This document shows, piece by piece, positions 1 through 64,000 of a DNA stretch of 64,000 nucleotides. The position numbers were made by a program, and so were the translations under genes. The notes beneath the pieces were generated by a model. That model did no database searches, was not told the origin of the DNA, and saw only the letters and a list, made by a program, of their open reading frames with translations. The stretch's first letter is position 1. Each line of letters begins with the position of its first letter. Location: assembly GCA_021732845.1 (NCBI GenBank), contig JAKFUF010000005.1:1-64000 (forward strand), given 5' to 3'. The stretch is from Planctomycetaceae bacterium (GTDB lineage Bacteria > Planctomycetota > Planctomycetia > Planctomycetales > Planctomycetaceae).

Positions 1-62
1 CCCCTGGCGCGGATGGGTGGCTTGCGCCACCTTCCTCATCCGCTGTCGGGCTCAACCGTGCG
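1..62. repeat. REP-like palindromic repeat, cut by the window edge
   Basis: A hairpin is visible: GCGGATG-GGTGG, a short loop, CCACC, then CATCCGC. The segment matches the reverse complement of the tandem 86-bp units near 33.1-33.3 kb, including the flanking CCCCTG and GCGAGCG stretches. It is therefore another copy of that dispersed family, in the opposite orientation, just downstream of the first DUF1501 gene. Confidence 0.6.
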
Positions 63-79
63 AGCGAATCAACCTGAGC

Positions 80-1351
80 TTAAAGGTTTTGAATGGACTC
101 CCGGTCTTCCAGCAGGTACATCGGGCGGCCGTTGTGATCGGGAAGGGTGATTGCGGGGTCGATGCCCAGGTGCCGGTACAGGGTGGCGAATATGTTGGCC
201 GGGGTGTCAGGCCGCCCTTTGGAGCGGGCAGCGTGGGCGTCGGTTTCGCCGAGAACTTGGCCGACCTTAAACCCTCCGCCAGCGAGCACGGCCGCGCCGG
301 CATCGGGCCAGTGGTCGCGTCCGGCGATTCGCGAGACCCGCGGAGCCCGGCCGAATTCGCCCCAGAGCACGACAGCCACGTCCCGCTGCAGCCCGCGTTC
401 GTAGAGGTCGCTGATCAGGGCATGGAAGCCACGGTCGAGCTGGGGCAACTGGTCGCGCATGTCGCGGAAATTGTGTTCGTGCGTGTCCCAGTCGCCCAGT
501 TTCAGTGTGACAACATTGACTCCTGCCTCGACCAGCCGCCGCGCCATGAGGAGGCTTTCGCAGTACTTCCCGTAGCGGGCATGCGTCTCGGGTGGTTCTT
601 CATTGACATTGAATGCCCGGCGGGCCACCGGCGACAACACCATCTCCAGGGCCTGCCGTGTGAATCCGTCCATGCCGGCCATGTTTCCGGCCAGGTCCGC
701 CGCCCGCGAAAACCGGTCCAGTTCGCGGTGCAGCGTCTGGCGGTCGCGCAGGCGGTCGATAGAGATTCCCTTGGCCAGGCTGAGGTTGTCCAGTCCCTCG
801 GCGCGGGGAACAAACGGACGGTGGGCCATGCCGGCATAGGTCGGATTTTCCAAGCCGCGCGGATCGTACATGAGGCTCGCGTAGGGCGGCACGCCGTCAT
901 GGCGGGGATGCAGCCGGGAGACAATCGACCCGATTGGCGGACGTTTTCCACGGTCGGGACAGCCGGTCAGGATGTAGTGCGGTGTATGGTCGCCCAGATC
1001 ATTGGATTTGATGCCACGGACAATTGTGAGTTTGTCCATGATTTGGGCATGCAGCGGCAGGTATTCGCAAATTTGAATGCCCGGGACATTCGTTTCGATC
1101 GGCTGAAACTCACCGCGGACCTCAAGCGGAGCGTCGGGCTTCATGTCATAGCTGTCGATGTGCGATGGGCCGCCGCGCAGCCAGATCATGATCACGGATT
1201 TGGGACGGCTGTTGGCGGTTCCAGCCTTGGCCCGCAGGCGAAGCAAGTCGGGCAGCGTCAACCCGCCGAGGGCCAGGCCGCCGACCCGCAGGACTTCTCG
1301 CCGCGTCACGCCATCGCAATTCGTCGGTGCCTGTCCCAGCACGCTGATCAT
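80..1351 (-). CDS. DUF1501 domain-containing secreted protein
   Basis: 423 residues. The N-terminus (TRREVLRVGGLALGGLTLP) is a twin-arginine-like signal. Family hallmarks follow: a GGPSHIDSYDMKPD segment near residue 60, GDWDTHEHNF near 290 and GEFGRAP / GRDHWP near 335-350, placing it in the sulfatase-fold DUF1501 family that is expanded in planctomycetes. These proteins are exported and often paired with cytochrome c/DUF1549-type proteins; no such partner adjoins this one. The start is supported by GGGAG six bases upstream. The substrate is unknown. It lies downstream of the sugar-nucleotide epimerases on the same strand, across a gap of about 140 bp. Confidence 0.9.
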   Translation of the reverse strand: MISVLGQAPTNCDGVTRREVLRVGGLALGGLTLPDLLRLRAKAGTANSRPKSVIMIWLRGGPSHIDSYDMKPDAPLEVRGEFQPIETNVPGIQICEYLPLHAQIMDKLTIVRGIKSNDLGDHTPHYILTGCPDRGKRPPIGSIVSRLHPRHDGVPPYASLMYDPRGLENPTYAGMAHRPFVPRAEGLDNLSLAKGISIDRLRDRQTLHRELDRFSRAADLAGNMAGMDGFTRQALEMVLSPVARRAFNVNEEPPETHARYGKYCESLLMARRLVEAGVNVVTLKLGDWDTHEHNFRDMRDQLPQLDRGFHALISDLYERGLQRDVAVVLWGEFGRAPRVSRIAGRDHWPDAGAAVLAGGGFKVGQVLGETDAHAARSKGRPDTPANIFATLYRHLGIDPAITLPDHNGRPMYLLEDRESIQNL

Positions 1352-1487
1352 GGCATTCTCCCGAAGCGCGAGAGGAAATCGGCTCCCTTCACGGCAACTG
1401 TATCCAAGCCGGCGGCTTCAATCAACATCCGTTGATCTGAACATTGGGGGCGATGCGTCGATTCCACGGATGGGGATCAGCGCAGCT

Positions 1488-2549
1488 TCACAGCACTTGC
1501 TCTAACTGAGGTCGATGCTCCACAAGCCATCTGTGGATGTCGTCCAAAATGGTGTCCACGGTGTGAACCGGCCGCCAATCGTAGGCAGCTTGGACGCGGG
1601 AACAATCGCTGAGGTAAATGCGAATGTCGGTCGCGGCTGTTTCTGGAACGGCGGCAATCGGCACCGTTTGACCAGTCCGGTGCCGACAGTGTTCGGTCAA
1701 CTCTTTCAAGGACAGAGAACAATCCAGGCCGCCGCCGACATTGAAAATCTGTCCGTCCCACCCCGTCTGGCTCCGCATCTGCTTGACGATCAAGCCAGCA
1801 AGGTCGGCGACGTGCAGCATGTCGCGCACCTGCTTGCCGGTGCCGCCATAGCCCAGGTAGCGCAGGCCCTGCTGAAACAGATGCCGCGACATCCAGTAGG
1901 TCACCACCCCCTGGTCCACCTTGCCCATCTGCCACGGCCCAGTCAGGATGCCGCAGCGGTTGATCACCGCCCGCATGCCGTGGCTATGGACGTATTCCTG
2001 GATGAGCAGTTCGGCGGACAACTTCGTCGCGCCATACAGGGAACGAGGCCCGTACAGTGGGAAGTCCTCATTGATCCCCGTGGCTGAACTGCCGGGCAAA
2101 CGCTGCTGCCCAGCAAGCGTGAAACGCGTCTCGGCTTCGACGAAATCAAGCTCGTTGATCGCCGCGATGGGGTAGACGCGGCTCGAACTCAGGAACAGGA
2201 ACGCCGCGTGTTGCTTGCGTGCGGCTTCCAGGCAATGGATCGTGCCGATGAGATTGGGATTGAGAACCTGCATCGGCGACTCGCCGATGCCCGCATGGAC
2301 CGAGGGCTCGGCGGCACAGTCAATGAGGAGGTCAAAGGCAGGCAGCCGTTCAAAATCTTCGGGACAGCGGACGTCCAGATGACAAAAACCGACGCCGTGC
2401 TGCCGGAGTCTTGGCAATGCCAGTTCCGATCCGCGCCGCTTGAGACTGTCGGCGCAGGTGATCGTCAGGCCGATTCGAAGTTCCTGCAGGAAGATCGCCA
2501 GGTTTGAGCCGACAAAGCCCGCTCCGCCCGTGATGACCAGCCGCTGCAT
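1488..2549 (-). CDS. NAD-dependent epimerase/dehydratase, CDP-paratose 2-epimerase-like
   Basis: 353 residues of extended SDR. The Rossmann motif TGGAGFVGSNL is at residues 7-17, the SSSRVY strand at 121-126 and the catalytic YGATK pair at Tyr172/Lys176. The stretch NRCGILTGPWQMGKVDQG resembles the CDP-paratose/tyvelose epimerase group. It should act on an NDP-sugar in the cytoplasm. The ATG chosen lies one base after the stop of the upstream epimerase, so the two are translationally coupled; an ATG nine bases earlier is also possible. With the upstream glycosyltransferase it forms a tight three-gene unit. The sugar itself cannot be read from sequence. Confidence 0.85.
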   Translation of the reverse strand: MQRLVITGGAGFVGSNLAIFLQELRIGLTITCADSLKRRGSELALPRLRQHGVGFCHLDVRCPEDFERLPAFDLLIDCAAEPSVHAGIGESPMQVLNPNLIGTIHCLEAARKQHAAFLFLSSSRVYPIAAINELDFVEAETRFTLAGQQRLPGSSATGINEDFPLYGPRSLYGATKLSAELLIQEYVHSHGMRAVINRCGILTGPWQMGKVDQGVVTYWMSRHLFQQGLRYLGYGGTGKQVRDMLHVADLAGLIVKQMRSQTGWDGQIFNVGGGLDCSLSLKELTEHCRHRTGQTVPIAAVPETAATDIRIYLSDCSRVQAAYDWRPVHTVDTILDDIHRWLVEHRPQLEQVL

Positions 2550-2550
2550 G

Positions 2551-3630
2551 TCATGCATCCTGCCTGAGGGATTGTCTGCGCCGGAAGCCGGCAATGATCT
2601 CGGTCAAAATCGACCGCATGTCGTGCGAATACGACCAGTCGGGAAAATGACCGCGGAACTTGCGGACATCACTGATCCACCAGATGTGGTCGCCCACGCG
2701 GTTAGCATCCACGTAGGTGTGATTCAACCGCCTGCCAGTCAGTTCCTCCGCCAGCGCGATTGCCTCCAGCATGGAACAGTTGCTGTGCCGTCCGCCGCCT
2801 GCATTATAGACCTCGCCGGGCCGCGGGTTCTGGCAGAAATGCCAGAACATGTTCACCAGGTCGAAGCAGTGCAGGTTGTCGCGCACCTGCTTTCCCTTGT
2901 AACCCAGCACCTGATATGGCCGGCCCTCAAGCACGCACTTCACCAGATAAGACAGGAAGCCGTGAAGCTGGGCGCCGGAATGTCCGGGGCCGGTCAGGCA
3001 ACCGCCGCGAAAACATGCGGTCTTCAGGCCAAAATACCGGGCATACTCTTGCACCAGCACGTCGGCCGCAAGCTTCGACGCGCCGAACAGAGAATGCTTC
3101 GACTGGTCGATGCTCAACTGCTCGTCGATTCCATGCGCGGCATACGGATGTTCGGGCAGCAGTTCCCAGCGGGTCTCGCGCTCTTCGAGCGGGAGCGTGT
3201 TGGGCGAATCGCCGTAGACCTTGTTCGTGGACACGAAAATGAACACGGCATTGGGGCAATGCTGCCGGCAATTCTCGAGCAGCACGAGCGTGCCGCGGGC
3301 GTTGATGTCAAAGTCGGTGAACGGATCGCGGGCAGCCCAGTCATGCGAGGGCTGAGCGGCGGCGTGAATGATCACGTCGATGTCGGTTCCATAGTCCTTG
3401 AACAGCCCCTCGATCTGCGTGGCATCCCGAATGTCGACGCTGTGATGGCGGTAGGCCGCAACTTCGCGGACCAGGCTGTCGCGGGCCCAGGCGGTTGAGC
3501 CCTCCGGGCCGAAGAAGTGCTGCCGCATGTCATTGTCGATGCCAACGACCTGAAACCCCTTCCTGCTGAAAAACCGGACCGCCTCCGCACCCACAAGCCC
3601 TGCCGATCCGGTGATGAGTGCCAGTGCCAC
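2551..3630 (-). CDS. NAD-dependent epimerase/dehydratase with Phe at the catalytic Tyr position
   Basis: 359 residues of extended SDR, with [11 protein letters not shown] at residues 7-17 and the nucleotide acid IDND near 31-34. The position that normally reads YxxxK is LFGASK here, so Phe182 replaces the catalytic Tyr while Lys186 is kept. Similar LFGASK sequences are, from memory, a recurring variant in this subfamily rather than a local mutation. The start codon is GTG. The glycosyltransferase stop lies 48 bp upstream and the next epimerase starts one base after its stop, so the three genes are probably co-transcribed. Likely role: sugar-nucleotide interconversion for the glycosyltransferase. 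Confidence 0.85.
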
Positions 3631-3678
3631 GATGAATTCCGCCGAGTGGTCAATACAACAGATTTCGTCCCCATTGGT

Positions 3679-4815
3679 TCAAGAGGCAGGGGTGTTTTTG
3701 CCTTCATCCGCTCGTCCGTAGCTGCCCTGAATTCTCGTCCAATAATTTGCGTCGGGAATGCTCGAGACGGCCAGAAGCTTGATTCCCTCGATCAGCCCCT
3801 TGTCCCAGGCTGCATTCGCCGTGCCCTTGGGAATTCCAGGATGAGCGGGCAGCGACACGGCCATCTCCTGCAGCCAGCGGCCCAGCCAGGTGGCGTGTTC
3901 CATGGTGGTTCCCGATTGGACAAAGACATCTCGGGCGATGACGCCGACCATTTTCAGATCAAAGGCAACTCCCATTCTGCCGAACACTTCATGCAGGTCG
4001 CGCTGAATTGTTGACCAAGGCAACAGGCAGGTGATCACGGCAAGCTGGGGATGGGCCAGGTCGTGCAGTCTTCGCCGGCGGTAGTCGGACCAGATCCAGG
4101 AAAGCCGCAGCCGGACCCAGTCGGGAACCGACTTAAATCCGCCGCGAAGTTCACCGGGCGGAAAGTTCCAGCTCCACCAGCCTTTCAGGACCGATTCGAT
4201 ACTGTCGCGGCGCAGGTGCCACAGGCGGCACGCGGGAGAATACAGCGTTTGCCCCCCGGCAGCCTGAAGCCTTTGTGTCAAATCGACATCTTCGTAATTC
4301 GTTTTAAATTGATGATTCCAGCCTCCGACCTGTCGCAGGGCGGCAGTCCTGTGGCAGCTCGAACTGCCAAACAGAATTGGCGGATTGTTGATCTCCGCCG
4401 GCCCAAAATGCTGCTGCATGTGGATCGACCGCCACATGTCGGCGATGGAGGCCGTGGCGTACCTTTCCCGCAGACAGCCGCACAGGCCGACCAATTTCGG
4501 ATGCTTCAAGAACTGCAGTTCAACCTGCGCCAGAAAATCGGGTTCAGCGACCGCATCGGCATCAATGCCAACCAGTAGATCCCCCTGGGCATGTTGGAGT
4601 GCGACATTGCGGCCGGCGGCCAGGCCAACATGCTCGGGGCCGGTATGCAACACTTCGAAACCAAACTGCCGGGCCAGTTCGACGGTCCGGTCGGTCGAGC
4701 GGTCATTCACCAGCAGATATTGGTCGGCTGGGCGGCTCTGCGCCCGCAGGGCAGGGAGAACTTCCGGAAGGAATGCCTCGCCATTGTGGCAGGGAATGTA
4801 GGCTGTGATCTTCAT
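3679..4815 (-). CDS. Glycosyltransferase family 2
   Basis: 378 residues. A GT-A fold is shown by the N-terminal IPCHNGEAFLPEVL, NDRSTD at 38-43 and the metal/nucleotide-binding GIDADA (Asp85-Asp87). A GNT-type SSSCHRTAALRQVGGWN and a YEDVDLTQRL segment near 185 (acceptor/base region) follow, then an alpha-helical C-terminal part with no clear membrane span. It would transfer a sugar from an activated donor on the cytoplasmic side. Start: the first ATG giving the canonical MKITAYIPCHN opening; the upstream in-frame start adds eight unconserved residues. Forms an operon with the two downstream epimerases. Confidence 0.88.
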   Translation of the reverse strand: MKITAYIPCHNGEAFLPEVLPALRAQSRPADQYLLVNDRSTDRTVELARQFGFEVLHTGPEHVGLAAGRNVALQHAQGDLLVGIDADAVAEPDFLAQVELQFLKHPKLVGLCGCLRERYATASIADMWRSIHMQQHFGPAEINNPPILFGSSSCHRTAALRQVGGWNHQFKTNYEDVDLTQRLQAAGGQTLYSPACRLWHLRRDSIESVLKGWWSWNFPPGELRGGFKSVPDWVRLRLSWIWSDYRRRRLHDLAHPQLAVITCLLPWSTIQRDLHEVFGRMGVAFDLKMVGVIARDVFVQSGTTMEHATWLGRWLQEMAVSLPAHPGIPKGTANAAWDKGLIEGIKLLAVSSIPDANYWTRIQGSYGRADEGKNTPAS

Positions 4816-4999
4816 GAACGAATCAAGCCATGTCTTCAAATGCGTTCAGACGGTTCCCGCAGGCAACAACCGCGCAAGGTTATGTATCACGAAAATACTG
4901 GAACGCAAGGCGACACCGGGGCCTGGCGTGGAGAACGAAGGTGCCTGCGTCGGATATTCGAAATCGCCGGCACATCAGGCACGGCCGAGCGAAGCGAAG

Positions 5000-5836
5000 T
5001 CAATCAATTTGCCGGAGGGCATTGAGCCACTCACCCGTCGAATACAGACGCTTTCCCGATTTGCGGAACGCACGCACTTCGGCGGGAGTGGGAAAGGTGC
5101 TGTAGTCGCCGGGTGTTTCGGTCGCGGTCCGGGAGGCTGGGCCGGTGGCGGACAGGTCGCCGGCGAGCCAGTTTGCCAGAATTTCGGCACCATCTTTGGC
5201 TTGCTGCAGATAGAAGCCCATCACGGAGGTGCCTGCCGGCACCGCTCGCACTTCCTGATGCAGGATCTGTCCGGTGTCGAACCCGTCGTCGATGTGGTGC
5301 AGGGTCAGGCCGGTCGTGGCCAGATTTCGTTCCAGTGCCCGGAAGATGGGGTCGGGACCGCGGAGGGCGGGGAGCAGGCTGGGGTGCAGGTTGACACAGC
5401 CTTTGGCGGCAATCGCGCGGACATCCGCGCCGATCCATTGGTTGAAATAGTATGACGCAATGTAGTCGGGTTGCAGATCCTTGAGCCACGCGAGGGTTTC
5501 GGGGCTGTTGACGTCTTTGATCGGGCGCACGCGCTTGCGAAAGTCAGCCACGCCGCGTGGCCGGCCGGTCGCGCGGAGCATCGACCAGGAGACATCGCCC
5601 ACCAGAATGTTGAACGATGTGTAGGGCCAGCCGGTGCGCTGGGCGAATGTTCGCGCGGTGGCCAGCGGCCCTTTCCCCTTGTAGACGCGGGCGGTCAGTC
5701 CGACGCCCACGAGATCGAGACCGGGATGCCGGCCGACGATGTTCATGATCGCCGCGCCATAAAGGCTGGGCGATGTCAGCAGCACAACCCGCGGCGGCCC
5801 AGGCGTTGGCCGTGAATTCAAGTCGTCGGCGGGCAT
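5000..5836 (-). CDS. Formyltransferase family protein (Fmt/PurN-like fold)
   Basis: 278 residues. The formyltransferase catalytic triad is visible as Asn132 (YYFNQW), His151 (NLHPSLLP) and Asp187 (DGFDTG), so it should transfer a formyl group from 10-formyltetrahydrofolate to an amine. It lacks the C-terminal tRNA-binding domain of methionyl-tRNA formyltransferase and is longer than PurN, and so resembles the sugar-amine or peptide-amine formyltransferases. It lies between the glycosyltransferase and the acyltransferase on the same strand, with gaps of roughly 180 and 290 bp. An amino sugar or a lipid amine is a reasonable but unproven acceptor. Confidence 0.85.
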   Translation of the reverse strand: MPADDLNSRPTPGPPRVVLLTSPSLYGAAIMNIVGRHPGLDLVGVGLTARVYKGKGPLATARTFAQRTGWPYTSFNILVGDVSWSMLRATGRPRGVADFRKRVRPIKDVNSPETLAWLKDLQPDYIASYYFNQWIGADVRAIAAKGCVNLHPSLLPALRGPDPIFRALERNLATTGLTLHHIDDGFDTGQILHQEVRAVPAGTSVMGFYLQQAKDGAEILANWLAGDLSATGPASRTATETPGDYSTFPTPAEVRAFRKSGKRLYSTGEWLNALRQID

Positions 5837-5908
5837 GGTCTGTGATGGCCTATATGTTCAGCGTTCAGATTTCACCGTCTGAACTTGAGATGACGTTGAC
5901 TGACCATT

Positions 5909-6055
5909 CTTCGTTCCCTTCGTTCCCTTCTGTTCCAAAACCGCGCAGGCTCCACGCTCACGAACATCAGCAAGGGGTAGGCTTCGGCGATGTCCGAGGG
6001 CGAAACGCGTTCAGAGCCAAAAGAGTTCTGAACAGAAGGAACAAAGGAAACGAAG
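5909..6055. repeat. Inverted-repeat intergenic element (CTTCGTTCCC family)
   Basis: A 27-base arm (CTTCGTTCCC, repeated, ending TCTGTTC) is matched about 95 bp away by its near-complement (GAACAGAAGG, AACAAAGG, AAACGAAG). A short relative of the arm occurs near 12770-12790. The interior shows no convincing gene. It fills the gap between the formyltransferase and the acyltransferase genes. Confidence 0.55.
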
Positions 6056-6128
6056 TGACAGGCTGGGACACTGGCGATACTTCGCATTCGCTGCACGGTC
6101 TTCAAACGGTTTCCATCAGCTTTGAAAT

Positions 6129-7334
6129 TCACTGTGCCTTTCCGGTCACGGGCTTCTCCGCCGCGGCTTTCTCGGGCTCTGCCTCGTCGTCGTCATCCGG
6201 GACATCCGCGCGGTGCGGGTGCGGGGGGAAGAACGAGTCGAAGGCGTGGCGGAGGACGAATTTCGTCAGCATATCCACCCCCTTCACAAAGAAGTACATC
6301 GGCCGCTGATAGCAGCCCAGTTTGCGCTGCTTGAAGGTGTCGGCACTTTGCCCGACGTAGATGTCCGCCACGTCCTGCCGGAAGGCATAGTCGAGAGCGT
6401 GAAAGAAGAGATTGAAGTAGAGGTCGACATCGTTGTTGCGCGTGTAGTCGACCCCCACGAACATCTGGTGAAATTCCGTCTGGTTGTACAGCGACGCGGC
6501 AAACGCCACGATCTGGTCACCATCGTAGATGAAGGTGAAGGCCGACTCGTCGGGCATCTGCCGGGCCAGTTCCCGGAAGAATTCGGGCGGGAGCTTTTCG
6601 AGCTTCACCTCGGCCTTGTTGAGCACATTCTCATAGAGCTTGTGGACCTCGTCGGTGTAAAGTTCGGCCACGCCGTCGCCGCCGGTCTTCTGCACGACGC
6701 GCAGGCCCGTCTTGGCCATTTTCTTTTGGGAGCGCTTAATCGGGTACCGCTTGCGCGATGGCAGTTGCTTTAAGAAATCGTCGAAATCCCGGCACTTGAG
6801 GGACGTGTGATTCATCGGCAGGCTGTCGGCCCGACGGTGTCCAAGTTCCGGCAGAACTCCCAGCCGCTCGCATTCTTCGGCCTCGAATTCCTTCATCACA
6901 ATGCATTTCGCCCCCTCGCGGCGGGCGATCTTGAGCATCACCTCATCGAGCTGCTTCAGGATGGCGGCGCAGTCCACGCCTGGGGCAAACCGCAGGCTGC
7001 TCTGGCCTGCCGACACCGGCAGGCCGCAGAACAGCACCTTAAAATACATCGCCCACGGCGCGACGCGCTTGACCCAGCCGGCCACGACCGCCGCCGTGCC
7101 GTCAGCCAGCAGGGCACCGTCGACTTTGTAGAGGCACAGGCAGGCTGAAGCGGCAGGCTGGTTCTGCTCGTCATAGAACAGCACATGCCAGAATCGTCCG
7201 CTCCCCTTGAACGCCTTTTCGACCGCCAGCACAAACCGCGAATCCATGAACGGATCGCTCGGCATGCGGAGCGCGTTCCACTCCACCGGATTGACGTCAA
7301 GAATCGAATCAAACAGAACGTGACGATAAGCCAT
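6129..7334 (-). CDS. GNAT/FemAB-like acyltransferase
   Basis: 401 residues from the ATG (MAYRHVLFD). The protein has two GNAT-like halves: an N-terminal DSRFVLAVEKA region and a C-terminal FTFIYDGDQIVAFAASLYN / DLYFNLFFHALDYAFRQDVADIYVGQSADTFK region typical of peptidoglycan-recognition (DUF482-like)/FemAB acyltransferases. The last 25 residues are acidic and low complexity. Such enzymes acylate an amine with an activated acyl group. Its place directly after a reductase-aminotransferase that could generate an amine suggests N-acylation of that amine, which is inference. The longer in-frame start upstream would add 76 residues of intergenic-looking sequence. Confidence 0.75.
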   Translation of the reverse strand: MAYRHVLFDSILDVNPVEWNALRMPSDPFMDSRFVLAVEKAFKGSGRFWHVLFYDEQNQPAASACLCLYKVDGALLADGTAAVVAGWVKRVAPWAMYFKVLFCGLPVSAGQSSLRFAPGVDCAAILKQLDEVMLKIARREGAKCIVMKEFEAEECERLGVLPELGHRRADSLPMNHTSLKCRDFDDFLKQLPSRKRYPIKRSQKKMAKTGLRVVQKTGGDGVAELYTDEVHKLYENVLNKAEVKLEKLPPEFFRELARQMPDESAFTFIYDGDQIVAFAASLYNQTEFHQMFVGVDYTRNNDVDLYFNLFFHALDYAFRQDVADIYVGQSADTFKQRKLGCYQRPMYFFVKGVDMLTKFVLRHAFDSFFPPHPHRADVPDDDDEAEPEKAAAEKPVTGKAQ

Positions 7335-7451
7335 GACGCACTTCAATGAACTCGTGGTGGGGGGATTCGCCCGAGGCTCACTCCAAGATGCAGCAGCGGA
7401 GTCCCTGAGCCACGCCAGGCTTCGACCCTTTGACGCAAATACTTGACTGAT

Positions 7452-7470
7452 GTCGACAGAGACTGTCGAC
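7452..7470. other. Perfect palindrome between fusion enzyme and acyltransferase
   Basis: GTCGACAG, three bases, CTGTCGAC: an 8-bp perfect stem in the 229-bp gap after the reductase-aminotransferase stop codon. A short direct repeat of CAGATCT follows about 15 bases away. No T-tract adjoins it on the transcribed strand, so it is not a canonical Rho-independent terminator. It may be a processing or protein-binding site. Confidence 0.4.
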
Positions 7471-7563
7471 TCAATGATTTCAGATCTCAGATCTGACGTG
7501 GCCGACAAAAGTCCATTCGCTGGTTGCAGCGACCCACGATGCTGGCCCATCGAAACGACCAAA

Positions 7564-10152
7564 TCAAGCGTCGCGCCGGGCCTCGCCGTTCACTCCCGCG
7601 TCGCTCTTTTCCGTATGCAGGCCGCGGCTGCTCTTGGTGATCATCGCGTCCGACATGCCGTTCATGAAGTCGATTTCCTGGCAGGTCTGCTCCACGGCCG
7701 TCAGGAATGTCTCCACCTGTTCGGCGGAAATGGTCAGCGGCGGTTGAACCCGCAGGACCAGTGGATTGCTTCGTGTCACCTGCGTGTAGATGCCGTACCC
7801 ATTGAGCAGCGTCATCATGGCATGCAGGGTCGACTGGGTGTTCACCAGCCGCTCCAGATCCTGCACCATGAACCGGACCATGCCACTCTGATCCGTGGCT
7901 CGCCAATGCGCGGCGATGTTTTGTGGCACAGGCTCGAATTCCAAACCGATCAGCAGCCCCCGACCGCGAACTTCGCGCAGACAGTTGTACTGCGAACAAA
8001 GCCGGGCCAAGCCCTGCATCAGTTCTGCACCACGTTGCTCCGCGTTGGCGGCGAGATTCTCGGATTGCAGGACGCGCAAGACCGCCAGGCCAGCGGCACA
8101 TGCCAGACTGCCACCGCTGAACGTGCTGGTGTGCAGGGCGAAATTGTGAATGGAGCCGTAGGCTTTGAGCCACAGGTCGCGGCGGCAGAGCATGGCACCG
8201 ATCGGCATGAGGCCGCCGCCGAGCGACTTGGCGACGGTCATGATGTCGGGTTCGACGCCGTCGCGTTCGCTGGCGAACATCGTCCCCGTGCGGCCGAACC
8301 CGGTCTGGACCTCGTCGACAATCAGCAGTGTTCCATAGGAGCGGCACAGGGCCTGGGCCTCACGCAGATACCCTGCCGGCGGCAGGATCATGCCACCTTC
8401 GGCCTGCAGCGGCTCCAGCACCAGGGCGGCATATTTCTTCGATGCCAGAGCCTGGTCCAAAGCATTGAAGTCGCCGTAGGCAACGAGATCGCAGCTCGGC
8501 ACAAGCGGTCGGAACGGTCGCTGGTAAGCGTCGCTGCCTGTCACCGACAAGGAGCCAAGCGTCTTGCCGTGATACCCGCGCTCGCACGAGAGGAAACCAC
8601 TGCGACCTGTGGCACACCGCGCCAGCTTGAGCGCGGCTTCGTTGGCTTCGCTGCCGCTGTTGGCAAAAAAGACCATCTCGAGGGTGGCGGGAGCGAGCGC
8701 GACCAATTCCTTAGCCAAGGTGGCGGCGTAAGGATTGACGGCGGATTGGGCAAACCCAGGCGCCTGCGACTGCAGGGCCACGGTCACGGCCTCGACGACG
8801 GCCGGATGATTGTGTCCAAGGTTCACGGAGCCGAACCCGGAAACGAAGTCGAGGAACTTGTTTCCCTCGGCATCGTACAGATAAGCTCCCTCGCCCTTCA
8901 CGAAGGTCTTGACGAAGCCGCTGGACTGGCTCAGCCCGATCATCACCGGGTTGATGTGGCGGGCGAAGGACGACTGAGCCTGGGCTGCCAGATCCACCGG
9001 CCGGGGGGCGGCGTGGGGGGCGGCTTGCTTTTGATTCAGGACTGGCCGCACGCGGGCCTTCTGGAAGCGCACGAGCGTCGAATCATCGAGCTTCTGACCA
9101 AACGAATAGAAGTTGGTGAAGTCGTAGCCATGCGACACGGCCACACTGCCGATTTCTTGGATCGCGTCCAGATCGAGCTTGCGGCCCAGCGAAAGTGATT
9201 CTTCGCGGCCTTCCAAGGCCAGCAGCAGGGTTTCACCCAGGCAACTGGGCACAACACCATGCTGGTACCACAGCAGCCGCGCGTCGAGCGGGATGGTGCG
9301 GGGCAGCTTGACAAGGCCGCCGGTCAAAAGCAGCACATCACTGCGGAGAGCCTTGGTCCCCATGACATCCGTGGGGACACCGATGTCGATGACCACGCTG
9401 CCAGGCTGCAGCAACGACTGGTCAATGCAGTTCCCGGTCGAAGTGGCGGAAATGATGATCCGCGCCCGCTTCAGCGCCGAAGGCACGTCCAGCAAGAGTT
9501 CCGCACCGAGCTGCTCCGCCAATTTCTTGGCGGGAGCGGACATCTGCCGGCCCACCAGCAAGAGCTCTCCGCACTGGGCGGAGATCAGCGCCGCCACCGC
9601 CGAAGCAATGCTGCCGGGGATGCCGATGACCGCCACCGTCTCGTGGCTCAAATCCAGCCGGCACTCTTCCACAAGGTGATAAAGCGTCTGCAGCGCCGAG
9701 TAGACGGTCAGGCTGTTGCCGGTCGTCACGGCGATCGGGCAGTGGTCGGCCATGTGCTCGCCACGGCCCCCGATGACCCCGGTGATCGAACCCAGGCCGA
9801 GGATCCGCGCGCCCCACTCCATCGCCATGTCGGCGGCCTGTTCCATATGGCGCAGCGCCAGGTCCGGGTTCTCCAGAATCTCGGCGGCATCCATTGGAAT
9901 TTCGTACAGCCGGCCTTCGGCGACGTTCCCCAAAGGAGAGATCATGTTGGGCAGTTCATCGACCACCCGCGATGCGGCCGGCCGCGTCTCACGCGGCGGA
10001 AGGCTCCGCACCGCCGAGATCGCTTCATGAAGATGAGCACAGAATCCCATCGGATCTGTGCCCCACAGCTTCTGAAGCACGCCATCCTGATCAAACTCGG
10101 TAAACGCATGCGTCTCGGTACTGATCGGATGGACCAGAAAAGCGAATTTCAT
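7564..10152 (-). CDS. Fused acyl-ACP/thioester reductase-like domain and class III aminotransferase
   Basis: 862 residues. Residues 1 to about 350 resemble cyanobacterial acyl-ACP reductase: [10 protein letters not shown] near 119, TTGNSLTVY at 143-151, the Rossmann loop [12 protein letters not shown] near 175 and [13 protein letters not shown] at 303-315. Cys304 aligns with the catalytic thioester-forming Cys of those enzymes. Residues about 395-840 are a class III PLP aminotransferase: [13 protein letters not shown] near 497, [12 protein letters not shown] (Asp613) and the PLP Lys in TVAKSLGGG (Lys642). Predicted chemistry: acyl thioester to aldehyde to primary amine in one polypeptide. The domain order recalls PigE of prodigiosin biosynthesis. 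The ATG giving MKFAFLVHP matches family N-termini. Neighbours encode possible amine-modifying enzymes. Confidence 0.88.
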
Positions 10153-10737
10153 TGCAATCCTCGGGCCGCACTCCTGTTGTGGGGGGGGTGAAGCACTTTT
10201 TCCCCCCACAGGCAACCGTCCATCAGAGCAGAACGGTTAACGGCAGACAATCGACTCGCCCCCTGCCCAGCCACGACGCTGGCGACAATGGCTTGAGTTG
10301 CACGAATAATCCGGCTGGGGCGGGGCAGGATGAAACACGCGGGAAGGTGCAACAAAGAATCGTGAGGTGGACGTGGCCAAAAGCAGCGAGCGCTACCGTT
10401 GGGCGACCACCGGGAGCGGTTCGCGCAGCGCCGCAGCCAGTACTTTGGTCAATTTCGCGACCATGATGACAATATACCGCAAGTTTGTGGGCGAGAGAAA
10501 GCTTGAGCGGGTGATCGGGTGATCCGCCAATCACAGGGCTGGCCCAGCGATTCGCACTGGCCAACGATTTGGGCTTGCCGCGCCCGAGGCAGCCGAGTCG
10601 ACAGGACCCACCCAACGATCGCCATTGAATACTGTCGATTTCAGGCACCCCGCATTGCGTGGTATGATGCAATGCAGGCGTGTCGTTCCGCGCTGCCGCG
10701 ATGATGCACGCTGGCACCTCTTCCTCAAGGTGACAAG
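10153..10737. other. 585-bp intergenic region with a leader hairpin
   Basis: Divergent promoter region between the fusion enzyme (minus) and a small plus-strand gene. A stem of TGTGGGGGG (10178-10186) and CCCCCCACA (10202-10210) lies 26-58 bases upstream of the fusion-enzyme start, so it would be in its mRNA leader if transcription starts farther out. Short open frames on both strands look like shadows of GC-rich DNA; none shows a recognisable protein. Confidence 0.45.
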
Positions 10738-11088
10738 ATGCGGATCTTGATGCTGGTTCTTGTGGCGGGCGTATTGAGCGGCGTTCAGCCACCACCTGTG
10801 CTGCGTGCGCGGATCCAACAGAAACTCACCACGGAGCAGGCCGGTCGCCGAGCGGTGCTGCTGACGAACGCCGGCCTTCCGTCCAATTGTGAACGCCTGA
10901 TCGGCAAGCCGCTGGACGAGTTTCAAGAACTCTTGAGCTTGGCGAACGATGTGACCGTGCGGCTGGACACGAACCAAACGCGGCACGTGATCAGAGTGGC
11001 CGGTTCGGAAAGTGAGTTCGATGAACTCATCATCCTGTCCGATGGGTGCAGAGTGACCAACGCGCACTATTCGTGCTACTTGTACTGA
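10738..11088 (+). CDS. Small hypothetical protein with hydrophobic N-terminus
   Basis: 116 residues. The first 17 residues (MRILMLVLVAGVLSGVQ) look like a signal peptide or membrane anchor. The remainder is a mixed alpha/beta sequence with no motif I recognise, ending HYSCYLY. An AAGGTGA stretch precedes the ATG at a plausible distance. It stands alone between the fusion-enzyme promoter region and an oxidoreductase gene on the same strand. Reasonable codon choice makes it more likely real than not, but no family can be named. Confidence 0.45.
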   Translation: MRILMLVLVAGVLSGVQPPPVLRARIQQKLTTEQAGRRAVLLTNAGLPSNCERLIGKPLDEFQELLSLANDVTVRLDTNQTRHVIRVAGSESEFDELIILSDGCRVTNAHYSCYLY

Positions 11089-11260
11089 CGAACAGCTCGC
11101 CTTGATGGTTTGCCTGCGCGCCCTATCGACACGGCTGACCATCGTCACACGATGCGTGACTGCCCCAACGCCCCAACCCGGCTCAAGGTTTCGTCGATGC
11201 GCCTTCTCGCCTACAATGCACCGCTTGATCCTGTTCGCCTTCCATCCTGCCTGCTGATCC

Positions 11261-12679
11261 ATGTCCAAAGATTTCCTCAAGGGGGCCAAAGAGGCCTATG
11301 ATGTTGTCGTCATCGGCAGCGGTCTGGCCGGGCTGACCTCGGCGAACATTCTGGCGCGGGCGGGGCATTCCGTGCTGCTGCTGGAGCATCATTACCAGCT
11401 TGGGGGGATGGCGACCTGGTTCAAGCGGAAGGGTGGCCACATCTTCGACATCTCGCTGCACGGCTTTCCCGCCGGAATGCTCAAGAGCTGCCGCAAGTAC
11501 TGGACGCAGGAGATCGCCGACCACATCGTGCAGCTCAAGGGGATCCGCTTCGAGAACCCCCAGTTCTCGCTCCGCACGACCTTCGACCGCGACGACTTCA
11601 CACGGATCATCACGACCAAGTTCGGGATTCCGATGGAGACGGTCTCGCGGTTTTTCGACACCGCGCGGAGCATGAACTTCTTCGACGACCAGCGCAAGAC
11701 CACGCGCGAGCTGTTCGAAGAGTTCTTCCCCGGCCGCAGCGACGTCGTGCGGCTGCTGATGGAGCCGATCACTTACGCCAACGGTTCGACGCTGGACGAC
11801 CCGGCGATCACCTATGGCATCGTGTTTTCGAACTTCATGAGCAAGGGGGTGTTCACCTTTAAAGGCGGCACCGACCACCTGATCAGCCTGATGAAGGCCG
11901 AGATGGAAAAGAACGGCGTCGACATCCGCATCCGCTGCGCCGTCGACAAAATTGAAGTCAACGCCGACCGCAAGGTGACGGGTGTCGTGGTCAACGGCCG
12001 ACGTATCGGCTGCAAGGCGATCGTCTCCAACGCCAACATCAAGAGCACGATCTTCAACCTCGTCGGCGAAGAAAATCTCGACAAGGCCTATGCCGAAGAA
12101 GCCCGCGCCGTGCGGCTCAACAACAGCAGTTGCCAGGTCTACATGGGGCTCAAACCGGGCGAAGGTTTCGACGACCTGGGCGACCTCCTGTTCCATTCCG
12201 AACACAGTGGCTTCGACGAACAGGCGATGCTGAGCCGCAACGTCAGCAGCCGCACCTTTTCGTTTTACTACCCCGAAACGCGGCCCGGCAGCAACCGGTG
12301 GCTCATTGTCTCCTCCACCAACGCCAACTTCAGCGACTGGGCCCACCTGCCCGAAGAAGAATACCAGGCGTCGAAGAAGGATCTGATCGAGGGCACGCTC
12401 AACTGCCTCGAACGCTACATCCCCGACATCCGCGCCAAGCTCGACTACATCGAAGCCTCAACACCCAGAACGTTCGAGTTCTACACCCGGCACCAGCAAG
12501 GGGCCTCCTTCGGCACAAAGTTTGAAGGGTTGAAGGTGAGCCAGGAACTGCCGCAGCAAATCGGCGGCCTGTACCACGCCGGTTCGGTGGGGATCATCAT
12601 GTCCGGCTGGCTGGGTGCAGTGAACTACGGTGTGATCGTCTCCAACGAGGTGGACAAGCGGCTGGTCGCGGGGGCGTAG
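11261..12679 (+). CDS. FAD-dependent phytoene desaturase/isomerase-family oxidoreductase
   Basis: 472 residues. The N-terminal dinucleotide motif [20 protein letters not shown] at 16-35, followed by [16 protein letters not shown], is diagnostic for the CrtI/CrtISO-like amine-oxidase superfamily. The C-terminal [28 protein letters not shown] contains the second FAD-contacting segment. In other planctomycetes such enzymes act in C30 carotenoid or hopanoid/squalene pathways, but no prenyl synthase adjoins this gene, so the substrate is open. It is a single gene: the next plus-strand gene starts about 260 bp downstream, past a short CTTCTGTTC-type repeat. Confidence 0.82.
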
Positions 12680-12937
12680 CGAGATGCGTGCGGCCGAATC
12701 TCAAGTTTCAGAGGCCAGGGTGGCAGAAAGCAATTTGAGGTCCTTGCAGAGAGCGTCCGCCCCTCAATTTTCGTTCCCTTCTGTTCAAAGTTTTCTGTTC
12801 CGAACGCGATACTCTTTCCAGCATCTCCGAAATACTGCCAGCGAAATTGACTTGATTGATCGGCCGCGATGAGTTGAAGCCGTTGCCTTTCCAGTTCCAC
12901 GAACGGTATCAGACCAGGCTCGCCCAGGAGTCGCCCA

Positions 12938-14188
12938 ATGCTCAACTCGATCTCTCGCGGCCCGCTGTCCCGGCGCACGTTTTTGCGTGGTACCGGCGTC
13001 GCCCTGGCCCTGCCGTTTCTGGACGCGATGAGTCCCCTGCGCGGGGCAGAAGGCCAGGCCGTTCCACGACGGATGATCGGCATCGAAACGAACATGGGCA
13101 TCCTGCCGCAGTTCTTCTTCCCCGAGAAGGCTGGCCGGGACTATGAGCTGACGCCGTATCTGCAGAAGCTCGCGGCGAACCGAAACGATTTCACGGTGTT
13201 TTCGGGCACCAGTCATCCGGGCGTCACCGGGGCTCACGCCGCCGAGAAGTGCTTTCTCACGGGAACCCCGCATCCCGAACGCGGTGGATTTCGCAACTGG
13301 GTTTCACTCGACCAGTTTGCCGCCGAACAAGTCGGCAGCCGAACCCGCTATCCCTCCCTCGTGCTGGCGAACACCAGTGAGGGAGCCACACTGAGTTACA
13401 CGCGGAGCGGCGCACCGATTCCGTCGGAACGCAGCCCCAACCGCTTGTTCCAAAAGTTGTTTGTGCAGGGAAATCCCACGGAGGTGGCGGCGAACATCGA
13501 GGCCCTGCGGCAGGGCCGCAGTCTGCTGGACTTCGTCAGTGACCAGTCCAAACGGCTCAACCGTTCGCTTTCCAAGGGGGATCAGCAGCGGATGGACCAG
13601 TACTACACCGCTGTCCGCGACCTGGAGCAGCGGCTGGAAAGTGCCGAGGCGTGGGAGCACAAACCAAAGCCCGTCGTTGCCGCGACAGCGCCACAGGACA
13701 TCGACGACGCCAAGGCGTTCGTCCAACGCACGCGGCTGTTTTTCGACGTGATGAAGCTGGCCCTGGAAACCGATTCCACCCGCGTGGTTTCGTTCTTCAT
13801 CGACACGACGGTGATTCACAACATCACGCATCACGGCAACCGCCCCGAAGTCTTGCAGGAACTGCGCGGCCACGAAGAGGCGCAGTTCGCCGCACTGGGC
13901 GAGTTTTTGAAGATCCTCGGCGAAACCAAAGAAGAGGGCCAGTCGCTCCTCGACCGCACGATGGTCCTGTATGGCACCTGCATGGGCAGCGCCAACTCGC
14001 ACTCGAACGTGAACCTGCCGGTTCTGCTGGCCGGCGGCGGATTCAAACATGGACAGCATCTCGCCTTCGACACGCAGAACAACTACCCGCTGACCAACCT
14101 CTTCGTCTCGATGCTGCAACGCCTCGGGATCGAAACCCATGAGTTCTCGACGGGCACCGCGACGCTCCGGGGCCTGGAAATGGTTTGA
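12938..14188 (+). CDS. DUF1552 domain-containing secreted protein
   Basis: 416 residues. A twin-arginine signal SRRTFLRGTGVALALPF opens the protein, followed by features of the DUF1552 family: GIETNMGILPQFFFP, an SGTSHPGVTGAHAAEKCFL segment and a C-terminal GTCMGSANSHSNVNLPVLLAGGGFKHGQH. AGGAG sits eight bases before the ATG. DUF1552 genes are characteristically paired with DUF1592-type cytochrome c genes, exactly as here: the next start is about 50 bp past this stop. The pair is probably exported together. The biochemical role is unknown; a part in extracellular polymer breakdown has been suggested for the group. Confidence 0.9.
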   Translation: MLNSISRGPLSRRTFLRGTGVALALPFLDAMSPLRGAEGQAVPRRMIGIETNMGILPQFFFPEKAGRDYELTPYLQKLAANRNDFTVFSGTSHPGVTGAHAAEKCFLTGTPHPERGGFRNWVSLDQFAAEQVGSRTRYPSLVLANTSEGATLSYTRSGAPIPSERSPNRLFQKLFVQGNPTEVAANIEALRQGRSLLDFVSDQSKRLNRSLSKGDQQRMDQYYTAVRDLEQRLESAEAWEHKPKPVVAATAPQDIDDAKAFVQRTRLFFDVMKLALETDSTRVVSFFIDTTVIHNITHHGNRPEVLQELRGHEEAQFAALGEFLKILGETKEEGQSLLDRTMVLYGTCMGSANSHSNVNLPVLLAGGGFKHGQHLAFDTQNNYPLTNLFVSMLQRLGIETHEFSTGTATLRGLEMV

Positions 14189-14241
14189 TCGGCCTTTGTG
14201 ATTGCGACTCCCGCCCAGCACATCCCCTGAGTCCCCCGCGA

Positions 14242-16857
14242 ATGTGTCGCCTGCCCGCCGCGATTGGATTTCTTTTACTGCTGACAATGCCCTCCGCAAA
14301 CGCCGTGGCTCAAGAACCCACGGCGTTCCTGTCGGCTCATTGCGTGGAATGTCATAACGCCGAACTGCACGAAGGCGGGCTGAATCTCAAAGCGCTCAAG
14401 ATCGAGTTGTCGGACGCCGAGAACTTCGCCAATTGGGTCAAAGTTCACGACCGGATTGCCTCCGGTGAGATGCCGCCCAAGGCCGAGCCACGGCCGCCGG
14501 TCGCAGCCGTGAACGAAGCCACGGCGTGGCTCAAATCCTCGCTGATCGCGGCAGAGCTGGCCACCCGCCAGGCTGAGCCACGCACCGGCTTAAGACGGCT
14601 GACGCGAACGGAGTACGAGAACACCATTCGTGACCTGTTCGACATGCCGGGGATTGCCCTGCGGAATGATCTGCCCGCCGATGGTTCGGCGCACGGGTTC
14701 GACAACAACAGCGACGCGCTGGACATTTCGCACGTCAACCTGGCGAAGTACATTGCCGCCGCCGAACACACGCTCAATTTGGCCATCGCCACGCAGCCAC
14801 GGCCGCCGGCCAGCAAAGTTCAGCGGATCTCCCTGGCCAGCCAGTACATTATCCGCGTTGTGCTGCACGGCGGGGACTGCGTGCTGCTCAAGAACAAACA
14901 GCCTGACCCAGACTTTCCGCCTCCCGGCGAACAGGCTCATCTTGGACTGGGGCCGCATGGGCAGATGGACTCCTACAGCAACGAGTGCAGTGTGGGCGTG
15001 TTCCGCCATGAAGACGAATCGTTCAATCCGTACTTTCAGGAGTTCGCCACGATCTATCCCGGCCGTTATCGAGTTCGGGCGTCGTTCTGGAGTTTTGGCT
15101 GGGACAAGGGCAAGGTTGTTCCGGCACGGGGCACCGAGGCGGCCCGGCTGTCCGCCGTGCAACTGACCAACGATGGCCGCGGCGGCGGTCACCCGAGTTA
15201 TGTGCTGGGGTACTTCGACGCGCCGCCCAACAAGGAACAAGTGCATGAGTTCGTCACGTGGCTCAACGCCAAAGAGACTCTCGGGTTCAACGCGGGGTCG
15301 CTGGCACCGGTAGTGAACTACTCGCGCAAGGGGCGGGCAATGGCCTTCACCGGCCCCGGCATCGCCAGCGACTGGCTCGACGTGGAGGGACCTCTGCACG
15401 AGGTGTGGCCGCCGCGCAGTCACCAGATTCTGTTTGGAGATTTGCCGCTGGCCGAGTTCAAGCCCGACGAGTCGAAGGGGGTGAAGGCACCGGTCCGCAA
15501 GCAGCCCCGGCAGGAGATCCTCGGCGCGCTCAATAAAGTCGACCCCCAGACCGGAGCTTGCTGGACTGTCCAGACCGAGCAGCCGCTGGCCGATGCGGAC
15601 CGGCTGTTGCAGGCATTTTTGCCCAAGGCGTTCCGGCGTCCGGTCGCCGACGAGGTGCGGCAGACATACGTCGCGAGGGTGGCGAACCGCCTTGAGGCCG
15701 GCGACTGCTTCGAAACCGCCATGCGCTGGGCGTATCAGGCGGCTTTGTGTTCACCCGACTTCCTTTACCATGTCGAACCCGTCGACCGGCTGGATGACCA
15801 TGCCCTGGCCTGCCGGATGTCGTACTTCTTCTGGAACTCCATGCCGGATGACCGGCTGAGCGAACTGGCCGCTTCGAACACCCTGCATCAGCCGGAACCG
15901 CTGAAGGCGGAAGTCGAGCGGATGCTCCGCGACCCGAAGGCGCAGCGGTTTGTTGACGACTTTCTCGACCAGTGGCTCAAGCTGCGGCTGATCGCCGCGA
16001 ATGACCCGGACCGCAAACTGTACCCGGAGTTCAGCGGCTATCTGCAGGATTCCATGGTTGCCGAGACGCGGGCCTACTTTCGCGAGCTGCTGGAGAAGAA
16101 CCTCGACGCCAGCTTTCTGGTCAAATCGGACTTCGCGATGCTGAACGAGAAGCTCGCCGTGCATTACGGACTGCCGGATGTCGTCGGCTCCCAGATTCGA
16201 CGCGTGTCGCTGCCGCCTGGCTCGCCGCGCGGCGGCTTCCTGGCACAGGCGGCAATTCTCAAAATCACCGCCAACGGCACGACGACATCACCCGTTCCGC
16301 GCGGAGCGTTTGTGATGGACCGGCTGCTCGGCTCGCCTCCTGAACCTCCGCCAGCCAATGTGGCTGCGGTGGAACCCGATGTTCGCGGGGCGACGACGAT
16401 TCGCGAACAGCTTGCCAAACACCGTGACAATACTGTGTGCGCCTCGTGTCACGCCAAAATGGACCCGCCCGGCTTCGCCTTGGAAGCGTTCGATGTGATT
16501 GGTGGCTGGCGCGACCGCTACCGGTCGATTGGTGATGGCGATCCCGCGCCCCGCGGACAGATCGATCCCTTTATCTTCATCGGCTTCAAACTCGGCCCGC
16601 GTGTCGACCCCGCGGGCACGCTGCCCGACGGTCGAAGCTTCAGCAGCATCACCGATTTCCAGAACTTGATCGCCACCGATTCACGCCTGCTGAAGAATCT
16701 CGCGGAGCGGCTGTCGATCTACAGTACCGGCCGTCCCGTGGCATTTGGCGACCGCGATCAAGTCGCCGCGATTGTCACGAAAACCCAAAGCCAGGGTGGC
16801 GGCATTCGCACGTTGATTCACGAACTGGTGCAGAGTGAACTGTTTAATGCCCGTTAG
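14242..16857 (+). CDS. DUF1587/DUF1592/DUF1588/DUF1585 cytochrome c-like protein
   Basis: 871 residues. A signal peptide (MCRLPAAIGFLLLLTMPSANAVAQ) is followed by a haem motif HCVECH near residue 32. The DUF1587 signature LRRLTRTEYENTIRDLFDM lies near 130, the DUF1595/1592 block WAYQAALCSPDFLYHVEP near 510-530 and a C-terminal CASCHAKMDPPGFALEAFD block with a second CxxCH. It should be a periplasmic or extracellular c-type haem protein. The start is the ATG that begins the signal peptide; an upstream TTG overlaps the DUF1552 stop. The 50-bp spacing to DUF1552 implies co-transcription. Confidence 0.88.
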   Translation: MCRLPAAIGFLLLLTMPSANAVAQEPTAFLSAHCVECHNAELHEGGLNLKALKIELSDAENFANWVKVHDRIASGEMPPKAEPRPPVAAVNEATAWLKSSLIAAELATRQAEPRTGLRRLTRTEYENTIRDLFDMPGIALRNDLPADGSAHGFDNNSDALDISHVNLAKYIAAAEHTLNLAIATQPRPPASKVQRISLASQYIIRVVLHGGDCVLLKNKQPDPDFPPPGEQAHLGLGPHGQMDSYSNECSVGVFRHEDESFNPYFQEFATIYPGRYRVRASFWSFGWDKGKVVPARGTEAARLSAVQLTNDGRGGGHPSYVLGYFDAPPNKEQVHEFVTWLNAKETLGFNAGSLAPVVNYSRKGRAMAFTGPGIASDWLDVEGPLHEVWPPRSHQILFGDLPLAEFKPDESKGVKAPVRKQPRQEILGALNKVDPQTGACWTVQTEQPLADADRLLQAFLPKAFRRPVADEVRQTYVARVANRLEAGDCFETAMRWAYQAALCSPDFLYHVEPVDRLDDHALACRMSYFFWNSMPDDRLSELAASNTLHQPEPLKAEVERMLRDPKAQRFVDDFLDQWLKLRLIAANDPDRKLYPEFSGYLQDSMVAETRAYFRELLEKNLDASFLVKSDFAMLNEKLAVHYGLPDVVGSQIRRVSLPPGSPRGGFLAQAAILKITANGTTTSPVPRGAFVMDRLLGSPPEPPPANVAAVEPDVRGATTIREQLAKHRDNTVCASCHAKMDPPGFALEAFDVIGGWRDRYRSIGDGDPAPRGQIDPFIFIGFKLGPRVDPAGTLPDGRSFSSITDFQNLIATDSRLLKNLAERLSIYSTGRPVAFGDRDQVAAIVTKTQSQGGGIRTLIHELVQSELFNAR

Positions 16858-16870
16858 TCCGAGCCGCGCC

Positions 16871-17467
16871 ATGAAGACCATTCGGCCAAACGTTCCGCGA
16901 TACGGCAGCCCGGTCACCTCGTTGCTGCTCCTGTGCCTTTGCACGATCGCCTCGCCAGCGTGCGCGGAGGATTCGCCGACGCCAGGTCAATTCAAGCATC
17001 AAATCACGGGCTTGTTCATGCCGGAGCGCGAGCAGGATCTGCGTGACGCGTTCAAGAAACTTCCGCAGTTCAAGCTCGTCAGCATCGACTACGCCAACGC
17101 GGAGGTCGTGCTGGATTATGAACCGGCCAAGGTGTGGCCGGGCGAGAAGCCAGAGAAGTATGTCGGCCGCCTCAACGACGACCTGCGGAATGTGTCCCGG
17201 GCGAGTTTTGGCGTGAAATCATTGCGGACGAAACCGCTCGACAAGCTGAAACTGGTCGAGATCCCCGTCGTCGGTCTGGACTGCAAGGGTTGCTCGTTCG
17301 CCGCCTATGAAATGGTCTTCAAACTGCCTGGGGTGGAACGCGCCACGGCCAGTTTTAAATCTGGCAAAGTCACGGCGCTGGTCGACCCCGAACTGACGGA
17401 CTCGTCGAAGCTTGAAGAAGCTCTCAAGATGGGTGGCGTGGAAATCGGCGGGCAGCCCAAGCCGTAG
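16871..17467 (+). CDS. Exported heavy-metal-associated (HMA)-like domain protein
   Basis: 198 residues. A signal peptide (through PACAEDS) leads into two ferredoxin-like segments. The second carries VVGLDCKGCSFAAYEMVFKLPGVERATASF, where CKGC sits at the metal-binding loop position of HMA domains; the first resembles an HMA fold but lacks CxxC. It begins 14 bp after the cytochrome c-like gene, so the three plus-strand genes appear to form one transcript. A role in periplasmic metal handling or haem-protein assembly is possible; only the CxxC and the fold pattern are seen directly. Confidence 0.7.
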   Translation: MKTIRPNVPRYGSPVTSLLLLCLCTIASPACAEDSPTPGQFKHQITGLFMPEREQDLRDAFKKLPQFKLVSIDYANAEVVLDYEPAKVWPGEKPEKYVGRLNDDLRNVSRASFGVKSLRTKPLDKLKLVEIPVVGLDCKGCSFAAYEMVFKLPGVERATASFKSGKVTALVDPELTDSSKLEEALKMGGVEIGGQPKP

Positions 17468-17494
17468 CCGGGTGCCCGCTCCGAACCTTCCCAC

Positions 17495-18010
17495 CTACTT
17501 CGCGCGGGCGGCGATGGTGGCCAGCGAGGCTTCGACCTGGGTGCGGGCGTTGCGGGCTTCGAGGATGTTCTGCTTGAAGACCTCGGGCCAGGGGACGCCA
17601 GGCAGCACGAGCAGGCTTTCGCCTTTCTCATTCAGCAGATACAGATCAGCCGCCGGGTAAAACGCCTGGCCGGGCTCTTCACGGACGAGGATGCTGGCGA
17701 TGTTGCCCAGTGGAACTTCGGCCATCAGCTTGGAGGACAGACTGCCGCGAATCTGCACGCCGCGGTTGGTGATGACGTAGCGGAAGCCTGCGACTTTGAG
17801 CCACGCGTAGAACAAAAGAGCAATCGGAGCGGTAGGCAGCACAAACAGCAGGTGCGACAGCTTGACCCCGCCAATGCGCAGCGGGATCGAGTCGTACAAC
17901 TTCCCCAGCCCCAGCCCCACACCGGTGCAGGCGATCGAGGGATATTGAAAGTGAATGAGCGCCTCGCGACCGGCACTCACTCCAGAAATCGCCGGGGGCT
18001 TCACGGGCAT
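17495..18010 (-). CDS. PH-domain (bPH_2-like) membrane protein
   Basis: 171 residues. Around residues 50-75 a hydrophobic pair of segments (HLLFVLPTAPIALLFYAW) is followed by YVITNRGVQIRGSLSSKLMAEVPLGNIASI, the beta-strand pattern of bacterial PH-like (DUF304/bPH_2) domains. The start is the ATG at MPVKPPAIS; the longer open frame upstream is unlikely. It converges on the HMA-like gene, with only 27 bp between the stops. No partner is obvious and function is unknown. Confidence 0.65.
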   Translation of the reverse strand: MPVKPPAISGVSAGREALIHFQYPSIACTGVGLGLGKLYDSIPLRIGGVKLSHLLFVLPTAPIALLFYAWLKVAGFRYVITNRGVQIRGSLSSKLMAEVPLGNIASILVREEPGQAFYPAADLYLLNEKGESLLVLPGVPWPEVFKQNILEARNARTQVEASLATIAARAK

Positions 18011-18250
18011 TGCAGAGGTCTCTGTGGGAAAATCGCGGTGGATTGGTTGCGGAATGGCCTGCAGAATTTTGGGACACCACCAGTGGATCTGGCGTGAGCC
18101 AATCCACGACAGGTGTGCCGGAATCCTGCAATGTAGAGAAGGAGTGTAGCCAAATCCGGTGCGGGAAGGAAGCAAAACCGGATGCTGACGGATGTCCGCT
18201 GGCGACTGGGATTTCCCTCGACCGTGAGACGAGGCTTTCCCGCCGATCGG

Positions 18251-19555
18251 CTATGAACCGAACTGCTGCTTCAGCCGGTTTCGGTGGTATTCCAGCCGTT
18301 CGGCGGAGGTCATGGCTTCAAAGTTCGGGCCTGGATAGCGGGCGTTGGTGGGCGACTTGCTCGCTGCAACGGGTTTCTTGGGTTCTGGTTCAGGAACTGG
18401 CTCGCCGAGGACGGCTTCAACCGGTGGCTCAACCGTTACCGGCGGGGCGGGGTCAGCGACTGGCGCAGCGGCGGCTGCGGGTGCTTCGGCGACGGGTGCC
18501 GGGGGAGGGACGCTGATCGTTCCATTCGAACCGTAGCTGTTGATCCCCGTCAGAATCACCAGATCGTCTTCCAGCCGGCGGTTCGGCCGGATGTTCAACT
18601 GCTGCAGCACGCCGTGGTACGCCTTGACGGCCTCGACGGGGCCGATGACTTCGTCGGCGATGAGTCGCAAGAAGTGGACGAAGGCCAGTTGATGTTCGGC
18701 CTGGTTGATCTTTCGGCCGAACAGAGCCACGCGGCCGCCGTATTTCTTGGCGTCGTGGATCAGTTGGAAGGCGTCGAGCGTGGTGCCGGCTGAGCCACCG
18801 AGGATGCCGACGACGAGGTGCGGGTCGTAGGCGACGAGTTCTTCCATCGCCTGTGGACCGTGGTAGGCGATCTTCAGGAACTGCGGACGGCCGGAACCGG
18901 TGACCCCGGCCAGGGCGCGAGCCACGGCGTCGTTGACAAACTTGCCCAACAGTTCGGGAGCCACGGCGTTGGGGACGTTGGGGTCGAAGACTTCGAGAAA
19001 GTAGGTAAACCCCTTGCGCTCGGCCTCTTCGCGGAACAGCTTGAACTCTTCCAGCGCCCGCCGGTCGAGTTCCATGTCATTGTTGAAGGTGATCGAGTAC
19101 AGCCCAAGGTTGGCCCCCAGATGCCGCTCTTCCGGCGAACAGTCCAGGTGCCCGCACTGCATCTGATCGATCGAGGCGGTGCGAAATGGAGCGGAGGGTG
19201 CCAGATAGCCTTTGCCACCGCGGAGGACGTGGATGTCCGTCGTGTCGTTCGCGCGGGCGGCTGGGGTAACCGGTGAATTCTCGAACAGGCGTTCGTGGAT
19301 CGCCAACACTTCCGCCGTGCTGGCGGACATCAGCATGATGTCGACCAGTTCCGACTTCACGATGATCCGCATCTGCTCGCGGTATTCCGCCAGCGTGCGA
19401 AACCGCAGCTCCCCGTCATGCTTCTCCGGCGACAACCCTGGCGCACCGATGCCAAACGCCATGTCCGCGTCCTTGGCATCGGCAATGATAAACTCGCGGC
19501 AGCCGGACGGATCGGCATGAATCGCCTTGAGCTTGCGGGCGAGGGATTTTTCCAT
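18251..19555 (-). CDS. BMC-operon TIM-barrel protein (class I aldolase/DhnA-like) with tail helix
   Basis: 434 residues, last gene of the microcompartment operon. Residues 1-335 read as a TIM barrel: FIIADAKDAD near 22, SITFNND near 154, PQFLKIAYHGP with Lys228 where class I (DeoC/FbaB-type) aldolases hold the Schiff-base Lys, and VVGILGGSAGTT at 248-259 as a phosphate-binding loop. A Pro/Ala/Glu/Val-rich linker (about 349-400) then joins a short terminal helix (FEAMTSAERLEYHRNRLKQQF), the layout of a C-terminal encapsulation peptide. Likely a lumen enzyme acting on a sugar phosphate or its cleavage product. The aldolase assignment is inference from motif positions. Confidence 0.75.
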   Translation of the reverse strand: MEKSLARKLKAIHADPSGCREFIIADAKDADMAFGIGAPGLSPEKHDGELRFRTLAEYREQMRIIVKSELVDIMLMSASTAEVLAIHERLFENSPVTPAARANDTTDIHVLRGGKGYLAPSAPFRTASIDQMQCGHLDCSPEERHLGANLGLYSITFNNDMELDRRALEEFKLFREEAERKGFTYFLEVFDPNVPNAVAPELLGKFVNDAVARALAGVTGSGRPQFLKIAYHGPQAMEELVAYDPHLVVGILGGSAGTTLDAFQLIHDAKKYGGRVALFGRKINQAEHQLAFVHFLRLIADEVIGPVEAVKAYHGVLQQLNIRPNRRLEDDLVILTGINSYGSNGTISVPPPAPVAEAPAAAAAPVADPAPPVTVEPPVEAVLGEPVPEPEPKKPVAASKSPTNARYPGPNFEAMTSAERLEYHRNRLKQQFGS

Positions 19556-19608
19556 GAGGGGAGAGTTTCAGGCGATGCGAGAACTTCGGGGGTAAATCTG
19601 CGAGTCCG

Positions 19609-19812
19609 TCACTGATCAGCCAAGCGTTTCAGTACTTCGTGATGCTTATCGAGGACCCGTTTTGTGGCCGCCTTCACTGTCTCGTCACGCTCCTCGGCGG
19701 AGAGATTTTGAAGACCATCCGCCTTGGGGAGTTTCTCGACTTTTTGTGTGACCGGACTTTCGGCACCGGACTGAGATTGGTGACCAAGTTGATTGTTTTG
19801 AGCCGGGTCCAT
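19609..19812 (-). CDS. Small hydrophilic hypothetical protein
   Basis: 67 residues, charged and probably helical (QNLSAEERDETVKAATKRVLDKHHEVLKRLADQ at the C-terminus). A strong GGAG six bases before the ATG decides the start over an in-frame start ten codons earlier. It lies between the TIM-barrel gene and the DUF4240 gene at the end of the microcompartment operon. No family recognised. It may be an operon passenger. Confidence 0.6.
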   Translation of the reverse strand: MDPAQNNQLGHQSQSGAESPVTQKVEKLPKADGLQNLSAEERDETVKAATKRVLDKHHEVLKRLADQ

Positions 19813-19927
19813 TTTATCTCCAATGCTTTCAAAGGACATCATTGGAGGTTACACAGGTCTCACTAACAGGTCGAGACTGGATGAAGAAACTCCGTGGCGG
19901 TCTCCCGGAACATCGCAGCAAGTGATT

Positions 19928-20446
19928 TTATTGTTGATAGAATGCAGCGAGTCGCGGAAGACGTCGACTTACCAATCCAGAGTCATCGACATCCCAGTCC
20001 TCACCGACCAGCTGAGCTGGTTCGATGCGTACGGGGTACTCTGCGGTGTCCGGCATTCCTGTCACATGCATCCACGCCTGATGAGCTGCACTATAGATTT
20101 CTGCTTCTGCGTCAATGCCTGTGGAGAGCGGCAACGCGACATCGACGAGGTTATCAGCATCAATGATCGCGGCTGAGTAGACAGCTCGCCCCATGCCGAC
20201 AAGCCAACATCTGAAGTAGTAGAAGCCGTCGTCGCCGGCCCCGGCGTTCATGAAGCAACACGCTGCGATCAGATCGGATGTGTACGCAGCAGCTACCAGT
20301 TGGTCGAAGATTCGATCCCATTCAACAATCTCATTGGCAGAGAATCGTGTCAGCTCGTTGGTGAGACGCTCAGGCCAGTGATCAGTCCAATGGCGATCAG
20401 AGCCGCAGGCCGCTTGGATAATATCCCAGAACTGATCGCGGGTCAT
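19928..20446 (-). CDS. DUF4240 domain-containing protein
   Basis: 172 residues. MTRDQFWDIIQAA at the start and DDGFYYFRCWLVGMGRAVYSAAIIDADNL in the middle are typical of DUF4240. GGAGG five bases before the ATG gives an unusually clear ribosome site for this window and rejects the GTG two codons earlier. The start is 17 bp after the stop of the dehydrogenase, so it is translated from the same transcript as the microcompartment genes. DUF4240 proteins have no established activity; they are often found as isolated or immunity-like genes. Confidence 0.8.
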   Translation of the reverse strand: MTRDQFWDIIQAACGSDRHWTDHWPERLTNELTRFSANEIVEWDRIFDQLVAAAYTSDLIAACCFMNAGAGDDGFYYFRCWLVGMGRAVYSAAIIDADNLVDVALPLSTGIDAEAEIYSAAHQAWMHVTGMPDTAEYPVRIEPAQLVGEDWDVDDSGLVSRRLPRLAAFYQQ

Positions 20447-20462
20447 GAACACCTCCGCTTGA

Positions 20463-21389
20463 CTACTTGATCACCTTGTCGATCGTTTCCCGCAGCACCT
20501 TGCCGGAGTTCTGCAGGGCGGTTTTCTCCTTGGGCCACAGTTCGATTTCGATGTGTCCCAGGACGCCTTTGCGGCCCATCGGGGTGGGGACCGAGATCGC
20601 CACGTCGCGAAGCCCGAAGGCTCCGTTTTGCAGGCTGGAGACGGGGAGGATGCGGCGCTGGTCGAGAGCCACGCATTCGACGACATCGCGAATGGCCAGG
20701 CCGACGGCGAAGCCCGCGCCGCCCTTTTTCTTGATCACTTCGGCACCACTGCCACGGGTGCGTTTTTCCACTTCCTGAATCAGGTTCTGGTTGACGCCCG
20801 GCCACTTGTCCAGCGGCAGTCCGGCGACCTGGGCAGCGGACCAGATGGGCACCATGCTGTCGCCGTGTTCGCCCAGGATCAGCGTCTGAACTTGGGTTGG
20901 CGGAGCATTGAGTTTGTCGGCCAGCAGGCTCCGCAGGCGAATGGTATCGAGAACAGTGCCCAGGCCATAGACCTGCGTGGCGGGAAGGCCGAGTTCCTTG
21001 ATCGCCAGGTAGGTCAGAACGTCGACCGGGTTGGAGACGACGAACACATGCGCGGTCGGCTTGACGCCCGCCTTCTTCATGTCCACAAGGATCTTGCGAA
21101 ACAGCTCGACATTGCGGTTGATCAGGTCCAGCCGGCTTTCGTCCGGCTTGCGGCGGAGGCCGGCGGTGATGACCACCATGTCCGCGTCTTTGACGGTGTC
21201 AGTGGTCGCGGCGTAAATCTTCTGGTCGCCGGTGAGGCAACTGCCGTGCAGCATGTCGAGCGCCTGGCCCTCGACCATTTCGGCGTTGACGTCGACGAGA
21301 ACGATCTCCCGCACAATCCCGCCGCACTGCAAGGCGAACGCCGCACACGAACCGACCAGTCCGCCGCCACCGATGATCACTGTCTTCAT
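20463..21389 (-). CDS. Lactate/malate dehydrogenase-family 2-hydroxyacid dehydrogenase (BMC operon)
   Basis: 308 residues. The N-terminal NAD-binding loop is IGGGGLVGS at 6-14, Asp33 is the ribose-binding acid, VSNPVDV is at 118-124, and the catalytic His175 is in GEHGDS. The mobile-loop sequence AGLRRKPDESR has Arg80 where lactate dehydrogenases usually hold Gln; Arg there is the malate-type residue. It would oxidise or reduce a 2-hydroxy acid with NAD, either recycling NADH made by the aldehyde dehydrogenase or handling the lactate product. No encapsulation tail is visible. Start: the first ATG before the Rossmann fold. Confidence 0.85.
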   Translation of the reverse strand: MKTVIIGGGGLVGSCAAFALQCGGIVREIVLVDVNAEMVEGQALDMLHGSCLTGDQKIYAATTDTVKDADMVVITAGLRRKPDESRLDLINRNVELFRKILVDMKKAGVKPTAHVFVVSNPVDVLTYLAIKELGLPATQVYGLGTVLDTIRLRSLLADKLNAPPTQVQTLILGEHGDSMVPIWSAAQVAGLPLDKWPGVNQNLIQEVEKRTRGSGAEVIKKKGGAGFAVGLAIRDVVECVALDQRRILPVSSLQNGAFGLRDVAISVPTPMGRKGVLGHIEIELWPKEKTALQNSGKVLRETIDKVIK

Positions 21390-21403
21390 GTCTTGCTCCG
21401 TGG

Positions 21404-21431
21404 AATGACAAATGACAAATGACAAATGACA
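21404..21431. repeat. Heptamer tandem repeat, AATGACA x4
   Basis: Four perfect copies of AATGACA stand 14 bases upstream of the dehydrogenase start codon. The complementary heptamer TTTGTCA occurs in six copies 130 bp away, so the two tracts could pair. Related tracts occupy four other gaps of the same operon. Confidence 0.8.
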
Positions 21432-21534
21432 AATGGATTCTCAGTTGGGGAATGCGTGATCCAACGGAGAACTTGTCATTGAGATTCCGTCAAAGCGTCA
21501 TATGGCCAAAGTCTCAAAACGCTGTGATTCGATA

Positions 21535-21558
21535 GGTCGCTCTCACCGACGAGCGACC
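21535..21558. other. Perfect hairpin between aldolase and dehydrogenase genes
   Basis: GGTCGCTC, an 8-base loop, GAGCGACC: a perfect 8-bp stem in the 214-bp gap downstream of the class II aldolase stop. It lies immediately inside the heptamer tract. No T-run follows on the transcribed strand, so partial attenuation or transcript processing is more likely than termination. Confidence 0.5.
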
Positions 21559-21560
21559 AA

Positions 21561-21602
21561 TTTGTCATTTGTCATCTGTCATTCGTCATTTGTCATTTGT
21601 CA
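21561..21602. repeat. Heptamer tandem repeat, TTTGTCA x6
   Basis: Six near-perfect copies of TTTGTCA (two with one substitution) begin directly after the class II aldolase stop codon. They are the reverse complement of the AATGACA tract at the other end of this gap, so the gap has inverted heptamer ends. Confidence 0.8.
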
Positions 21603-21603
21603 T

Positions 21604-22521
21604 TCACGACTTGTTGATCGCCGCCAGCACCTGCTCCGTGATCGCCCGGACCAGCATTTCCAGGTCAGGCGACGTTGCCGCGGCGGGCGCTGATGCAACG
21701 GGTGCAGGCGAGGAGTAAGCCGCTGGCTTCAGATAGGCGGGAAACACCGGCGGTGCATCAAACGCTTTCGGGGCCGGCAGCGCTTCCTTGTAGCCATCCC
21801 GGAAGGCGGTGTTGCCGCACAGGTCGCAGTCTTCGACATGGAACCGCGGGTCATCGAAGCCGAGCCGCTTCTTGAGATCCAGCAGTTCACGGGACTTCTG
21901 CTCGTTGAGATACGTCACGCCGCCAAGCTGCTTGGCGAGGATCAGGATCCGGCAGTAGGCATCGACAATCTCCGTCCGCCAATACGCTTGTTCCAGTTCC
22001 TCGCCGAAGCTCACAGTACCGTGATTCGTGAGAATCATGGCGTTGGTGCCGGGCTTCAGGAACGGCAGGACTGTATCGGCGAAGGGCAATCCGCCCGGAG
22101 TTTCGTACGGAGCGAAGGGAATCTCGCCGAGAAAGACTTCGATTTCCGGCAGGATGCATTGTGGGATTGGTTCGCGAGCGATCCCGAATGCCGTGGCGTG
22201 CGGCGGATGGCAGTGGACAACCGCCTTCACATCCGGCCGGGCCTTCATGATCGCCAGATGCAGCAGGATTTCGCTGGTCCGCTTGCGCTTGCCGGCGAGC
22301 TGCTTGCCGTCGAGGTCGACCGTGCAGATGTCGTCGGGGGTCATGAACCCCTTGCAGATCATGGTGGGGCTGCACAGCACGGCGTTCTCGCCGATGCGGT
22401 AGGAGATGTTGCCGTCGTTGGCAGCGGCGAACCCCTTGTTGTAGACCCGGCGCCCGATCTCGCAGATCTGCTCCTTGATCTTCTGCTCCTGGAGCCGCAT
22501 GTTCCACTGATTCGTAACCAT
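21604..22521 (-). CDS. Class II aldolase (fuculose/rhamnulose-1-phosphate type) with encapsulation tail
   Basis: 305 residues. The zinc ligands of the class II aldolase/adducin fold are seen as His103 and His105 (VVHCHPPH) and His167 (LTNHGT), with Glu84 in RTSEILLH. GNISYRIG near 38 is the phosphate-binding loop. It should cleave L-fuculose- or L-rhamnulose-1-phosphate to dihydroxyacetone phosphate and lactaldehyde. After the catalytic domain, a Pro/Ala-rich linker (about 245-285) leads to an amphipathic helix SPDLEMLVRAITEQVLAAI, a textbook C-terminal encapsulation peptide. It sits between a BMC-P gene and the dehydrogenase. A CDLC pair near 210-213 may bind metal. Confidence 0.9.
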   Translation of the reverse strand: MVTNQWNMRLQEQKIKEQICEIGRRVYNKGFAAANDGNISYRIGENAVLCSPTMICKGFMTPDDICTVDLDGKQLAGKRKRTSEILLHLAIMKARPDVKAVVHCHPPHATAFGIAREPIPQCILPEIEVFLGEIPFAPYETPGGLPFADTVLPFLKPGTNAMILTNHGTVSFGEELEQAYWRTEIVDAYCRILILAKQLGGVTYLNEQKSRELLDLKKRLGFDDPRFHVEDCDLCGNTAFRDGYKEALPAPKAFDAPPVFPAYLKPAAYSSPAPVASAPAAATSPDLEMLVRAITEQVLAAINKS

Positions 22522-22559
22522 GTTGCTGCGATCCTGCTGAGGCGACTGCCAGGCGGCAG

Positions 22560-22847
22560 TCAGGGTGATTCCACTTCGATGGTGTCTAAAATGGCGGCGT
22601 TGTAGCCATCCACGGGTTTTTGAGCGGGAAGAAACGGGGCGGCGGCTTCTGCACCCTCGGCCACCGCGATCCGGTCGCCACTTCCAGCGCCTAAGTCGTC
22701 ATAAATCACAAACGGTTCCCCGCGTCCGCCGTCCGAGCCACGCAGGGCTTCTGTATTGAGTGAAGTCACGATGAGCCACGTCCCGCCGCGCAGCGATGGA
22801 TGCGCTTTGGAGAGCGTGAGCTTGCCGATGACTTCCGCGATCCGCAT
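22560..22847 (-). CDS. BMC-P pentameric shell protein (EutN/CcmL family)
   Basis: 95 residues, the usual size. MRIAEVIGKLTLSKAHPSLRGGTWLIVTSL is the family opening, and FVIYDDLGAGSGDRIAVAEG is the conserved loop before the last strands. Pentamers of this family cap the vertices of the polyhedral shell. It is the first of three BMC-P genes in this operon; the stop is 38 bp from the class II aldolase start. Its upstream gap contains three heptamer repeats. Confidence 0.92.
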   Translation of the reverse strand: MRIAEVIGKLTLSKAHPSLRGGTWLIVTSLNTEALRGSDGGRGEPFVIYDDLGAGSGDRIAVAEGAEAAAPFLPAQKPVDGYNAAILDTIEVESP

Positions 22848-22856
22848 GTTGGTGCC

Positions 22857-22877
22857 AATGACTAATGACTAATGACA
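22857..22877. repeat. Heptamer tandem repeat, AATGACT/A x3
   Basis: Two copies of AATGACT and one of AATGACA lie ten bases upstream of the BMC-P start codon, in the gap before the RpiB-like hypothetical gene. Same repeat family as the tracts around the aldolase-dehydrogenase gap. Confidence 0.7.
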
Positions 22878-22957
22878 AATCGGCCGTTGGTTGACGGCGG
22901 TGTTCGACGGATCGTTGCCTGGCAAGTCTTCATCGTCTGTCGTTCTTCCGAGCGATA

Positions 22958-23701
22958 TTACTCCAAACCTGAAGGAGTAACAGGCGTTCCTCCGCTGCTC
23001 CATGTCTTGAGCAAGTTGCGTAATTCAAAAAAGCTCTTGTTGGCCGGGCTGATCGCCAGCACATTCGGCCCCAGAATTCTTCGCAGCGAGGCCAGGGCTT
23101 CGGTGTTATGAACCACTGCCGCCCGCACGCGGCTGTTGCGGTTGGCCAGGCACGCGACCACGTCGGGATCTTCGGCGAACACCGCAATTCCCGTGGCTTC
23201 GGCCCGGGCGATGGCGCTCACCGCCTGGCGGGCGGCCTCCATCGACGTGCCGCTCAGCCGCAGTTCCCAGCCTTCACCAGCAGTCTTGAGGGCTTCAATC
23301 GCCGACAACACTGGTGGAAAAGATTTGGAAACGATGGCCTGCCATTGTGCAGAGCTGGCCGTGACCGCATTGCCAGCTTCCCGCGACCATTCAATCTGTT
23401 TAATGCGGAGAAAATCGCGGGCTGTCGGTGTCAGCACCGCGTGGGGTGCAAACCGCACACTGCGTGATTCCCCAACGCGGCCTTCGAGCAGCGAACCGGT
23501 AATCACCGCTTCGGTGAAGACGACCGCTTCTGGCCGCGCGGCAGGCTTCTGTGGCGTCGGAGCAACCTTTGGCGCAGATCCGACGGGTGACGCCGGTGGC
23601 AAATGAATCTTGGCGGCAGACGGACCGGGAGCCGGCTCGGGACGGAGTTCTTCCATCACCTGAGCGACGATCCGATCGATATCCAACGCGGAGAAGTTCA
23701 T
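22958..23701 (-). CDS. BMC-operon hypothetical protein with N-terminal encapsulation-like helix
   Basis: 247 residues. Residues 4-19 (SALDIDRIVAQVMEEL) form an amphipathic helix followed by a Pro/Ala-rich linker to about 55, the N-terminal encapsulation-peptide layout also seen in PduL and the aldehyde dehydrogenase here. Residues about 65-105 contain RFAPHAVLTPTARDFLRIKQIEW, a phrase shared with several microcompartment accessory proteins. Residues about 175-235 (DVVACLANRNSRVRAAVVHNTEALASLRRILGPNVLAIS) recall the C-terminal core of ribose-5-phosphate isomerase B. Cargo localisation is likely; catalytic activity is not established. It lies between two BMC-P genes. Confidence 0.75.
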   Translation of the reverse strand: MNFSALDIDRIVAQVMEELRPEPAPGPSAAKIHLPPASPVGSAPKVAPTPQKPAARPEAVVFTEAVITGSLLEGRVGESRSVRFAPHAVLTPTARDFLRIKQIEWSREAGNAVTASSAQWQAIVSKSFPPVLSAIEALKTAGEGWELRLSGTSMEAARQAVSAIARAEATGIAVFAEDPDVVACLANRNSRVRAAVVHNTEALASLRRILGPNVLAISPANKSFFELRNLLKTWSSGGTPVTPSGLE

Positions 23702-23822
23702 GAGCAGCAGTGAGTAACCGTTATGTGTTCGCGAGAACTGGAAACCGAACCTTCAACGGGTTCGTGTTATTGGTGAGATTCGTGGTTCTTCTATTGGACC
23801 CTTCCGACACCAGCGAGTTTGA

Positions 23823-24077
23823 TCAATCCGGAATCCCAATCACCGCATAACGCAGCGGAGTATTATCCGACCCCACCATTTTGCGAACGGCCGCACCGTC
23901 CGTCGTGATCATCACCGTGTCGCCGAGGCCGCTTCCCAAATCGTCGATCGTCAACTGTGGCTCACCATCCGGCCCGCCCTTGGCATCGAGCAGTTGGACC
24001 ACCAGCAGCCGCCAGCCGCGAAGCGTGGGATGCTTCACGGTGGATGTTGCCCGCCCAACTACTCGCCCCAGTTGCAC
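23823..24077 (-). CDS. BMC-P pentameric shell protein (EutN/CcmL family), GTG start
   Basis: 84 residues from a GTG that gives the family opening [32 protein letters not shown] lies six bases upstream of that GTG, so the 38 residues that an earlier in-frame start would add are rejected. The conserved [14 protein letters not shown] loop and the C-terminal YAVIGIPD are present. It caps shell vertices with the other two BMC-P proteins. Three distinct BMC-P paralogues are typical of this type of locus. Confidence 0.9.
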
Positions 24078-24166
24078 CTTTGACTCCCGGTTCGGACTCC
24101 CACCAAACCGGACGCTAACGCGTGCCGGCTCATTGACTGCAACGTCTCGTTGAGACCAACAACCCA

Positions 24167-24202
24167 CATTGGTCATTGGGGCCTTGGTCATTGATTCATT
24201 GG
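24167..24202. repeat. Solo copy of the 39-bp cassette repeat
   Basis: Read on the minus strand, this segment runs AATGAATCAATGACCAA then CAATGACCAATG. That matches the 39-bp inverted repeats that flank the four-helix-bundle cassette, with several differences concentrated in the middle. It lies directly after the aldehyde dehydrogenase stop codon, with no partner copy nearby. Confidence 0.65.
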
Positions 24203-24205
24203 CTG

Positions 24206-25618
24206 TTACAGGATGTGCAGGTCATCCACCAGGATGCAGCGCCGCTGGCGAGTAAAGGTTAGCGGCGATGTCACCCCTTCGCCGGTTGGCGTGGCGATGC
24301 TGTAGGACAGATAGCCTTCGCCCCCCAGACCCAAACCGGCCATGCACGGCCCGTTCTTCACATACAGCGTCGTATCCATCTCGCGGCCCATGATGGTCAT
24401 GTGCCGTACGTTGCGCGAGTGAATCAGGGCTGTGTGCCGGTAGCCATGTTCGGCCTTCTTCGCCATTTCGACACCGTGACGGAAGTCGCGGCAGCGGACG
24501 AAAGGCACGAACGGCATCATCTGCTCTTCGCTGACGAACGGGCTCGATTCATCCGTCTCGCCGTACAGCACCTGGGTGCCTTCAGGAACGCGGACACCAA
24601 TCCGCTGGGCGAGCACGGCGGCATCGTTGCCGACCAGATCGCGGTTCAACACGGGATGATCTTTACCGGGCGTGAAGGCGATGGATGTGAGTTGGTCGAT
24701 CTCACGGCGGTTGAGGATATAACCACCATGCTTGCCCATCGTCTCCAGCAGCTTGTTGAAGATCGAATCGACGGCAAACACTTCTTTCTCGGCGATACAC
24801 AACAGATTGTTGTCGTATGCCGCACCCTTGATGATCGACTTGGCGGCGTTTTCGAGGCAGGCGGTCTCATCGACAACAACGGGCGGGTTGCCAGGACCAG
24901 CGACCACGGCCCGCTTCTTGCTTTCCATCGCGGCGCGAGCCACGGCCGGACCGCCGGTGACGCACAGCATACGAACTCCGCGATGACCAAAAATCGCCGC
25001 GGCGGTGTCGAGTGTGGGCTGCTCGACGATCGTCACCAGGTTCTCCAACCCCGTGGCTGCGTGAATCGCCCGGTTGAACCGCCGGACACCTTCAGCGGCG
25101 ATCCGCGCTCCACCGGGGTGCGCATTGACGACCAGCGTATTGCCGCCGGCGACCATGCTGATGACGTTGCCCGCCAGTGTGGGCAGGGAGTGCGTGACCG
25201 GGGTGATCGCGCCGATGACGCCAAACGGGGCGTACTCGGTGAGCGTCAGCCCCTTGTCACCGGTAATCGCGTCGGTCTTCAGGAACTCGACACCCGGCAC
25301 CAACTTGACGATCTTGAGCTTCTCAATCTTATGATCGAGACGGCCGATTTTGGTCTCTTCCATCTCCAGCTTGCCGAGTTCTTCAGCCTGGTCCTCGGTG
25401 ATCTTGCGGACGCAGTTGATCGCCTGGATCCGGGCTTCGATGCCAGCTTCGGAGAGCCGGTCGAAGGCGTCGTCCGCCGCGGCGACGGCGTCATCGACCG
25501 TCTTGAAGACACCCCAGTCACCGCGGCTCGCCTTGGGCGCGGCGGCATGGGTACTCTTGCCGAGTTGGGCCAGCACTTCCTGCACGACCTGACGAATCGC
25601 CGCTTCGTTCGTTTGCAT
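24206..25618 (-). CDS. CoA-acylating aldehyde dehydrogenase (PduP/EutE-like) with N-terminal encapsulation helix
   Basis: 470 residues. Residues 3-20 ([18 protein letters not shown]) are an encapsulation-peptide helix followed by a short Ala-rich linker. The catalytic domain carries the nucleotide loop around [10 protein letters not shown] (131-140), [11 protein letters not shown] at 220-230 and the nucleophile Cys274 in [12 protein letters not shown]. The reaction is aldehyde + NAD + CoA to acyl-CoA; with lactaldehyde from the aldolase it gives lactyl-CoA. This is the signature core enzyme of the compartment, paired with PduL, which regenerates CoA inside. Confidence 0.93.
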
Positions 25619-25662
25619 GGGGATCGACTCCGAAGTCTTTCAGTATCTTTTATATGTATTCG

Positions 25663-26175
25663 TCAGGCGAGCTGGCGCGAACGTTCGTCGTTCAGCCGTT
25701 GCAGTTGTTCATTGAGCCACCCCTCAGCCCGCGAGAGCTTGGGGGTGAGTGTCATCACGAGAATGATCAGGCCGCCAGCCACCAGGAGACTGAAGGGCTG
25801 GCGTTCCTGCATGTAGGCAATTGTGTTCATAAAGACGGGACCTTCCAGAATCGCCCCGTTCACGATCGTGCTGGTCATGTAGCTGCCAAACAGGGCGTTG
25901 GCATCAGCCCCATCGTCTGGTTGCTGCTGGGTGAGCGCGTTAAAGGCCGTGGCTCGGATGATTCGCGGGATGACGAAGGCTGCCGGCAGCGCAGCCACGG
26001 CCAGTCCCAAGCCCACATACGAGAGCATCGGTGGCTGCGGAATCACCTGGGGCTGAGGCACCAAGAAAACAACAACAACCAGGAAACACATCATCCCCAG
26101 CAGAATCGCGCCGACAATGATTTGAATCACGCGGACGCGAGGGGCGAGAGATTGTGATGTATTGCTGGAAGACAC
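25663..26175 (-). CDS. Membrane protein of the BMC operon, four predicted spans
   Basis: 170 residues. Hydrophobic spans appear near 16-42 (IIVGAILLGMMCFLVVVVFLV), 50-70, 100-118 and 128-147, ending in a charged helix LSRAEGWLNEQLQRLNDERSRQLA. The start codon is GTG, with no better in-frame ATG. It is surrounded by shell and enzyme genes in the same orientation, with gaps of 44 and 66 bp. I do not recognise a transporter family. A role in substrate entry, membrane anchoring or an unrelated housekeeping function cannot be separated. Confidence 0.7.
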   Translation of the reverse strand: MSSSNTSQSLAPRVRVIQIIVGAILLGMMCFLVVVVFLVPQPQVIPQPPMLSYVGLGLAVAALPAAFVIPRIIRATAFNALTQQQPDDGADANALFGSYMTSTIVNGAILEGPVFMNTIAYMQERQPFSLLVAGGLIILVMTLTPKLSRAEGWLNEQLQRLNDERSRQLA

Positions 26176-26241
26176 TGCAGAAACTCGATGTAGACTGACA
26201 TACCCTCAAGTGACTTCGTCATCGACACCATACAAACATCA

Positions 26242-26553
26242 TTAATGGTCGTTTTTGAACACCGTCCGCGCACCAATCTGCACCTGGTCCACGATGCCAA
26301 TGATGGCGGCATCAATCGGGAGTGTCTTCGTCTCAGGCGTGTACCGGGCGCTGGAACCCTGAACGCACAGGACAACTTCTCCCTCACCCGCGCCAACGGT
26401 GTCCACAACCACGAACGTCCGACCCGTCGGCTTTAGCGAACTTGCGTCCTTCTCGTCGACACGCAACGGTTCAACAATCAACAGTTTCTGCCCGACCATC
26501 GACGCCACTTTTTGAGTGGCGACCAGGCTGCCGGTGATGCGGGCGATGAACAT
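26242..26553 (-). CDS. BMC-P pentameric shell protein (EutN/CcmL family)
   Basis: 103 residues. MFIARITGSLVATQKVASMVGQKLLIVEPL is the standard opening, and FVVVDTVGAGEGEVVLCVQGSSAR is the conserved pentamer loop; the tail IDAAIIGIVDQVQI completes the barrel. Third BMC-P gene of the operon. The inverted-repeat cassette begins 16 bp upstream of its start codon, so the insertion lies in what would be its leader. Confidence 0.92.
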   Translation of the reverse strand: MFIARITGSLVATQKVASMVGQKLLIVEPLRVDEKDASSLKPTGRTFVVVDTVGAGEGEVVLCVQGSSARYTPETKTLPIDAAIIGIVDQVQIGARTVFKNDH

Positions 26554-26568
26554 GAGACACCGAAGATG

Positions 26569-27056
26569 AATGACTCAATGACCAATGAAATAATGACCAA
26601 TGCCTTTGGTCGAGCTTTTCGGTCAGGGCTTTGGTTTCAGGATGGCGCAGAAAATCAGGTGAAGTTCTTTGGCTTCTCGCCACAGGGGGGCGGCAGTCTC
26701 TTTCAAGGCTTCGTCAGCGGAAACCAGGAGTTGCAGCCAGTACTTCGTTTCACGGGCTTCTCGTTGACAAATTGCTATCAAGTATCGAAATCGCTTGTTG
26801 GTCTCGGCATCATCCGCTTCGCCATAGTTCGCTCCTATGCTGGTGCCGGACCGAACAATCTGTGAGATCAAGGGATTATTGACTGGACTTCGTTTTACGC
26901 TCTTCGCGAATTTGATGATCGCTTTCGCAAACTCGGTCGTTCGTTGCCCCAGATCGTAGGTTCGCCCAGCATTGCTCGGTGGATCCATCGACCTGCCTCA
27001 CAGGGCCACCGCCGACTAAAAGCATTGGTCATTATTTCATTGGTCATTGGGTCATT
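26569..27056. mobile_element. Inverted-repeat cassette carrying a four-helix-bundle gene
   Basis: The ends are 39-bp inverted repeats (26569-26607 and 27018-27056) identical at 37 of 39 positions when compared base by base. Each is built from heptamer-like units (AATGACC, CAATGACCAATG, AATAATGACCAATG). The 410 bp between them hold one gene. The right arm overlaps the end of ackA and supplies its TGA stop. No transposase is present and no target duplication is obvious. It behaves like a small non-autonomous insertion, but mobility is inferred. Confidence 0.7.
26623..26988 (-). CDS. Four-helix bundle protein (23S rRNA intervening-sequence protein family)
   Basis: 121 residues with the family pattern: DLGQRTTEFAKAIIKFAKSVKR as helix 1, LISQIVRSGTSIGANYGEADDAETNKRFRYLIAICQREARETKYWLQLLVSAD across helices 2-3, and a final helix. 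The SGTSIGANYGEA phrase is diagnostic. Members were first noted in rRNA intervening sequences and are related to accessory proteins of diversity-generating retroelements; most have no known role. It is in the same orientation as the microcompartment operon but is enclosed by its own 39-bp inverted repeats, unlike any neighbour. Confidence 0.88.
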   Translation of the reverse strand: MDPPSNAGRTYDLGQRTTEFAKAIIKFAKSVKRSPVNNPLISQIVRSGTSIGANYGEADDAETNKRFRYLIAICQREARETKYWLQLLVSADEALKETAAPLWREAKELHLIFCAILKPKP

Positions 27057-28236
27057 TTGCCACAACGGCTGCAGTCTGCCGTGCCACCACGATCTCTTCG
27101 TTCGTCGGCAACACCCACACTTCGGTTTTGCTGTCGGCAGTCGACAGCTTCGCTTCGCCCTTTGCCGTTTGATTCACACCCGCATCCAACTCAATCCCGG
27201 CCCAACCCATGTTTTCACAGACGCCAGCGCGGATCAGCTTGCTGTTTTCCCCGATGCCGCCGCTGAAGATGATCGCGTCAGCGCCGCCGAGAATGGTCAG
27301 GTAGGCACCGATGTATTGGCGAATGGAGTTGATAAACAGATCCAGCGCGAGCTTCGCTCGAGCATGGCCCTTCGCCGCGGCCTCTTCCAAGTCACGCACG
27401 TCACCGCTGAGTCCGCTGACACCCAGCAGGCCGCCCTTCGACGATAATTCCTCCAACAGTTGTTCCAGCGTCTTGCCCGTGGCCCGCATCAGGATCGGCA
27501 AGGCGAACGGGTCGAAATCTCCCACGCGGTTGTTATGTGGCAGCCCGGATTGCGGGCTCATCCCCAGCGAGTTGGCGTGCGACACTCCGCCGTGGCTGGC
27601 ACAAATCGAATTGCTTCCGCCGAGGTGGCAGGTGATGACGCGCAGGTCATTGCGTCCCAGCAGTTGGGCGATTCTCGTGCTTAGATACCGGTGGCTCGCT
27701 CCATGAAAGCCCCACCGGCAGACTTCGTACTGTTCCTTCCATTCGTAGGGCACCGCGTAGCAGCGCGTCGCATCGGGAATCGTGTCGTGAAACGCGGTTT
27801 CCAATGAAGCCACGAGCGGAATCTGCGGAAACGCCTTGTTCAGCTCCCGCATCGCCTTGGCATACATCGGATTGTGGGCCGGGGCGATGTCGCTGAACTC
27901 TTCCATCTTTGCCAGCAGGGCTTCGTCGACACGGCGATAGCCGCTGAGCTTGCCAGCAAAGACCGCCTTGAACCCAATCGCCGCCACTTCAGCCACGGAT
28001 TTCAGGCAACCAGACTTCGGATCAGTGAGCTGTTCGAGGCAGATGCGTGTGGCTGCCGCGTGATCGGGAACACTCAGGTTTTGCGTCGCCTTGTGATCGC
28101 CAATCTCCACCTGGCAGATGCTCTCTGGCTGCCCAATCCGGTCGATCCCGCCCTTTGCCAACTGTTTTTCGGACGGCAGATCAAACAAGCGATACTTGAA
28201 GCTGGTCGATCCGAGATTGGCAACGAGAACTTTCAT
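27052..28236 (-). CDS. ackA: Acetate kinase-family acyl-phosphate kinase
   Basis: 394 residues. [18 protein letters not shown] is the ASKHA phosphate loop opening. Conserved stretches include VVGRRxxH-type substrate loops ([10 protein letters not shown] near 100), YGFHGxS as [20 protein letters not shown] and the C-terminal [11 protein letters not shown]. It would convert acyl-phosphate (lactyl- or acetyl-phosphate from PduL) to the acid with ATP formation. The start is the ATG before the canonical opening; the longer frame includes repeat sequence. The final Lys codon and stop fall inside the arm of the inverted-repeat cassette. Confidence 0.9.
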
Positions 28237-28286
28237 CAGGACACCAGTTGGGGAGGATTTTGGATGTCTGGCACGCGATACGTGCG

Positions 28287-28319
28287 AATGACAAATGACA
28301 AAACCCAAATGTCAAATGC
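28287..28319. repeat. Heptamer repeat tract upstream of ackA
   Basis: AATGACAAATGACAAA is followed by CAAATGTCAAATG, so the heptamer AATGACA occurs twice and then degenerates. It lies in the 197-bp gap between the first BMC-H stop and the ackA start. Confidence 0.6.
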
Positions 28320-28433
28320 GTCGTTGGTTGGGCACGCGATCACCAACGCGATGCCTTGGCACTGCCTCGCTGAGGGCACGGTGGGATGCCCTGACGAACC
28401 GTGGCGATTCCCACCTTCCAACAGCATGGCAAA

Positions 28434-28913
28434 CTACTTGATGAACGCCGCCAGCAGGCTGGGTTCTGGCCGGGCGATGACGTGGGCGCTGACCAGCGTG
28501 CCGATCTGGGAAGCGACCTGGGCGCCGGCATCAACCGCGGCGCGGACCGAGCCGACGTCACCGCGAACCACGGTGGTGATGTAGGCCCCGCCGATTTGAA
28601 TCTGGCCGAGCAGGCGAACGTTGGCCGCCTTCAGCATGGCGTCCGCGGCTTCGATCTGAGCCACGAGTCCTTTGGTTTCGATAAATCCGATGGCTTCGCC
28701 CATGACGTTGTCTTTTCTAATCGGAGAGTTCGAGGGATCGGCGGCCTGCGGCGCCGGAATGTTCTGTGAAACTGACTGGACTGTCGGGGCTGGCTGCCCC
28801 GGCAGGCTGGTGGCAGCGCTGGCGTCCTGCGGTTGCCGTGACGCCGCCTCTGACACTTGAGTGACCTGCGAGAGCGGATCGGGTTTCGCCCGTCGTGATG
28901 CGGCTTTTGCCAT
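28434..28913 (-). CDS. BMC-H hexameric shell protein, possibly with a 70-residue N-terminal extension
   Basis: The shell domain is certain: MGEAIGFIETKGLVAQIEAADAMLKAANV, then the pore segment QIQIGGAYITT, VVRGDVGSVRAAVDAGA and HVIARP. It forms hexagonal facets. The start is uncertain. The ATG at 28703 gives an 89-residue canonical BMC-H. The ATG used here adds 70 Pro/Ala/Ser/Gln-rich residues, begins nine bases after the preceding BMC-H stop and keeps an uninterrupted frame. Third-position GC is lower in the extension (about 66 percent) than in the domain (about 80 percent), so the short form remains possible. The pore reads IGGA rather than the usual GSG. Confidence 0.85.
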   Translation of the reverse strand: MAKAASRRAKPDPLSQVTQVSEAASRQPQDASAATSLPGQPAPTVQSVSQNIPAPQAADPSNSPIRKDNVMGEAIGFIETKGLVAQIEAADAMLKAANVRLLGQIQIGGAYITTVVRGDVGSVRAAVDAGAQVASQIGTLVSAHVIARPEPSLLAAFIK

Positions 28914-28922
28914 GGCTGAGGC

Positions 28923-29228
28923 TCAAGTGGCGCCGTCGGTCTTGGAAGCTCCCTTGGGGAGCACGCTCGAGAGTTCTTCGTGCGGCCGGGGGATGACCTG
29001 GACGGAGACCACTTCGCCGATCTTGCCGGCAGCGCTGGCACCCGCGTCGACAGCGGCCTTCACCGCCGCGACATCGCCAACCACGAACACGGTCACGAGC
29101 CCGCTGCCGACCTTTTCCCAGCCGACAAGCTGGACGTTGGCCGACTTCAGCATCGCATCGGAGGCTTCGATCAGGCAGACGAGCCCCTTGGTTTCAATCA
29201 TTCCCAACGCTTCCATCGGACGTGCCAT
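28923..29228 (-). CDS. BMC-H hexameric shell protein
   Basis: 101 residues. [28 protein letters not shown] is the family opening, [29 protein letters not shown] includes the central pore motif VGSG, and [14 protein letters not shown] is the edge segment. GGAG nine bases before the ATG. It is closely related in layout to PduA-type shell proteins and is probably the major facet component. It is followed directly by the second BMC-H gene. Confidence 0.95.
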
Positions 29229-29390
29229 CGTGCTGTACTCCAGGGTTCGGATTGTGTGAGTGGAGGAATGTGTGGTCTGGGTCTAGGTCCCGCGTTTCCG
29301 GGACGATTAAGTGCCGTCCGTGAGAGCGATTGTTCTAAACGCGAAGGTCGCCGCGGTGTGTTGCGCTTCGCGGTACACACCCTCAAGTGG

Positions 29391-30098
29391 CTACTTGTGG
29401 CAGCCACAGGGTTCGGGCTTGATCAACTCGACTTTCGTGGCCTTCTCCAGGTTGATCGCGTTGCCCTCATCGGTGTCGAGATGCACCTCGAGCTTGATCC
29501 CCTTGCCAGCGCGGACGAGCAGGTCTTCCAGCACCGTGGTGCAGCCGGGCGACTCGACGCGGAGGTGGAAGAAGTCGCCGTTCTGACAGCCGTAGTAGGC
29601 CAGATCTTCGGGTCCCATATGAACGTGGCGGGCCGCGCGGATGACGCCTTCCTGCAGTTCGACCACGCCCTTCGGGCCAACCAACAGACAACCGGCAGTG
29701 CCGGCGATGTCGCCGCTGACGCGCACCGGGAGGTCGAGGCCGAGGGAAATGCCATCCGTAAATGCCAGCTCAACCTGCGTGGCTCCGCGGCACGGCCCGA
29801 GCACGCGGACTTCGGGCAGCATGCGGCGACGCGGCCCGACGACCGCCACCGTTTGCTTCGCGGCGAAGTAGCCGTCCTGGTAGAGATCCTTCTGGACCTC
29901 GAGTTGGGCACCGGCCCCGAACAGGATCTCCAGGTGTTCCTGGGAGAGATGCGCGTGCCGGGCGGAGATGTTCACGACCAGCGGATTGCGCGTGGCTGCC
30001 GGTGCTGGACTGGGCGCGGCGGTCAGGCCGAGTTGCCGGCTAAGCACATCGCGAACCAGCCGCTCGACATCGGCACGACTGACTGAAACCTGGGCCAT
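29391..30098 (-). CDS. pduL: PduL-type phosphotransacylase with N-terminal encapsulation helix
   Basis: 235 residues. Residues 5-24 ([20 protein letters not shown]) are an amphipathic encapsulation helix followed by an Ala/Pro linker. Two PduL barrels follow with the zinc ligands His48/His50 (SARHAHLS) and His158/His160 (AARHVHMGP), plus His206. It transfers the acyl group from CoA to phosphate, regenerating CoA inside the compartment for the aldehyde dehydrogenase and feeding acyl-phosphate to AckA. A Cys-rich end (CGCHK) is unusual. It starts 46 bp after the DeoR-family gene. Confidence 0.93.
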
Positions 30099-30144
30099 GG
30101 CGGGGAACGTACCGTTATGAAAACTGACGTATGGGGATCTTCAA

Positions 30145-31035
30145 TCAGGAGACGCGTTCAACCTGACGTTCGTAGGCCTGTGTTCCCTGGCCTGGTGTGT
30201 GTCCCTGCGCTCCCGTGGTCTTCGAAACCGAATTGGCAACCTGCGTTTCGCCATCGACGCCCGGCTGGGGTTGGGCTGGCGCAGCACCGGCGACTGTCAC
30301 CTTGATTCCGGCCTGAATCAGCGTTTCCTGCCAGCGAAGTGGAAGTCCGGCGTCGACCACCACCCGATGCACCTTGTCCAGCCCGCACAGATGCGTGAGG
30401 GCCGAATGTCCAAACTTGCTGCTGTCCGCCACCACCACGACTTCCTCGGCGGCCTCCAGCATCGCCCGCTCGGTGTCCACCAACAGCGAATTGCTGTTGA
30501 ACAGACCGCGTTCGGTAATTCCGCCGACACTGATAAACAGTCGGCGGACGTGAATGTGCGACAACGCCGCCACTGTTATCGGCCCGAGAGCCACGCCGGT
30601 CTTGGGGTAGATGTACCCCCCCAGCAGAATCAGCTCGATCTGAGGTTGGTTTGAGAGCAAGTTGACGACCGGCAGAGAATTTGTGACCACCTGCAACTGC
30701 CGCCCGATCAAGTTCCGGGCGACTTCAACCGTGGTCGTACCGCCATCGAGCAGCACCGCCTCGCCGGGTTCCACCAGTTCTGCCGCGGCCCGCCCCACCT
30801 GCTGCTTCTCGGGCAGTGAGTGCGAGAACCGCTCGTCCAGAGCCGACAATCCCTCGCCGACGTAAGCCGCGCCCCCGCGCGTGCGACGCACGTGCCCCAA
30901 GCCTTCCAAATTTTCCAAATCGCGCCGGACCGTCGACTCACTGGCTCCGACGGCATCCGCCAGCCGTTGCAACGACGCAAACCCTTCAGCTTCCACTCGT
31001 TGTAAAATTGCGAGTCGCCGCTGGTCGGGAAGCAT
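30145..31035 (-). CDS. DeoR-family transcriptional regulator
   Basis: 296 residues. The N-terminal winged helix contains [51 protein letters not shown], the DeoR signature. The C-terminal sugar-phosphate sensor domain includes [16 protein letters not shown] and [15 protein letters not shown] low-complexity tail of about 50 residues follows the domain. Regulators of this family usually repress sugar-degradation operons and are released by a phosphorylated sugar. It is first in the direction of transcription, 46 bp before pduL, so it may be co-transcribed with, and control, the whole operon. Confidence 0.9.
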
Positions 31036-31614
31036 GCGCGAAGTCTCATCCTGAATTCAAAAGCGGGTGGTTTGAGTATGATCGGCATCGGCGAGTATTG
31101 CAAGGAAGTTTTTCAAAATATTTCATTTTACTCCACTCTATGGCATCACTCGCCAGCAGGAGGTTCGATTCAACGCTGGCACTTCTTTGTAATCGGGCGT
31201 GATTACGTAATTTGGGGTGATTATTCGAGCGATCCCCATCGCATGTCAGACTGGACATGGAAAATCACGGCGATTACGCAACATGCAGCGCAAGATCCGG
31301 ATGAAGAACTCGTGACACGAAATGGAAGATTCTGATCGCCAAGATCACCAGACGCAGCTTGGCCTCGCGCCTTGTTGCCCGCCGAGACAGGTCTGTGAAG
31401 GCGGGCTTCCGTGACTCTCGCCCGGTCAGTTTTTGGGTGAAAATAAAGATCAGCAAATTTTGATTTATTTCGCGGATTCTCCCTTTTCGCGGCGGGCAGG
31501 GGGTATACAGGTTTTCCATATTGCGGTTAGAATCCACGCGCGGCGCGAATTCGCTCTGAATCGTAATGTCGGGCACAAAGCCGCAGGGTCACTTCTTCTT
31601 CTAGGAATGCGCGG
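31036..31614. promoter_or_regulatory. AT-rich divergent control region upstream of the BMC operon
   Basis: No gene is seen in this 579-bp gap. An AT-rich island at 31111-31130 reads TTTCAAAATATTTCATTTTA: two 10-bp direct repeats beginning TTTCA, the spacing expected of DeoR-family operators, 75-95 bases upstream of the regulator start. Farther out, GTAATC and GATTAC form an inverted repeat (31189-31206, six-base spacer), and GTGATTA, AATCAC and GATTAC recur at 31217-31223, 31263-31268 and 31272-31277. The first block is a candidate autoregulatory operator; the second has no assigned factor. Confidence 0.45.
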
Positions 31615-31812
31615 ATGGCAGAGGGCACGATCAAGCGGCTTACGGACAAGGGCTTCGGATTTATTGATGCGGGGAACGGCAAGGATATGTTCTTCCACAT
31701 GTCGAACCTTGAAGGCGTGCGGTTCGAAGACCTGCACGAGGGACAGCGAGTTTCGTACAAGGCGGGACAAGGGCCCAAGGGTCCCCGAGCCGAAAACGTC
31801 AAGCCCATCTGA
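31615..31812 (+). CDS. Cold-shock domain protein (CspA family)
   Basis: 65 residues. GTIKRLTDKGFGFIDAG carries RNP1 (KGFGFI) and MFFHMSNL the RNP2-like strand, with a C-terminal GQRVSYKAGQGPKGPRAENV, all typical of a single OB-fold cold-shock protein. It binds single-stranded nucleic acid in the cytoplasm. AGGA precedes the ATG by eight bases, and a strong terminator follows 27 bp after the stop, so it is a monocistronic gene. Confidence 0.93.
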   Translation: MAEGTIKRLTDKGFGFIDAGNGKDMFFHMSNLEGVRFEDLHEGQRVSYKAGQGPKGPRAENVKPI

Positions 31813-31838
31813 CTGCTGACGCGTTTCTCGGAAGCCAG

Positions 31839-31872
31839 GAAGCCGAACTTACCCCTCGGCTTCTTCTTTTTT
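31839..31872 (+). terminator. Rho-independent terminator of the cold-shock gene
   Basis: GAAGCCGA, a nine-base loop and TCGGCTTC form a perfect 8-bp stem followed by TTCTTTTTT. It is the clearest intrinsic terminator in the window. Confidence 0.88.
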
Positions 31873-32067
31873 GGCCACCGCTCAACGCCCATTCATTGAC
31901 AGAATGTCACAATCTGTAACCAAATTTTCCGCAGCCACACTGTTAGAACAGGCCGACCTTTCTTCTGCGGCCCATTTCTCTCCCACATCAATTGCGGACG
32001 GGGTGTGAATATTGCAAGATTTGTTTGTGTGAGGAATTGCGTCTGACTTCTCGAGTCCCATCTACTT

Positions 32068-32826
32068 ATGACCGGCTTCGTTGCCCAGTGTGCCTGGTGG
32101 CAGTGGCACCTGTTTTCCGTCGGTAATCCCCCCGTTGAACACGGTGTGGTCGGCGGTGCGCCCGAAGCCAGCCGGTCGTCAGTCCACTCCGTCGAAGCGA
32201 GCCACGTGGAAGACAAGCTGTCTGCCGAGTCGCTGGCTGTCGATTGGGCAGACTTGCGGGCAGCATTGAAGGGAGACGGGGCGGCGTATGGGCGGTTGGT
32301 GAACCGCTACCAGAATGACATTGGCACGATGATGTGGCGCTTCAGCCGCGACCCCACAGTGCATGAAGAGTTGGTGCAGAATGTTTTTGTGGAAGGGTAT
32401 TTAAGTCTCGCCCAATACCGTGGCACCGGCCCCTATTTGCACTGGCTGCGGATCGTGGCGACGCGCGTCGGCTATCGATATTGGAAGGAACAGACGCGGG
32501 TGCGGGCCCGCAAAACCACGTCGCTCTCCGAAGGGTGGGATTTGCCACAGGAGGCGGAACGGGATCTGAGCGACACCGAGGAAGCAGAACGTGTGTTTGC
32601 CCTCCTGGAGCAGTTGCCCCCGCGCGACCGCCTCGTGCTGACACTGATTTATCTGGAAGAGCGCTCCGTGGCTGAAGCCGCCGAACTTTGTGGCTGGAGC
32701 CAGACAATGGTTAAAGTTCAGGCCTTTCGGGCACGAAAGAAACTGCAGAAGCTGATGCAGCGGGTCGAAGAGACAACCGCGCGTAACGGTGGGAAGAACG
32801 CGGTCAGAACCGATGAAATCGAGTGA
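32068..32826 (+). CDS. ECF-type RNA polymerase sigma factor
   Basis: 252 residues as opened; region 2 is seen as YGRLVNRYQNDIGTMMWRFSRDPTVHEELVQNVFVEGYLSLAQYRGTGPYLHWLRIVATRVGYRYW, and region 4 as LLEQLPPRDRLVLTLIYLEERSVAEAAELCGWSQTMVKVQAFRARKKL. The first 45 residues before WADLRAAL are unlike a sigma factor, so translation may begin at a downstream GTG (VEDKLSAES). The next gene, a small membrane protein, starts 14 bp after the stop, a spacing usual for a sigma factor and a regulator. Confidence 0.88.
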   Translation: MTGFVAQCAWWQWHLFSVGNPPVEHGVVGGAPEASRSSVHSVEASHVEDKLSAESLAVDWADLRAALKGDGAAYGRLVNRYQNDIGTMMWRFSRDPTVHEELVQNVFVEGYLSLAQYRGTGPYLHWLRIVATRVGYRYWKEQTRVRARKTTSLSEGWDLPQEAERDLSDTEEAERVFALLEQLPPRDRLVLTLIYLEERSVAEAAELCGWSQTMVKVQAFRARKKLQKLMQRVEETTARNGGKNAVRTDEIE

Positions 32827-32840
32827 CGAAAGGAAGTGGA

Positions 32841-33110
32841 ATGAAAGAGCTTGACCGTTTTGCCGCAATGGCCGCCAAAGCCCGGCGTGAACCGGTGCCC
32901 ACGGTGGATGTGACCGCCCGCGTGCTGACGCAACTGCACGCGGACCAGGTGTACGTCCAACCGCAGAGCGCCGATTCGCTGTCGACTTGGACCGCCGTGG
33001 TTTCATCGATCCTGGCGCTTTCCATCTTGCTGATTGCCCTGCCAAGCTGGCTGCAGGTGCTCGACCCCCTGTCGGAAATGCTGGAACCGTTCGGATCGGT
33101 CTTACAGTAA
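32841..33110 (+). CDS. Small single-span membrane protein, candidate sigma-factor partner
   Basis: 89 residues. A charged cytoplasmic part (MKELDRFAAMAAKARREPVPTVDVTARVLTQL) precedes one membrane span (VVSSILALSILLIALPSWLQVL). AGGAAG precedes the ATG. Its position directly after an ECF sigma gene suggests a membrane-bound regulator, although no anti-sigma zinc motif is present. The last base of its stop codon begins the tandem repeat that follows. Confidence 0.7.
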   Translation: MKELDRFAAMAAKARREPVPTVDVTARVLTQLHADQVYVQPQSADSLSTWTAVVSSILALSILLIALPSWLQVLDPLSEMLEPFGSVLQ

Positions 33111-33277
33111 CCCGCGAGCGAGGAACCCCGATAGCGGATGAAGCAGGTGGCGAAGCCACCCATCCGCGGCAGGGGTTCCGGAGCGAGCAAAACTTACCCG
33201 CGAGCGAGGAACCCCGATAGCGGATGAAGCAGGTGGCGAAGCCGCCCATCCGCGGCAGGGGTTCCGGAGCGAGCAAA
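33110..33277. repeat. Two tandem 86-bp palindromic repeat units
   Basis: Two units with an 86-bp period differ by one base and one small indel. Each folds into a long hairpin: GGAACCCC with GGGGTTCC outside, GCGGATG with CATCCGC inside and GGTGG with CCACC at the top. A copy in reverse orientation lies at the start of the window, and a remnant is embedded in a DUF1501 gene near 58.05 kb. They separate the small membrane protein from the CpxP-like gene. Confidence 0.85.
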
Positions 33278-33359
33278 CTTCTCGATCAGGAAATTTCGTT
33301 CCAAGTCAAAGTGGCGATGTCGAGTCGGACGGTGGCCAGCGGAAATTAGGGTTCATCCC

Positions 33360-33959
33360 ATGAGTGTGTCGACCGTTCCTCCACCGCGTCCCGCCCCGTT
33401 GCTGACGGCTGTCCGTCCCCGACCCTGGGCCAGGCTCGGCCTGTGGATCGGCACGCTCCTGCTGGTGTTTGCCGCTGGCGCGGCTGCGGGCGGCGCAACG
33501 TACAAGATGTATCTGGACTGGTCTGTTCAGAACATGGTGCGAAATCCGAACTACACGCCGATCCTCGTCGCCGAACGGCTGCAGCGCGACCTGTCGCTGA
33601 CCAACGAACAGACGGTCCAGGTGAAGGGAATCATGGAGCGGCAGAATGCCGCCATGCATAAGCTGCGGATGGAATCCCACCCGAAGTGGATGGCGATTGT
33701 CGACCAGATGAAACGCGAGATGAACGCCGTCCTGACTGAGCCACAGCGGCTGGCTTGGGAAAAGCAGACGAAAGAGATGTGGGCTCGCTGGGCACAGAAT
33801 GCCCGCCGTCGCGAGGGTGAGGGTGACAAACGCGGCAATGGCGACAGCAAGCGCGGCAATCGGAAGGAAAACGAACAACGCGGGACAGGAAACAGGACGC
33901 CACCGCAGTCGGAACCGACTCCGACGGTGAAGCAACCGGTGGTTGCCAAGCCCGAGTAA
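33360..33959 (+). CDS. CpxP/ZraP-like periplasmic sensor protein, membrane anchored
   Basis: 199 residues. One N-terminal span (LGLWIGTLLLVFAAGAAAGGATYKMYL) anchors a helical domain with LQRDLSLTNEQTVQVKGIMERQNAAM and MNAVLTEPQRLAWEKQTKEM, the LTxxQ-type repeats of the Spy/CpxP/ZraP group. The last 55 residues are a basic, Gly/Asn/Pro-rich low-complexity tail. It follows the sigma factor and small membrane protein on the same strand and likely belongs to that envelope- or metal-stress module. No zinc-binding His cluster is visible. Confidence 0.7.
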   Translation: MSVSTVPPPRPAPLLTAVRPRPWARLGLWIGTLLLVFAAGAAAGGATYKMYLDWSVQNMVRNPNYTPILVAERLQRDLSLTNEQTVQVKGIMERQNAAMHKLRMESHPKWMAIVDQMKREMNAVLTEPQRLAWEKQTKEMWARWAQNARRREGEGDKRGNGDSKRGNRKENEQRGTGNRTPPQSEPTPTVKQPVVAKPE

Positions 33960-34016
33960 CGCGATTTTCGATTGGATCGGTGGCTCGCCCTGAACGCTTC
34001 GCGCGGCTGAGCTGGC

Positions 34017-34820
34017 TCAAGCCAGCACGGTTTGCCGCAACTGGGCGAAGTGCTGCACGGGGTTGGCGAAGAACGGTTCGGGCAGCGCCTGGTAGTTGCG
34101 CAGCGTCTCGGCCACCGTGGACCAGCCCGCCTCTTGGGCCATCTCAAACGCCTCCAGGCCATGGCGGACCCGTTCCTCACGCTGGGAAAAATCCCTGAAA
34201 AACAGGTGGTGGCGAGCCGGGAAGTAGGCGAACCGGACGATCGGCCGCAGCGCGAAGAACTTCACCAGGGGCCAATCGAAGTCTGCCATGGCCGCTTCAA
34301 TGGTTGGCCCGACCACGTGCTGCTGCTCGTACAGGAAGTGGGCCTCGAACACCGACCGCATTTCGTCAGGTCGAAGTTGTCGTCCAGCCTCCCTGGCGGC
34401 GTGAATCTGGTTCAACGCCGGCAGAAGCTGTGGTGAAACCAGAGCACTCGCCTCAGGGTGGTGGCCGAACCGGGCGGTGAAGTGATAGTTCGTGTAGGTG
34501 TCCACGCAGACGCGGCGGTTGATGTCGCGGATGGCGTCGGCGAATCGATCGAGGCTCTCCAAGTGCGCGCTGCGTAGTGATGGCGAGAACGCGAACTGGT
34601 ACGACAGGATCTGGCCGAGCTGGAGGCAGCGCGGGAAGTAGCCACGGGCCCACAGGGCACCATGCGCGGCGATCAACGGGAAGGCGTGGTTCCCGCCGGA
34701 ATGCTGGAAGACATGGTGATAAACCGTCGCCCGTTGGGTCAAATCGGTCAGACCGCCGGCGAGCTGCGCGGCTTCCTGGTGGACGGAGTCGAAGGCAGCA
34801 GTCAGTGACAGGCGGGACAT
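34017..34820 (-). CDS. Hypothetical helical protein
   Basis: 267 residues. GGAG eight bases before the ATG at MSRLSLTAAF decides the start over one ten codons earlier. The sequence is alpha-helical and rich in His and Phe (YTNYHFTARFGHHPEAS, HFLYEQQHVVGPTIEAAMADFDW) with no cofactor motif or membrane span I can name. It converges on the CpxP-like gene. Similar proteins are known to me only as planctomycete hypotheticals; a haem- or metal-binding helical bundle is possible from the His/Glu spacing but unproven. Confidence 0.7.
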   Translation of the reverse strand: MSRLSLTAAFDSVHQEAAQLAGGLTDLTQRATVYHHVFQHSGGNHAFPLIAAHGALWARGYFPRCLQLGQILSYQFAFSPSLRSAHLESLDRFADAIRDINRRVCVDTYTNYHFTARFGHHPEASALVSPQLLPALNQIHAAREAGRQLRPDEMRSVFEAHFLYEQQHVVGPTIEAAMADFDWPLVKFFALRPIVRFAYFPARHHLFFRDFSQREERVRHGLEAFEMAQEAGWSTVAETLRNYQALPEPFFANPVQHFAQLRQTVLA

Positions 34821-35027
34821 CGCTGAACTCCAGTGGGGATGACGATTCATTCCGCTGGCAACCGCAGGCCTTCCACAGTCTTAACACGACTCCTCACATT
34901 TCCCTGCCTTAAGACGACGCAACTGAGGCTCGTCAACGAAAAACGCCCTTCACATCATCCCACGCCCAGAACAACGTCCTTGAGTCACCTAGAACCCAGC
35001 GCGTTCGTCGACCGGTGCAAGCCGTCC

Positions 35028-35234
35028 GGTAAGGATCGCGGCAACAATAACATGGTGAAGTTGATTGGGATGGACGCCGATTGAGGGCAGATTCATCAGC
35101 CGGCACGCGTTAGCGCGCGTTAGCGTCCGGTTCGTGGCGTTGGCGTCTTCCGATCATCCTCCAACCGGGGGCTAAGGCCGGCTAAGGCCCTCCGGCTCAT
35201 TGGCTGTGCGGCTCGTCAAAAATCGACAGTTATT
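35028..35234. repeat. Left arm of a ~200-bp inverted repeat
   Basis: This arm is the near-exact reverse complement of 37436-37632. The only sizeable difference is a 10-bp tandem duplication (TTAGCGCGCG) here. Both arms contain a GGCTAAGGCC palindrome and a CCGGACGCTAACGCG motif. Together they bracket the Tm-1-like gene and about 700 bp of other repeats. Confidence 0.9.
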
Positions 35235-35250
35235 CTTGCCGCGGTCCTAA
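35231..35250. repeat. 20-bp inverted repeat flanking the Tm-1-like gene, left copy
   Basis: TATTCTTGCCGCGGTCCTAA recurs as its exact complement at 36705-36724, 21 bp past the stop of the Tm-1-like gene. It thus forms an inner inverted repeat around that gene alone. Confidence 0.85.
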
Positions 35251-35480
35251 GCGAGAATCGGCCCGCGTGGCTCACCGGAGGATCAGAACCATTGGCATGG
35301 CTTCAAGATTCTCTTCAATCCTGTCCCGAACCACCCACGCTGAACCGTGCGGCCGTTTGGAACTGTCGGGGCTGAACTGAGGGAGGCCCCAAAACGCTGG
35401 ATTGACCCTGTCGGGGATCGCGCTGGTTGCGTAGGCTTTGGCGATGGAGCGTGTTACGTCGGCGAAATCAGGAGCCACCC

Positions 35481-36683
35481 ATGAGCGTTTACCTGTTGGC
35501 AACGTTGGACACCAAGGGCCGGGAAGCCGCGTTTGTCCGCGATGCGCTGTCCGCCATGGAGGTGTCCGTGTGCCTGGTGGACACGGGTTGCCAGGGTGAG
35601 CCACAGGTGGCGGCAGACATCTCGCGGGAGGAGCTGTTCCGCTTGGGCGGGACAACGCTGCAGGAGATGCGGCAGCAGGCGGACCGGGGACTGGCGATTT
35701 CTCAGGCCGCCCGTGGCGCGGCGGCGCTGATTCTCGACCGGCATTCGCGTGGAGAAGTCCAAGGCGTGTTGGGGATCGGTGGCTCAGCCGGAACGACGAT
35801 TGGCACCGCCGCCATGCGGGCCTTGCCGTTGGGTGTGCCCAAGGTGATGGTCAGCACGCTGGCCTCGGGGCAGGTTCGCCCGTATGTCGGCGACAAAGAC
35901 ATCTTGATGCTCAATTCGGTCGTCGACATCCTGGGGCTCAACCGGATCAGCCGCCCGATTCTGCACGAGGCCGCCCGGGCCATGGCGGGCCTGGTTCGCT
36001 TTCCCGCCCCCGCGCCAGTTGCCGCCGACCGGCCCTTGATTGCCGCCACGATGTTCGGTGTCACCACCCCCTGCGTCATGCACGCCCGCGAGATCCTGGA
36101 GTCCGCCGGCTACGAAGTCCTGGTGTTTCATGCCACGGGGAATGGCGGCAGGGCGATGGAATCGCTGATTGACGACGGCTTGATAAGTGGTGTGCTGGAC
36201 ATCACCACCACGGAACTGGCCGACGAACTGGTCGGTGGCACGCTCTCCGCCGGTCCCGACCGGTTGACCGCCGCCGGACGACGCGGCATCCCGCAGGTGA
36301 TTTCCGTGGGCGCGATGGACATGGTGAATTTCGGCCCGATGGAAACGGTTCCCGAACGATTCCGCGAGCGGAAGTTTCACCGGCACAATGCGAACGTCAC
36401 CCTGATGCGAACCACACCCGCGGAAAACTTCACCTTGGGTGAATGGATCGGCCGCAAAGCCTCCGCCGCGACCGGGCCCACAGCCATCGTTTTTCCCACC
36501 GCTGGAGTCTCCGCCATCGACTGTGAGGGCCAGTCGTTCAACGACCCCGTGGCTCGTGCACAACTGCTTAGCGGCATCCAATCGACTGCGGGAGCTGTCG
36601 AGATTCACCGCCGCGAACAGCAGATCAACGACCCGTTGTTCGCGGAATTCGCGGCGAAAAAACTTCTCGACTTTCTCAAATAA
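35481..36683 (+). CDS. Tm-1-like ATP-binding domain protein (UPF0261)
   Basis: 400 residues. MSVYLLATLDTKGREAAFVRDAL is the conserved opening, with VLGIGGSAGTTIGTAAMRALPLGVPKVMVSTLASG near 105-140 and DITTTELADELVGGTLSAGPDRL near 240-260, the nucleotide-binding blocks of the Tm-1/UPF0261 family. AGGAG precedes the ATG. Such genes usually stand next to a phosphoenolpyruvate-hydrolase-like TIM-barrel gene; none is here, and the gene is instead isolated between inverted repeats. Biochemical role unsettled; the plant relative Tm-1 binds a viral replicase. Confidence 0.9.
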   Translation: MSVYLLATLDTKGREAAFVRDALSAMEVSVCLVDTGCQGEPQVAADISREELFRLGGTTLQEMRQQADRGLAISQAARGAAALILDRHSRGEVQGVLGIGGSAGTTIGTAAMRALPLGVPKVMVSTLASGQVRPYVGDKDILMLNSVVDILGLNRISRPILHEAARAMAGLVRFPAPAPVAADRPLIAATMFGVTTPCVMHAREILESAGYEVLVFHATGNGGRAMESLIDDGLISGVLDITTTELADELVGGTLSAGPDRLTAAGRRGIPQVISVGAMDMVNFGPMETVPERFRERKFHRHNANVTLMRTTPAENFTLGEWIGRKASAATGPTAIVFPTAGVSAIDCEGQSFNDPVARAQLLSGIQSTAGAVEIHRREQQINDPLFAEFAAKKLLDFLK

Positions 36684-37435
36684 TTCAGGCAGGCGAGTCG
36701 CCTGTTAGGACCGCGGCAAGAATATTACCCCGGCATGAAAGAATCGCACGACGAAATCGACCCGGGAACCTTTCACCTGAACTCGGCGTTTTCTCCTTCG
36801 TGGAAGATTGTGTGACTCGCGGTTCGACCTTTCGTGTTCTTCGTGCTACTAACCGTCAGGTTGTTGGCGTGCCGCGACGATTTCGCCAGCGCGTGCTGGA
36901 AATCAGTGATCAATAGCGGGTTCTGCTTCTGGTCAGACTCTGGCCAACCGCCCCAACGGGGCAGGATTCGACAGCCCAGGGCGCAGCCGACGAATGTCGG
37001 CGGAGCCCTGGGTCGGAGTCGGTGCGAGAAAGGGAGCCCCAACGGGGTGAGATTCATTGAACATCCGACAAACATCACGGGTCACGCCCCGATTGGGGCT
37101 CCGTCGTTCGTCGTCATTGCACCCAGGGCTCCGTTGGCGTTGCCAACTTCGCCCTGGGCTATCGAATTCTGCCCCGTTGGGGCTGACGATGCGACACTCC
37201 GCGGTGTTGGGTTTCGGGCAAGCCCGCGCCATGCCTTTCGTGGTTCAGTTCACCAAATGAACGAACTCTCGACCATCATTCCGTGAAGGAATAACCACGA
37301 AAGGCACGAAGAACACGAAACCGCGCGAGGACGACCGATACGACTCTAACTCAAGCGACGTCGGAGCCGCATCGGGAACTCCGCAGTGCCGTTCTGATCG
37401 CTCGCAGGTGAAGTGAGTAAATTTCAGGCCGAGGT
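36684..37435. repeat. Intergenic block of palindromic repeats
   Basis: No credible gene. It holds the right copy of the 20-bp repeat (36705-36724) and a pair of complementary segments around TTTCGTGTTCTTCGTG near 36825-36845 and CACGAAGAACACGAAA near 37304-37320. Between these are nested palindromes of the CCCCAACGGGG type with GCCCAGGGC/GCCCTGGGC arms (about 36950-37190). Short open frames across it are repeat-derived. Confidence 0.7.
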
Positions 37436-37632
37436 AATAACTGTCGATTTTTGACGAGCCGTACAGCCAATGAGCCGGAGGGCCTTAGCCGGCCTTAGCC
37501 CCCGGTTGGAGGATGATCGGAAGACGCCAACGCCACGAACCGGACGCTAACGCGTGCCGGCTGATGAATCTGCCCTCAATCGGCGTCCATCCCAAGCAAC
37601 TTCACCATGTTATTGTTGCCGCGATCCTTACC
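37436..37632. repeat. Right arm of the ~200-bp inverted repeat
   Basis: Reverse complement of 35028-35234, apart from the missing 10-bp duplication and a few substitutions. Beyond it, a short CATTGGTCATT-type heptamer remnant lies near 37747-37764, before the tatC stop codon. Confidence 0.9.
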
Positions 37633-37772
37633 CGCCATATGGGGCAAGAAACTTCACCGAGTGCCGCGCTCGACGCAGCGTCGAACTGTTGGCAACGGAT
37701 CGGGGAATGACGTCGCCCCGTTCGCCTTGATGCGTTCGAGGAAGCCTTGGTCATTGTTTCATTGCGCCGCCC

Positions 37773-38993
37773 TTATGGCTTCGCCGCAAACGGGCTCCTG
37801 GCCCCGCCGCCCTTGCGGCCGCACATCAGGATGCCAACGCCGTACAGGAAGCACAGCGGGATCATCATCATCATCATGCTGACGGGGTCGGACGGCGTCA
37901 GAATCATGGAGATGATGGCGATGGCCATGATCGCGTGGCGGCTGTAGTTGATGTAGACGCTGACCGTGAAGACGTTGATCTTTTCCAGGAACACCATCAC
38001 CAGCGGAAGCTGGAAGCTGATGCCGAACATCAACGGCAGGATGGTGGCGAAGCTCAGCCAGTTGGAGATCTTCATTTCCGGGCGCAGGCCGAGCCACAGG
38101 TTGAAGCCGAACAGGAAGTTCAGCACGTTGGGGATCACCCACTTGAAGGCGAACACACAGCCGAACAGGAACAGACCGAGGCTCACGGGCAGGTAGTAGT
38201 AGACGTACTTGCGCTCGTGCGGATACAGCCCCGCGGCGACGAACTGCCACAACTGATAGAAGATGACCGGGCTGGCAATGATGACGCCCGCAATGAGCGA
38301 AACCTTCAGATACATCATGAATGCCTCGTCGACCGAGTCGGTGCGTGGCTGAACATTCTGCTCGTTGATCACCATGTGCAGGCGCTTCAGGCTGTCGTTG
38401 GTCAAGTTCGCCCGGATCAGCAGCGGCTTGGCATCCTTGGGAACCTCGGGATACGACTTCGGGTAGACCTCGTGCAGCGAGCGGGCGATGGCGACCGCAT
38501 CCACGTCGACCTGGAGCGGAGCATTGAGCGAGGGCGGCGGATTGGGGTCCGATGTGGCCAGTGCCGCAGCCTCATTGGGAATTGTTTTTCCGGGAGCCGT
38601 CACGGGCGGGGGGACGGATGACTCGGTTTTCTTGACCTCTGCCGCAGTTTTGCTGGCTTCGGTGGTTGTGGCGGGAGGCGTCTCGACAGATGGCGTCTCG
38701 GCGGGTGGCGTCGCGACGACAGGCTCCAGCTTCTTTCCCGAGAACCAGGCCGACATCTGCTCGTAGAAGCTGGGCTGATTCAGCAGCTCCTTGTCCTTGG
38801 CCTCTTCCTGAAAGTACTTCCGCATGGCGTCGGTGACCGGCTTCTGGATGATGAACAGCAGGTCTTTGGAGACGAACAGCGCCAGACAAACGCCGACCAC
38901 CAGGCCCAGGATCGCCTTGATCAGATGCACGCGAAGCACTTCCAAGTGCTCGCCGAACGTCATCGTGGAATCGTCAAACAAGTCCTTGGACAT
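37773..38993 (-). CDS. tatC: Twin-arginine translocase subunit TatC with a large periplasmic insertion
   Basis: 406 residues, against about 250 for a typical TatC. The signal-recognition N-terminus MTFGEHLEVLRVHLIKAI and first span (ILGLVVGVCLALFV) are normal. Residues about 75-210 form an inserted Pro/Thr/Val-rich loop with a charged end, and the remaining five spans follow (LKVSLIAGVIIASPVIFYQLWQFVAAGLYPHERK onward). With TatA/B elsewhere it exports folded proteins such as the DUF1501 and DUF1552 proteins here. The insertion falls in the first periplasmic loop. Confidence 0.9.
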   Translation of the reverse strand: MSKDLFDDSTMTFGEHLEVLRVHLIKAILGLVVGVCLALFVSKDLLFIIQKPVTDAMRKYFQEEAKDKELLNQPSFYEQMSAWFSGKKLEPVVATPPAETPSVETPPATTTEASKTAAEVKKTESSVPPPVTAPGKTIPNEAAALATSDPNPPPSLNAPLQVDVDAVAIARSLHEVYPKSYPEVPKDAKPLLIRANLTNDSLKRLHMVINEQNVQPRTDSVDEAFMMYLKVSLIAGVIIASPVIFYQLWQFVAAGLYPHERKYVYYYLPVSLGLFLFGCVFAFKWVIPNVLNFLFGFNLWLGLRPEMKISNWLSFATILPLMFGISFQLPLVMVFLEKINVFTVSVYINYSRHAIMAIAIISMILTPSDPVSMMMMMIPLCFLYGVGILMCGRKGGGARSPFAAKP

Positions 38994-39021
38994 GGAAGTT
39001 CTCCGCGGATTCGATGGGGGA

Positions 39022-39180
39022 CTACCGGACCGGATGCAGATCGGGAATGAGGATCGACAACGGGTTCCGCCGGCAGGTCCAAAGGAGTGAAGCGAGGATG
39101 CACATTGCGAGGAGAAACCCTACCAGTGGCTTCTCCCAGGGCGTCCACTCGCTTTTCCCGCGTGAGGGCAGGAAGGATGA
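39022..39180 (-). CDS. Possible small membrane protein upstream of tatC
   Basis: An open frame ends 28 bp before the tatC start with a plausible single span (KPLVGFLLAMCILASLLWTC) and a short tail NPLSILIPDLHPVR. No ATG precedes the span, and candidate CTG/TTG starts lack a ribosome site, so the 5' boundary given is arbitrary. Third positions are GC-rich, as in real genes here. The rest of the 352-bp gap between the tatC start and the ABC ATPase stop shows nothing else. Confidence 0.25.
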   Translation of the reverse strand, partial: SSFLPSRGKSEWTPWEKPLVGFLLAMCILASLLWTCRRNPLSILIPDLHPVR

Positions 39181-39345
39181 GCGGCGTGTATGGGATGAAT
39201 GATACCGCAGAAGCGGACGGCCTCCAATGGAAAACCGTTTTTTGCGTTCAGGCAGGGTGGACTTCGTTTGGTGCACTCGCGAATCTACTGGCAAAACGTC
39301 CAGACGTTCGCACTGGCAGCAATCTGACCAGTGGCAGACACAAAA

Positions 39346-40251
39346 TCATTTCTGGATCATCGCCCGCACGAAATGTTCTTCCAGTGTCGAGGCATGTCGC
39401 TGGAGTGCGCGGAGTTTCCATCCGCGAGAGACACAGCGGGCGGCGACAGCGGTGCGGAGCGTTTCACTGTCGCCGGCGAACCGGATCCGCACCCAGCCAC
39501 CGGACAGCTCCATGCACTCCAGCGCGTCGGCCCATTCCGTGCGGATCTCTTCCAGAGGGCCTTGGATCTCCGCCTCCACGGCGGGTTGCTGCAATTGCGA
39601 CAACGGCAAGTCTTCGATCAGCCGGCCCTGAGAGAGCAGCAGCGCCCGGCTACACAAGAGTTCGGCTTCAACCAGCAGGTGCGTCGATAGCAACAGTGTG
39701 TGCTCAGCCGCCAGCTCCCGTAAGACGGTGCGAATCGGCTGGATCTGCAGGGGATCGAGACCGATGGTGGGCTCGTCGAGCAGCAGTGTGGGTGGGTCGC
39801 CCAGCAGCGCCTCCGCCAGATGCACGCGGCGGCGAAATCCATGTGACAGATTGCCCAAGATTCTTCGCCGCACTGTCAACAGGTCGCAACAACCCAGGCA
39901 GCGGTCGACCTCGGCCCGACGACGGATGGCGGGGATGTCCTTCAACTGCGCGCGATAGTGCAGGTAGCTTTCGACACGCGCTTCAGGGATGTTTGGGAGC
40001 GACTCCGGCAGATACCCGATCTGCCGCCGCGCCGCGGCAGGTGCTTCCCGCGGATCGTACCCACCCACGCGGATGGTTCCCGCAGTCGGCGGCAGCAGCG
40101 TGGCCAGGACACGCAGCAATGTGGTCTTGCCCGCACCGTTCGGCCCCAGCAAGCCGATGAGTTCACCCCTGCCGGCGGTCAATGAGATCTGCTCAATCCC
40201 CCGCACCGGCCCGAACGAACGGCTGACCCCGTGCAGCTCCAGAGCAGTCAT
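39346..40251 (-). CDS. ABC transporter ATP-binding protein
   Basis: 301 residues. Walker A is GPNGAGKTT near 35-43, the Q-loop segment GYLPES near 88, the signature NLSHGFRRRVHLAEAL (a variant of LSGGQ) near 133 and Walker B TLLLDEPTIGLDP near 155, followed by the switch His in LSTHLLVEAE. The C-terminal 80 residues form the extra domain seen in ABC-2-type exporters of the CcmA/NatA group. No permease gene adjoins it, so the transported substrate and membrane partner are not known. Confidence 0.9.
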   Translation of the reverse strand: MTALELHGVSRSFGPVRGIEQISLTAGRGELIGLLGPNGAGKTTLLRVLATLLPPTAGTIRVGGYDPREAPAAARRQIGYLPESLPNIPEARVESYLHYRAQLKDIPAIRRRAEVDRCLGCCDLLTVRRRILGNLSHGFRRRVHLAEALLGDPPTLLLDEPTIGLDPLQIQPIRTVLRELAAEHTLLLSTHLLVEAELLCSRALLLSQGRLIEDLPLSQLQQPAVEAEIQGPLEEIRTEWADALECMELSGGWVRIRFAGDSETLRTAVAARCVSRGWKLRALQRHASTLEEHFVRAMIQK

Positions 40252-40410
40252 GCGGATGTTTCAACCAGAAATCGGTGCGAGGATTCGGTCCTCAGGAAAA
40301 TTGAGAACCACGAATCGCGCGCATCTTCACGAAAAATGGCCTTCATCCACGCCGACAGCTTTATTCGTGTTCTCAAAACATAATTTCCGGCTAATCGAGC
40401 GGTTTTGGGT

Positions 40411-42324
40411 CTAGGGGGTCAGCGGGAATGGAGCCCAGCCACGGTCTTTGGCGGCGGCCGCGCTGGTGATGTGGACGATTTTTGTATCCTCGTCCACATA
40501 GATCACGAGGTTGAGCTTCGTCAGCATCCGGTCCAACACGGCTGTCGCGGGGATGTTCTCCATCTTGAATTTCTGCTTCATATTCTGGGTCACACCCGCG
40601 TTCTTCAGGTCGTTGCCTTCCAGCTTGAACTCGACGCCAATTTCATCGCTGATGAAGGCGACGGCGTTGTAAAGCATCTCGTCGCGGAAGTCGATGACTT
40701 CGATCTTCTTGTTGAGCCGCTGGGCGATGGTCAGCGACGAATCGTCGCCACTCGACGGGCTGCTGGTAGGCTCACGCGAAGTGCCGAAATCGGCCTTGGT
40801 CGTGGCATTCCAGGTGAACCCCGCGGCGGCCGCCAGGTTTGGCCCGGCGATGCTGGGGAGCGGCGTGTGCAGGACCAGGTGCGACTTGGCTTCCAGGACT
40901 TCCGTCGACATCGCGTACGCCTTGACCATCGCCGGGAAGCGGCCCACCAGCTTCCACGAGCCGACCGTGTCCGGGTGGGTGGTCATGACCATGTCCAGCA
41001 GGTCTTTGGGAGTGCTTTCCAGCTTCCCTTCAAACTCCTTTCGGAGGCGTCGGGGAGAAAGGCCCGGTGTTCCCTGCAGCAGGATCTCCGAGTCAAACGT
41101 TTCGTCGTTCAGGCCAAAGCTCCAGCCGGAGGCCTTCACCTCGCCGGTGCACCAGTCCATCAACTGCACGATCATTGGCCGCAGCTTGGCTTCTGGAAAC
41201 AACGTTTCCTGATGCTGGTAGACGGTGTCGTTGATGACGGCCACGGTCAGCAACTGCCTGCGGTTGGTCCCGCTCAAAAGATCCCGCAGTTCGTCGCGCG
41301 GCATCAACGGCGTGTCCAGACTCTGGACCAGGTCTTCCTTCGCATCGGCCGGCCCGATCGCGTACGTTTTGGAATCCTTGACGATATAGGCCTGGGTCTT
41401 GCCCACATAGACAGAATGTCCCGCAATTTCTTCGGGCTCGAAATCGACAAACTCATTGATCAGGTCGGATTTCTTCTTGTCCTTCACCGTGCGCACGACA
41501 TAGCACGGATCAGGCGGTGACCCGGGAACGCCGGGGCGCAGCCCGATGGTCAGTTCCGCGATTTCCCCGACTGGGGTCTTGCACTCGGTTTTGATCATCA
41601 CTTCCAGCGTATCGGCCAGGCGGAACGTTGCATTGCGAAAGTCTTTCAAGACCTTCGAACTGCCCCACAGCTCCGCCGGGCGCAGGTGGATGACGATCTC
41701 CACGCCGGAGGGCATCATCAGCAGGTCCACCGGCTTGGCCTTCGCACGCTCTTCGTCGACGAGAGTTCCCGGTGTCCCCTCGTCTGGATCTTCGCTGACC
41801 GCACGGGCCACCGCCTTCGTTGGTGTCTTCTTTTTGGTGATCTTGGTCGGCTGTTTTGACTGCTCCCAGGCATAGTAGCCACCGCCCCCAGCCACGGCGA
41901 GGATGACGAAGAGCATCAGCAGTGTGCCACCCCAGCCCTTCTTTTTGCGGCGGTGGCGTGCCAACGCGGGGTTGGTGTCGCTGACCGCCGGAGCGGCAAA
42001 ATCAGGGAATGCGGGAGCCACCGGTTCGACCATCACCTGCGGGCGGGGAGGCGGCGCGGGGATCGCGACGGCGGGGCGATAGGGTGGCGCGGAGCCCTCT
42101 TCCGGGATCCACTGTACAAATTCTCCGACCAGTGTGTCGTTGACGTTGATGCCACCCGTGGCTTCCTTCGCCTCGGCAAACTGGATCTTGGGCACTGCAG
42201 GGGCCGGATCCTCCAAAATGAACCGATGCTTGCACTTGCCGCACTTTCCCTTTTTCCCCAGCAGACTGCGATCGGGAAGCTTGAGCCGCGAGCCACACAA
42301 CGGACAGGGAATTTCGAGTGTCAT
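40411..42324 (-). CDS. Zinc-ribbon, single-span membrane protein with secretin N-domain-like tail
   Basis: 637 residues. The N-terminus has a CPLCGSRLKLPDR...KCGKCKHRF zinc ribbon (two CxxC pairs, residues 6-37). A span follows near residues 130-150 (WGGTLLMLFVILAVAGGGGYYAW), then a long periplasmic part. The last 110 residues (KKIEVIDFRDEMLYNAVAFISDEIGVEFKLEG...IVYVDEDTKIVHITS) resemble the STN/secretin-N repeat found in secretins and TonB receptors. An adaptor-like envelope protein is suggested; there is no catalytic motif. The gap to the ABC ATPase is about 160 bp. Confidence 0.7.
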   Translation of the reverse strand: MTLEIPCPLCGSRLKLPDRSLLGKKGKCGKCKHRFILEDPAPAVPKIQFAEAKEATGGINVNDTLVGEFVQWIPEEGSAPPYRPAVAIPAPPPRPQVMVEPVAPAFPDFAAPAVSDTNPALARHRRKKKGWGGTLLMLFVILAVAGGGGYYAWEQSKQPTKITKKKTPTKAVARAVSEDPDEGTPGTLVDEERAKAKPVDLLMMPSGVEIVIHLRPAELWGSSKVLKDFRNATFRLADTLEVMIKTECKTPVGEIAELTIGLRPGVPGSPPDPCYVVRTVKDKKKSDLINEFVDFEPEEIAGHSVYVGKTQAYIVKDSKTYAIGPADAKEDLVQSLDTPLMPRDELRDLLSGTNRRQLLTVAVINDTVYQHQETLFPEAKLRPMIVQLMDWCTGEVKASGWSFGLNDETFDSEILLQGTPGLSPRRLRKEFEGKLESTPKDLLDMVMTTHPDTVGSWKLVGRFPAMVKAYAMSTEVLEAKSHLVLHTPLPSIAGPNLAAAAGFTWNATTKADFGTSREPTSSPSSGDDSSLTIAQRLNKKIEVIDFRDEMLYNAVAFISDEIGVEFKLEGNDLKNAGVTQNMKQKFKMENIPATAVLDRMLTKLNLVIYVDEDTKIVHITSAAAAKDRGWAPFPLTP

Positions 42325-42492
42325 GATTCACCTTGAGCCGTCCGCGTGAACGGGGATTACCTTCGCCGGCGCGTGAGGCCCGAATTACTCCATTGGGCCT
42401 GCCGCAAGTGCATCGAATTCAAGCAAACCATCGTTTATGGTATTCGGCGGCGCGACGAAATGCCAAGAGGAGGTCTGGTTCGTGCCAGGGCT

Positions 42493-42611
42493 GGCCAGTT
42501 TTCAAACTGCGAAACTGCCTGGAACCCGACGCGTCAGCGAGACTGGGAAATCAATCGGCCTCGCTCACGGATCGGGTTCCAAGAGGGCTTCGCCATTTTC
42601 AAAATCTGGCC
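42493..42611. repeat. 119-bp palindromic intergenic repeat
   Basis: GGCCAGTTTTCAAA at the left is matched by TTTTCAAAATCTGGCC at the right, and GGAACCCGACGCGTCAGCGAG by its imperfect complement CCTCGCTCACGGATCGGGTTCC near the centre. It fills most of the 344-bp gap between the radical SAM gene and the zinc-ribbon gene; nothing else is seen in that gap. Confidence 0.7.
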
Positions 42612-42668
42612 AGCCGGGGTCGGAAATCAGCTTGTCGGGACTTTCGACACTCGCCCGCCCCAAAGGCC

Positions 42669-43625
42669 CTATGTGAACAGTTGCGAGAGGTTGATTGCTT
42701 GCAGCCGCTTGGCCCGGGAGGGGCCGGTACCATCGGCGGGGAAGAGCTTTTCCACGTCCCACAGATCGACGAACACACGTCCGCGGTTCAATTTCAGCCC
42801 GGCCTGCGACACGGCTTCGAGGGCGGAGAGCGGCGGGGGCGAGAAATCCCCCGCGAGCTGAAGCTGGTCCATCATGCCATTGCCCGCACGGGTGGGAATG
42901 ACCGTGCAGCACCGGGCACCGGAGTCGAATGCGAGGACCAGCGAGCGGACGGCCCAGTCGACGCACTCCTCCTGGCGCATGTACGGTGGCTTCAGCAGGA
43001 TGAAGGCTCGAACGGCAATGTCGCGCGCGGCGAGCCACCGCGCGGCGGCAGAAAAATCGTCCGCCGTCATCTGTTTGTTCATCTGCTCCAGGATCTGCGG
43101 GTGGGCCGTTTCCAGCCCCAAGGCGACCTCCAGAGTCGTGGCCCCCGGCAGCAGGCCGCGAAACTCCAGCACCCGTTCGCCGCACAGTTTCGGGTGGTTC
43201 TCGACGATCACCGTGTCGAACGGACGAAGCAATGCCGCAATGGCGGGGTAGTCTTCCGGCGGAATCGCCTGCGGGTCGAAGAAGTTTCCACTGTTGTAAA
43301 GCTTGATCGTCCGGACGGAGTGGCCGCCCTCGCGCTCAAGGCCCAACTGTGACAGGGCATATTCGATTTGTGCCGGGATCGCGCCGACCGGCACACGCTC
43401 ATCCAAGGTCTGCTTCCAGAGGTCGCAATACAGGCAGGTGAAGGGGCATTCGCGGTTGGTCAAGAACAGCGTCGCGACCTCTTCGACGCAGCCATTGGCC
43501 GCGTGCTCGGGTTCAACGAGGAACGCATACGGCCGCCACGGATCGACCGGAGCCTTCGACGGCCGCGCGGCACGGATGACGGCCGTCAGGGAGACTTGGC
43601 TTTCACGGTGGGAGGGAGTTGGCAA
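42669..43625 (-). CDS. Radical SAM protein (RaSEA/Elp3-like group)
   Basis: 318 residues. The [4Fe-4S] motif is Cys60-x3-Cys64-x2-Cys67 in NRECPFTCLYCDLWK. Further features are a KLYNSGNFFDP strand, a VIVENHPKLCGERV strand with ETAHPQILEQMNKQMTADDF, and FILLKPPYMRQEE near 205, giving a partial TIM barrel. It resembles the TIGR01210-type radical SAM proteins related to archaeosine lyase. The start is probably TTG with AGGGGG eight bases upstream; there is no in-frame ATG in the first 170 residues. Substrate unknown; no partner gene adjoins it. Confidence 0.82.
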   Translation of the reverse strand: MPTPSHRESQVSLTAVIRAARPSKAPVDPWRPYAFLVEPEHAANGCVEEVATLFLTNRECPFTCLYCDLWKQTLDERVPVGAIPAQIEYALSQLGLEREGGHSVRTIKLYNSGNFFDPQAIPPEDYPAIAALLRPFDTVIVENHPKLCGERVLEFRGLLPGATTLEVALGLETAHPQILEQMNKQMTADDFSAAARWLAARDIAVRAFILLKPPYMRQEECVDWAVRSLVLAFDSGARCCTVIPTRAGNGMMDQLQLAGDFSPPPLSALEAVSQAGLKLNRGRVFVDLWDVEKLFPADGTGPSRAKRLQAINLSQLFT

Positions 43626-43788
43626 ATGCGAGCCCCCTGCCAGTGTTGTGGAGAGATTTCAGATTTGACGAGTCCGATGTCAGTGGGATTTCAAATCTCA
43701 AATATCTCAAATCTCACGGAATTTTCGCCAGGCAGCCTTCGCTGTCACTTCTGCGTGTCCAGTAACTCATTCAATTCGACATCGCAAA

Positions 43789-43929
43789 AATCCGTGTTTC
43801 ATTTGTGTTCAATCCGTGGCTCTGCCTCTCAACTCCTGTGGAGTGGCGGAATTCGTGGATGCACGCATGGCTCATTGGCCGCAATCAGTGACATCGCCCC
43901 ACGGATGAAACACAGAATGAACACGGATT
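43789..43929. repeat. Inverted repeat of the AATCCGTG family
   Basis: AATCCGTGTTTCATTTGTG...CAATCCGTGG (31 bases) is matched 80 bp away by CCACGGATGAAACACAG...CACGGATT. The right arm ends six bases before the stop of the propeller gene. The rest of the 310-bp gap contains AT-rich direct repeats such as TCTCAAATATCTCAAATC and no gene. Confidence 0.75.
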
Positions 43930-43935
43930 TGATGC

Positions 43936-45363
43936 CTACTGGCTGGCCTCCGTCGCAGGGGCTTCTGCCGCGGGAGCTTCGGTCGCCGGAGCCTCGCCTG
44001 GCATCGGCTCGGGGGGGGCGGGTGGCTCCGCGGACATGCTTTCACCTTCCGGCTCGAACTCCGGATTGATCGGCTGCCGGTCGAGTTCGATGTGCGAGGC
44101 GGCGAAATCACGCCCTTTTTCCCGCAGGCACAGAATCAGGCCGCCAGCGGTGGCGAGGTAGATCCGGTCATTGCGGGAGTTCACCAAGGTCCGGTTGAAG
44201 TCATTCAGGGGGATGGAACCGAGCTTCAGCACCGGAGCCTGGCGCGACAGGACCTGCAGTTGATTGCTTGAACTGCGGGCGTACACCCGGGTGGGGCTGA
44301 CGGCGATCAATTCTTCGGCAGTGCGTTCCCACCAGACCCTGCGGCCGGTCTGGGCGTCGAGGTTGAACATGCCCCCATCCTGCGGCGTCAGAAACACATG
44401 GTCGCCGATCACCACGGGGGCCTTGTGAATCACGGCACCGGAACTGAACTGCCAGGCCGAGCGGCCGTTTGTCGCATTGACGCAGTAAAAATTGAAGTCT
44501 TCCGAAGCCAGCAGCAGCCATTCCTTGGGCACCAGATCTCCGGGCTTTTTCGGGGCCCGATACAAGGCCAGCGGCGCGGACAAGGTGGCGTCCGTTTCGA
44601 ACTGAAACAGAAGCTGCCGGTATTCGGTGGTGACCGAGTACATCGAGCCGTTCTTGCTGGCGAAAGCCACATGGTCGGTCCCGGGGATCGCCGGGGAGGA
44701 GATGGTCTTGTTGGTGCGGTACCGCCACCGCAGAGCGCGGTAGCCCCATTCCGGCATCAGGCCGCGCACGGTCAGGTCGGTGATCGCCCCGTAGTCGAAG
44801 GCGTACATGCTGCCGTCAAGCATGCCGATGAACAGCAGTTCCTTGTCGGTCGCCACGCTGGCGGAGGGGGTGCCCGGCAGGTTGAGTGTCCAGGCGATGT
44901 TTCCCGTCTTCTTTTCGAGGGCATACAGGACGTTGCCGTTGGGGATCAGCACCAGGCCCGGGATCTTGATGCTGCGGGAGATCTCCCCCTTGGTGTCCAC
45001 GCGATAGTCGATTTCATCCGTGAATGCCGGCGGAAACGTGGTCTGGTCGGAGGAACCCAACTGCGTCGCCCACACCCGCCGGCCGGACTCGCTGTCAAAC
45101 GCGGATAAAATGCCGTTGGAACACTGGACGTACACCCGTTCCTCGTCGAGGGTCAGGAACATCACCTTGTCGCGGGTGGAGTTCGTGACGGCGTGACCCC
45201 ACCAGCCCCGTGTCAGCCCAACGCGGTTGAGGATCGCATCCGAGGGGAGCTGCGGGCCGCCCCTCCCCGATTGGGCCGTGGCTGCGGACGGGAATGCCGG
45301 AAGAATCACCGTGGCGACGGCCAGGAGACAAATTGTGGCCAGAGAGGACTTCTTCACCAGCAT
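43936..45363 (-). CDS. PQQ-like beta-propeller repeat secreted protein
   Basis: 475 residues. A signal peptide (MLVKKSSLATICLLAVATVILPAFPSAATAQ) leads into propeller blades marked by repeats such as GRRVWATQLG, VLYALEKKTGNIAWTLNLPG, NGSMYSVTTEYRQLLFQF and GMFNLDAQTGRRVWWE. The C-terminal 50 residues are Pro/Glu/Ala-rich. GGAG seven bases upstream favours the ATG used; another ATG lies two codons before. Such propellers serve as scaffolds or binding proteins in the periplasm. No quinoprotein active-site residues are evident, so catalysis is not implied. Confidence 0.82.
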   Translation of the reverse strand: MLVKKSSLATICLLAVATVILPAFPSAATAQSGRGGPQLPSDAILNRVGLTRGWWGHAVTNSTRDKVMFLTLDEERVYVQCSNGILSAFDSESGRRVWATQLGSSDQTTFPPAFTDEIDYRVDTKGEISRSIKIPGLVLIPNGNVLYALEKKTGNIAWTLNLPGTPSASVATDKELLFIGMLDGSMYAFDYGAITDLTVRGLMPEWGYRALRWRYRTNKTISSPAIPGTDHVAFASKNGSMYSVTTEYRQLLFQFETDATLSAPLALYRAPKKPGDLVPKEWLLLASEDFNFYCVNATNGRSAWQFSSGAVIHKAPVVIGDHVFLTPQDGGMFNLDAQTGRRVWWERTAEELIAVSPTRVYARSSSNQLQVLSRQAPVLKLGSIPLNDFNRTLVNSRNDRIYLATAGGLILCLREKGRDFAASHIELDRQPINPEFEPEGESMSAEPPAPPEPMPGEAPATEAPAAEAPATEASQ

Positions 45364-45712
45364 GGGCATTCTCCGCAACGGCGCGCGAAACCGCGCGCCC
45401 AATGAACTGGCTCCCATCCGCAGGGAGGCAGGCGAGGGTCACTTCAAGTGTGCGCTATGGATTGATCGAAAACCGCCGCCAGGCACCGAAATTGAAAGAG
45501 AACCTTCGCACGGCGACAAGTCGGCAAGACACACAAGATGTGCCGGTCACGCACACCTTATGTGGTTCCAATTCATCATAGACAGCGCCAGAAGCCGCTG
45601 GCCAGAGCGCACTTTCCGGTTTAAAGCGAAATCACGCGATTGGAGATCGACCCGCCGGCCCGTTCGACTTCCACTCCACCGCAATCGAAAATCCGTCATC
45701 GAAAATTGAAAA

Positions 45713-46837
45713 TCACCTCAGCGTCTTGTCAAACAAGACATACGCCTTTTCCCGCATTTCAGGGGGGAAATCGTGGGCGCAGTCCGGATGTTCGATGTGG
45801 AGCGCGTCTGGCTTCCCATGCAACGCGAAGACCTCACGGGCCGCCTTGGCGATCCGGTCCACGCTGTCGGCCTTGAAGTTGTGGTCCTGCAGCGGTGCGA
45901 TGATCAGCACCTGCCGGGGCGCGAGAGTTCCCACCAGTTCATGGAAGTCGAAGGGAATTTCCGCCAGCCGGCCGCGGTAGTCGCGCAGCTTGGGCATGTA
46001 GCGGGTCTGCGTCCAGCCCTTTTCCGGAAGCCACACTTTCTCGTCGCCGCCGTAGTAGTCCAGGAAGGAGTCGAGGCCGCAACTGGAAGCCACGGCCTTG
46101 ATCCGCGGGTCGAAGACACTGGTGTAGACGGCATTGTGACCGCCAAGGGAATGTCCGATGGCCCCGAAGCCACCGCGCTGGACGTAGGGCAGGGATTCCA
46201 GCAGGTCGAGCCCGCGGATGTTGTCCCAGACCGCCTTGAGCGTCCCGCTTTCCCATCCGAGTTGGTGAATATCCGGCTGATACTTGGCCAGCAGCGGATA
46301 GTTGGGGGCCAGGGTCACATAGCCGCGCTCCGCCAGCTCGCTGGCGTACTGCCGGTTCGGCTTGCCACCCACACCCACCACGGTGCCGTGGCCCGTGACG
46401 TTGTCGGTCCCATGCAGACACAGCACGCCCGGAGCGGTTTTCTGCTCGCCCTTCAACAGCGCCTTGGGAATGAGCAGGTAGGCCGGCACGCGCGAGCCGG
46501 GTTCGGACTGATAGGAAATCAACCGCCGCACGTAGGTGCCAGCGTCAAACTCCTCGTCGACCTGCATCTCCAAGGGACACCGTTTCGCCTCACCAGGCAA
46601 CGCCCCCATCACCGCCTGCATGCCGGCCAGAATCTCCGCCCGGCGCTTCTGCCAGTCCTCAACCGATTTGACCGGCAGCGGCGCGCCGTCCGGCCCGCGA
46701 TAGACCAGCAGATTTTCTCGCGGCAACCGCTTTTGCGCGGTTGCCGGTGGTTCGAAACCTGCCAGCGGACCGGCAAGAAAGCCGGTGGACAGGACGATCA
46801 GGGCCAGCGCCCACACGTTTCGAAGCGCATTCGACAC
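45713..46837 (-). CDS. Secreted alpha/beta-hydrolase (acetyl xylan esterase/dienelactone hydrolase-like)
   Basis: 374 residues. A signal-like N-terminus (ALALIVLSTGFLAGPLAG) precedes the hydrolase core: VPAYLLIPKALLKG, the oxyanion strand VLCLHGT near 138 and the nucleophile Ser230 in GAIGHSLGGHNA. A late Asp (APLQDHNFKAD) and His (HPDCAHDFP) complete the triad. The start codon is GTG with GAGGC six bases upstream. It lies about 60 bp downstream of the sulfatase, which suggests joint removal of ester decorations from polysaccharides. Confidence 0.85.
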   Translation of the reverse strand: MSNALRNVWALALIVLSTGFLAGPLAGFEPPATAQKRLPRENLLVYRGPDGAPLPVKSVEDWQKRRAEILAGMQAVMGALPGEAKRCPLEMQVDEEFDAGTYVRRLISYQSEPGSRVPAYLLIPKALLKGEQKTAPGVLCLHGTDNVTGHGTVVGVGGKPNRQYASELAERGYVTLAPNYPLLAKYQPDIHQLGWESGTLKAVWDNIRGLDLLESLPYVQRGGFGAIGHSLGGHNAVYTSVFDPRIKAVASSCGLDSFLDYYGGDEKVWLPEKGWTQTRYMPKLRDYRGRLAEIPFDFHELVGTLAPRQVLIIAPLQDHNFKADSVDRIAKAAREVFALHGKPDALHIEHPDCAHDFPPEMREKAYVLFDKTLR

Positions 46838-46894
46838 AGGTTTGCCTCACTCTCCAAACAGGATGGACGTGGCACGACGTCAATCGAAGAACCA

Positions 46895-48805
46895 TCAAAA
46901 TTCTGTGCGCGTCACCTTGCCGGCGGACTTGATCTCGATCCAATCGATCTCGATGGGTTCGTCCTGCTTGGGCAGGTAGAGGCGAACAATGCCGAGCGGT
47001 CCCGTGGCCGGAACCGCGATGGTGAGTTCCTGCCAGCCGCCGCCCGCCAGCTTGAAGGAAACTGTCTGAGGCTTGTCCCGCGCGCCGCCGGGAAGCCAGT
47101 CGAAGTGCGAAGCCCCGGCAGCGGCCTTGATACGGAGGGTGACAGTGGTGGGGCCGCTGTGCCGAGCAGCCGCAAAGCCGAGAAAGGTTCCCCCGGTCAA
47201 TTGGCTGACCTGCAGGATTCCATTCTTCACATCAGCGGCACAACCCCGCGCCTTCCAGCCCTGCAGCGGATCGGCCGTGGCTGTGCCCGTCGAACTGGCG
47301 CTGTTTTTGGGTGTCGGCTGGCCTTCGAGTTCCGGATGGTATTGCGCGGGGTCGAAGGCGGGATTCGGAACCGGCAGAACCGCCCCGGTCTCGGCGAGGA
47401 ATCTCGATATCAGCGTGTCCAGTTCTTGAACGAGCGCGGGCTGCCGCGCGGCGAGGTTCTGCTTTTCGCCGGGATCCTCGCGGAGATTGAACAGCAGATG
47501 CCGGTGGGCACCGTCGTCGCCACCGTGAAAAATGCGGATGAGCTTCCAGTCGCCACGATGCGTGGAAACAGCGGGCGGGAGCCAGTCGGGGACCGCAGGA
47601 TTGTGGGGGAAGTATTGAAAGATGGCATCGCGGGCCGCATCGTTGCCCTGCAGCACCGGAAAGAGGCTCACGCCGTCGAACTTCTGGCCGTCAGCGGGCA
47701 TGAGCTGCAGGCCCTCCAAGAGAGTGGGATAATAATCTTCGCTCTGAACCAGCGCCGCACTGCGAGTTGCCGCTTTCGTGATTCCGGGCCAGGCGATGAT
47801 ACATGGCACGCGCGTGCCGCCTTCGAACATCGTGGCCTTGCCGCCGCGGAGCGGCCGGTTGCTGGTGGGGACGGTGCCATCCACTTCGCTGTACATGTTC
47901 CCGCCGTTGTCGGCGGTGAAAATGAGGATGGTGTTGTCGCTGAGCTTGAGGCGGTCAAGCGCATCCAGCAGTGTCCCGACCGCGTCGTCCATGCTCTCCA
48001 CCATGGCCGCATAGGTGGGGCAGCGCTGCTGATCGGCGGGGTCGACACGGGCGCGGTGCTTTTCCACCAAAGCCCGCTTGGCATCGAACGGCGCATGCAC
48101 GCTGAACATCCAATAGTTGAGGAAGAACGGCGCGTCCTTGTGCTGCTCCATGAACGCCACCGCCTCCCGCGCCATGCGGTCCTCAAGGTGCTGATCGGGC
48201 ACGTTCGGGTCCGCATCGAAGTCCTTGAACTTCCACGGGGCGACGTAGCTTCCCGCCGGACCGGGGCCGGGATGATGCGGCAGGTCAACCTCGAAACCCT
48301 GCTGCAGCGGCGAATAGGGCTCGGCCCCCAGATGCCACTTGCCGAAGTGTCCCGTGGCATAGCCCGCATCCTGCAGCGACTCGGCCAGCGTGCGATACTC
48401 CACCCGCAGACGCGTGGCGGCCACGGGCATCACCGCCTTCTGGCCGGGAGGTCCGCGCGTTCCCGCCGAAGCCTGCAGCACGACCTGGGGGAGATGGCAG
48501 TTTGGGACCGTGATCCCGGTGCGGGCGGGACTGAGGCCCGTGAGGATGGCGGAGCGCGTCGGCGAACACAGCGGACTGGCGGAATAGGCGCGGGTGAAAG
48601 TCATGCCGCGCCGGGCCAGTCGCTCCAGATTGGGAGTCTGATAGTACCTCGTCTGGCCATACAACGTCGTATCGGCCCAGCCGAGGTCGTCCGCCAAGAT
48701 GAAGACGATGTTGGGTTTCGCCATCGTCCGTGGCTGATCCTCGGCACAGGCCGCCACGCTGGGCACGCACAGCAGGACGAACAGGGCAATGGCAGTTCGA
48801 TTCAT
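46895..48805 (-). CDS. Formylglycine-dependent sulfatase, exported
   Basis: 636 residues. The metal-binding opening [15 protein letters not shown] is at 31-45, and the formylglycine site is Cys80 in [18 protein letters not shown] and TADNGG follow. A signal peptide ends VAACAED, which also fits a lipobox with Cys20. The last 120 residues form an extra beta-rich domain ending in [11 protein letters not shown], probably a carbohydrate-binding or DUF1080-like module. It would hydrolyse sulfate esters of polysaccharides outside the cytoplasm. The esterase gene follows. Confidence 0.92.
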
Positions 48806-48877
48806 GGACGCCGCCTTCAGGCTCGTGGGACTTTCGTGACACAGCCGCCGCATCATGACCCTGCCACCGCCGGTGGT

Positions 48878-51800
48878 TCAAGCCTTTTCCAGCCGCAGCA
48901 GCAGTTCGCCCGTTTCCACCTGCACACCTGGCTTCACCAGCAGTTCGGCAATGCGGCCGTCGGACTCGGCGTAGAGCGTGGTTTCCATCTTCATCGCTTC
49001 CATCGTGATCAGCTTTTGCCCCTGGGTCACGCGGTCGCCCACCTGGCTGGCCACGGCCACGATCATGCCTGGCATGGGCGCGGGCACCTGGAGCGGATCG
49101 TTGGGGTCGGCCTTGGGGCGGGCCTCTTCCTGGGGTTTTTGCGACTTGTCGGTGACAGTCACTTCACGCGGCTGGCCGTTCAGCTCGAAGAACACCTGCC
49201 GCGTGCCGTCGGGGTGCAGGTCGCCGATGGTCAGGAAACGGATGATGAGCGTCTTGCCCGACTCGATCTCGACGGCGACTTCGCTGCCGGGCTCCATGCC
49301 GTACAGGAAGACGTCCGTGGGGAAGACGCCCACATCGGAGTGGGCTTCCTGATGGGCGGCGAAATCCTCGAAGACGCGCGGATAGAGAATGTGCGACACC
49401 ACCTCCTGCGAGTTCGGCGTGCGGCCCAGCACCTTTTCGAGTTGCGTGGCGGTCGCCTGAAAATCAGCAGGCTCGAGGCTCGCGCCGGGGCGGCCGTCGA
49501 CAGCGGGCGTGTCGCGCAGGACCTTCGCCTTCACCTCGGCGGGGAAGCCACCGGGTGGCTGGCCCATCCGTCCGGCCAACAGGTCGATGACCCCTCCGGG
49601 ATAAGCCAGTTCGCGTTCCGCCGTGAGCACGTCCGCCGCCGACATGTTGTTCGCCAGCAGGAACAGCGCCATGTCGCCCACCGACTTGGAGGTCGGCGTG
49701 ACCTTCACAATGTCGCCGAACAACTGGTTGACATCGGCGTACAGGCTGCACAGCTCGGACCAGCGTCCGGAGAGCCCCAGCGAGGCCGCCTGCTGGTACA
49801 GGTTCGTCGCCTGCCCGCCGGGCATTTCGTGCAGGTAGATGTTCGGGTCGTCGGCCTTCATGCCGGTTTCAAACGGGGCATAAAAGTCGCGTGTGGCTTC
49901 CCAGTAATAGGCAATCTGCTTCAGACCTTCGGGGTCGAGTCCCGTGTCGCGCGGGGTGAACCGCAGCGCCTCCACCAGCGAATTGAGGTTCGCCTGCGAC
50001 GTCATCCCCGACATCGGGGCCATCGCCACGTCGGCGATGTCCAATCCCATTTCCGCACCCTTGAGGATCGACGCCCCCTGCACGCCGCTCATGTCGTGCG
50101 TGTGGAAGTGGATCGGGATGCCGATCTCCTGCTTGAGCGTTTTGACCAGCAGCTCGGCCGCGTACGGCTTGCACAGTCCGGCCATGTCCTTGATGGCCAG
50201 GATATGCGCGCCCATCTTCTCCAGTTCCTTCGCCAGCTCCACGTAATACTTGAGGCTGTACTTGGGACGTTTGGGGTTGAGGATGTCGCCGGTGTAGCAG
50301 ATCGCTGGTTCGCAGATCGCGCCTGTCTCGAGCACGGCGTCCATTGCCACCCGCATGTTCGGCACCCAGTTGAGGGCGTCGAAAATGCGGAAGACATCGA
50401 TCCCCGCCTGCGCCGCTTCTTTGACGAAAGCCTGCACGACGTTGTCGGGGTAGTTCGTGTAGCCGACGGCGTTGGACGCCCGCAGCAGCATCTGGAACAG
50501 GATGTTCGGCACGCGCTCCCGCATGTCGGACAGCCGCTGCCAGGGAGACTCGCGCAGGAACCGCATCGAGGTGTCGAACGTGGCTCCGCCCCACATCTCC
50601 AGCGAGAACAACTGTGGGCAAAGCCGCGCGTAGGCTTCGGCAATGCGGAGCATGTCGTAGGTTCGCAGCCGCGTGGCCAAGAGCGACTGGTGGGCATCGC
50701 GGAGCGTGGTGTCGGTGACCATCAGCCCCTTCTGCTCCCGAACCCACGCGCTGAACTTCGCCGCTCCCAGCTCCTTCAGCCGGTCGCGCGTCCCCTTGGG
50801 CAGAGGCTTGGTGACATCCAGCACGGGCACCGGTGCCGGCGCGCGCCTCAACGATTTCGGCTTCTCCTTGATCAGCGGATTCTTGTTGACGATCACATCG
50901 CCCAGGAACGTCAGCAGCTTCGTCGCCCGGTCCTTGCGGGCGGGAAAGTCAAACAGCGCCGGCGTCTCGTCGAGGAACCGCGTCGTGCAGCCACCAGCCA
51001 GAAAGGTGGGGTGCTGGATCAGGTTGATCAGGAACGGGATGTTGGTTTTCACCCCGCGGATGCGGAACTCCTGCAGGCAGCGTTCCATCCTCCGCACGGC
51101 GTCGATCAGCCGCCGGCCGTCGGCGATGACCTTGACCAGCAGCGAGTCGTAGTACGGCGTGACCACCGCCCCGGAAAACGCCGTCCCGGCGTCCAGGCGG
51201 ATGCCCATGCCCGAGGCGGAACGGTAGTGCGTCATGCGGCCATAGTCGGGCATGAACGAATTCTGGGGATCTTCCGTCGTCACCCGGCACTGGATGGCAT
51301 AGCCCGAAATCTGCACGCTCGACTGCGACGGGATGCCGATTTCCGGGTCGCTGAGCGGCGTGCCTTGAGCCACGAGGATCTGGCTCTTCACCAGGTCGAT
51401 CCCCGTGACCTGTTCGGTGACGGTGTGTTCGACCTGAATGCGGGGGTTCACCTCGATGAAGTAAAACTGCCCGCTGTCGGCGTCGAGCAGGAACTCGACG
51501 GTGCCGGCGCATTCATAGTTGACCGCGTTGCCGATCCGCAGCGCCGCCGCGCAGATCCGGTCGCGGAGGGCGGGATCGAGATTGGGCGACGGGGCGATCT
51601 CGACCACCTTTTGATGCCGCCGCTGCAGCGAGCAGTCGCGCTCGAACAGATGCACCAGGTTCCCGTGCTTGTCGCCCAGCAACTGGACCTCAATATGCCG
51701 CGCACGTTCGACGAATTTTTCGACGAAGACTTCGGCATTGCCGAACGCCGTCAGCGCCTCGCGCTGGGCCTGCTCCAAGGCACCGGCCAGCAGTTTCGGG

Positions 51801-52339
51801 TCGCGGACGACCCGCATCCCGCGGCCGCCACCGCCATGGGCCGCTTTCAGGATGATCGGGTAGCCCAGCTTGGCGATCGCCTCCTCGGCCGCCGCGAGAT
51901 CCTTCACGGCCCGTTGAGTGCCGGCCAGCACCGTGACGTTGGCTTTCTGAGCCACCTCGCGGGCGGCGGTCTTGTCACCCAGCCGCTTCAGGGAGTCGAC
52001 CTGCGGGCCGATAAAGATGATGCCGGCATCGGCACAGGCCTGGGCGAAATTGGCGTTCTCGGACAAAAAGCCGTAGCCGGGGTGAATCGCATCCACCCCC
52101 TGCTTCACCGCGACGGCGACAATGCCGGGGATGTCGAGATAGGCCCGGATCGGCTCGCCAATCTTGCCCACTTCATACGCTTCGTCCGCCTTGAAGCGAT
52201 GCAGCGCGTAACGGTCTTCGTGCGAATACACCGCCACGGTGCGGATGCCCAGTTCGTGGGCACTGCGAAACACACGGATGGCAATTTCGCCACGGTTGGC
52301 GACAAGCAGTTTGCGGATTGGGGGCATCGGCGGGGACAC
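48878..52339 (-). CDS. pyc: Pyruvate carboxylase
   Basis: 1153 residues, full length. Biotin carboxylase (IRKLLVANRGEIAIRVFRSAHELG; ATP-grasp KAAHGGGGRGMR), carboxyltransferase (VTDTTLRDAHQSLLATRLRTYD near 550 and FHTHDMSG near 745), the PYC/OADA linker domain, and a C-terminal biotinyl domain with the biotin Lys in EAMKMETT are all present. It makes oxaloacetate from pyruvate, bicarbonate and ATP. The GTG start gives MSPPMPPIRK; an ATG four codons later is equally good. It lies about 70 bp before the sulfatase start, but functional linkage is doubtful. Confidence 0.95.
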   Translation of the reverse strand: MSPPMPPIRKLLVANRGEIAIRVFRSAHELGIRTVAVYSHEDRYALHRFKADEAYEVGKIGEPIRAYLDIPGIVAVAVKQGVDAIHPGYGFLSENANFAQACADAGIIFIGPQVDSLKRLGDKTAAREVAQKANVTVLAGTQRAVKDLAAAEEAIAKLGYPIILKAAHGGGGRGMRVVRDPKLLAGALEQAQREALTAFGNAEVFVEKFVERARHIEVQLLGDKHGNLVHLFERDCSLQRRHQKVVEIAPSPNLDPALRDRICAAALRIGNAVNYECAGTVEFLLDADSGQFYFIEVNPRIQVEHTVTEQVTGIDLVKSQILVAQGTPLSDPEIGIPSQSSVQISGYAIQCRVTTEDPQNSFMPDYGRMTHYRSASGMGIRLDAGTAFSGAVVTPYYDSLLVKVIADGRRLIDAVRRMERCLQEFRIRGVKTNIPFLINLIQHPTFLAGGCTTRFLDETPALFDFPARKDRATKLLTFLGDVIVNKNPLIKEKPKSLRRAPAPVPVLDVTKPLPKGTRDRLKELGAAKFSAWVREQKGLMVTDTTLRDAHQSLLATRLRTYDMLRIAEAYARLCPQLFSLEMWGGATFDTSMRFLRESPWQRLSDMRERVPNILFQMLLRASNAVGYTNYPDNVVQAFVKEAAQAGIDVFRIFDALNWVPNMRVAMDAVLETGAICEPAICYTGDILNPKRPKYSLKYYVELAKELEKMGAHILAIKDMAGLCKPYAAELLVKTLKQEIGIPIHFHTHDMSGVQGASILKGAEMGLDIADVAMAPMSGMTSQANLNSLVEALRFTPRDTGLDPEGLKQIAYYWEATRDFYAPFETGMKADDPNIYLHEMPGGQATNLYQQAASLGLSGRWSELCSLYADVNQLFGDIVKVTPTSKSVGDMALFLLANNMSAADVLTAERELAYPGGVIDLLAGRMGQPPGGFPAEVKAKVLRDTPAVDGRPGASLEPADFQATATQLEKVLGRTPNSQEVVSHILYPRVFEDFAAHQEAHSDVGVFPTDVFLYGMEPGSEVAVEIESGKTLIIRFLTIGDLHPDGTRQVFFELNGQPREVTVTDKSQKPQEEARPKADPNDPLQVPAPMPGMIVAVASQVGDRVTQGQKLITMEAMKMETTLYAESDGRIAELLVKPGVQVETGELLLRLEKA

Positions 52340-53012
52340 AAAAAGAGACGCACGGGACGGCTGGCTTGATGAGGATCAGGCCGCGGCGGACCAATGTAAC
52401 ACCACGGGCCGCCGCGCGGGAAGCACCACCGCATGACACCCGCCGGAAACCGCCGTCGCCGGCGCGAGCCGTCCGGTGATGAATCTCCCACTTCGTGGGG
52501 ATTCACCAGAGGGCTTGCGCCCGGCCGCTACTTTCAGTGCCCCGTGTCGGTCGTGCGACACTGCAACCCCACTGAGCTTGCCTCAGTGGATTCGGGCCTC
52601 TGCACTACGTCAATCGCCGGCGTGCGGCGTAGTGCGGTGGCCCGAATCCACCGAGACAAGCTCGGCGGGGAGGCGCGGTGTTCAATGTCCCGCGCGCCAA
52701 CCCCGGATGGTCCTGTCACGATCGCCGCCACCCACGACCATCACATGCGTGGCAAGGACCGGTTGCGGCGGCCGTGAGTCACAAAGTAGGCGAGTCACTC
52801 CGTGAATCGAACCCGACCGGAGTGACTCGGCGACTTTGTATTGCCTCTCGCTCTGCGAGAGGCACGGCGGTCCGGCGATGGCAAGGACCGATTAAACCGA
52901 CAGGCCCGCAACTCCGGTGGTAAACTGGCCTTTGCCCTACGCCGCGCGCACCGTTATCCGACGTAGTGCATAGGCCCGAATCCAACCCGACGAGCGGGGT
53001 GGGGCAAAAATC
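52340..53012. repeat. Palindrome-rich intergenic region
   Basis: No gene in the ~970 bp between pyc and yraN. Two large inverted repeats are visible: about 52575-52673 (GTGGATTCGGGCC and CTGCACTACG matched by CGTAGTGC and GGCCCGAATCCAC) and 52782-52838 (CAAAGTAGGCGAGTCACTC matched by GAGTGACTCGGCGACTTTG). A truncated relative of the first (CGTAGTGCATAGGCCCGAATCC) recurs near 52961-52983, next to the MITE-like element. Confidence 0.75.
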
Positions 53013-53293
53013 CTCGTTGTTACACACAAGTTGCCGACATCGGGGATTTCATGGTGCCGACCCACAGGGCGACGTGGCGGGAGGGCGAGGCTCCTGCCGA
53101 GCCGCGAGCAAAAAAACACACGGTCTTTACGGCGAATCTGGCCCCGTTCGTGAGGGACAGGCGGCGAGAAGCGGGCACGCACTGTTGACCGCGGCTCAGC
53201 AGGAGCTTCGCCCTCCCGCCACGTCGACATAGAATCAAACCCTACCACTTGCCGCGTGGCCGATGCCCCTGTCGACTTGTGTGTAACAACGAG
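53013..53293. mobile_element. MITE-like element, copy 1, with perfect 19-bp terminal inverted repeats
   Basis: 281 bp. The ends are CTCGTTGTTACACACAAGT and its exact complement. Both sides are flanked by the same 10 bases, GGCAAAAATC (53003-53012 and 53294-53303), as expected of a target-site duplication. The interior (53071-53226) is a long imperfect hairpin beginning GACGTGGCGGGAGGGCGAGG and ending in its complement. No transposase is encoded. A second copy in opposite orientation lies near 59.5 kb. Confidence 0.82.
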
Positions 53294-53308
53294 GGCAAAA
53301 ATCCCCCC

Positions 53309-53758
53309 TCAGCTAAACATCTGCCCTTCACCAGTCGGCTCAAAAGCATTGATGTAATGCCGGATCTCGGGCTCACCGGTCGCCGGCCAGAGGATGGCGA
53401 CGACATCAAACCGGGCGCGGCGTTCCAGCCAGTTGTGACGCTTGAGCCACGCCAACGCCAGACGGGTAAGCTGCGCCTGCTTCCGGCGGTCGACCGCCTC
53501 CACCGGATGTCCGGCGGCGGTCGATTCGCGGGTTTTGACCTCGACGAACACCACCGTCTGGTCAATGAAGGCGATCAGGTCGACTTCGCCCATCGCGGTC
53601 CGGTGCTGGCGGGCCAGAATCTTGTAGCCCCGCGCGGTGAGATAGGCCTCCGCGGCACGTTCGCCCCGATTGCCGAACGCCCGCAGCGCAGAAGACTGCG
53701 GCGGGCGTCTTAGTCGCTCCAGCCAGTCGCGGAGCCACCGCAGCACGTTACCCAACAC
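53309..53758 (-). CDS. yraN: YraN family (UPF0102) putative endonuclease
   Basis: 149 residues. [53 protein letters not shown] shows the family signature, with GEVDLI and VFVEVKTR forming the PD-(D/E)xK-like nuclease core. The GTG start overlaps the last bases of sufB, implying coupled translation; a TTG seven codons earlier is the alternative. Its role is poorly defined, with Holliday-junction or DNA-repair functions proposed. It is the last gene of the suf cluster. Confidence 0.85.
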
Positions 53759-55175
53759 TGCCTTCCATCTGCAGCTCAATTAGCTTGTTCATTTCCACGG
53801 CGTATTCCATCGGCAGTTCCTTCACCAGGGGCTCAATGAACCCGGTGACGATCATGGACGATGCTTCCGCCTCGCTCATGCCGCGGCTCATCAGGTAGAA
53901 GAGCTGCTCTTCGCCGATTTTGGAGACGCTGGCCTCGTGCTCGATGGTGACGTTGTCTTCATCGATCTCGATGTACGGGTAAGTGTCGCTGCGGCTCTGC
54001 GGATCCAGAATCAGCGCGTCACACACCACGTTCGACTTGCAGCCCGTGGCTCCGTTCACCACCTTGGCCAGCCCGCGGTAGCTGGCCCGTCCGCCTGCCC
54101 GCGAGATGCTCTTGGAGATGATGCGGCTGTAGGTGTCGGGGGCACAATGCACCATCTTGGCACCAGCGTCCTGGTGCTGACCCTTGCCGGCGAAGGCGAT
54201 CGACAGCGTTTCGCCACGGGCACCTGGCTCCATCAGGTAGATGGCCGGATACTTCATGGTGAGCTTCGAACCGAGGTTGCCGTCAACCCACTCCATCAGC
54301 GAGTCGCCGTAAGCCATGGCCCGCTTGGTGACGAGGTTGTAGACGTTGTTGGACCAGTTTTGGATCGTGGTATAGCGGCAGCGGGCGTTCCGCTTGACGA
54401 TGATTTCCACCACTGCCGAGTGCAGGCTGTTGCTGCTGTAGGTGGGCGCGGTACAGCCTTCGACGTAGTGCACCGAAGCGCCTTCGTCGACGATGATCAG
54501 CGTCCGCTCGAACTGGCCCATGTTCTGGGAGTTGATGCGGAAGTAGGCCTGCAGCGGGAAGTCGATCTTCACCCCCTTGGGGATGTAAATGAAAGACCCA
54601 CCCGACCAGACGGCTGAATTCAGGGCGGCGAACTTGTTGTCCGCCGAGGGGATGACCGAGCCGAAGTATTCGCGGAATAGATCTGGATGGTCACGCAGGG
54701 CCGAGTCGGTGTCGGTGAACAGCACGCCCTGCTTGGCCAGGTCTTCCTGCAAGCTGCCGTACACAACTTCCGACTCGTACTGGGCCTTCACACCCGACAG
54801 GTACTTCTTTTCGGCCTCGGGAATGCCGAGACGGTCGTAGGTCTTGCGAATGTCTTCCGGGACATCGTCCCAGCTCTTTTCCTGGCTGGCGGACGCCTTG
54901 ACGTAATAGAAAATGTCCTGGAAGTTCAGCTCGCTCATGTCGCCGCCCCAGGACGGCATCGGCTTGCTGAAGAAAATGTCCAGGGCGTCGAGGCGGAATT
55001 GCCGCATCCAGGCGGGTTCGCCCTTCATTTCCGAGATCTGGCCAACGATCTCTTTATCGAGCCCTTTGCGGCTAGTGAAGACGTACTTGTCGGTCGGATC
55101 GTTGAAGCCATAGGCGTAATCGCCAATGCTGACATCGTCCTTGACAGCGACATCGTCCTTAAGATCGGTAGCCAC
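53748..55175 (-). CDS. sufB: Fe-S cluster assembly protein SufB
   Basis: 475 residues. The sequence runs through FYYVKAS..., [87 protein letters not shown] and the C-terminal [37 protein letters not shown], all hallmarks of SufB. It is the scaffold of the SUF system, normally in a SufBC2D complex. The start is GTG, with GGGA nine bases upstream. SufC lies upstream; no SufD or SufS is in the window. Confidence 0.96.
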
Positions 55176-55307
55176 GGTATCTATTCCCTTTTTCGGATGG
55201 GGCAGAACCCACCGCTATGGATTTCTTCCAACTTGAAGATGCTGCGACCCTTGTCGGCCGGTGAAGTCCGCAGTGAGATTCACCGAATGACATGGCAATT
55301 TTCTGAC

Positions 55308-56144
55308 TTATTTGGCCCCGGTCGCTTCCAGCTTTCCCTTCGCCTCTTCCGCCGCCCGGGCTTCCTCTTCGGCGGCGTCCGGGTGGCGGGCACGCACGTT
55401 GGCATACCCATGATCGTGCAGTTCCTGCGCCAGCGAAGCGTCGCCGTTTTCCACGATCCGGCCAGCGAGAATCACGTGTGTCTGTGAAGGCCGGTTGAAC
55501 TCCAGCAGCCGTTCGTGGTGGGTGATGATGATCACACCCATGTCCGGACCGGTCAGACGGGCCAGGGATTCGCTCACGAACCGCACGGCGTCGCTGTCGA
55601 GTCCGGAGTCTGTTTCGTCCAGAATGGCGAACTTGGGACGGAGCATCGCCAGTTGCAGAATCTCCATCCGCTTCTTTTCGCCGCCCGAAAAACCGTCGTT
55701 GAGGTACCGCCGGGCGAACTCCAGGTCCATGTTCAACTCAGTCATCCGCTGCTTGAGTTCCTTGCGGAACGCGGCCATTGGGATGAGGCCCTCGCCCTCT
55801 TTGCGATTTGGATTGCGGACGTTCGAAACAGCATGGCGCAGGAAGTCGGCCACCTTCACGCCGGGAATGGTCACCGGATACTGGAACGCCAGGAACAGGC
55901 CGAGACGAGCCCGACCATCGGCTTCAAGCGCCAGAATATCGACGCCATCGATCGAGACTTTGCCGTCCGTGACTTCGTACTTGGGGTGGCCCATCAGCGC
56001 GTAGGCCAGCGTGCTCTTGCCCGAGCCGTTCGGACCCATCAATGCGTGGACTTCGCCCTGCCTCACCTCCAGGTCTACACCCTTGAGGATCGGCTTGCCG
56101 CCGACAGACACGCACAGGTTCTCGATCTTCAGCACCGAAGCCAT
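55308..56144 (-). CDS. sufC: Fe-S cluster assembly ATPase SufC
   Basis: 278 residues. Walker A is GPNGSGKSTLAYALMGHP near 38, the signature GFSGGEKKRMEILQLA near 150 and Walker B FAILDETDSGLDSDAVRFV near 172, the exact SufC form. It energises the SufBC(D) scaffold. The ATG giving MASVLKIENL is chosen over an upstream in-frame start. The C-terminal 25 residues are a Glu/Ala/Lys-rich extension beyond the usual end (about 250 residues). Transcribed before sufB with a 130-bp gap. Confidence 0.96.
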   Translation of the reverse strand: MASVLKIENLCVSVGGKPILKGVDLEVRQGEVHALMGPNGSGKSTLAYALMGHPKYEVTDGKVSIDGVDILALEADGRARLGLFLAFQYPVTIPGVKVADFLRHAVSNVRNPNRKEGEGLIPMAAFRKELKQRMTELNMDLEFARRYLNDGFSGGEKKRMEILQLAMLRPKFAILDETDSGLDSDAVRFVSESLARLTGPDMGVIIITHHERLLEFNRPSQTHVILAGRIVENGDASLAQELHDHGYANVRARHPDAAEEEARAAEEAKGKLEATGAK

Positions 56145-56287
56145 GGTTTCCGTTCGCGTTACTGATTCACTGCGCACCGCAAGCGTCGCCTGCGAGCGGT
56201 CAGCTCGTGTTTTTCCAGTGAACGGCCAAGGAGCGAACCTGCGTCACCACAGGCAGCCGTTCACAAACTTCGCTTCATCATCCGGCT

Positions 56288-56839
56288 TCAGACTTCAACA
56301 GTCTGTGGTACCGCCACATAACCGCTGTGATGCGGAACCGGCAGTTGATCGACAGCACCGCGGGCAATCCGCTTGGCCTTGATCTTGTCCTGGACCCGCA
56401 TCAACCCTTCCAGCAGCGCTTCCGGACGCGGTGGGCAGCCGGGAACGTACACATCCACCGGCACCACCAGGTCGACACCCTTCACGACGTGATAGCCATA
56501 CTTGAAGTACGGGCCGCCACCGACCGTGCAGGCTCCCATGGCGATCACATACTTCGGATCGGGCATCTGCTCGTACAACCGGCGGACGCGGCTGGCCATT
56601 TTGTAGGTCACCGTTCCGGCGACGATCATCAGATCGGCCTGCCGCGGCGTCGCCCGGAAGGCACCCGCGCCAAACCGGTCCATGTCGTAGCGGCTGGCAC
56701 CCGCGGCCATCATCTCGATGGCACAGCAGGCCAGACCGAACGTCATCGGCCAGATGCTGGACTGCCGCGCCCAGTTCGTCGCCTGCTCGATGGTGGTGAC
56801 CATCAGGTTTTCTTCAAATTTGCCGTCAATCCACGTCAT
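56288..56839 (-). CDS. nuoB: NADH-quinone oxidoreductase subunit B (NuoB-like)
   Basis: 183 residues. The [4Fe-4S] (N2) ligands are seen in [20 protein letters not shown] and [14 protein letters not shown]. The protein is full length for NuoB. It should be the N2-cluster subunit of complex I, but no other nuo gene adjoins it. It stands between sufR and sufC on the same strand, so it may be under Fe-S-responsive control. An orphan nuoB is unusual. Whether a second copy exists in a nuo operon elsewhere cannot be seen here. Confidence 0.92.
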
Positions 56840-56952
56840 GATGTTCTCACTGAGACCCACTTGTCACGGCCACCGCCATGCCATCGGCCACGATCCTGAC
56901 CAACTGACCACTCCACGGTCGATGCCAACCGCCTGCCCTGCGAACATAACCG

Positions 56953-57639
56953 TTACACTGGCACCACAGCAACCGTTCCCGTTGGAGATTCGCCCCGAAA
57001 CTCCGCGCCCGGGACGTGGCTCGCCGACCCAACCTCAAATTCACACCCGCGATGCCCGTCCATGCAGCATTGCGTCAGCTTCACCGGAACGCCGAGCACC
57101 TGCTCGAAGACATCCTGCTCAAGCTCACAGATTCCGCGATCTTCGTCCGCCAGCTCCTGGTAGGGGCAACTGTGTTCACGCAGGATGGGAAGCCCGGCCG
57201 TCCCGCCAACTTCCACGTCATACCCGTGGCCCACCAGCCCGTCACGCAACCGTCGCAGCCGTTCCGCGAGCTGCATGCCGTCCATCGAGCCAAACCGCTG
57301 CACCATCGCGTCCCGCACCCGCCCGGTCACCTGCTGCCGCACCGCGGGATCCTCGATTCGCTGGACTTCCCGCCACAGGATCAGAGCCAGATCGCCGTAG
57401 TTGTCGCCAAGCTGCCGCCGCGCCTTGACCGTCACTTCATACACATAATGTGGCCGACCGCGCCCGGCCCGAACCAGCCGCCGCCCAATCAGTCCGGCCC
57501 CCTCCAACCGCGTGAGCCGCTGCCGCACGGCGGTCGCCGTCACCCCCAGGTTGGCACCGATCTCCTGCACCGTCCCTGGACCGCTGCGGTGAAGATCCGC
57601 CAAAAACTGCGCGTCGGAACGCTCAAGCTGATTGTGCAT
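56953..57639 (-). CDS. sufR: SufR-like Fe-S-sensing transcriptional regulator
   Basis: 228 residues. A winged helix (TVQEIGANLGVTATAVRQRLTRLEGAGLIGRRLVRAGRGRPHYVYEVT) is followed by a helical dimer domain and a cysteine cluster: Cys158, Cys171 (separated by 12 residues), Cys191/192 and Cys199 in LTQCCMDGHRGCEF. This matches SufR, which binds an Fe-S cluster and represses suf genes. It is the first gene of the nuoB-sufC-sufB-yraN strand. A 10-bp direct repeat overlapping its start codon is a candidate operator. Confidence 0.88.
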   Translation of the reverse strand: MHNQLERSDAQFLADLHRSGPGTVQEIGANLGVTATAVRQRLTRLEGAGLIGRRLVRAGRGRPHYVYEVTVKARRQLGDNYGDLALILWREVQRIEDPAVRQQVTGRVRDAMVQRFGSMDGMQLAERLRRLRDGLVGHGYDVEVGGTAGLPILREHSCPYQELADEDRGICELEQDVFEQVLGVPVKLTQCCMDGHRGCEFEVGSASHVPGAEFRGESPTGTVAVVPV

Positions 57640-57741
57640 AATTGCTTACATCCGCCGACCCGCGCCTGCCGACCCTCACGGAATGTTGTTGCCTTTCCAG
57701 AATCTTAATGGGTATGCGTATTTTTGACAACCATAATTGCT
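57637..57741. promoter_or_regulatory. Direct repeats CATAATTGCT at the sufR promoter
   Basis: CATAATTGCT occurs at 57637-57646, overlapping the sufR start codon, and again at 57732-57741 in an AT-rich stretch. Two identical 10-bp sites 95 bp apart in an otherwise GC-rich region suggest binding by an autoregulator. The rest of the 303-bp gap to the plus-strand DUF1501 gene shows no gene. Confidence 0.5.
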
Positions 57742-57942
57742 AAAAATAATCTGAGTGAACCTTGCCTTCTATGCGGAGTCGGGTCTTGGCCTTGGGAGCG
57801 GTCACACCGTCAACCGCCCACCTGCGTGTTGATTGAGGTTGTTCCTGGTCGGGCTGGGACGTATCATATCAATTGTTATTGATGAACTTTGAAGTGTGGA
57901 AGGTACTCGGCGCGAAGCAGGGATTGGCGAGAGATCAAAACT

Positions 57943-59412
57943 GTGGCTCAACCAGCACTCACCACTTCGCGACGAACGTTCCTGGTTGCCTCGACGTGCG
58001 GCCTGGCGGGAATGTCGTTCGGCCAGCCGTTGGCGGCCGCGCCAGAAGTGAGCGAGGGATCCCGACAGCGGATGAAGAAGCGCAGCGAGCAAGATTTGCC
58101 AGTGACGGGTGGACAATCCGGTCGGGCGAAGTCGACAATCCTGTTCTTCCTCAGCGGCGGGGCTTCCCACATTGACCTGTGGGACATGAAGCCACAAGCT
58201 CCGGCAGAGTACCGCGGGCCGTTTCAACCGATTGCCACATCGGCACCCGGCGTGCAGCTCTGCGAGCACATGCCGCTGTTGGCCCGGCAGGCACATCATC
58301 TCGCGGTCGTCAACAGCGTTCGTGGCTCGGTCAGCACGAATGATCACCACGCTGGCTACTACTACAACCTGACCGGCCACGTTCCCGATCCGACGTTTCT
58401 GTCCCTGGGAAACAACCGCACGCCGTATGCGGATGACTGGCCTTGCATGGGGGCCGTCGTAGGAGCCAAGCGGTCACTGCATTCACACCTCCCGAATTTC
58501 ATCACCCTGCCGCAGAAGGAGGGCGCGCCGGCCTACACCCGCCCCGGACAGTTCGCGGCGAAACTGGGGCTGGAGTTTGATCCGCTGTATGTGGAGGGCG
58601 ACTCGAAAAACCCGCTGAAGTTTCAGGTTCCGGCACTGGTGCTGCAGGAGGGAACGACTGCGACCCGCCTGAACGACCGGCACACGCTGTTGCAAAGGCT
58701 CGATGAGACGCGGCGCGATTTTGACAGCAGTGCGGAGGCTCAGACTTGGAATGCCCAGCAGCAGCGGGCGATGTCGTTGCTGCTGTCGACCGGCACGACC
58801 ACGGCGTTTGACGTAACGCGTGAGCCACAGGCGTTGCGTGAACGGTACGGCGAGACCGTGAACGGCATGAGCCTGCTGGCGGCCCGGCGGCTGGTCGAGG
58901 CGGGTGTGCCGTTTATCACTGTCTTCTGGCGCGGCGACCCGGACAGGCTGAACAAGAAGTGTGCCAGCGGCGGTGGCTGGGACACCCATGGCAACAATTT
59001 TGGCTGTCTCAAGGAAGATTTGCTCCCCGAGTTTGACCGGGCTTATTCGACACTGATTGACGACCTGGCGGCGCGCGGGTTGCTTGACGAGACGCTGCTG
59101 TTGGTCACCAGTGAAATGGGGCGCAAGCCCAAGATTGGCGACCCGCGCAGCGGTGGCGTCAACGGAGCCGGCCGCGACCACTGGACGCACTGCCTGACGG
59201 ACCTGCTCGCCGGCGGCGGCATCCGCGGCGGGCAGACCTACGGGGCCAGCGACCGCTTCGCCGAGTACCCGGCCAGCAAACCAGTCACGCCCGCCGACAT
59301 CACCAAAACCGTTTATCATGCGATGGGCATTCACGACCTCGAGGCCCGCGACAGCCAGAACCGCCCCTACAGCCTGCAGGCCGAAGGGGATCCGATCCAT
59401 GAGCTGTTTTAA
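57943..59412 (+). CDS. DUF1501 domain-containing secreted protein
   Basis: 489 residues from a GTG with GAGAG upstream; an upstream TTG frame is unlikely. The twin-arginine signal is SRRTFLVASTCGLAGMSFGQPLAAA. Core blocks are SGGASHIDLWDMKP near 80, ASGGGWDTHGNNFGCLKEDLLPEFD near 345 and TSEMGRKPKIGD / GRDHWTHCLTDLLAGGG. The segment just after the signal (VSEGSRQRMKKRSEQ) is encoded by DNA resembling the REP-like repeat, so the mature N-terminus may be repeat-derived. Exported through Tat; function unknown. Confidence 0.9.
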   Translation: MAQPALTTSRRTFLVASTCGLAGMSFGQPLAAAPEVSEGSRQRMKKRSEQDLPVTGGQSGRAKSTILFFLSGGASHIDLWDMKPQAPAEYRGPFQPIATSAPGVQLCEHMPLLARQAHHLAVVNSVRGSVSTNDHHAGYYYNLTGHVPDPTFLSLGNNRTPYADDWPCMGAVVGAKRSLHSHLPNFITLPQKEGAPAYTRPGQFAAKLGLEFDPLYVEGDSKNPLKFQVPALVLQEGTTATRLNDRHTLLQRLDETRRDFDSSAEAQTWNAQQQRAMSLLLSTGTTTAFDVTREPQALRERYGETVNGMSLLAARRLVEAGVPFITVFWRGDPDRLNKKCASGGGWDTHGNNFGCLKEDLLPEFDRAYSTLIDDLAARGLLDETLLLVTSEMGRKPKIGDPRSGGVNGAGRDHWTHCLTDLLAGGGIRGGQTYGASDRFAEYPASKPVTPADITKTVYHAMGIHDLEARDSQNRPYSLQAEGDPIHELF

Positions 59413-59458
59413 CGTGTGGAGCCGCTTCCAACCCAAATTTGGCGGCAGGGCGCAAGCC

Positions 59459-59723
59459 CTCGTTGTTACACACAAGTCGAGCAAAAGTTTGTTTTCCGCA
59501 TTGTCATCGACGTGACGGGAGGGCTTGGCTCCTGCCGAGCCGGGAGCAACCAACGACCGGGCTTTTTTGTTGCGAAAAATGCGTCATTTGCCTGGCCGCG
59601 ATGACCGGGATCAGCGCGCACCGTTCCCCGCGGCTCAGCAGGAGCTGGAGCCCTCCCGCACCGTCGCCCCGTGGGTCGGCGCCATGAAATCCACGATGTC
59701 GGCAACTTGTGTGTGACAACGAG
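59459..59723. mobile_element. MITE-like element, copy 2
   Basis: 265 bp. The ends are CTCGTTGTTACACACAAGT and ACTTGTGTGTGACAACGAG (one mismatch). The 10 bases GGCGCAAGCC flank it on both sides (59449-59458 and 59724-59733). The interior has the same hairpin family as copy 1 (GACGTGACGGGAGGGC...GAGCCCTCCCGCACCGTCG), and the end sequences show it lies in reverse orientation to copy 1. It occupies most of the 435-bp gap between two DUF1501 genes; nothing else is seen there. Confidence 0.82.
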
Positions 59724-59847
59724 GGCGCAAGCCCTCCGGTACTGGCCGGGCGAAGTGTTAGAAATCAATAACCGGACGGCTCGCGCCGTGCCGCTAAAAC
59801 TGGCATGATCATCGATCTTGAATGAATGCGGGATAGAGGCATCGGAC

Positions 59848-61263
59848 ATGAGTTCACCACGCATCCACCGCCACACACTGGGCCTCTCCCGGCGCGAACT
59901 GCTGCAGGTTGGCTATTCGGGACTATTCGGCCTGGGGCTGCCCACGCTGCTCGCCCAGCAGGCGTGTGCCAAGGCCACTTCTTCCGAGACCACGCGGCCC
60001 GGAGTGAAGCGGGCCCGCAGTGTGATTTTGATTTTCCTCACCGGCGCGCCCAGTCATCTCGACATGTTCGATTTGAAGCCGGAGGCGGCCGCCGAAGTCC
60101 GTGGCTCATTTCAGCCGATTGCCACGCGCACGCCGGGGATGGATGTCTGCGAACACCTGCCCCGGCTGGCCGCGCTGTCGGACAAGTACGCGGTCATCCG
60201 CTCGATGACGCACGGGTTGCCGAGCCACGAGCATGCGACGCACATGCTGCTGACCGGCATCAACAAGATGCCGGTGGGCTCGACGCACATGGCCTCGCGC
60301 TCCGACTGGCCGTGCTATGCCTCGACGCTGGACTACCTGCGGCCCAGACATGACGGCATTCCCAACGGCGTGATGCTGCCGACGTATCTCAATAATGGCT
60401 ACGGGTTCTCGGGGCAAGATGCCGGCTTCCTGGGAGCAAGGTACGACCCGTGGCACATCAAGCAGGATCCCAACGACCCCAAGTTCCGTATCGAGAACCT
60501 GAGCCTACCGGTGGGGATGACCGTCGATGCCCTCGCCCAGCGGCGCGAGCTATTGGCCCGGTTCAATGCCCAGTCAGAGGGCATTGACCGTGCCCGCCCG
60601 GTGGCCGAGTTCAACAGCTACCAGGATCAGGCGATGACGATCTTGACGGCCAGCGCCATCGGCCGCGCCTTCGCCATCGACCAGGAACCCGCCGCAGTCC
60701 GCGACAGCTACGGCCGGCACCAGTTCGGCCAGTCTCTGCTGTTGGCGCGGCGGCTCATGGAGGCCGGAGTCCCGATCGTGCAGGCCAACATGGGTTCGAT
60801 GAACAACTGGGACACCCACAACAGCAACTTCACGCAACTCAAAGACCGGCTGCTGCCGCCGCTCGACCAAGGGGTCTCCGCGCTGCTGGAGGATCTGGGA
60901 AGCTCGGGCCTGTTGGAAGAGACGCTGGTGGTGATGGTGGGTGAATTCGGCCGGACGCCCAAGATCGGCGGCAACGTCGGCACACCGAGCTACGTGCCCG
61001 ACGGACGCGACCATTGGGCCGGCGTGTTCTTCGCTCTCCTCGCCGGAGCCGGCGTGCGCGGCGGGCAGGTCCTTGGCAGTTCCGACAACATCGCCGCCTT
61101 CCCCGCGTCCAGCCCGTTCTATCCCGCCGACCTCGGCGCAACCATCTTCGCGTCTTTGGGAATCGACCCGCACAGAATCATCAAGGATCGACTCGGCCGC
61201 CCCATGTCGGCCAACGAAGGCGAGCTGATCGCGCAGCTTTTCAGCGGTGCTGCCAGCGCATAG
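59848..61263 (+). CDS. DUF1501 domain-containing secreted protein
   Basis: 471 residues. A twin-arginine-like signal is GLSRRELLQVGYSGLFGLGLPTLLAQQA. The core shows LTGAPSHLDMFDLKPEA near 70, MGSMNNWDTHNSNFTQLKDRLLPPLD near 330 and VGEFGRTPKIGGN / GRDHWAGVFFALLAGAG near 370-410. The first 10 codons of the longer open frame are dropped in favour of the ATG at MSSPRIHRH. A paralogue of the preceding DUF1501 gene, separated from it by the MITE-like element; the pair and the following PVC-type dehydrogenase share a strand. Confidence 0.92.
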   Translation: MSSPRIHRHTLGLSRRELLQVGYSGLFGLGLPTLLAQQACAKATSSETTRPGVKRARSVILIFLTGAPSHLDMFDLKPEAAAEVRGSFQPIATRTPGMDVCEHLPRLAALSDKYAVIRSMTHGLPSHEHATHMLLTGINKMPVGSTHMASRSDWPCYASTLDYLRPRHDGIPNGVMLPTYLNNGYGFSGQDAGFLGARYDPWHIKQDPNDPKFRIENLSLPVGMTVDALAQRRELLARFNAQSEGIDRARPVAEFNSYQDQAMTILTASAIGRAFAIDQEPAAVRDSYGRHQFGQSLLLARRLMEAGVPIVQANMGSMNNWDTHNSNFTQLKDRLLPPLDQGVSALLEDLGSSGLLEETLVVMVGEFGRTPKIGGNVGTPSYVPDGRDHWAGVFFALLAGAGVRGGQVLGSSDNIAAFPASSPFYPADLGATIFASLGIDPHRIIKDRLGRPMSANEGELIAQLFSGAASA

Positions 61264-61424
61264 TCGCGAGTGCACCCAGGCCGCCCTCTTTGAGATCCCA
61301 CATTCGCGACTCGACGCTCCAAAAGCGATCGAGACGAGCGGGGTGACGTCAGTCGTCGTTGGTACGCACCACTCGACGGAGGTGCTGGCGACATTCGAAA
61401 TTGAGCGGTGGCAATTTGCGGGGC

Positions 61425-61509
61425 GACGTGGCGGGAGGGCGAAGCTCCTGCTGAGCCGTGGTAAACAGTAGCTCGCGGCTTGGCAGGAGCCGCGCCCTCC
61501 CGCCAAATC
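61425..61509. repeat. Partial copy of the MITE hairpin
   Basis: GACGTGGCGGGAGGGCGAAG, then CTCCTGCTGAGCCG, a short spacer, and GGCAGGAGCCGCGCCCTCCCGCC match the internal hairpin of the two full elements. The 19-bp ends are absent. It lies in the 399-bp gap before the PVC-type dehydrogenase; the rest of the gap shows no gene. Confidence 0.7.
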
Positions 61510-61662
61510 GTTCGTGCAATCGAAACGAACTGTTTGTCACAGTTGTGTCCATCAACCACGACATCACACCCTTGGTAGACGGGTTCGAATCGGGTAACAC
61601 TCAATCGAGAATCCGTCTTCGAAAATCGAACATAGCAGCACCGCGCTCACTCGGGAGGCACC

Positions 61663-64000
61663 ATGTCGCAGGGTTATTGTCGGGTGGTCGGGTTTTGCGT
61701 GGCCTTGGTTGTTGCTGTAGCATCCGCACATGCGGCTGAGCCACTGCCACGGTCGCACGATCCGCGGGTCAAAATTGAGCTGGTGGCAGAAAATCCGCAG
61801 CTCAACACGCCGACGGGTGTCGATGTCGACAGCCAGGGTCGCGTGTGGGTCGTCGAAAGCAACACGCACTTTCCGCCCGAGGGTTACAAGGGGCATCCCA
61901 CGGATCGCATCCTTGTCATGAGCGACAGTGACGGGAACGGCTCGCTCGACAAGAGCATCATGTATGCCGACGGGCTGACGTTCACCATGAGCATTGCCGT
62001 CAAGCCGGCGTGGCTCGATGGGCCGACGTTCACGAAGCCCGCCGAACCCGTTAAGGCCGCACCGACCACCGTGTATCTGGCGACACGCAAGGAAATCCTG
62101 GTGAGCCACGACACGAACGGGGATTTCGTGGAGGATGACCGCCAACGGCTGGTGCTGCTCGACACCGAGGGCAACTACCCGCATGACGGTCTGGCTGGGT
62201 TTGCCTTCGACGCGTTGGGCTGGATGTACTTCGGCTGCGGTGAAAATCTGGGAGCCGACTACAAGGTGATCGGTTCCGATGGCACGACGCTCTCAGGCGG
62301 CGGCGAGGGCGGCAACGTCTACCGCTGCCGGCCGGATGGGACACAGTTGACGCACTGGGCCACGGGCTTCTGGAACCCGCACGCCAGTTGCTTCGATGCC
62401 TTTGGGAACATGTTCACCGTCGACAACGACGCCGACAGCCGCCCGCCGTGCCGGCTGTTGCACATCATCCAGGGCGGGGACTACGGCTTCCGTTACCGCA
62501 CCGGCCGCAAGGGGCTGCACCCGTTCACCGCGTGGAACGGCGAGATCCCCGGCACGCTGCCGATGGTCGCGGGAACCGGCGAAGCCCCGAGCGGCATCCT
62601 GGCCTATGAGAGCGATGGCCCGGCGGCACTGCCTGCCGAGTATCAGGGCCAACTGTTTGCCGGAAGCTGGGGCGACCACCGCATCGACCGGTTCAAGTTG
62701 AAACCGAAGGGAGCGTCATTTGAATCGATCGCCGAGCCACTGATCACGGGCGGCGAGAACTTTCGTCCGGTCGGCTTGGCGACGGCTCCAGATGGGAGCA
62801 TCTATTTCTCTGACTGGGTGCTGCGCGATTACAAGCTGCATGGCCGCGGGCGCGTCTGGCGGCTTTCGGGTGTGAAACCCGAGGCCGTTTCGAAGTCGAG
62901 CGATCCGGCAGCTCCAGAGCTTGAACGGCTGCATTCCCCCACGTTGAATACACGCCGGCTGGCGGCGCAGTCGATGGCGGCGACGAGCGAGGGCCGGAAA
63001 GCGTTGCTGGCTGTGTTCTCTGATGTCAAAGACACTGCTCGCGCGCGGGTTGAAGCGTTGTGGGCTCTCGCGCAGACACCGGTGGATGTGGAGCAGGTTG
63101 AGTGGCCGGTGGCTCTGATTCCGAAGGATCCCAAAACCTGCGATGAGCCAGTGGTGGCGTCTGCAGGTTTGGTGGAGACGTCGCAGTTTCTCAAGCATCC
63201 CTACGCAGAGAAATTTCACGCGTATACAGATGGTTTGTTCACTCTGAGTTCTCCAGCGGCAGTGAATTGGTTGCTGGTAGCAAAAAATAACTGGCAGCGG
63301 GAGGGCGTGAAAGGACCGGCATTGGACGATCCGGTGGAGTGGGATCCATTCATGAACTCTGCGGCAGTGCAGTATGCAATTCGAAACAACATGCTTGGCG
63401 CACCGTTGCGCTGGGTTAATGCGGTCGGGTTTTCTCGCACCGTCGACCATCTGAATCTTATTCAGGCGCTGGTCATCCGGCGCACAGCTCCGAAAAGCGA
63501 AGCGATTCCAAGGCAGCTCTTAAAGGTTCACTCTGAAGCTTTGCGGCGAATTGCCGTCCAATGGGTTGCCGAAGAGCGTCTCACCGCACTGCGGCCCGAT
63601 GTCGACGCACTGCTGAATGATCCCCGCATGTCGTCCGAACTATTCCTTGCCACGCTGGCGGCGGTGCAGATGCTGGACGGCGTGAGCCCCGTCGATTTCG
63701 ACAAGACCCCGCCGGGGAGGTATGTGCTTCCCATTGTGAAGGACGAGGCGCGGACTCCGGCAATCCGCGCCCTGGCGCTGCGGCTGGTTTCGCCACAGGA
63801 TCCCGCGCTGGACGCCAGGCTGATGGCAGGGCTGCTGCAAAGCAAGGAGCCCGCCCTGCGACTGGAGGCGGTGCGAACGCTGCAGACATCGCCGCTGCCG
63901 GAAGCCCCCGGGTTGTTGCTGGCCGTTGCCAAAGACAACCAGGCTGCAATCACCTTGCGGGCAGAGGCGATTGTCGGCCTGGCGCCCGCGGCGCAGAAAA
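61663..64000 (+). CDS. PVC-type propeller dehydrogenase/haem-binding protein, 3' end outside the window
   Basis: At least 779 codons, open to the window edge. GGGAGG precedes the ATG. A signal peptide (VVGFCVALVVAVASAHAAEP) leads to a six-bladed propeller typical of the Pirellula/Verrucomicrobium membrane-bound dehydrogenase group (TIGR02604): VKIELVAENPQLNTPTGVDVDSQGRVWVVESNTHFP, GNYPHDGLAGFAFDALGWMYFGCGE, WATGFWNPHASCFDAFGNMFTVDNDAD and EYQGQLFAGSWGDHRI. HEAT-like helical repeats begin near residue 420 and continue to the edge. The family usually ends with a CxxCH cytochrome domain, which would lie beyond the window. Likely periplasmic sugar oxidation. Confidence 0.9.
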   Translation, partial: MSQGYCRVVGFCVALVVAVASAHAAEPLPRSHDPRVKIELVAENPQLNTPTGVDVDSQGRVWVVESNTHFPPEGYKGHPTDRILVMSDSDGNGSLDKSIMYADGLTFTMSIAVKPAWLDGPTFTKPAEPVKAAPTTVYLATRKEILVSHDTNGDFVEDDRQRLVLLDTEGNYPHDGLAGFAFDALGWMYFGCGENLGADYKVIGSDGTTLSGGGEGGNVYRCRPDGTQLTHWATGFWNPHASCFDAFGNMFTVDNDADSRPPCRLLHIIQGGDYGFRYRTGRKGLHPFTAWNGEIPGTLPMVAGTGEAPSGILAYESDGPAALPAEYQGQLFAGSWGDHRIDRFKLKPKGASFESIAEPLITGGENFRPVGLATAPDGSIYFSDWVLRDYKLHGRGRVWRLSGVKPEAVSKSSDPAAPELERLHSPTLNTRRLAAQSMAATSEGRKALLAVFSDVKDTARARVEALWALAQTPVDVEQVEWPVALIPKDPKTCDEPVVASAGLVETSQFLKHPYAEKFHAYTDGLFTLSSPAAVNWLLVAKNNWQREGVKGPALDDPVEWDPFMNSAAVQYAIRNNMLGAPLRWVNAVGFSRTVDHLNLIQALVIRRTAPKSEAIPRQLLKVHSEALRRIAVQWVAEERLTALRPDVDALLNDPRMSSELFLATLAAVQMLDGVSPVDFDKTPPGRYVLPIVKDEARTPAIRALALRLVSPQDPALDARLMAGLLQSKEPALRLEAVRTLQTSPLPEAPGLLLAVAKDNQAAITLRAEAIVGLAPAAQK

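Follow-up and report, generated by a model that had tools for sequence, protein, structure and literature searches.

The window, meaning the whole stretch of 64,000 nucleotides of Planctomycetaceae DNA that was analysed, contains two short related elements, whose parts and surroundings are listed in Table 1. Element 1, together with its right direct repeat, stops just past the stop codon of a YraN-like open reading frame on the minus strand (53309-53779), and element 2 lies between two open reading frames which, judging from their translations, we take to be DUF1501-like.

Both elements are bounded by the same 19-bp end sequence, found four times within the window against zero matches expected by chance, and their orientations are opposite, as inverted pair I1 (75 nt, 92% complementary) shows. 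A sequence-only reading of this DNA had described two such full copies with an internal hairpin in each. This was borne out: element 1 is perfect at its ends, element 2 is one base off, inverted pairs were found inside both, and each element folds as a single long hairpin (z, relative to shuffled sequences, -11.5 for element 1 and -7.0 for element 2). The claim that each copy has a 10-bp direct repeat of its own also held, the repeats being exact in both cases. A third place, 61425-61509, had been taken for a hairpin-only remnant. It proved to be a decayed full copy instead, since both ends are still recognisable around the hairpin and none of 3000 random window draws was as good on either side. 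Search of the region 52300-62000 against Rfam was without match.

Other repeats occur in the neighbourhood. A repeated palindrome (52567-52670, 52-nt arms, no spacer) has a partial copy at 52960-53004, directly left of element 1, and similar sequence is also present beside another locus of the genome (L067). A short inverted repeat around GAGTCACTCCG (52781-52839, 22-nt arms, 15 apart) recurs in other parts of the genome, next to several MITE copies.

Table 1. Elements and associated features in the window
Feature	Position	Strand	Remarks
Element 1, non-autonomous MITE, 281 bp	53013-53293	+	perfect 19-bp inverted ends
Element 1, left terminal inverted repeat	53013-53031	+	CTCGTTGTTACACACAAGT
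Element 1, right terminal inverted repeat	53275-53293	-	exact inverted match to left end
Element 1, left target-site duplication GGCAAAAATC	53003-53012	.	identical to 53294-53303
Element 1, right target-site duplication GGCAAAAATC	53294-53303	.	identical to 53003-53012
Element 1, internal REP-like inverted pair	53070-53226	.	42-nt arms 53070-53111 and 53185-53226, 90% complementary
Element 2, MITE, 265 bp	59459-59723	-	ends with 0 and 1 mismatch to consensus; orientation from inverted pair I1
Element 2, internal REP-like inverted pair	59508-59666	.	from inverted repeat, folding and copy comparison
Interrupted REP CGGCAGGGCGCAAGCC, left half	59443-59458	+	includes 10-bp duplication 59449-59458; rejoined site 0 mismatches to REP pattern
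Second copy of 10-bp duplication and right REP half CTCCGG	59724-59739	+	duplication GGCGCAAGCC is 59724-59733, exact repeat of 59449-59458
Inverted partner REP of the interrupted REP pair	59772-59795	-	uninterrupted paralogues align across junction into start of this region
Decayed MITE copy	61355-61559	.	ends 61355-61373 and 61541-61559, 14/19 each, around hairpin 61424-61510

Copies in the host genome

The host genome is a 9.25-Mb draft assembly of 262 contigs, 96% complete. At up to three mismatches, 29 matches to the ends were found in it, compared with 1 for a reversed-pattern control. About 12 copies possess both ends and measure 233-289 bp; further copies are partial. They are thus shorter than 500 bp, non-coding, bounded by terminal inverted repeats, present in several copies and flanked by a copy-specific 10-bp target-site duplication, and their ends are common to autonomous insertion sequences (L053 and L195) that occur in other genomes and are absent from the host assembly. 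The interpretation as a MITE family, already proposed from the letters alone, is supported by the copy-specific duplications. Several copies are 95-97% identical to element 1, so part of the family has spread relatively recently.

At the ends of contigs C11 and C57, a group II intron (RF00029, 54 bits; 1581-1660, minus strand), identical in the two cases, splits two MITEs (L023 and L027) inside the internal hairpin region. Contig C63 carries two identical-looking MITE interiors (L070 and L071, positions 48-247) which have no ends and lie in opposite orientation about 40 kb apart; they share the same flanks and apparently sit inside a larger inverted duplication.

Direct repeats are target-site duplications

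Exact 10-bp repeats flank seven copies: L003 (GGCAAAAATC), L005 (GGCGCAAGCC), L010 (GAGCCAAGCC), L013 (GGCTTGCGCC), L017 (GGCGTAAGCC), L024 (GGCTCAAGCC) and L026 (GGCTGAAGCC). Considered on both strands, these are six different 10-mers. In addition, L021 has a 10-bp repeat with one mismatch and L006 an exact 11-mer next to a damaged end. Because the repeats are copy-specific, we regard the flanks as target duplications. The sequence-only reading had left room for the flank being part of the element, whose true ends would then be 29 bp long, and the two window flanks are indeed alike (GGC..AA..C), nearly all copies of the host genome fitting the shared form GGCNNNNGCC. This form is, however, the centre of a palindrome, found without any element within hundreds of palindromes; the left flank recurs on the right in direct, not inverted, orientation, and the flanks vary from copy to copy. 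Identical 10-mers in many copies, the outcome that was to decide against target duplication, failed to appear when genomic copies were collected. We have rejected the 29-bp ends on the ground of these copy-specific flanks and consider them hardly credible.

Elements insert at the centres of palindromes

Where, then, does the likeness of the flanks come from? The full target, CGGMAGGGCNYRNGCCCTCCGG, is present at 562 places (up to three mismatches) in the host genome versus 9 for the control; the pattern itself was drawn from insertion sites, and the genome-wide count is its independent part. Compared with a slightly looser REP pattern, which the scored sites informed and which is matched at up to three mismatches at 0.000065 of window positions, rejoined L005, L021 and L006 have 0 mismatches, L013 has 2 and L010 has 3. 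The rejoined flanks of element 2 align straight through the junction with more than 15 other places of the host genome, i.e. with paralogous empty sites; when an orthologous empty site was sought in relatives, coding sequence alone aligned. Since rejoined flanks are palindromes, most often of the REP family with about 560 places, their shared GGC..GCC look reflects target preference. The resemblance pointed out earlier is real, and the site preference offered as one of its two explanations accounts for it.

Not all copies lie in the REP at the same position. L003 differs from the main REP by 8 mismatches, L017 by 7 and L026 by 9. The target of element 1 is the palindrome GTGGGGCAAAAATCCCC, outside the REP family, those of L024 and L026 are other palindromes, and that of L010 is a REP-like hairpin carried by the MITE itself. 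What the sites have in common is symmetry about their centre. When bases around the duplication centre were paired, 135 complementary pairs were counted at 21 sites from 6 genomes, where random positions within those loci would give 69 (p = 5e-5, the lowest value the test can return). A wider sample from genome G430, whose sites overlap between the two tests, comprised 16 direct-repeat sites (15 of them with 10-bp repeats) and gave 76 pairs versus 48 (p = 5e-5). Centring on some palindrome is therefore the general rule, and the REP is the most often used target.

The length of the direct repeats is not the same everywhere: it is 9 bp in L042 and L053 (with one mismatch in the latter), 10 bp in the host genome and in G430, and 12 bp in G428. 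All of them are centred alike; in G428, flanks of L200 and L201 stop one base nearer the same dyad.

Internal hairpin

The inverted pair of REP-like units that makes up the internal hairpin is matched in 31 of the 61 family genomes examined, at up to 592 places in a single one (G046), which has no end match at all. When the ends were followed across 150 genomes of the family, they were confined to the host genome, save for one match with a single mismatch in G131. Since the hairpin is widespread and the ends practically restricted to one genome, the hairpin is a separate repeat family which became part of the MITE. MITEs of two other genomes (G428 and G434) contain short palindromes as well, of another sequence, and one copy in G430 has none that is obvious. 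At two loci, Y1 (RAYT-like) transposase genes were found within or beside target REP copies (L137 and L140), and at the second of these the units follow each other every ~83 bases.

Full-length insertion sequences with the same ends

When the GTDB collection was scanned for exact matches to CTYGTTGWTACACACAAGT, 30 contigs were returned, nearly all from Planctomycetota; the one from Colwellia (L040) is likely a chance match. At four loci, paired ends 1571, 1575, 1593 or 1594 bp apart enclose transposase genes (L042, L046, L053 and L195). Two of these insertion sequences are intact, L053 (1594 bp, transposase of 498 aa) and L195 (1571 bp, 497 aa); the transposase of L042 has an internal stop and that of L046 is split into two frames. 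The L053 protein contains Pfam domains PF14706, PF01609 and PF02281 and matches Tn5 transposase structures (E 6e-21) in an alignment that also pairs the catalytic aspartates and glutamate. Both intact transposases score above the NCBIfam IS4 cut-off and possess the IS4 family motif Y-(2)-R-(3)-E-(6)-K (YLLRWMIELFFKVLK in L053, YCVRWMIEVFFRTLK in L195). Compared with the Tn5 outside end, the ends are identical at 14 of 19 positions, a value reached by 6 of 200000 shuffles. The sequence CTCGTTGTTACACACAAGT also fits the end consensus of the IS50 subgroup, CW------Y---CA-A--W-, at all seven positions; direct repeats of this subgroup are 8-9 bp long (PMC2266710).

In G428, the intact insertion sequence and MITEs of 257-268 bp occur together, in one shared palindrome, GGTGTATTCACC. 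A transposase with matching ends, which the sequence-only reading had suggested looking for, thus exists in other planctomycetes; in the host genome itself, searched with PF14706 and with the L053 protein, no Tn5-type transposase was detected. Just 4 of 13 genomes with these ends have a transposase match, all of them being drafts, in which repeated insertion sequences can collapse. Between the host MITEs and the full insertion sequences no obvious common sequence was seen outside the 19-bp ends. The L053 and L195 transposases are relatives and may be regarded as candidate mobilisers. Automatic end search around more distant transposases of the phylum (29-41% identity) gave no convincing ends except for L128, which likewise lies within a palindrome. 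The 6.1-Mb genome of Thermoguttaceae SKYB124 (G430) has 171 end matches and no detectable partner transposase.

Discussion

The elements described here are, very probably, MITEs of an IS4-family insertion sequence of the IS50 (Tn5) type, moved in trans and integrated symmetrically at palindrome centres. Paired ends, insert-specific direct repeats, palindromic centring and uninterrupted paralogous targets were all seen directly. So were full-length insertion sequences of other planctomycetes that carry these ends, and the coexistence of such a sequence with MITEs in one genome. We propose that a transposase from a full-length relative would bind the 19-bp ends, excise the element in a cut-and-paste manner and open a short palindrome, usually a REP, with a staggered cut placed symmetrically about its dyad, into which the element is then joined. 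The stagger of 10 bases would leave gaps, and their filling would yield direct repeats of 10 bp; some other genomes have repeats of 9 or 12 bp. The host genome would have lost its transposase gene, or the gene would have escaped assembly. Such a mechanism is ordinary, and what is unusual is how selective the landing site is.

It is conceivable that a transposase of a different family mobilises the MITEs, their end likeness to Tn5 and to the L053 and L195 insertion sequences being convergence. The host genome, where no Tn5-type transposase was detected, would fit such a view; nevertheless, the exact 19-mer bounds full-length Tn5-type insertion sequences in other planctomycetes, and MITEs of G428 coexist with one such sequence in the same target palindromes, which makes convergence quite improbable. 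Even less probable, in our opinion, is mobility through a RAYT (Y1 transposase), the element being a REPIN-like unit and its Tn5-like ends incidental. Admittedly, the element holds an inverted pair of REP-like units, the host genome has five Y1_Tnp matches, two of them adjoining REPs, and the hairpin spreads independently of the ends, as seen in G046. Transposition of the RAYT/IS200 type, however, is not known to create a 10-bp duplication or to require 19-bp inverted ends. Mobility by Y1 enzymes proceeds without target duplication, whereas 10-bp duplications are present here; moreover, ends and exact direct repeats are kept in MITEs of other genomes despite their different interiors.

Within the Tn5-type explanation, we can only tentatively suggest, considering it possible yet doubtful, that the transposase reads the symmetry of its target (two half-sites or an extruded hairpin) and not a fixed sequence. 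The stagger would therefore be symmetric around the dyad and differ by palindrome; repeat length does vary by genome (9, 10 or 12 bp), and in G428 the distance from the end of a flank to the shared dyad is either 5 or 6 bases. If so, a lineage of insertion sequences would re-adapt to the REP family of its own host.

Targeting of REPs by insertion sequences is already published. Tobes and Pareja described REPs as such targets, including the IS4-family ISRm22, inserted at the palindrome axis with 6-bp repeats, and remarked that palindromes are frequent among Tn5 targets, the duplication having G/C at its ends (PMC1525189). Our elements resemble ISRm22 of Sinorhizobium meliloti, all of whose copies occupy the axis of a REP palindrome (PMC1525189), in family and in kind of target. 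They differ from it in that ISRm22 belongs to the subgroup IS4Sa (PMC2266710), makes 6-bp direct repeats, is present as autonomous copies and comes from another phylum. With IS50/Tn5 they share the three Pfam domains, the YREK motif, the end consensus and palindromic targets with G/C at either end. Direct repeats are longer, however (9-12 bp, typically 10, versus 8-9), as are, slightly, the insertion sequences (1571-1594 bp versus the published typical 1350-1550), and strong use of REPs and other palindromes is added, together with MITE derivatives. The latter agree with known bacterial MITEs derived from insertion sequences in being short and devoid of coding sequence, in their terminal inverted repeats and target duplications and, presumably, in mobilisation in trans. 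Like GTAG REPs with their REPINs and RAYTs, the palindrome mainly targeted is present in many copies, forms inverted pairs and often has xxAG (in some cases GTAG) in front of it, and at two loci Y1 transposase genes lie near target REPs; unlike there, REPs serve here as landing site and internal passenger, not as the source of mobility.

In the open-access literature searched, we found no IS50-type MITEs inserting in REPs. New are an IS50-type lineage in Planctomycetota, its direct repeats, which measure 9-12 bp instead of the published 8-9, and MITEs with REP-like hairpins of their own. REP-targeted insertion now extends to the Tn5 lineage, for whose transposase solved structures and an in vitro system exist, making palindrome recognition and stagger length directly testable. 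Small repeats are nested here, MITEs within REPs and REP-like units within MITEs; such nesting accounts in part for the load of intergenic repeats that these genomes carry.

In three G428 copies (L195, L197 and L198), the two flanks are reverse complements of each other, not direct repeats. Hairpin-mediated insertion was set aside as an explanation; the arrangement suggests recombination between copies located in oppositely oriented palindromes or loops, similar to a proposal made for ISRm22.
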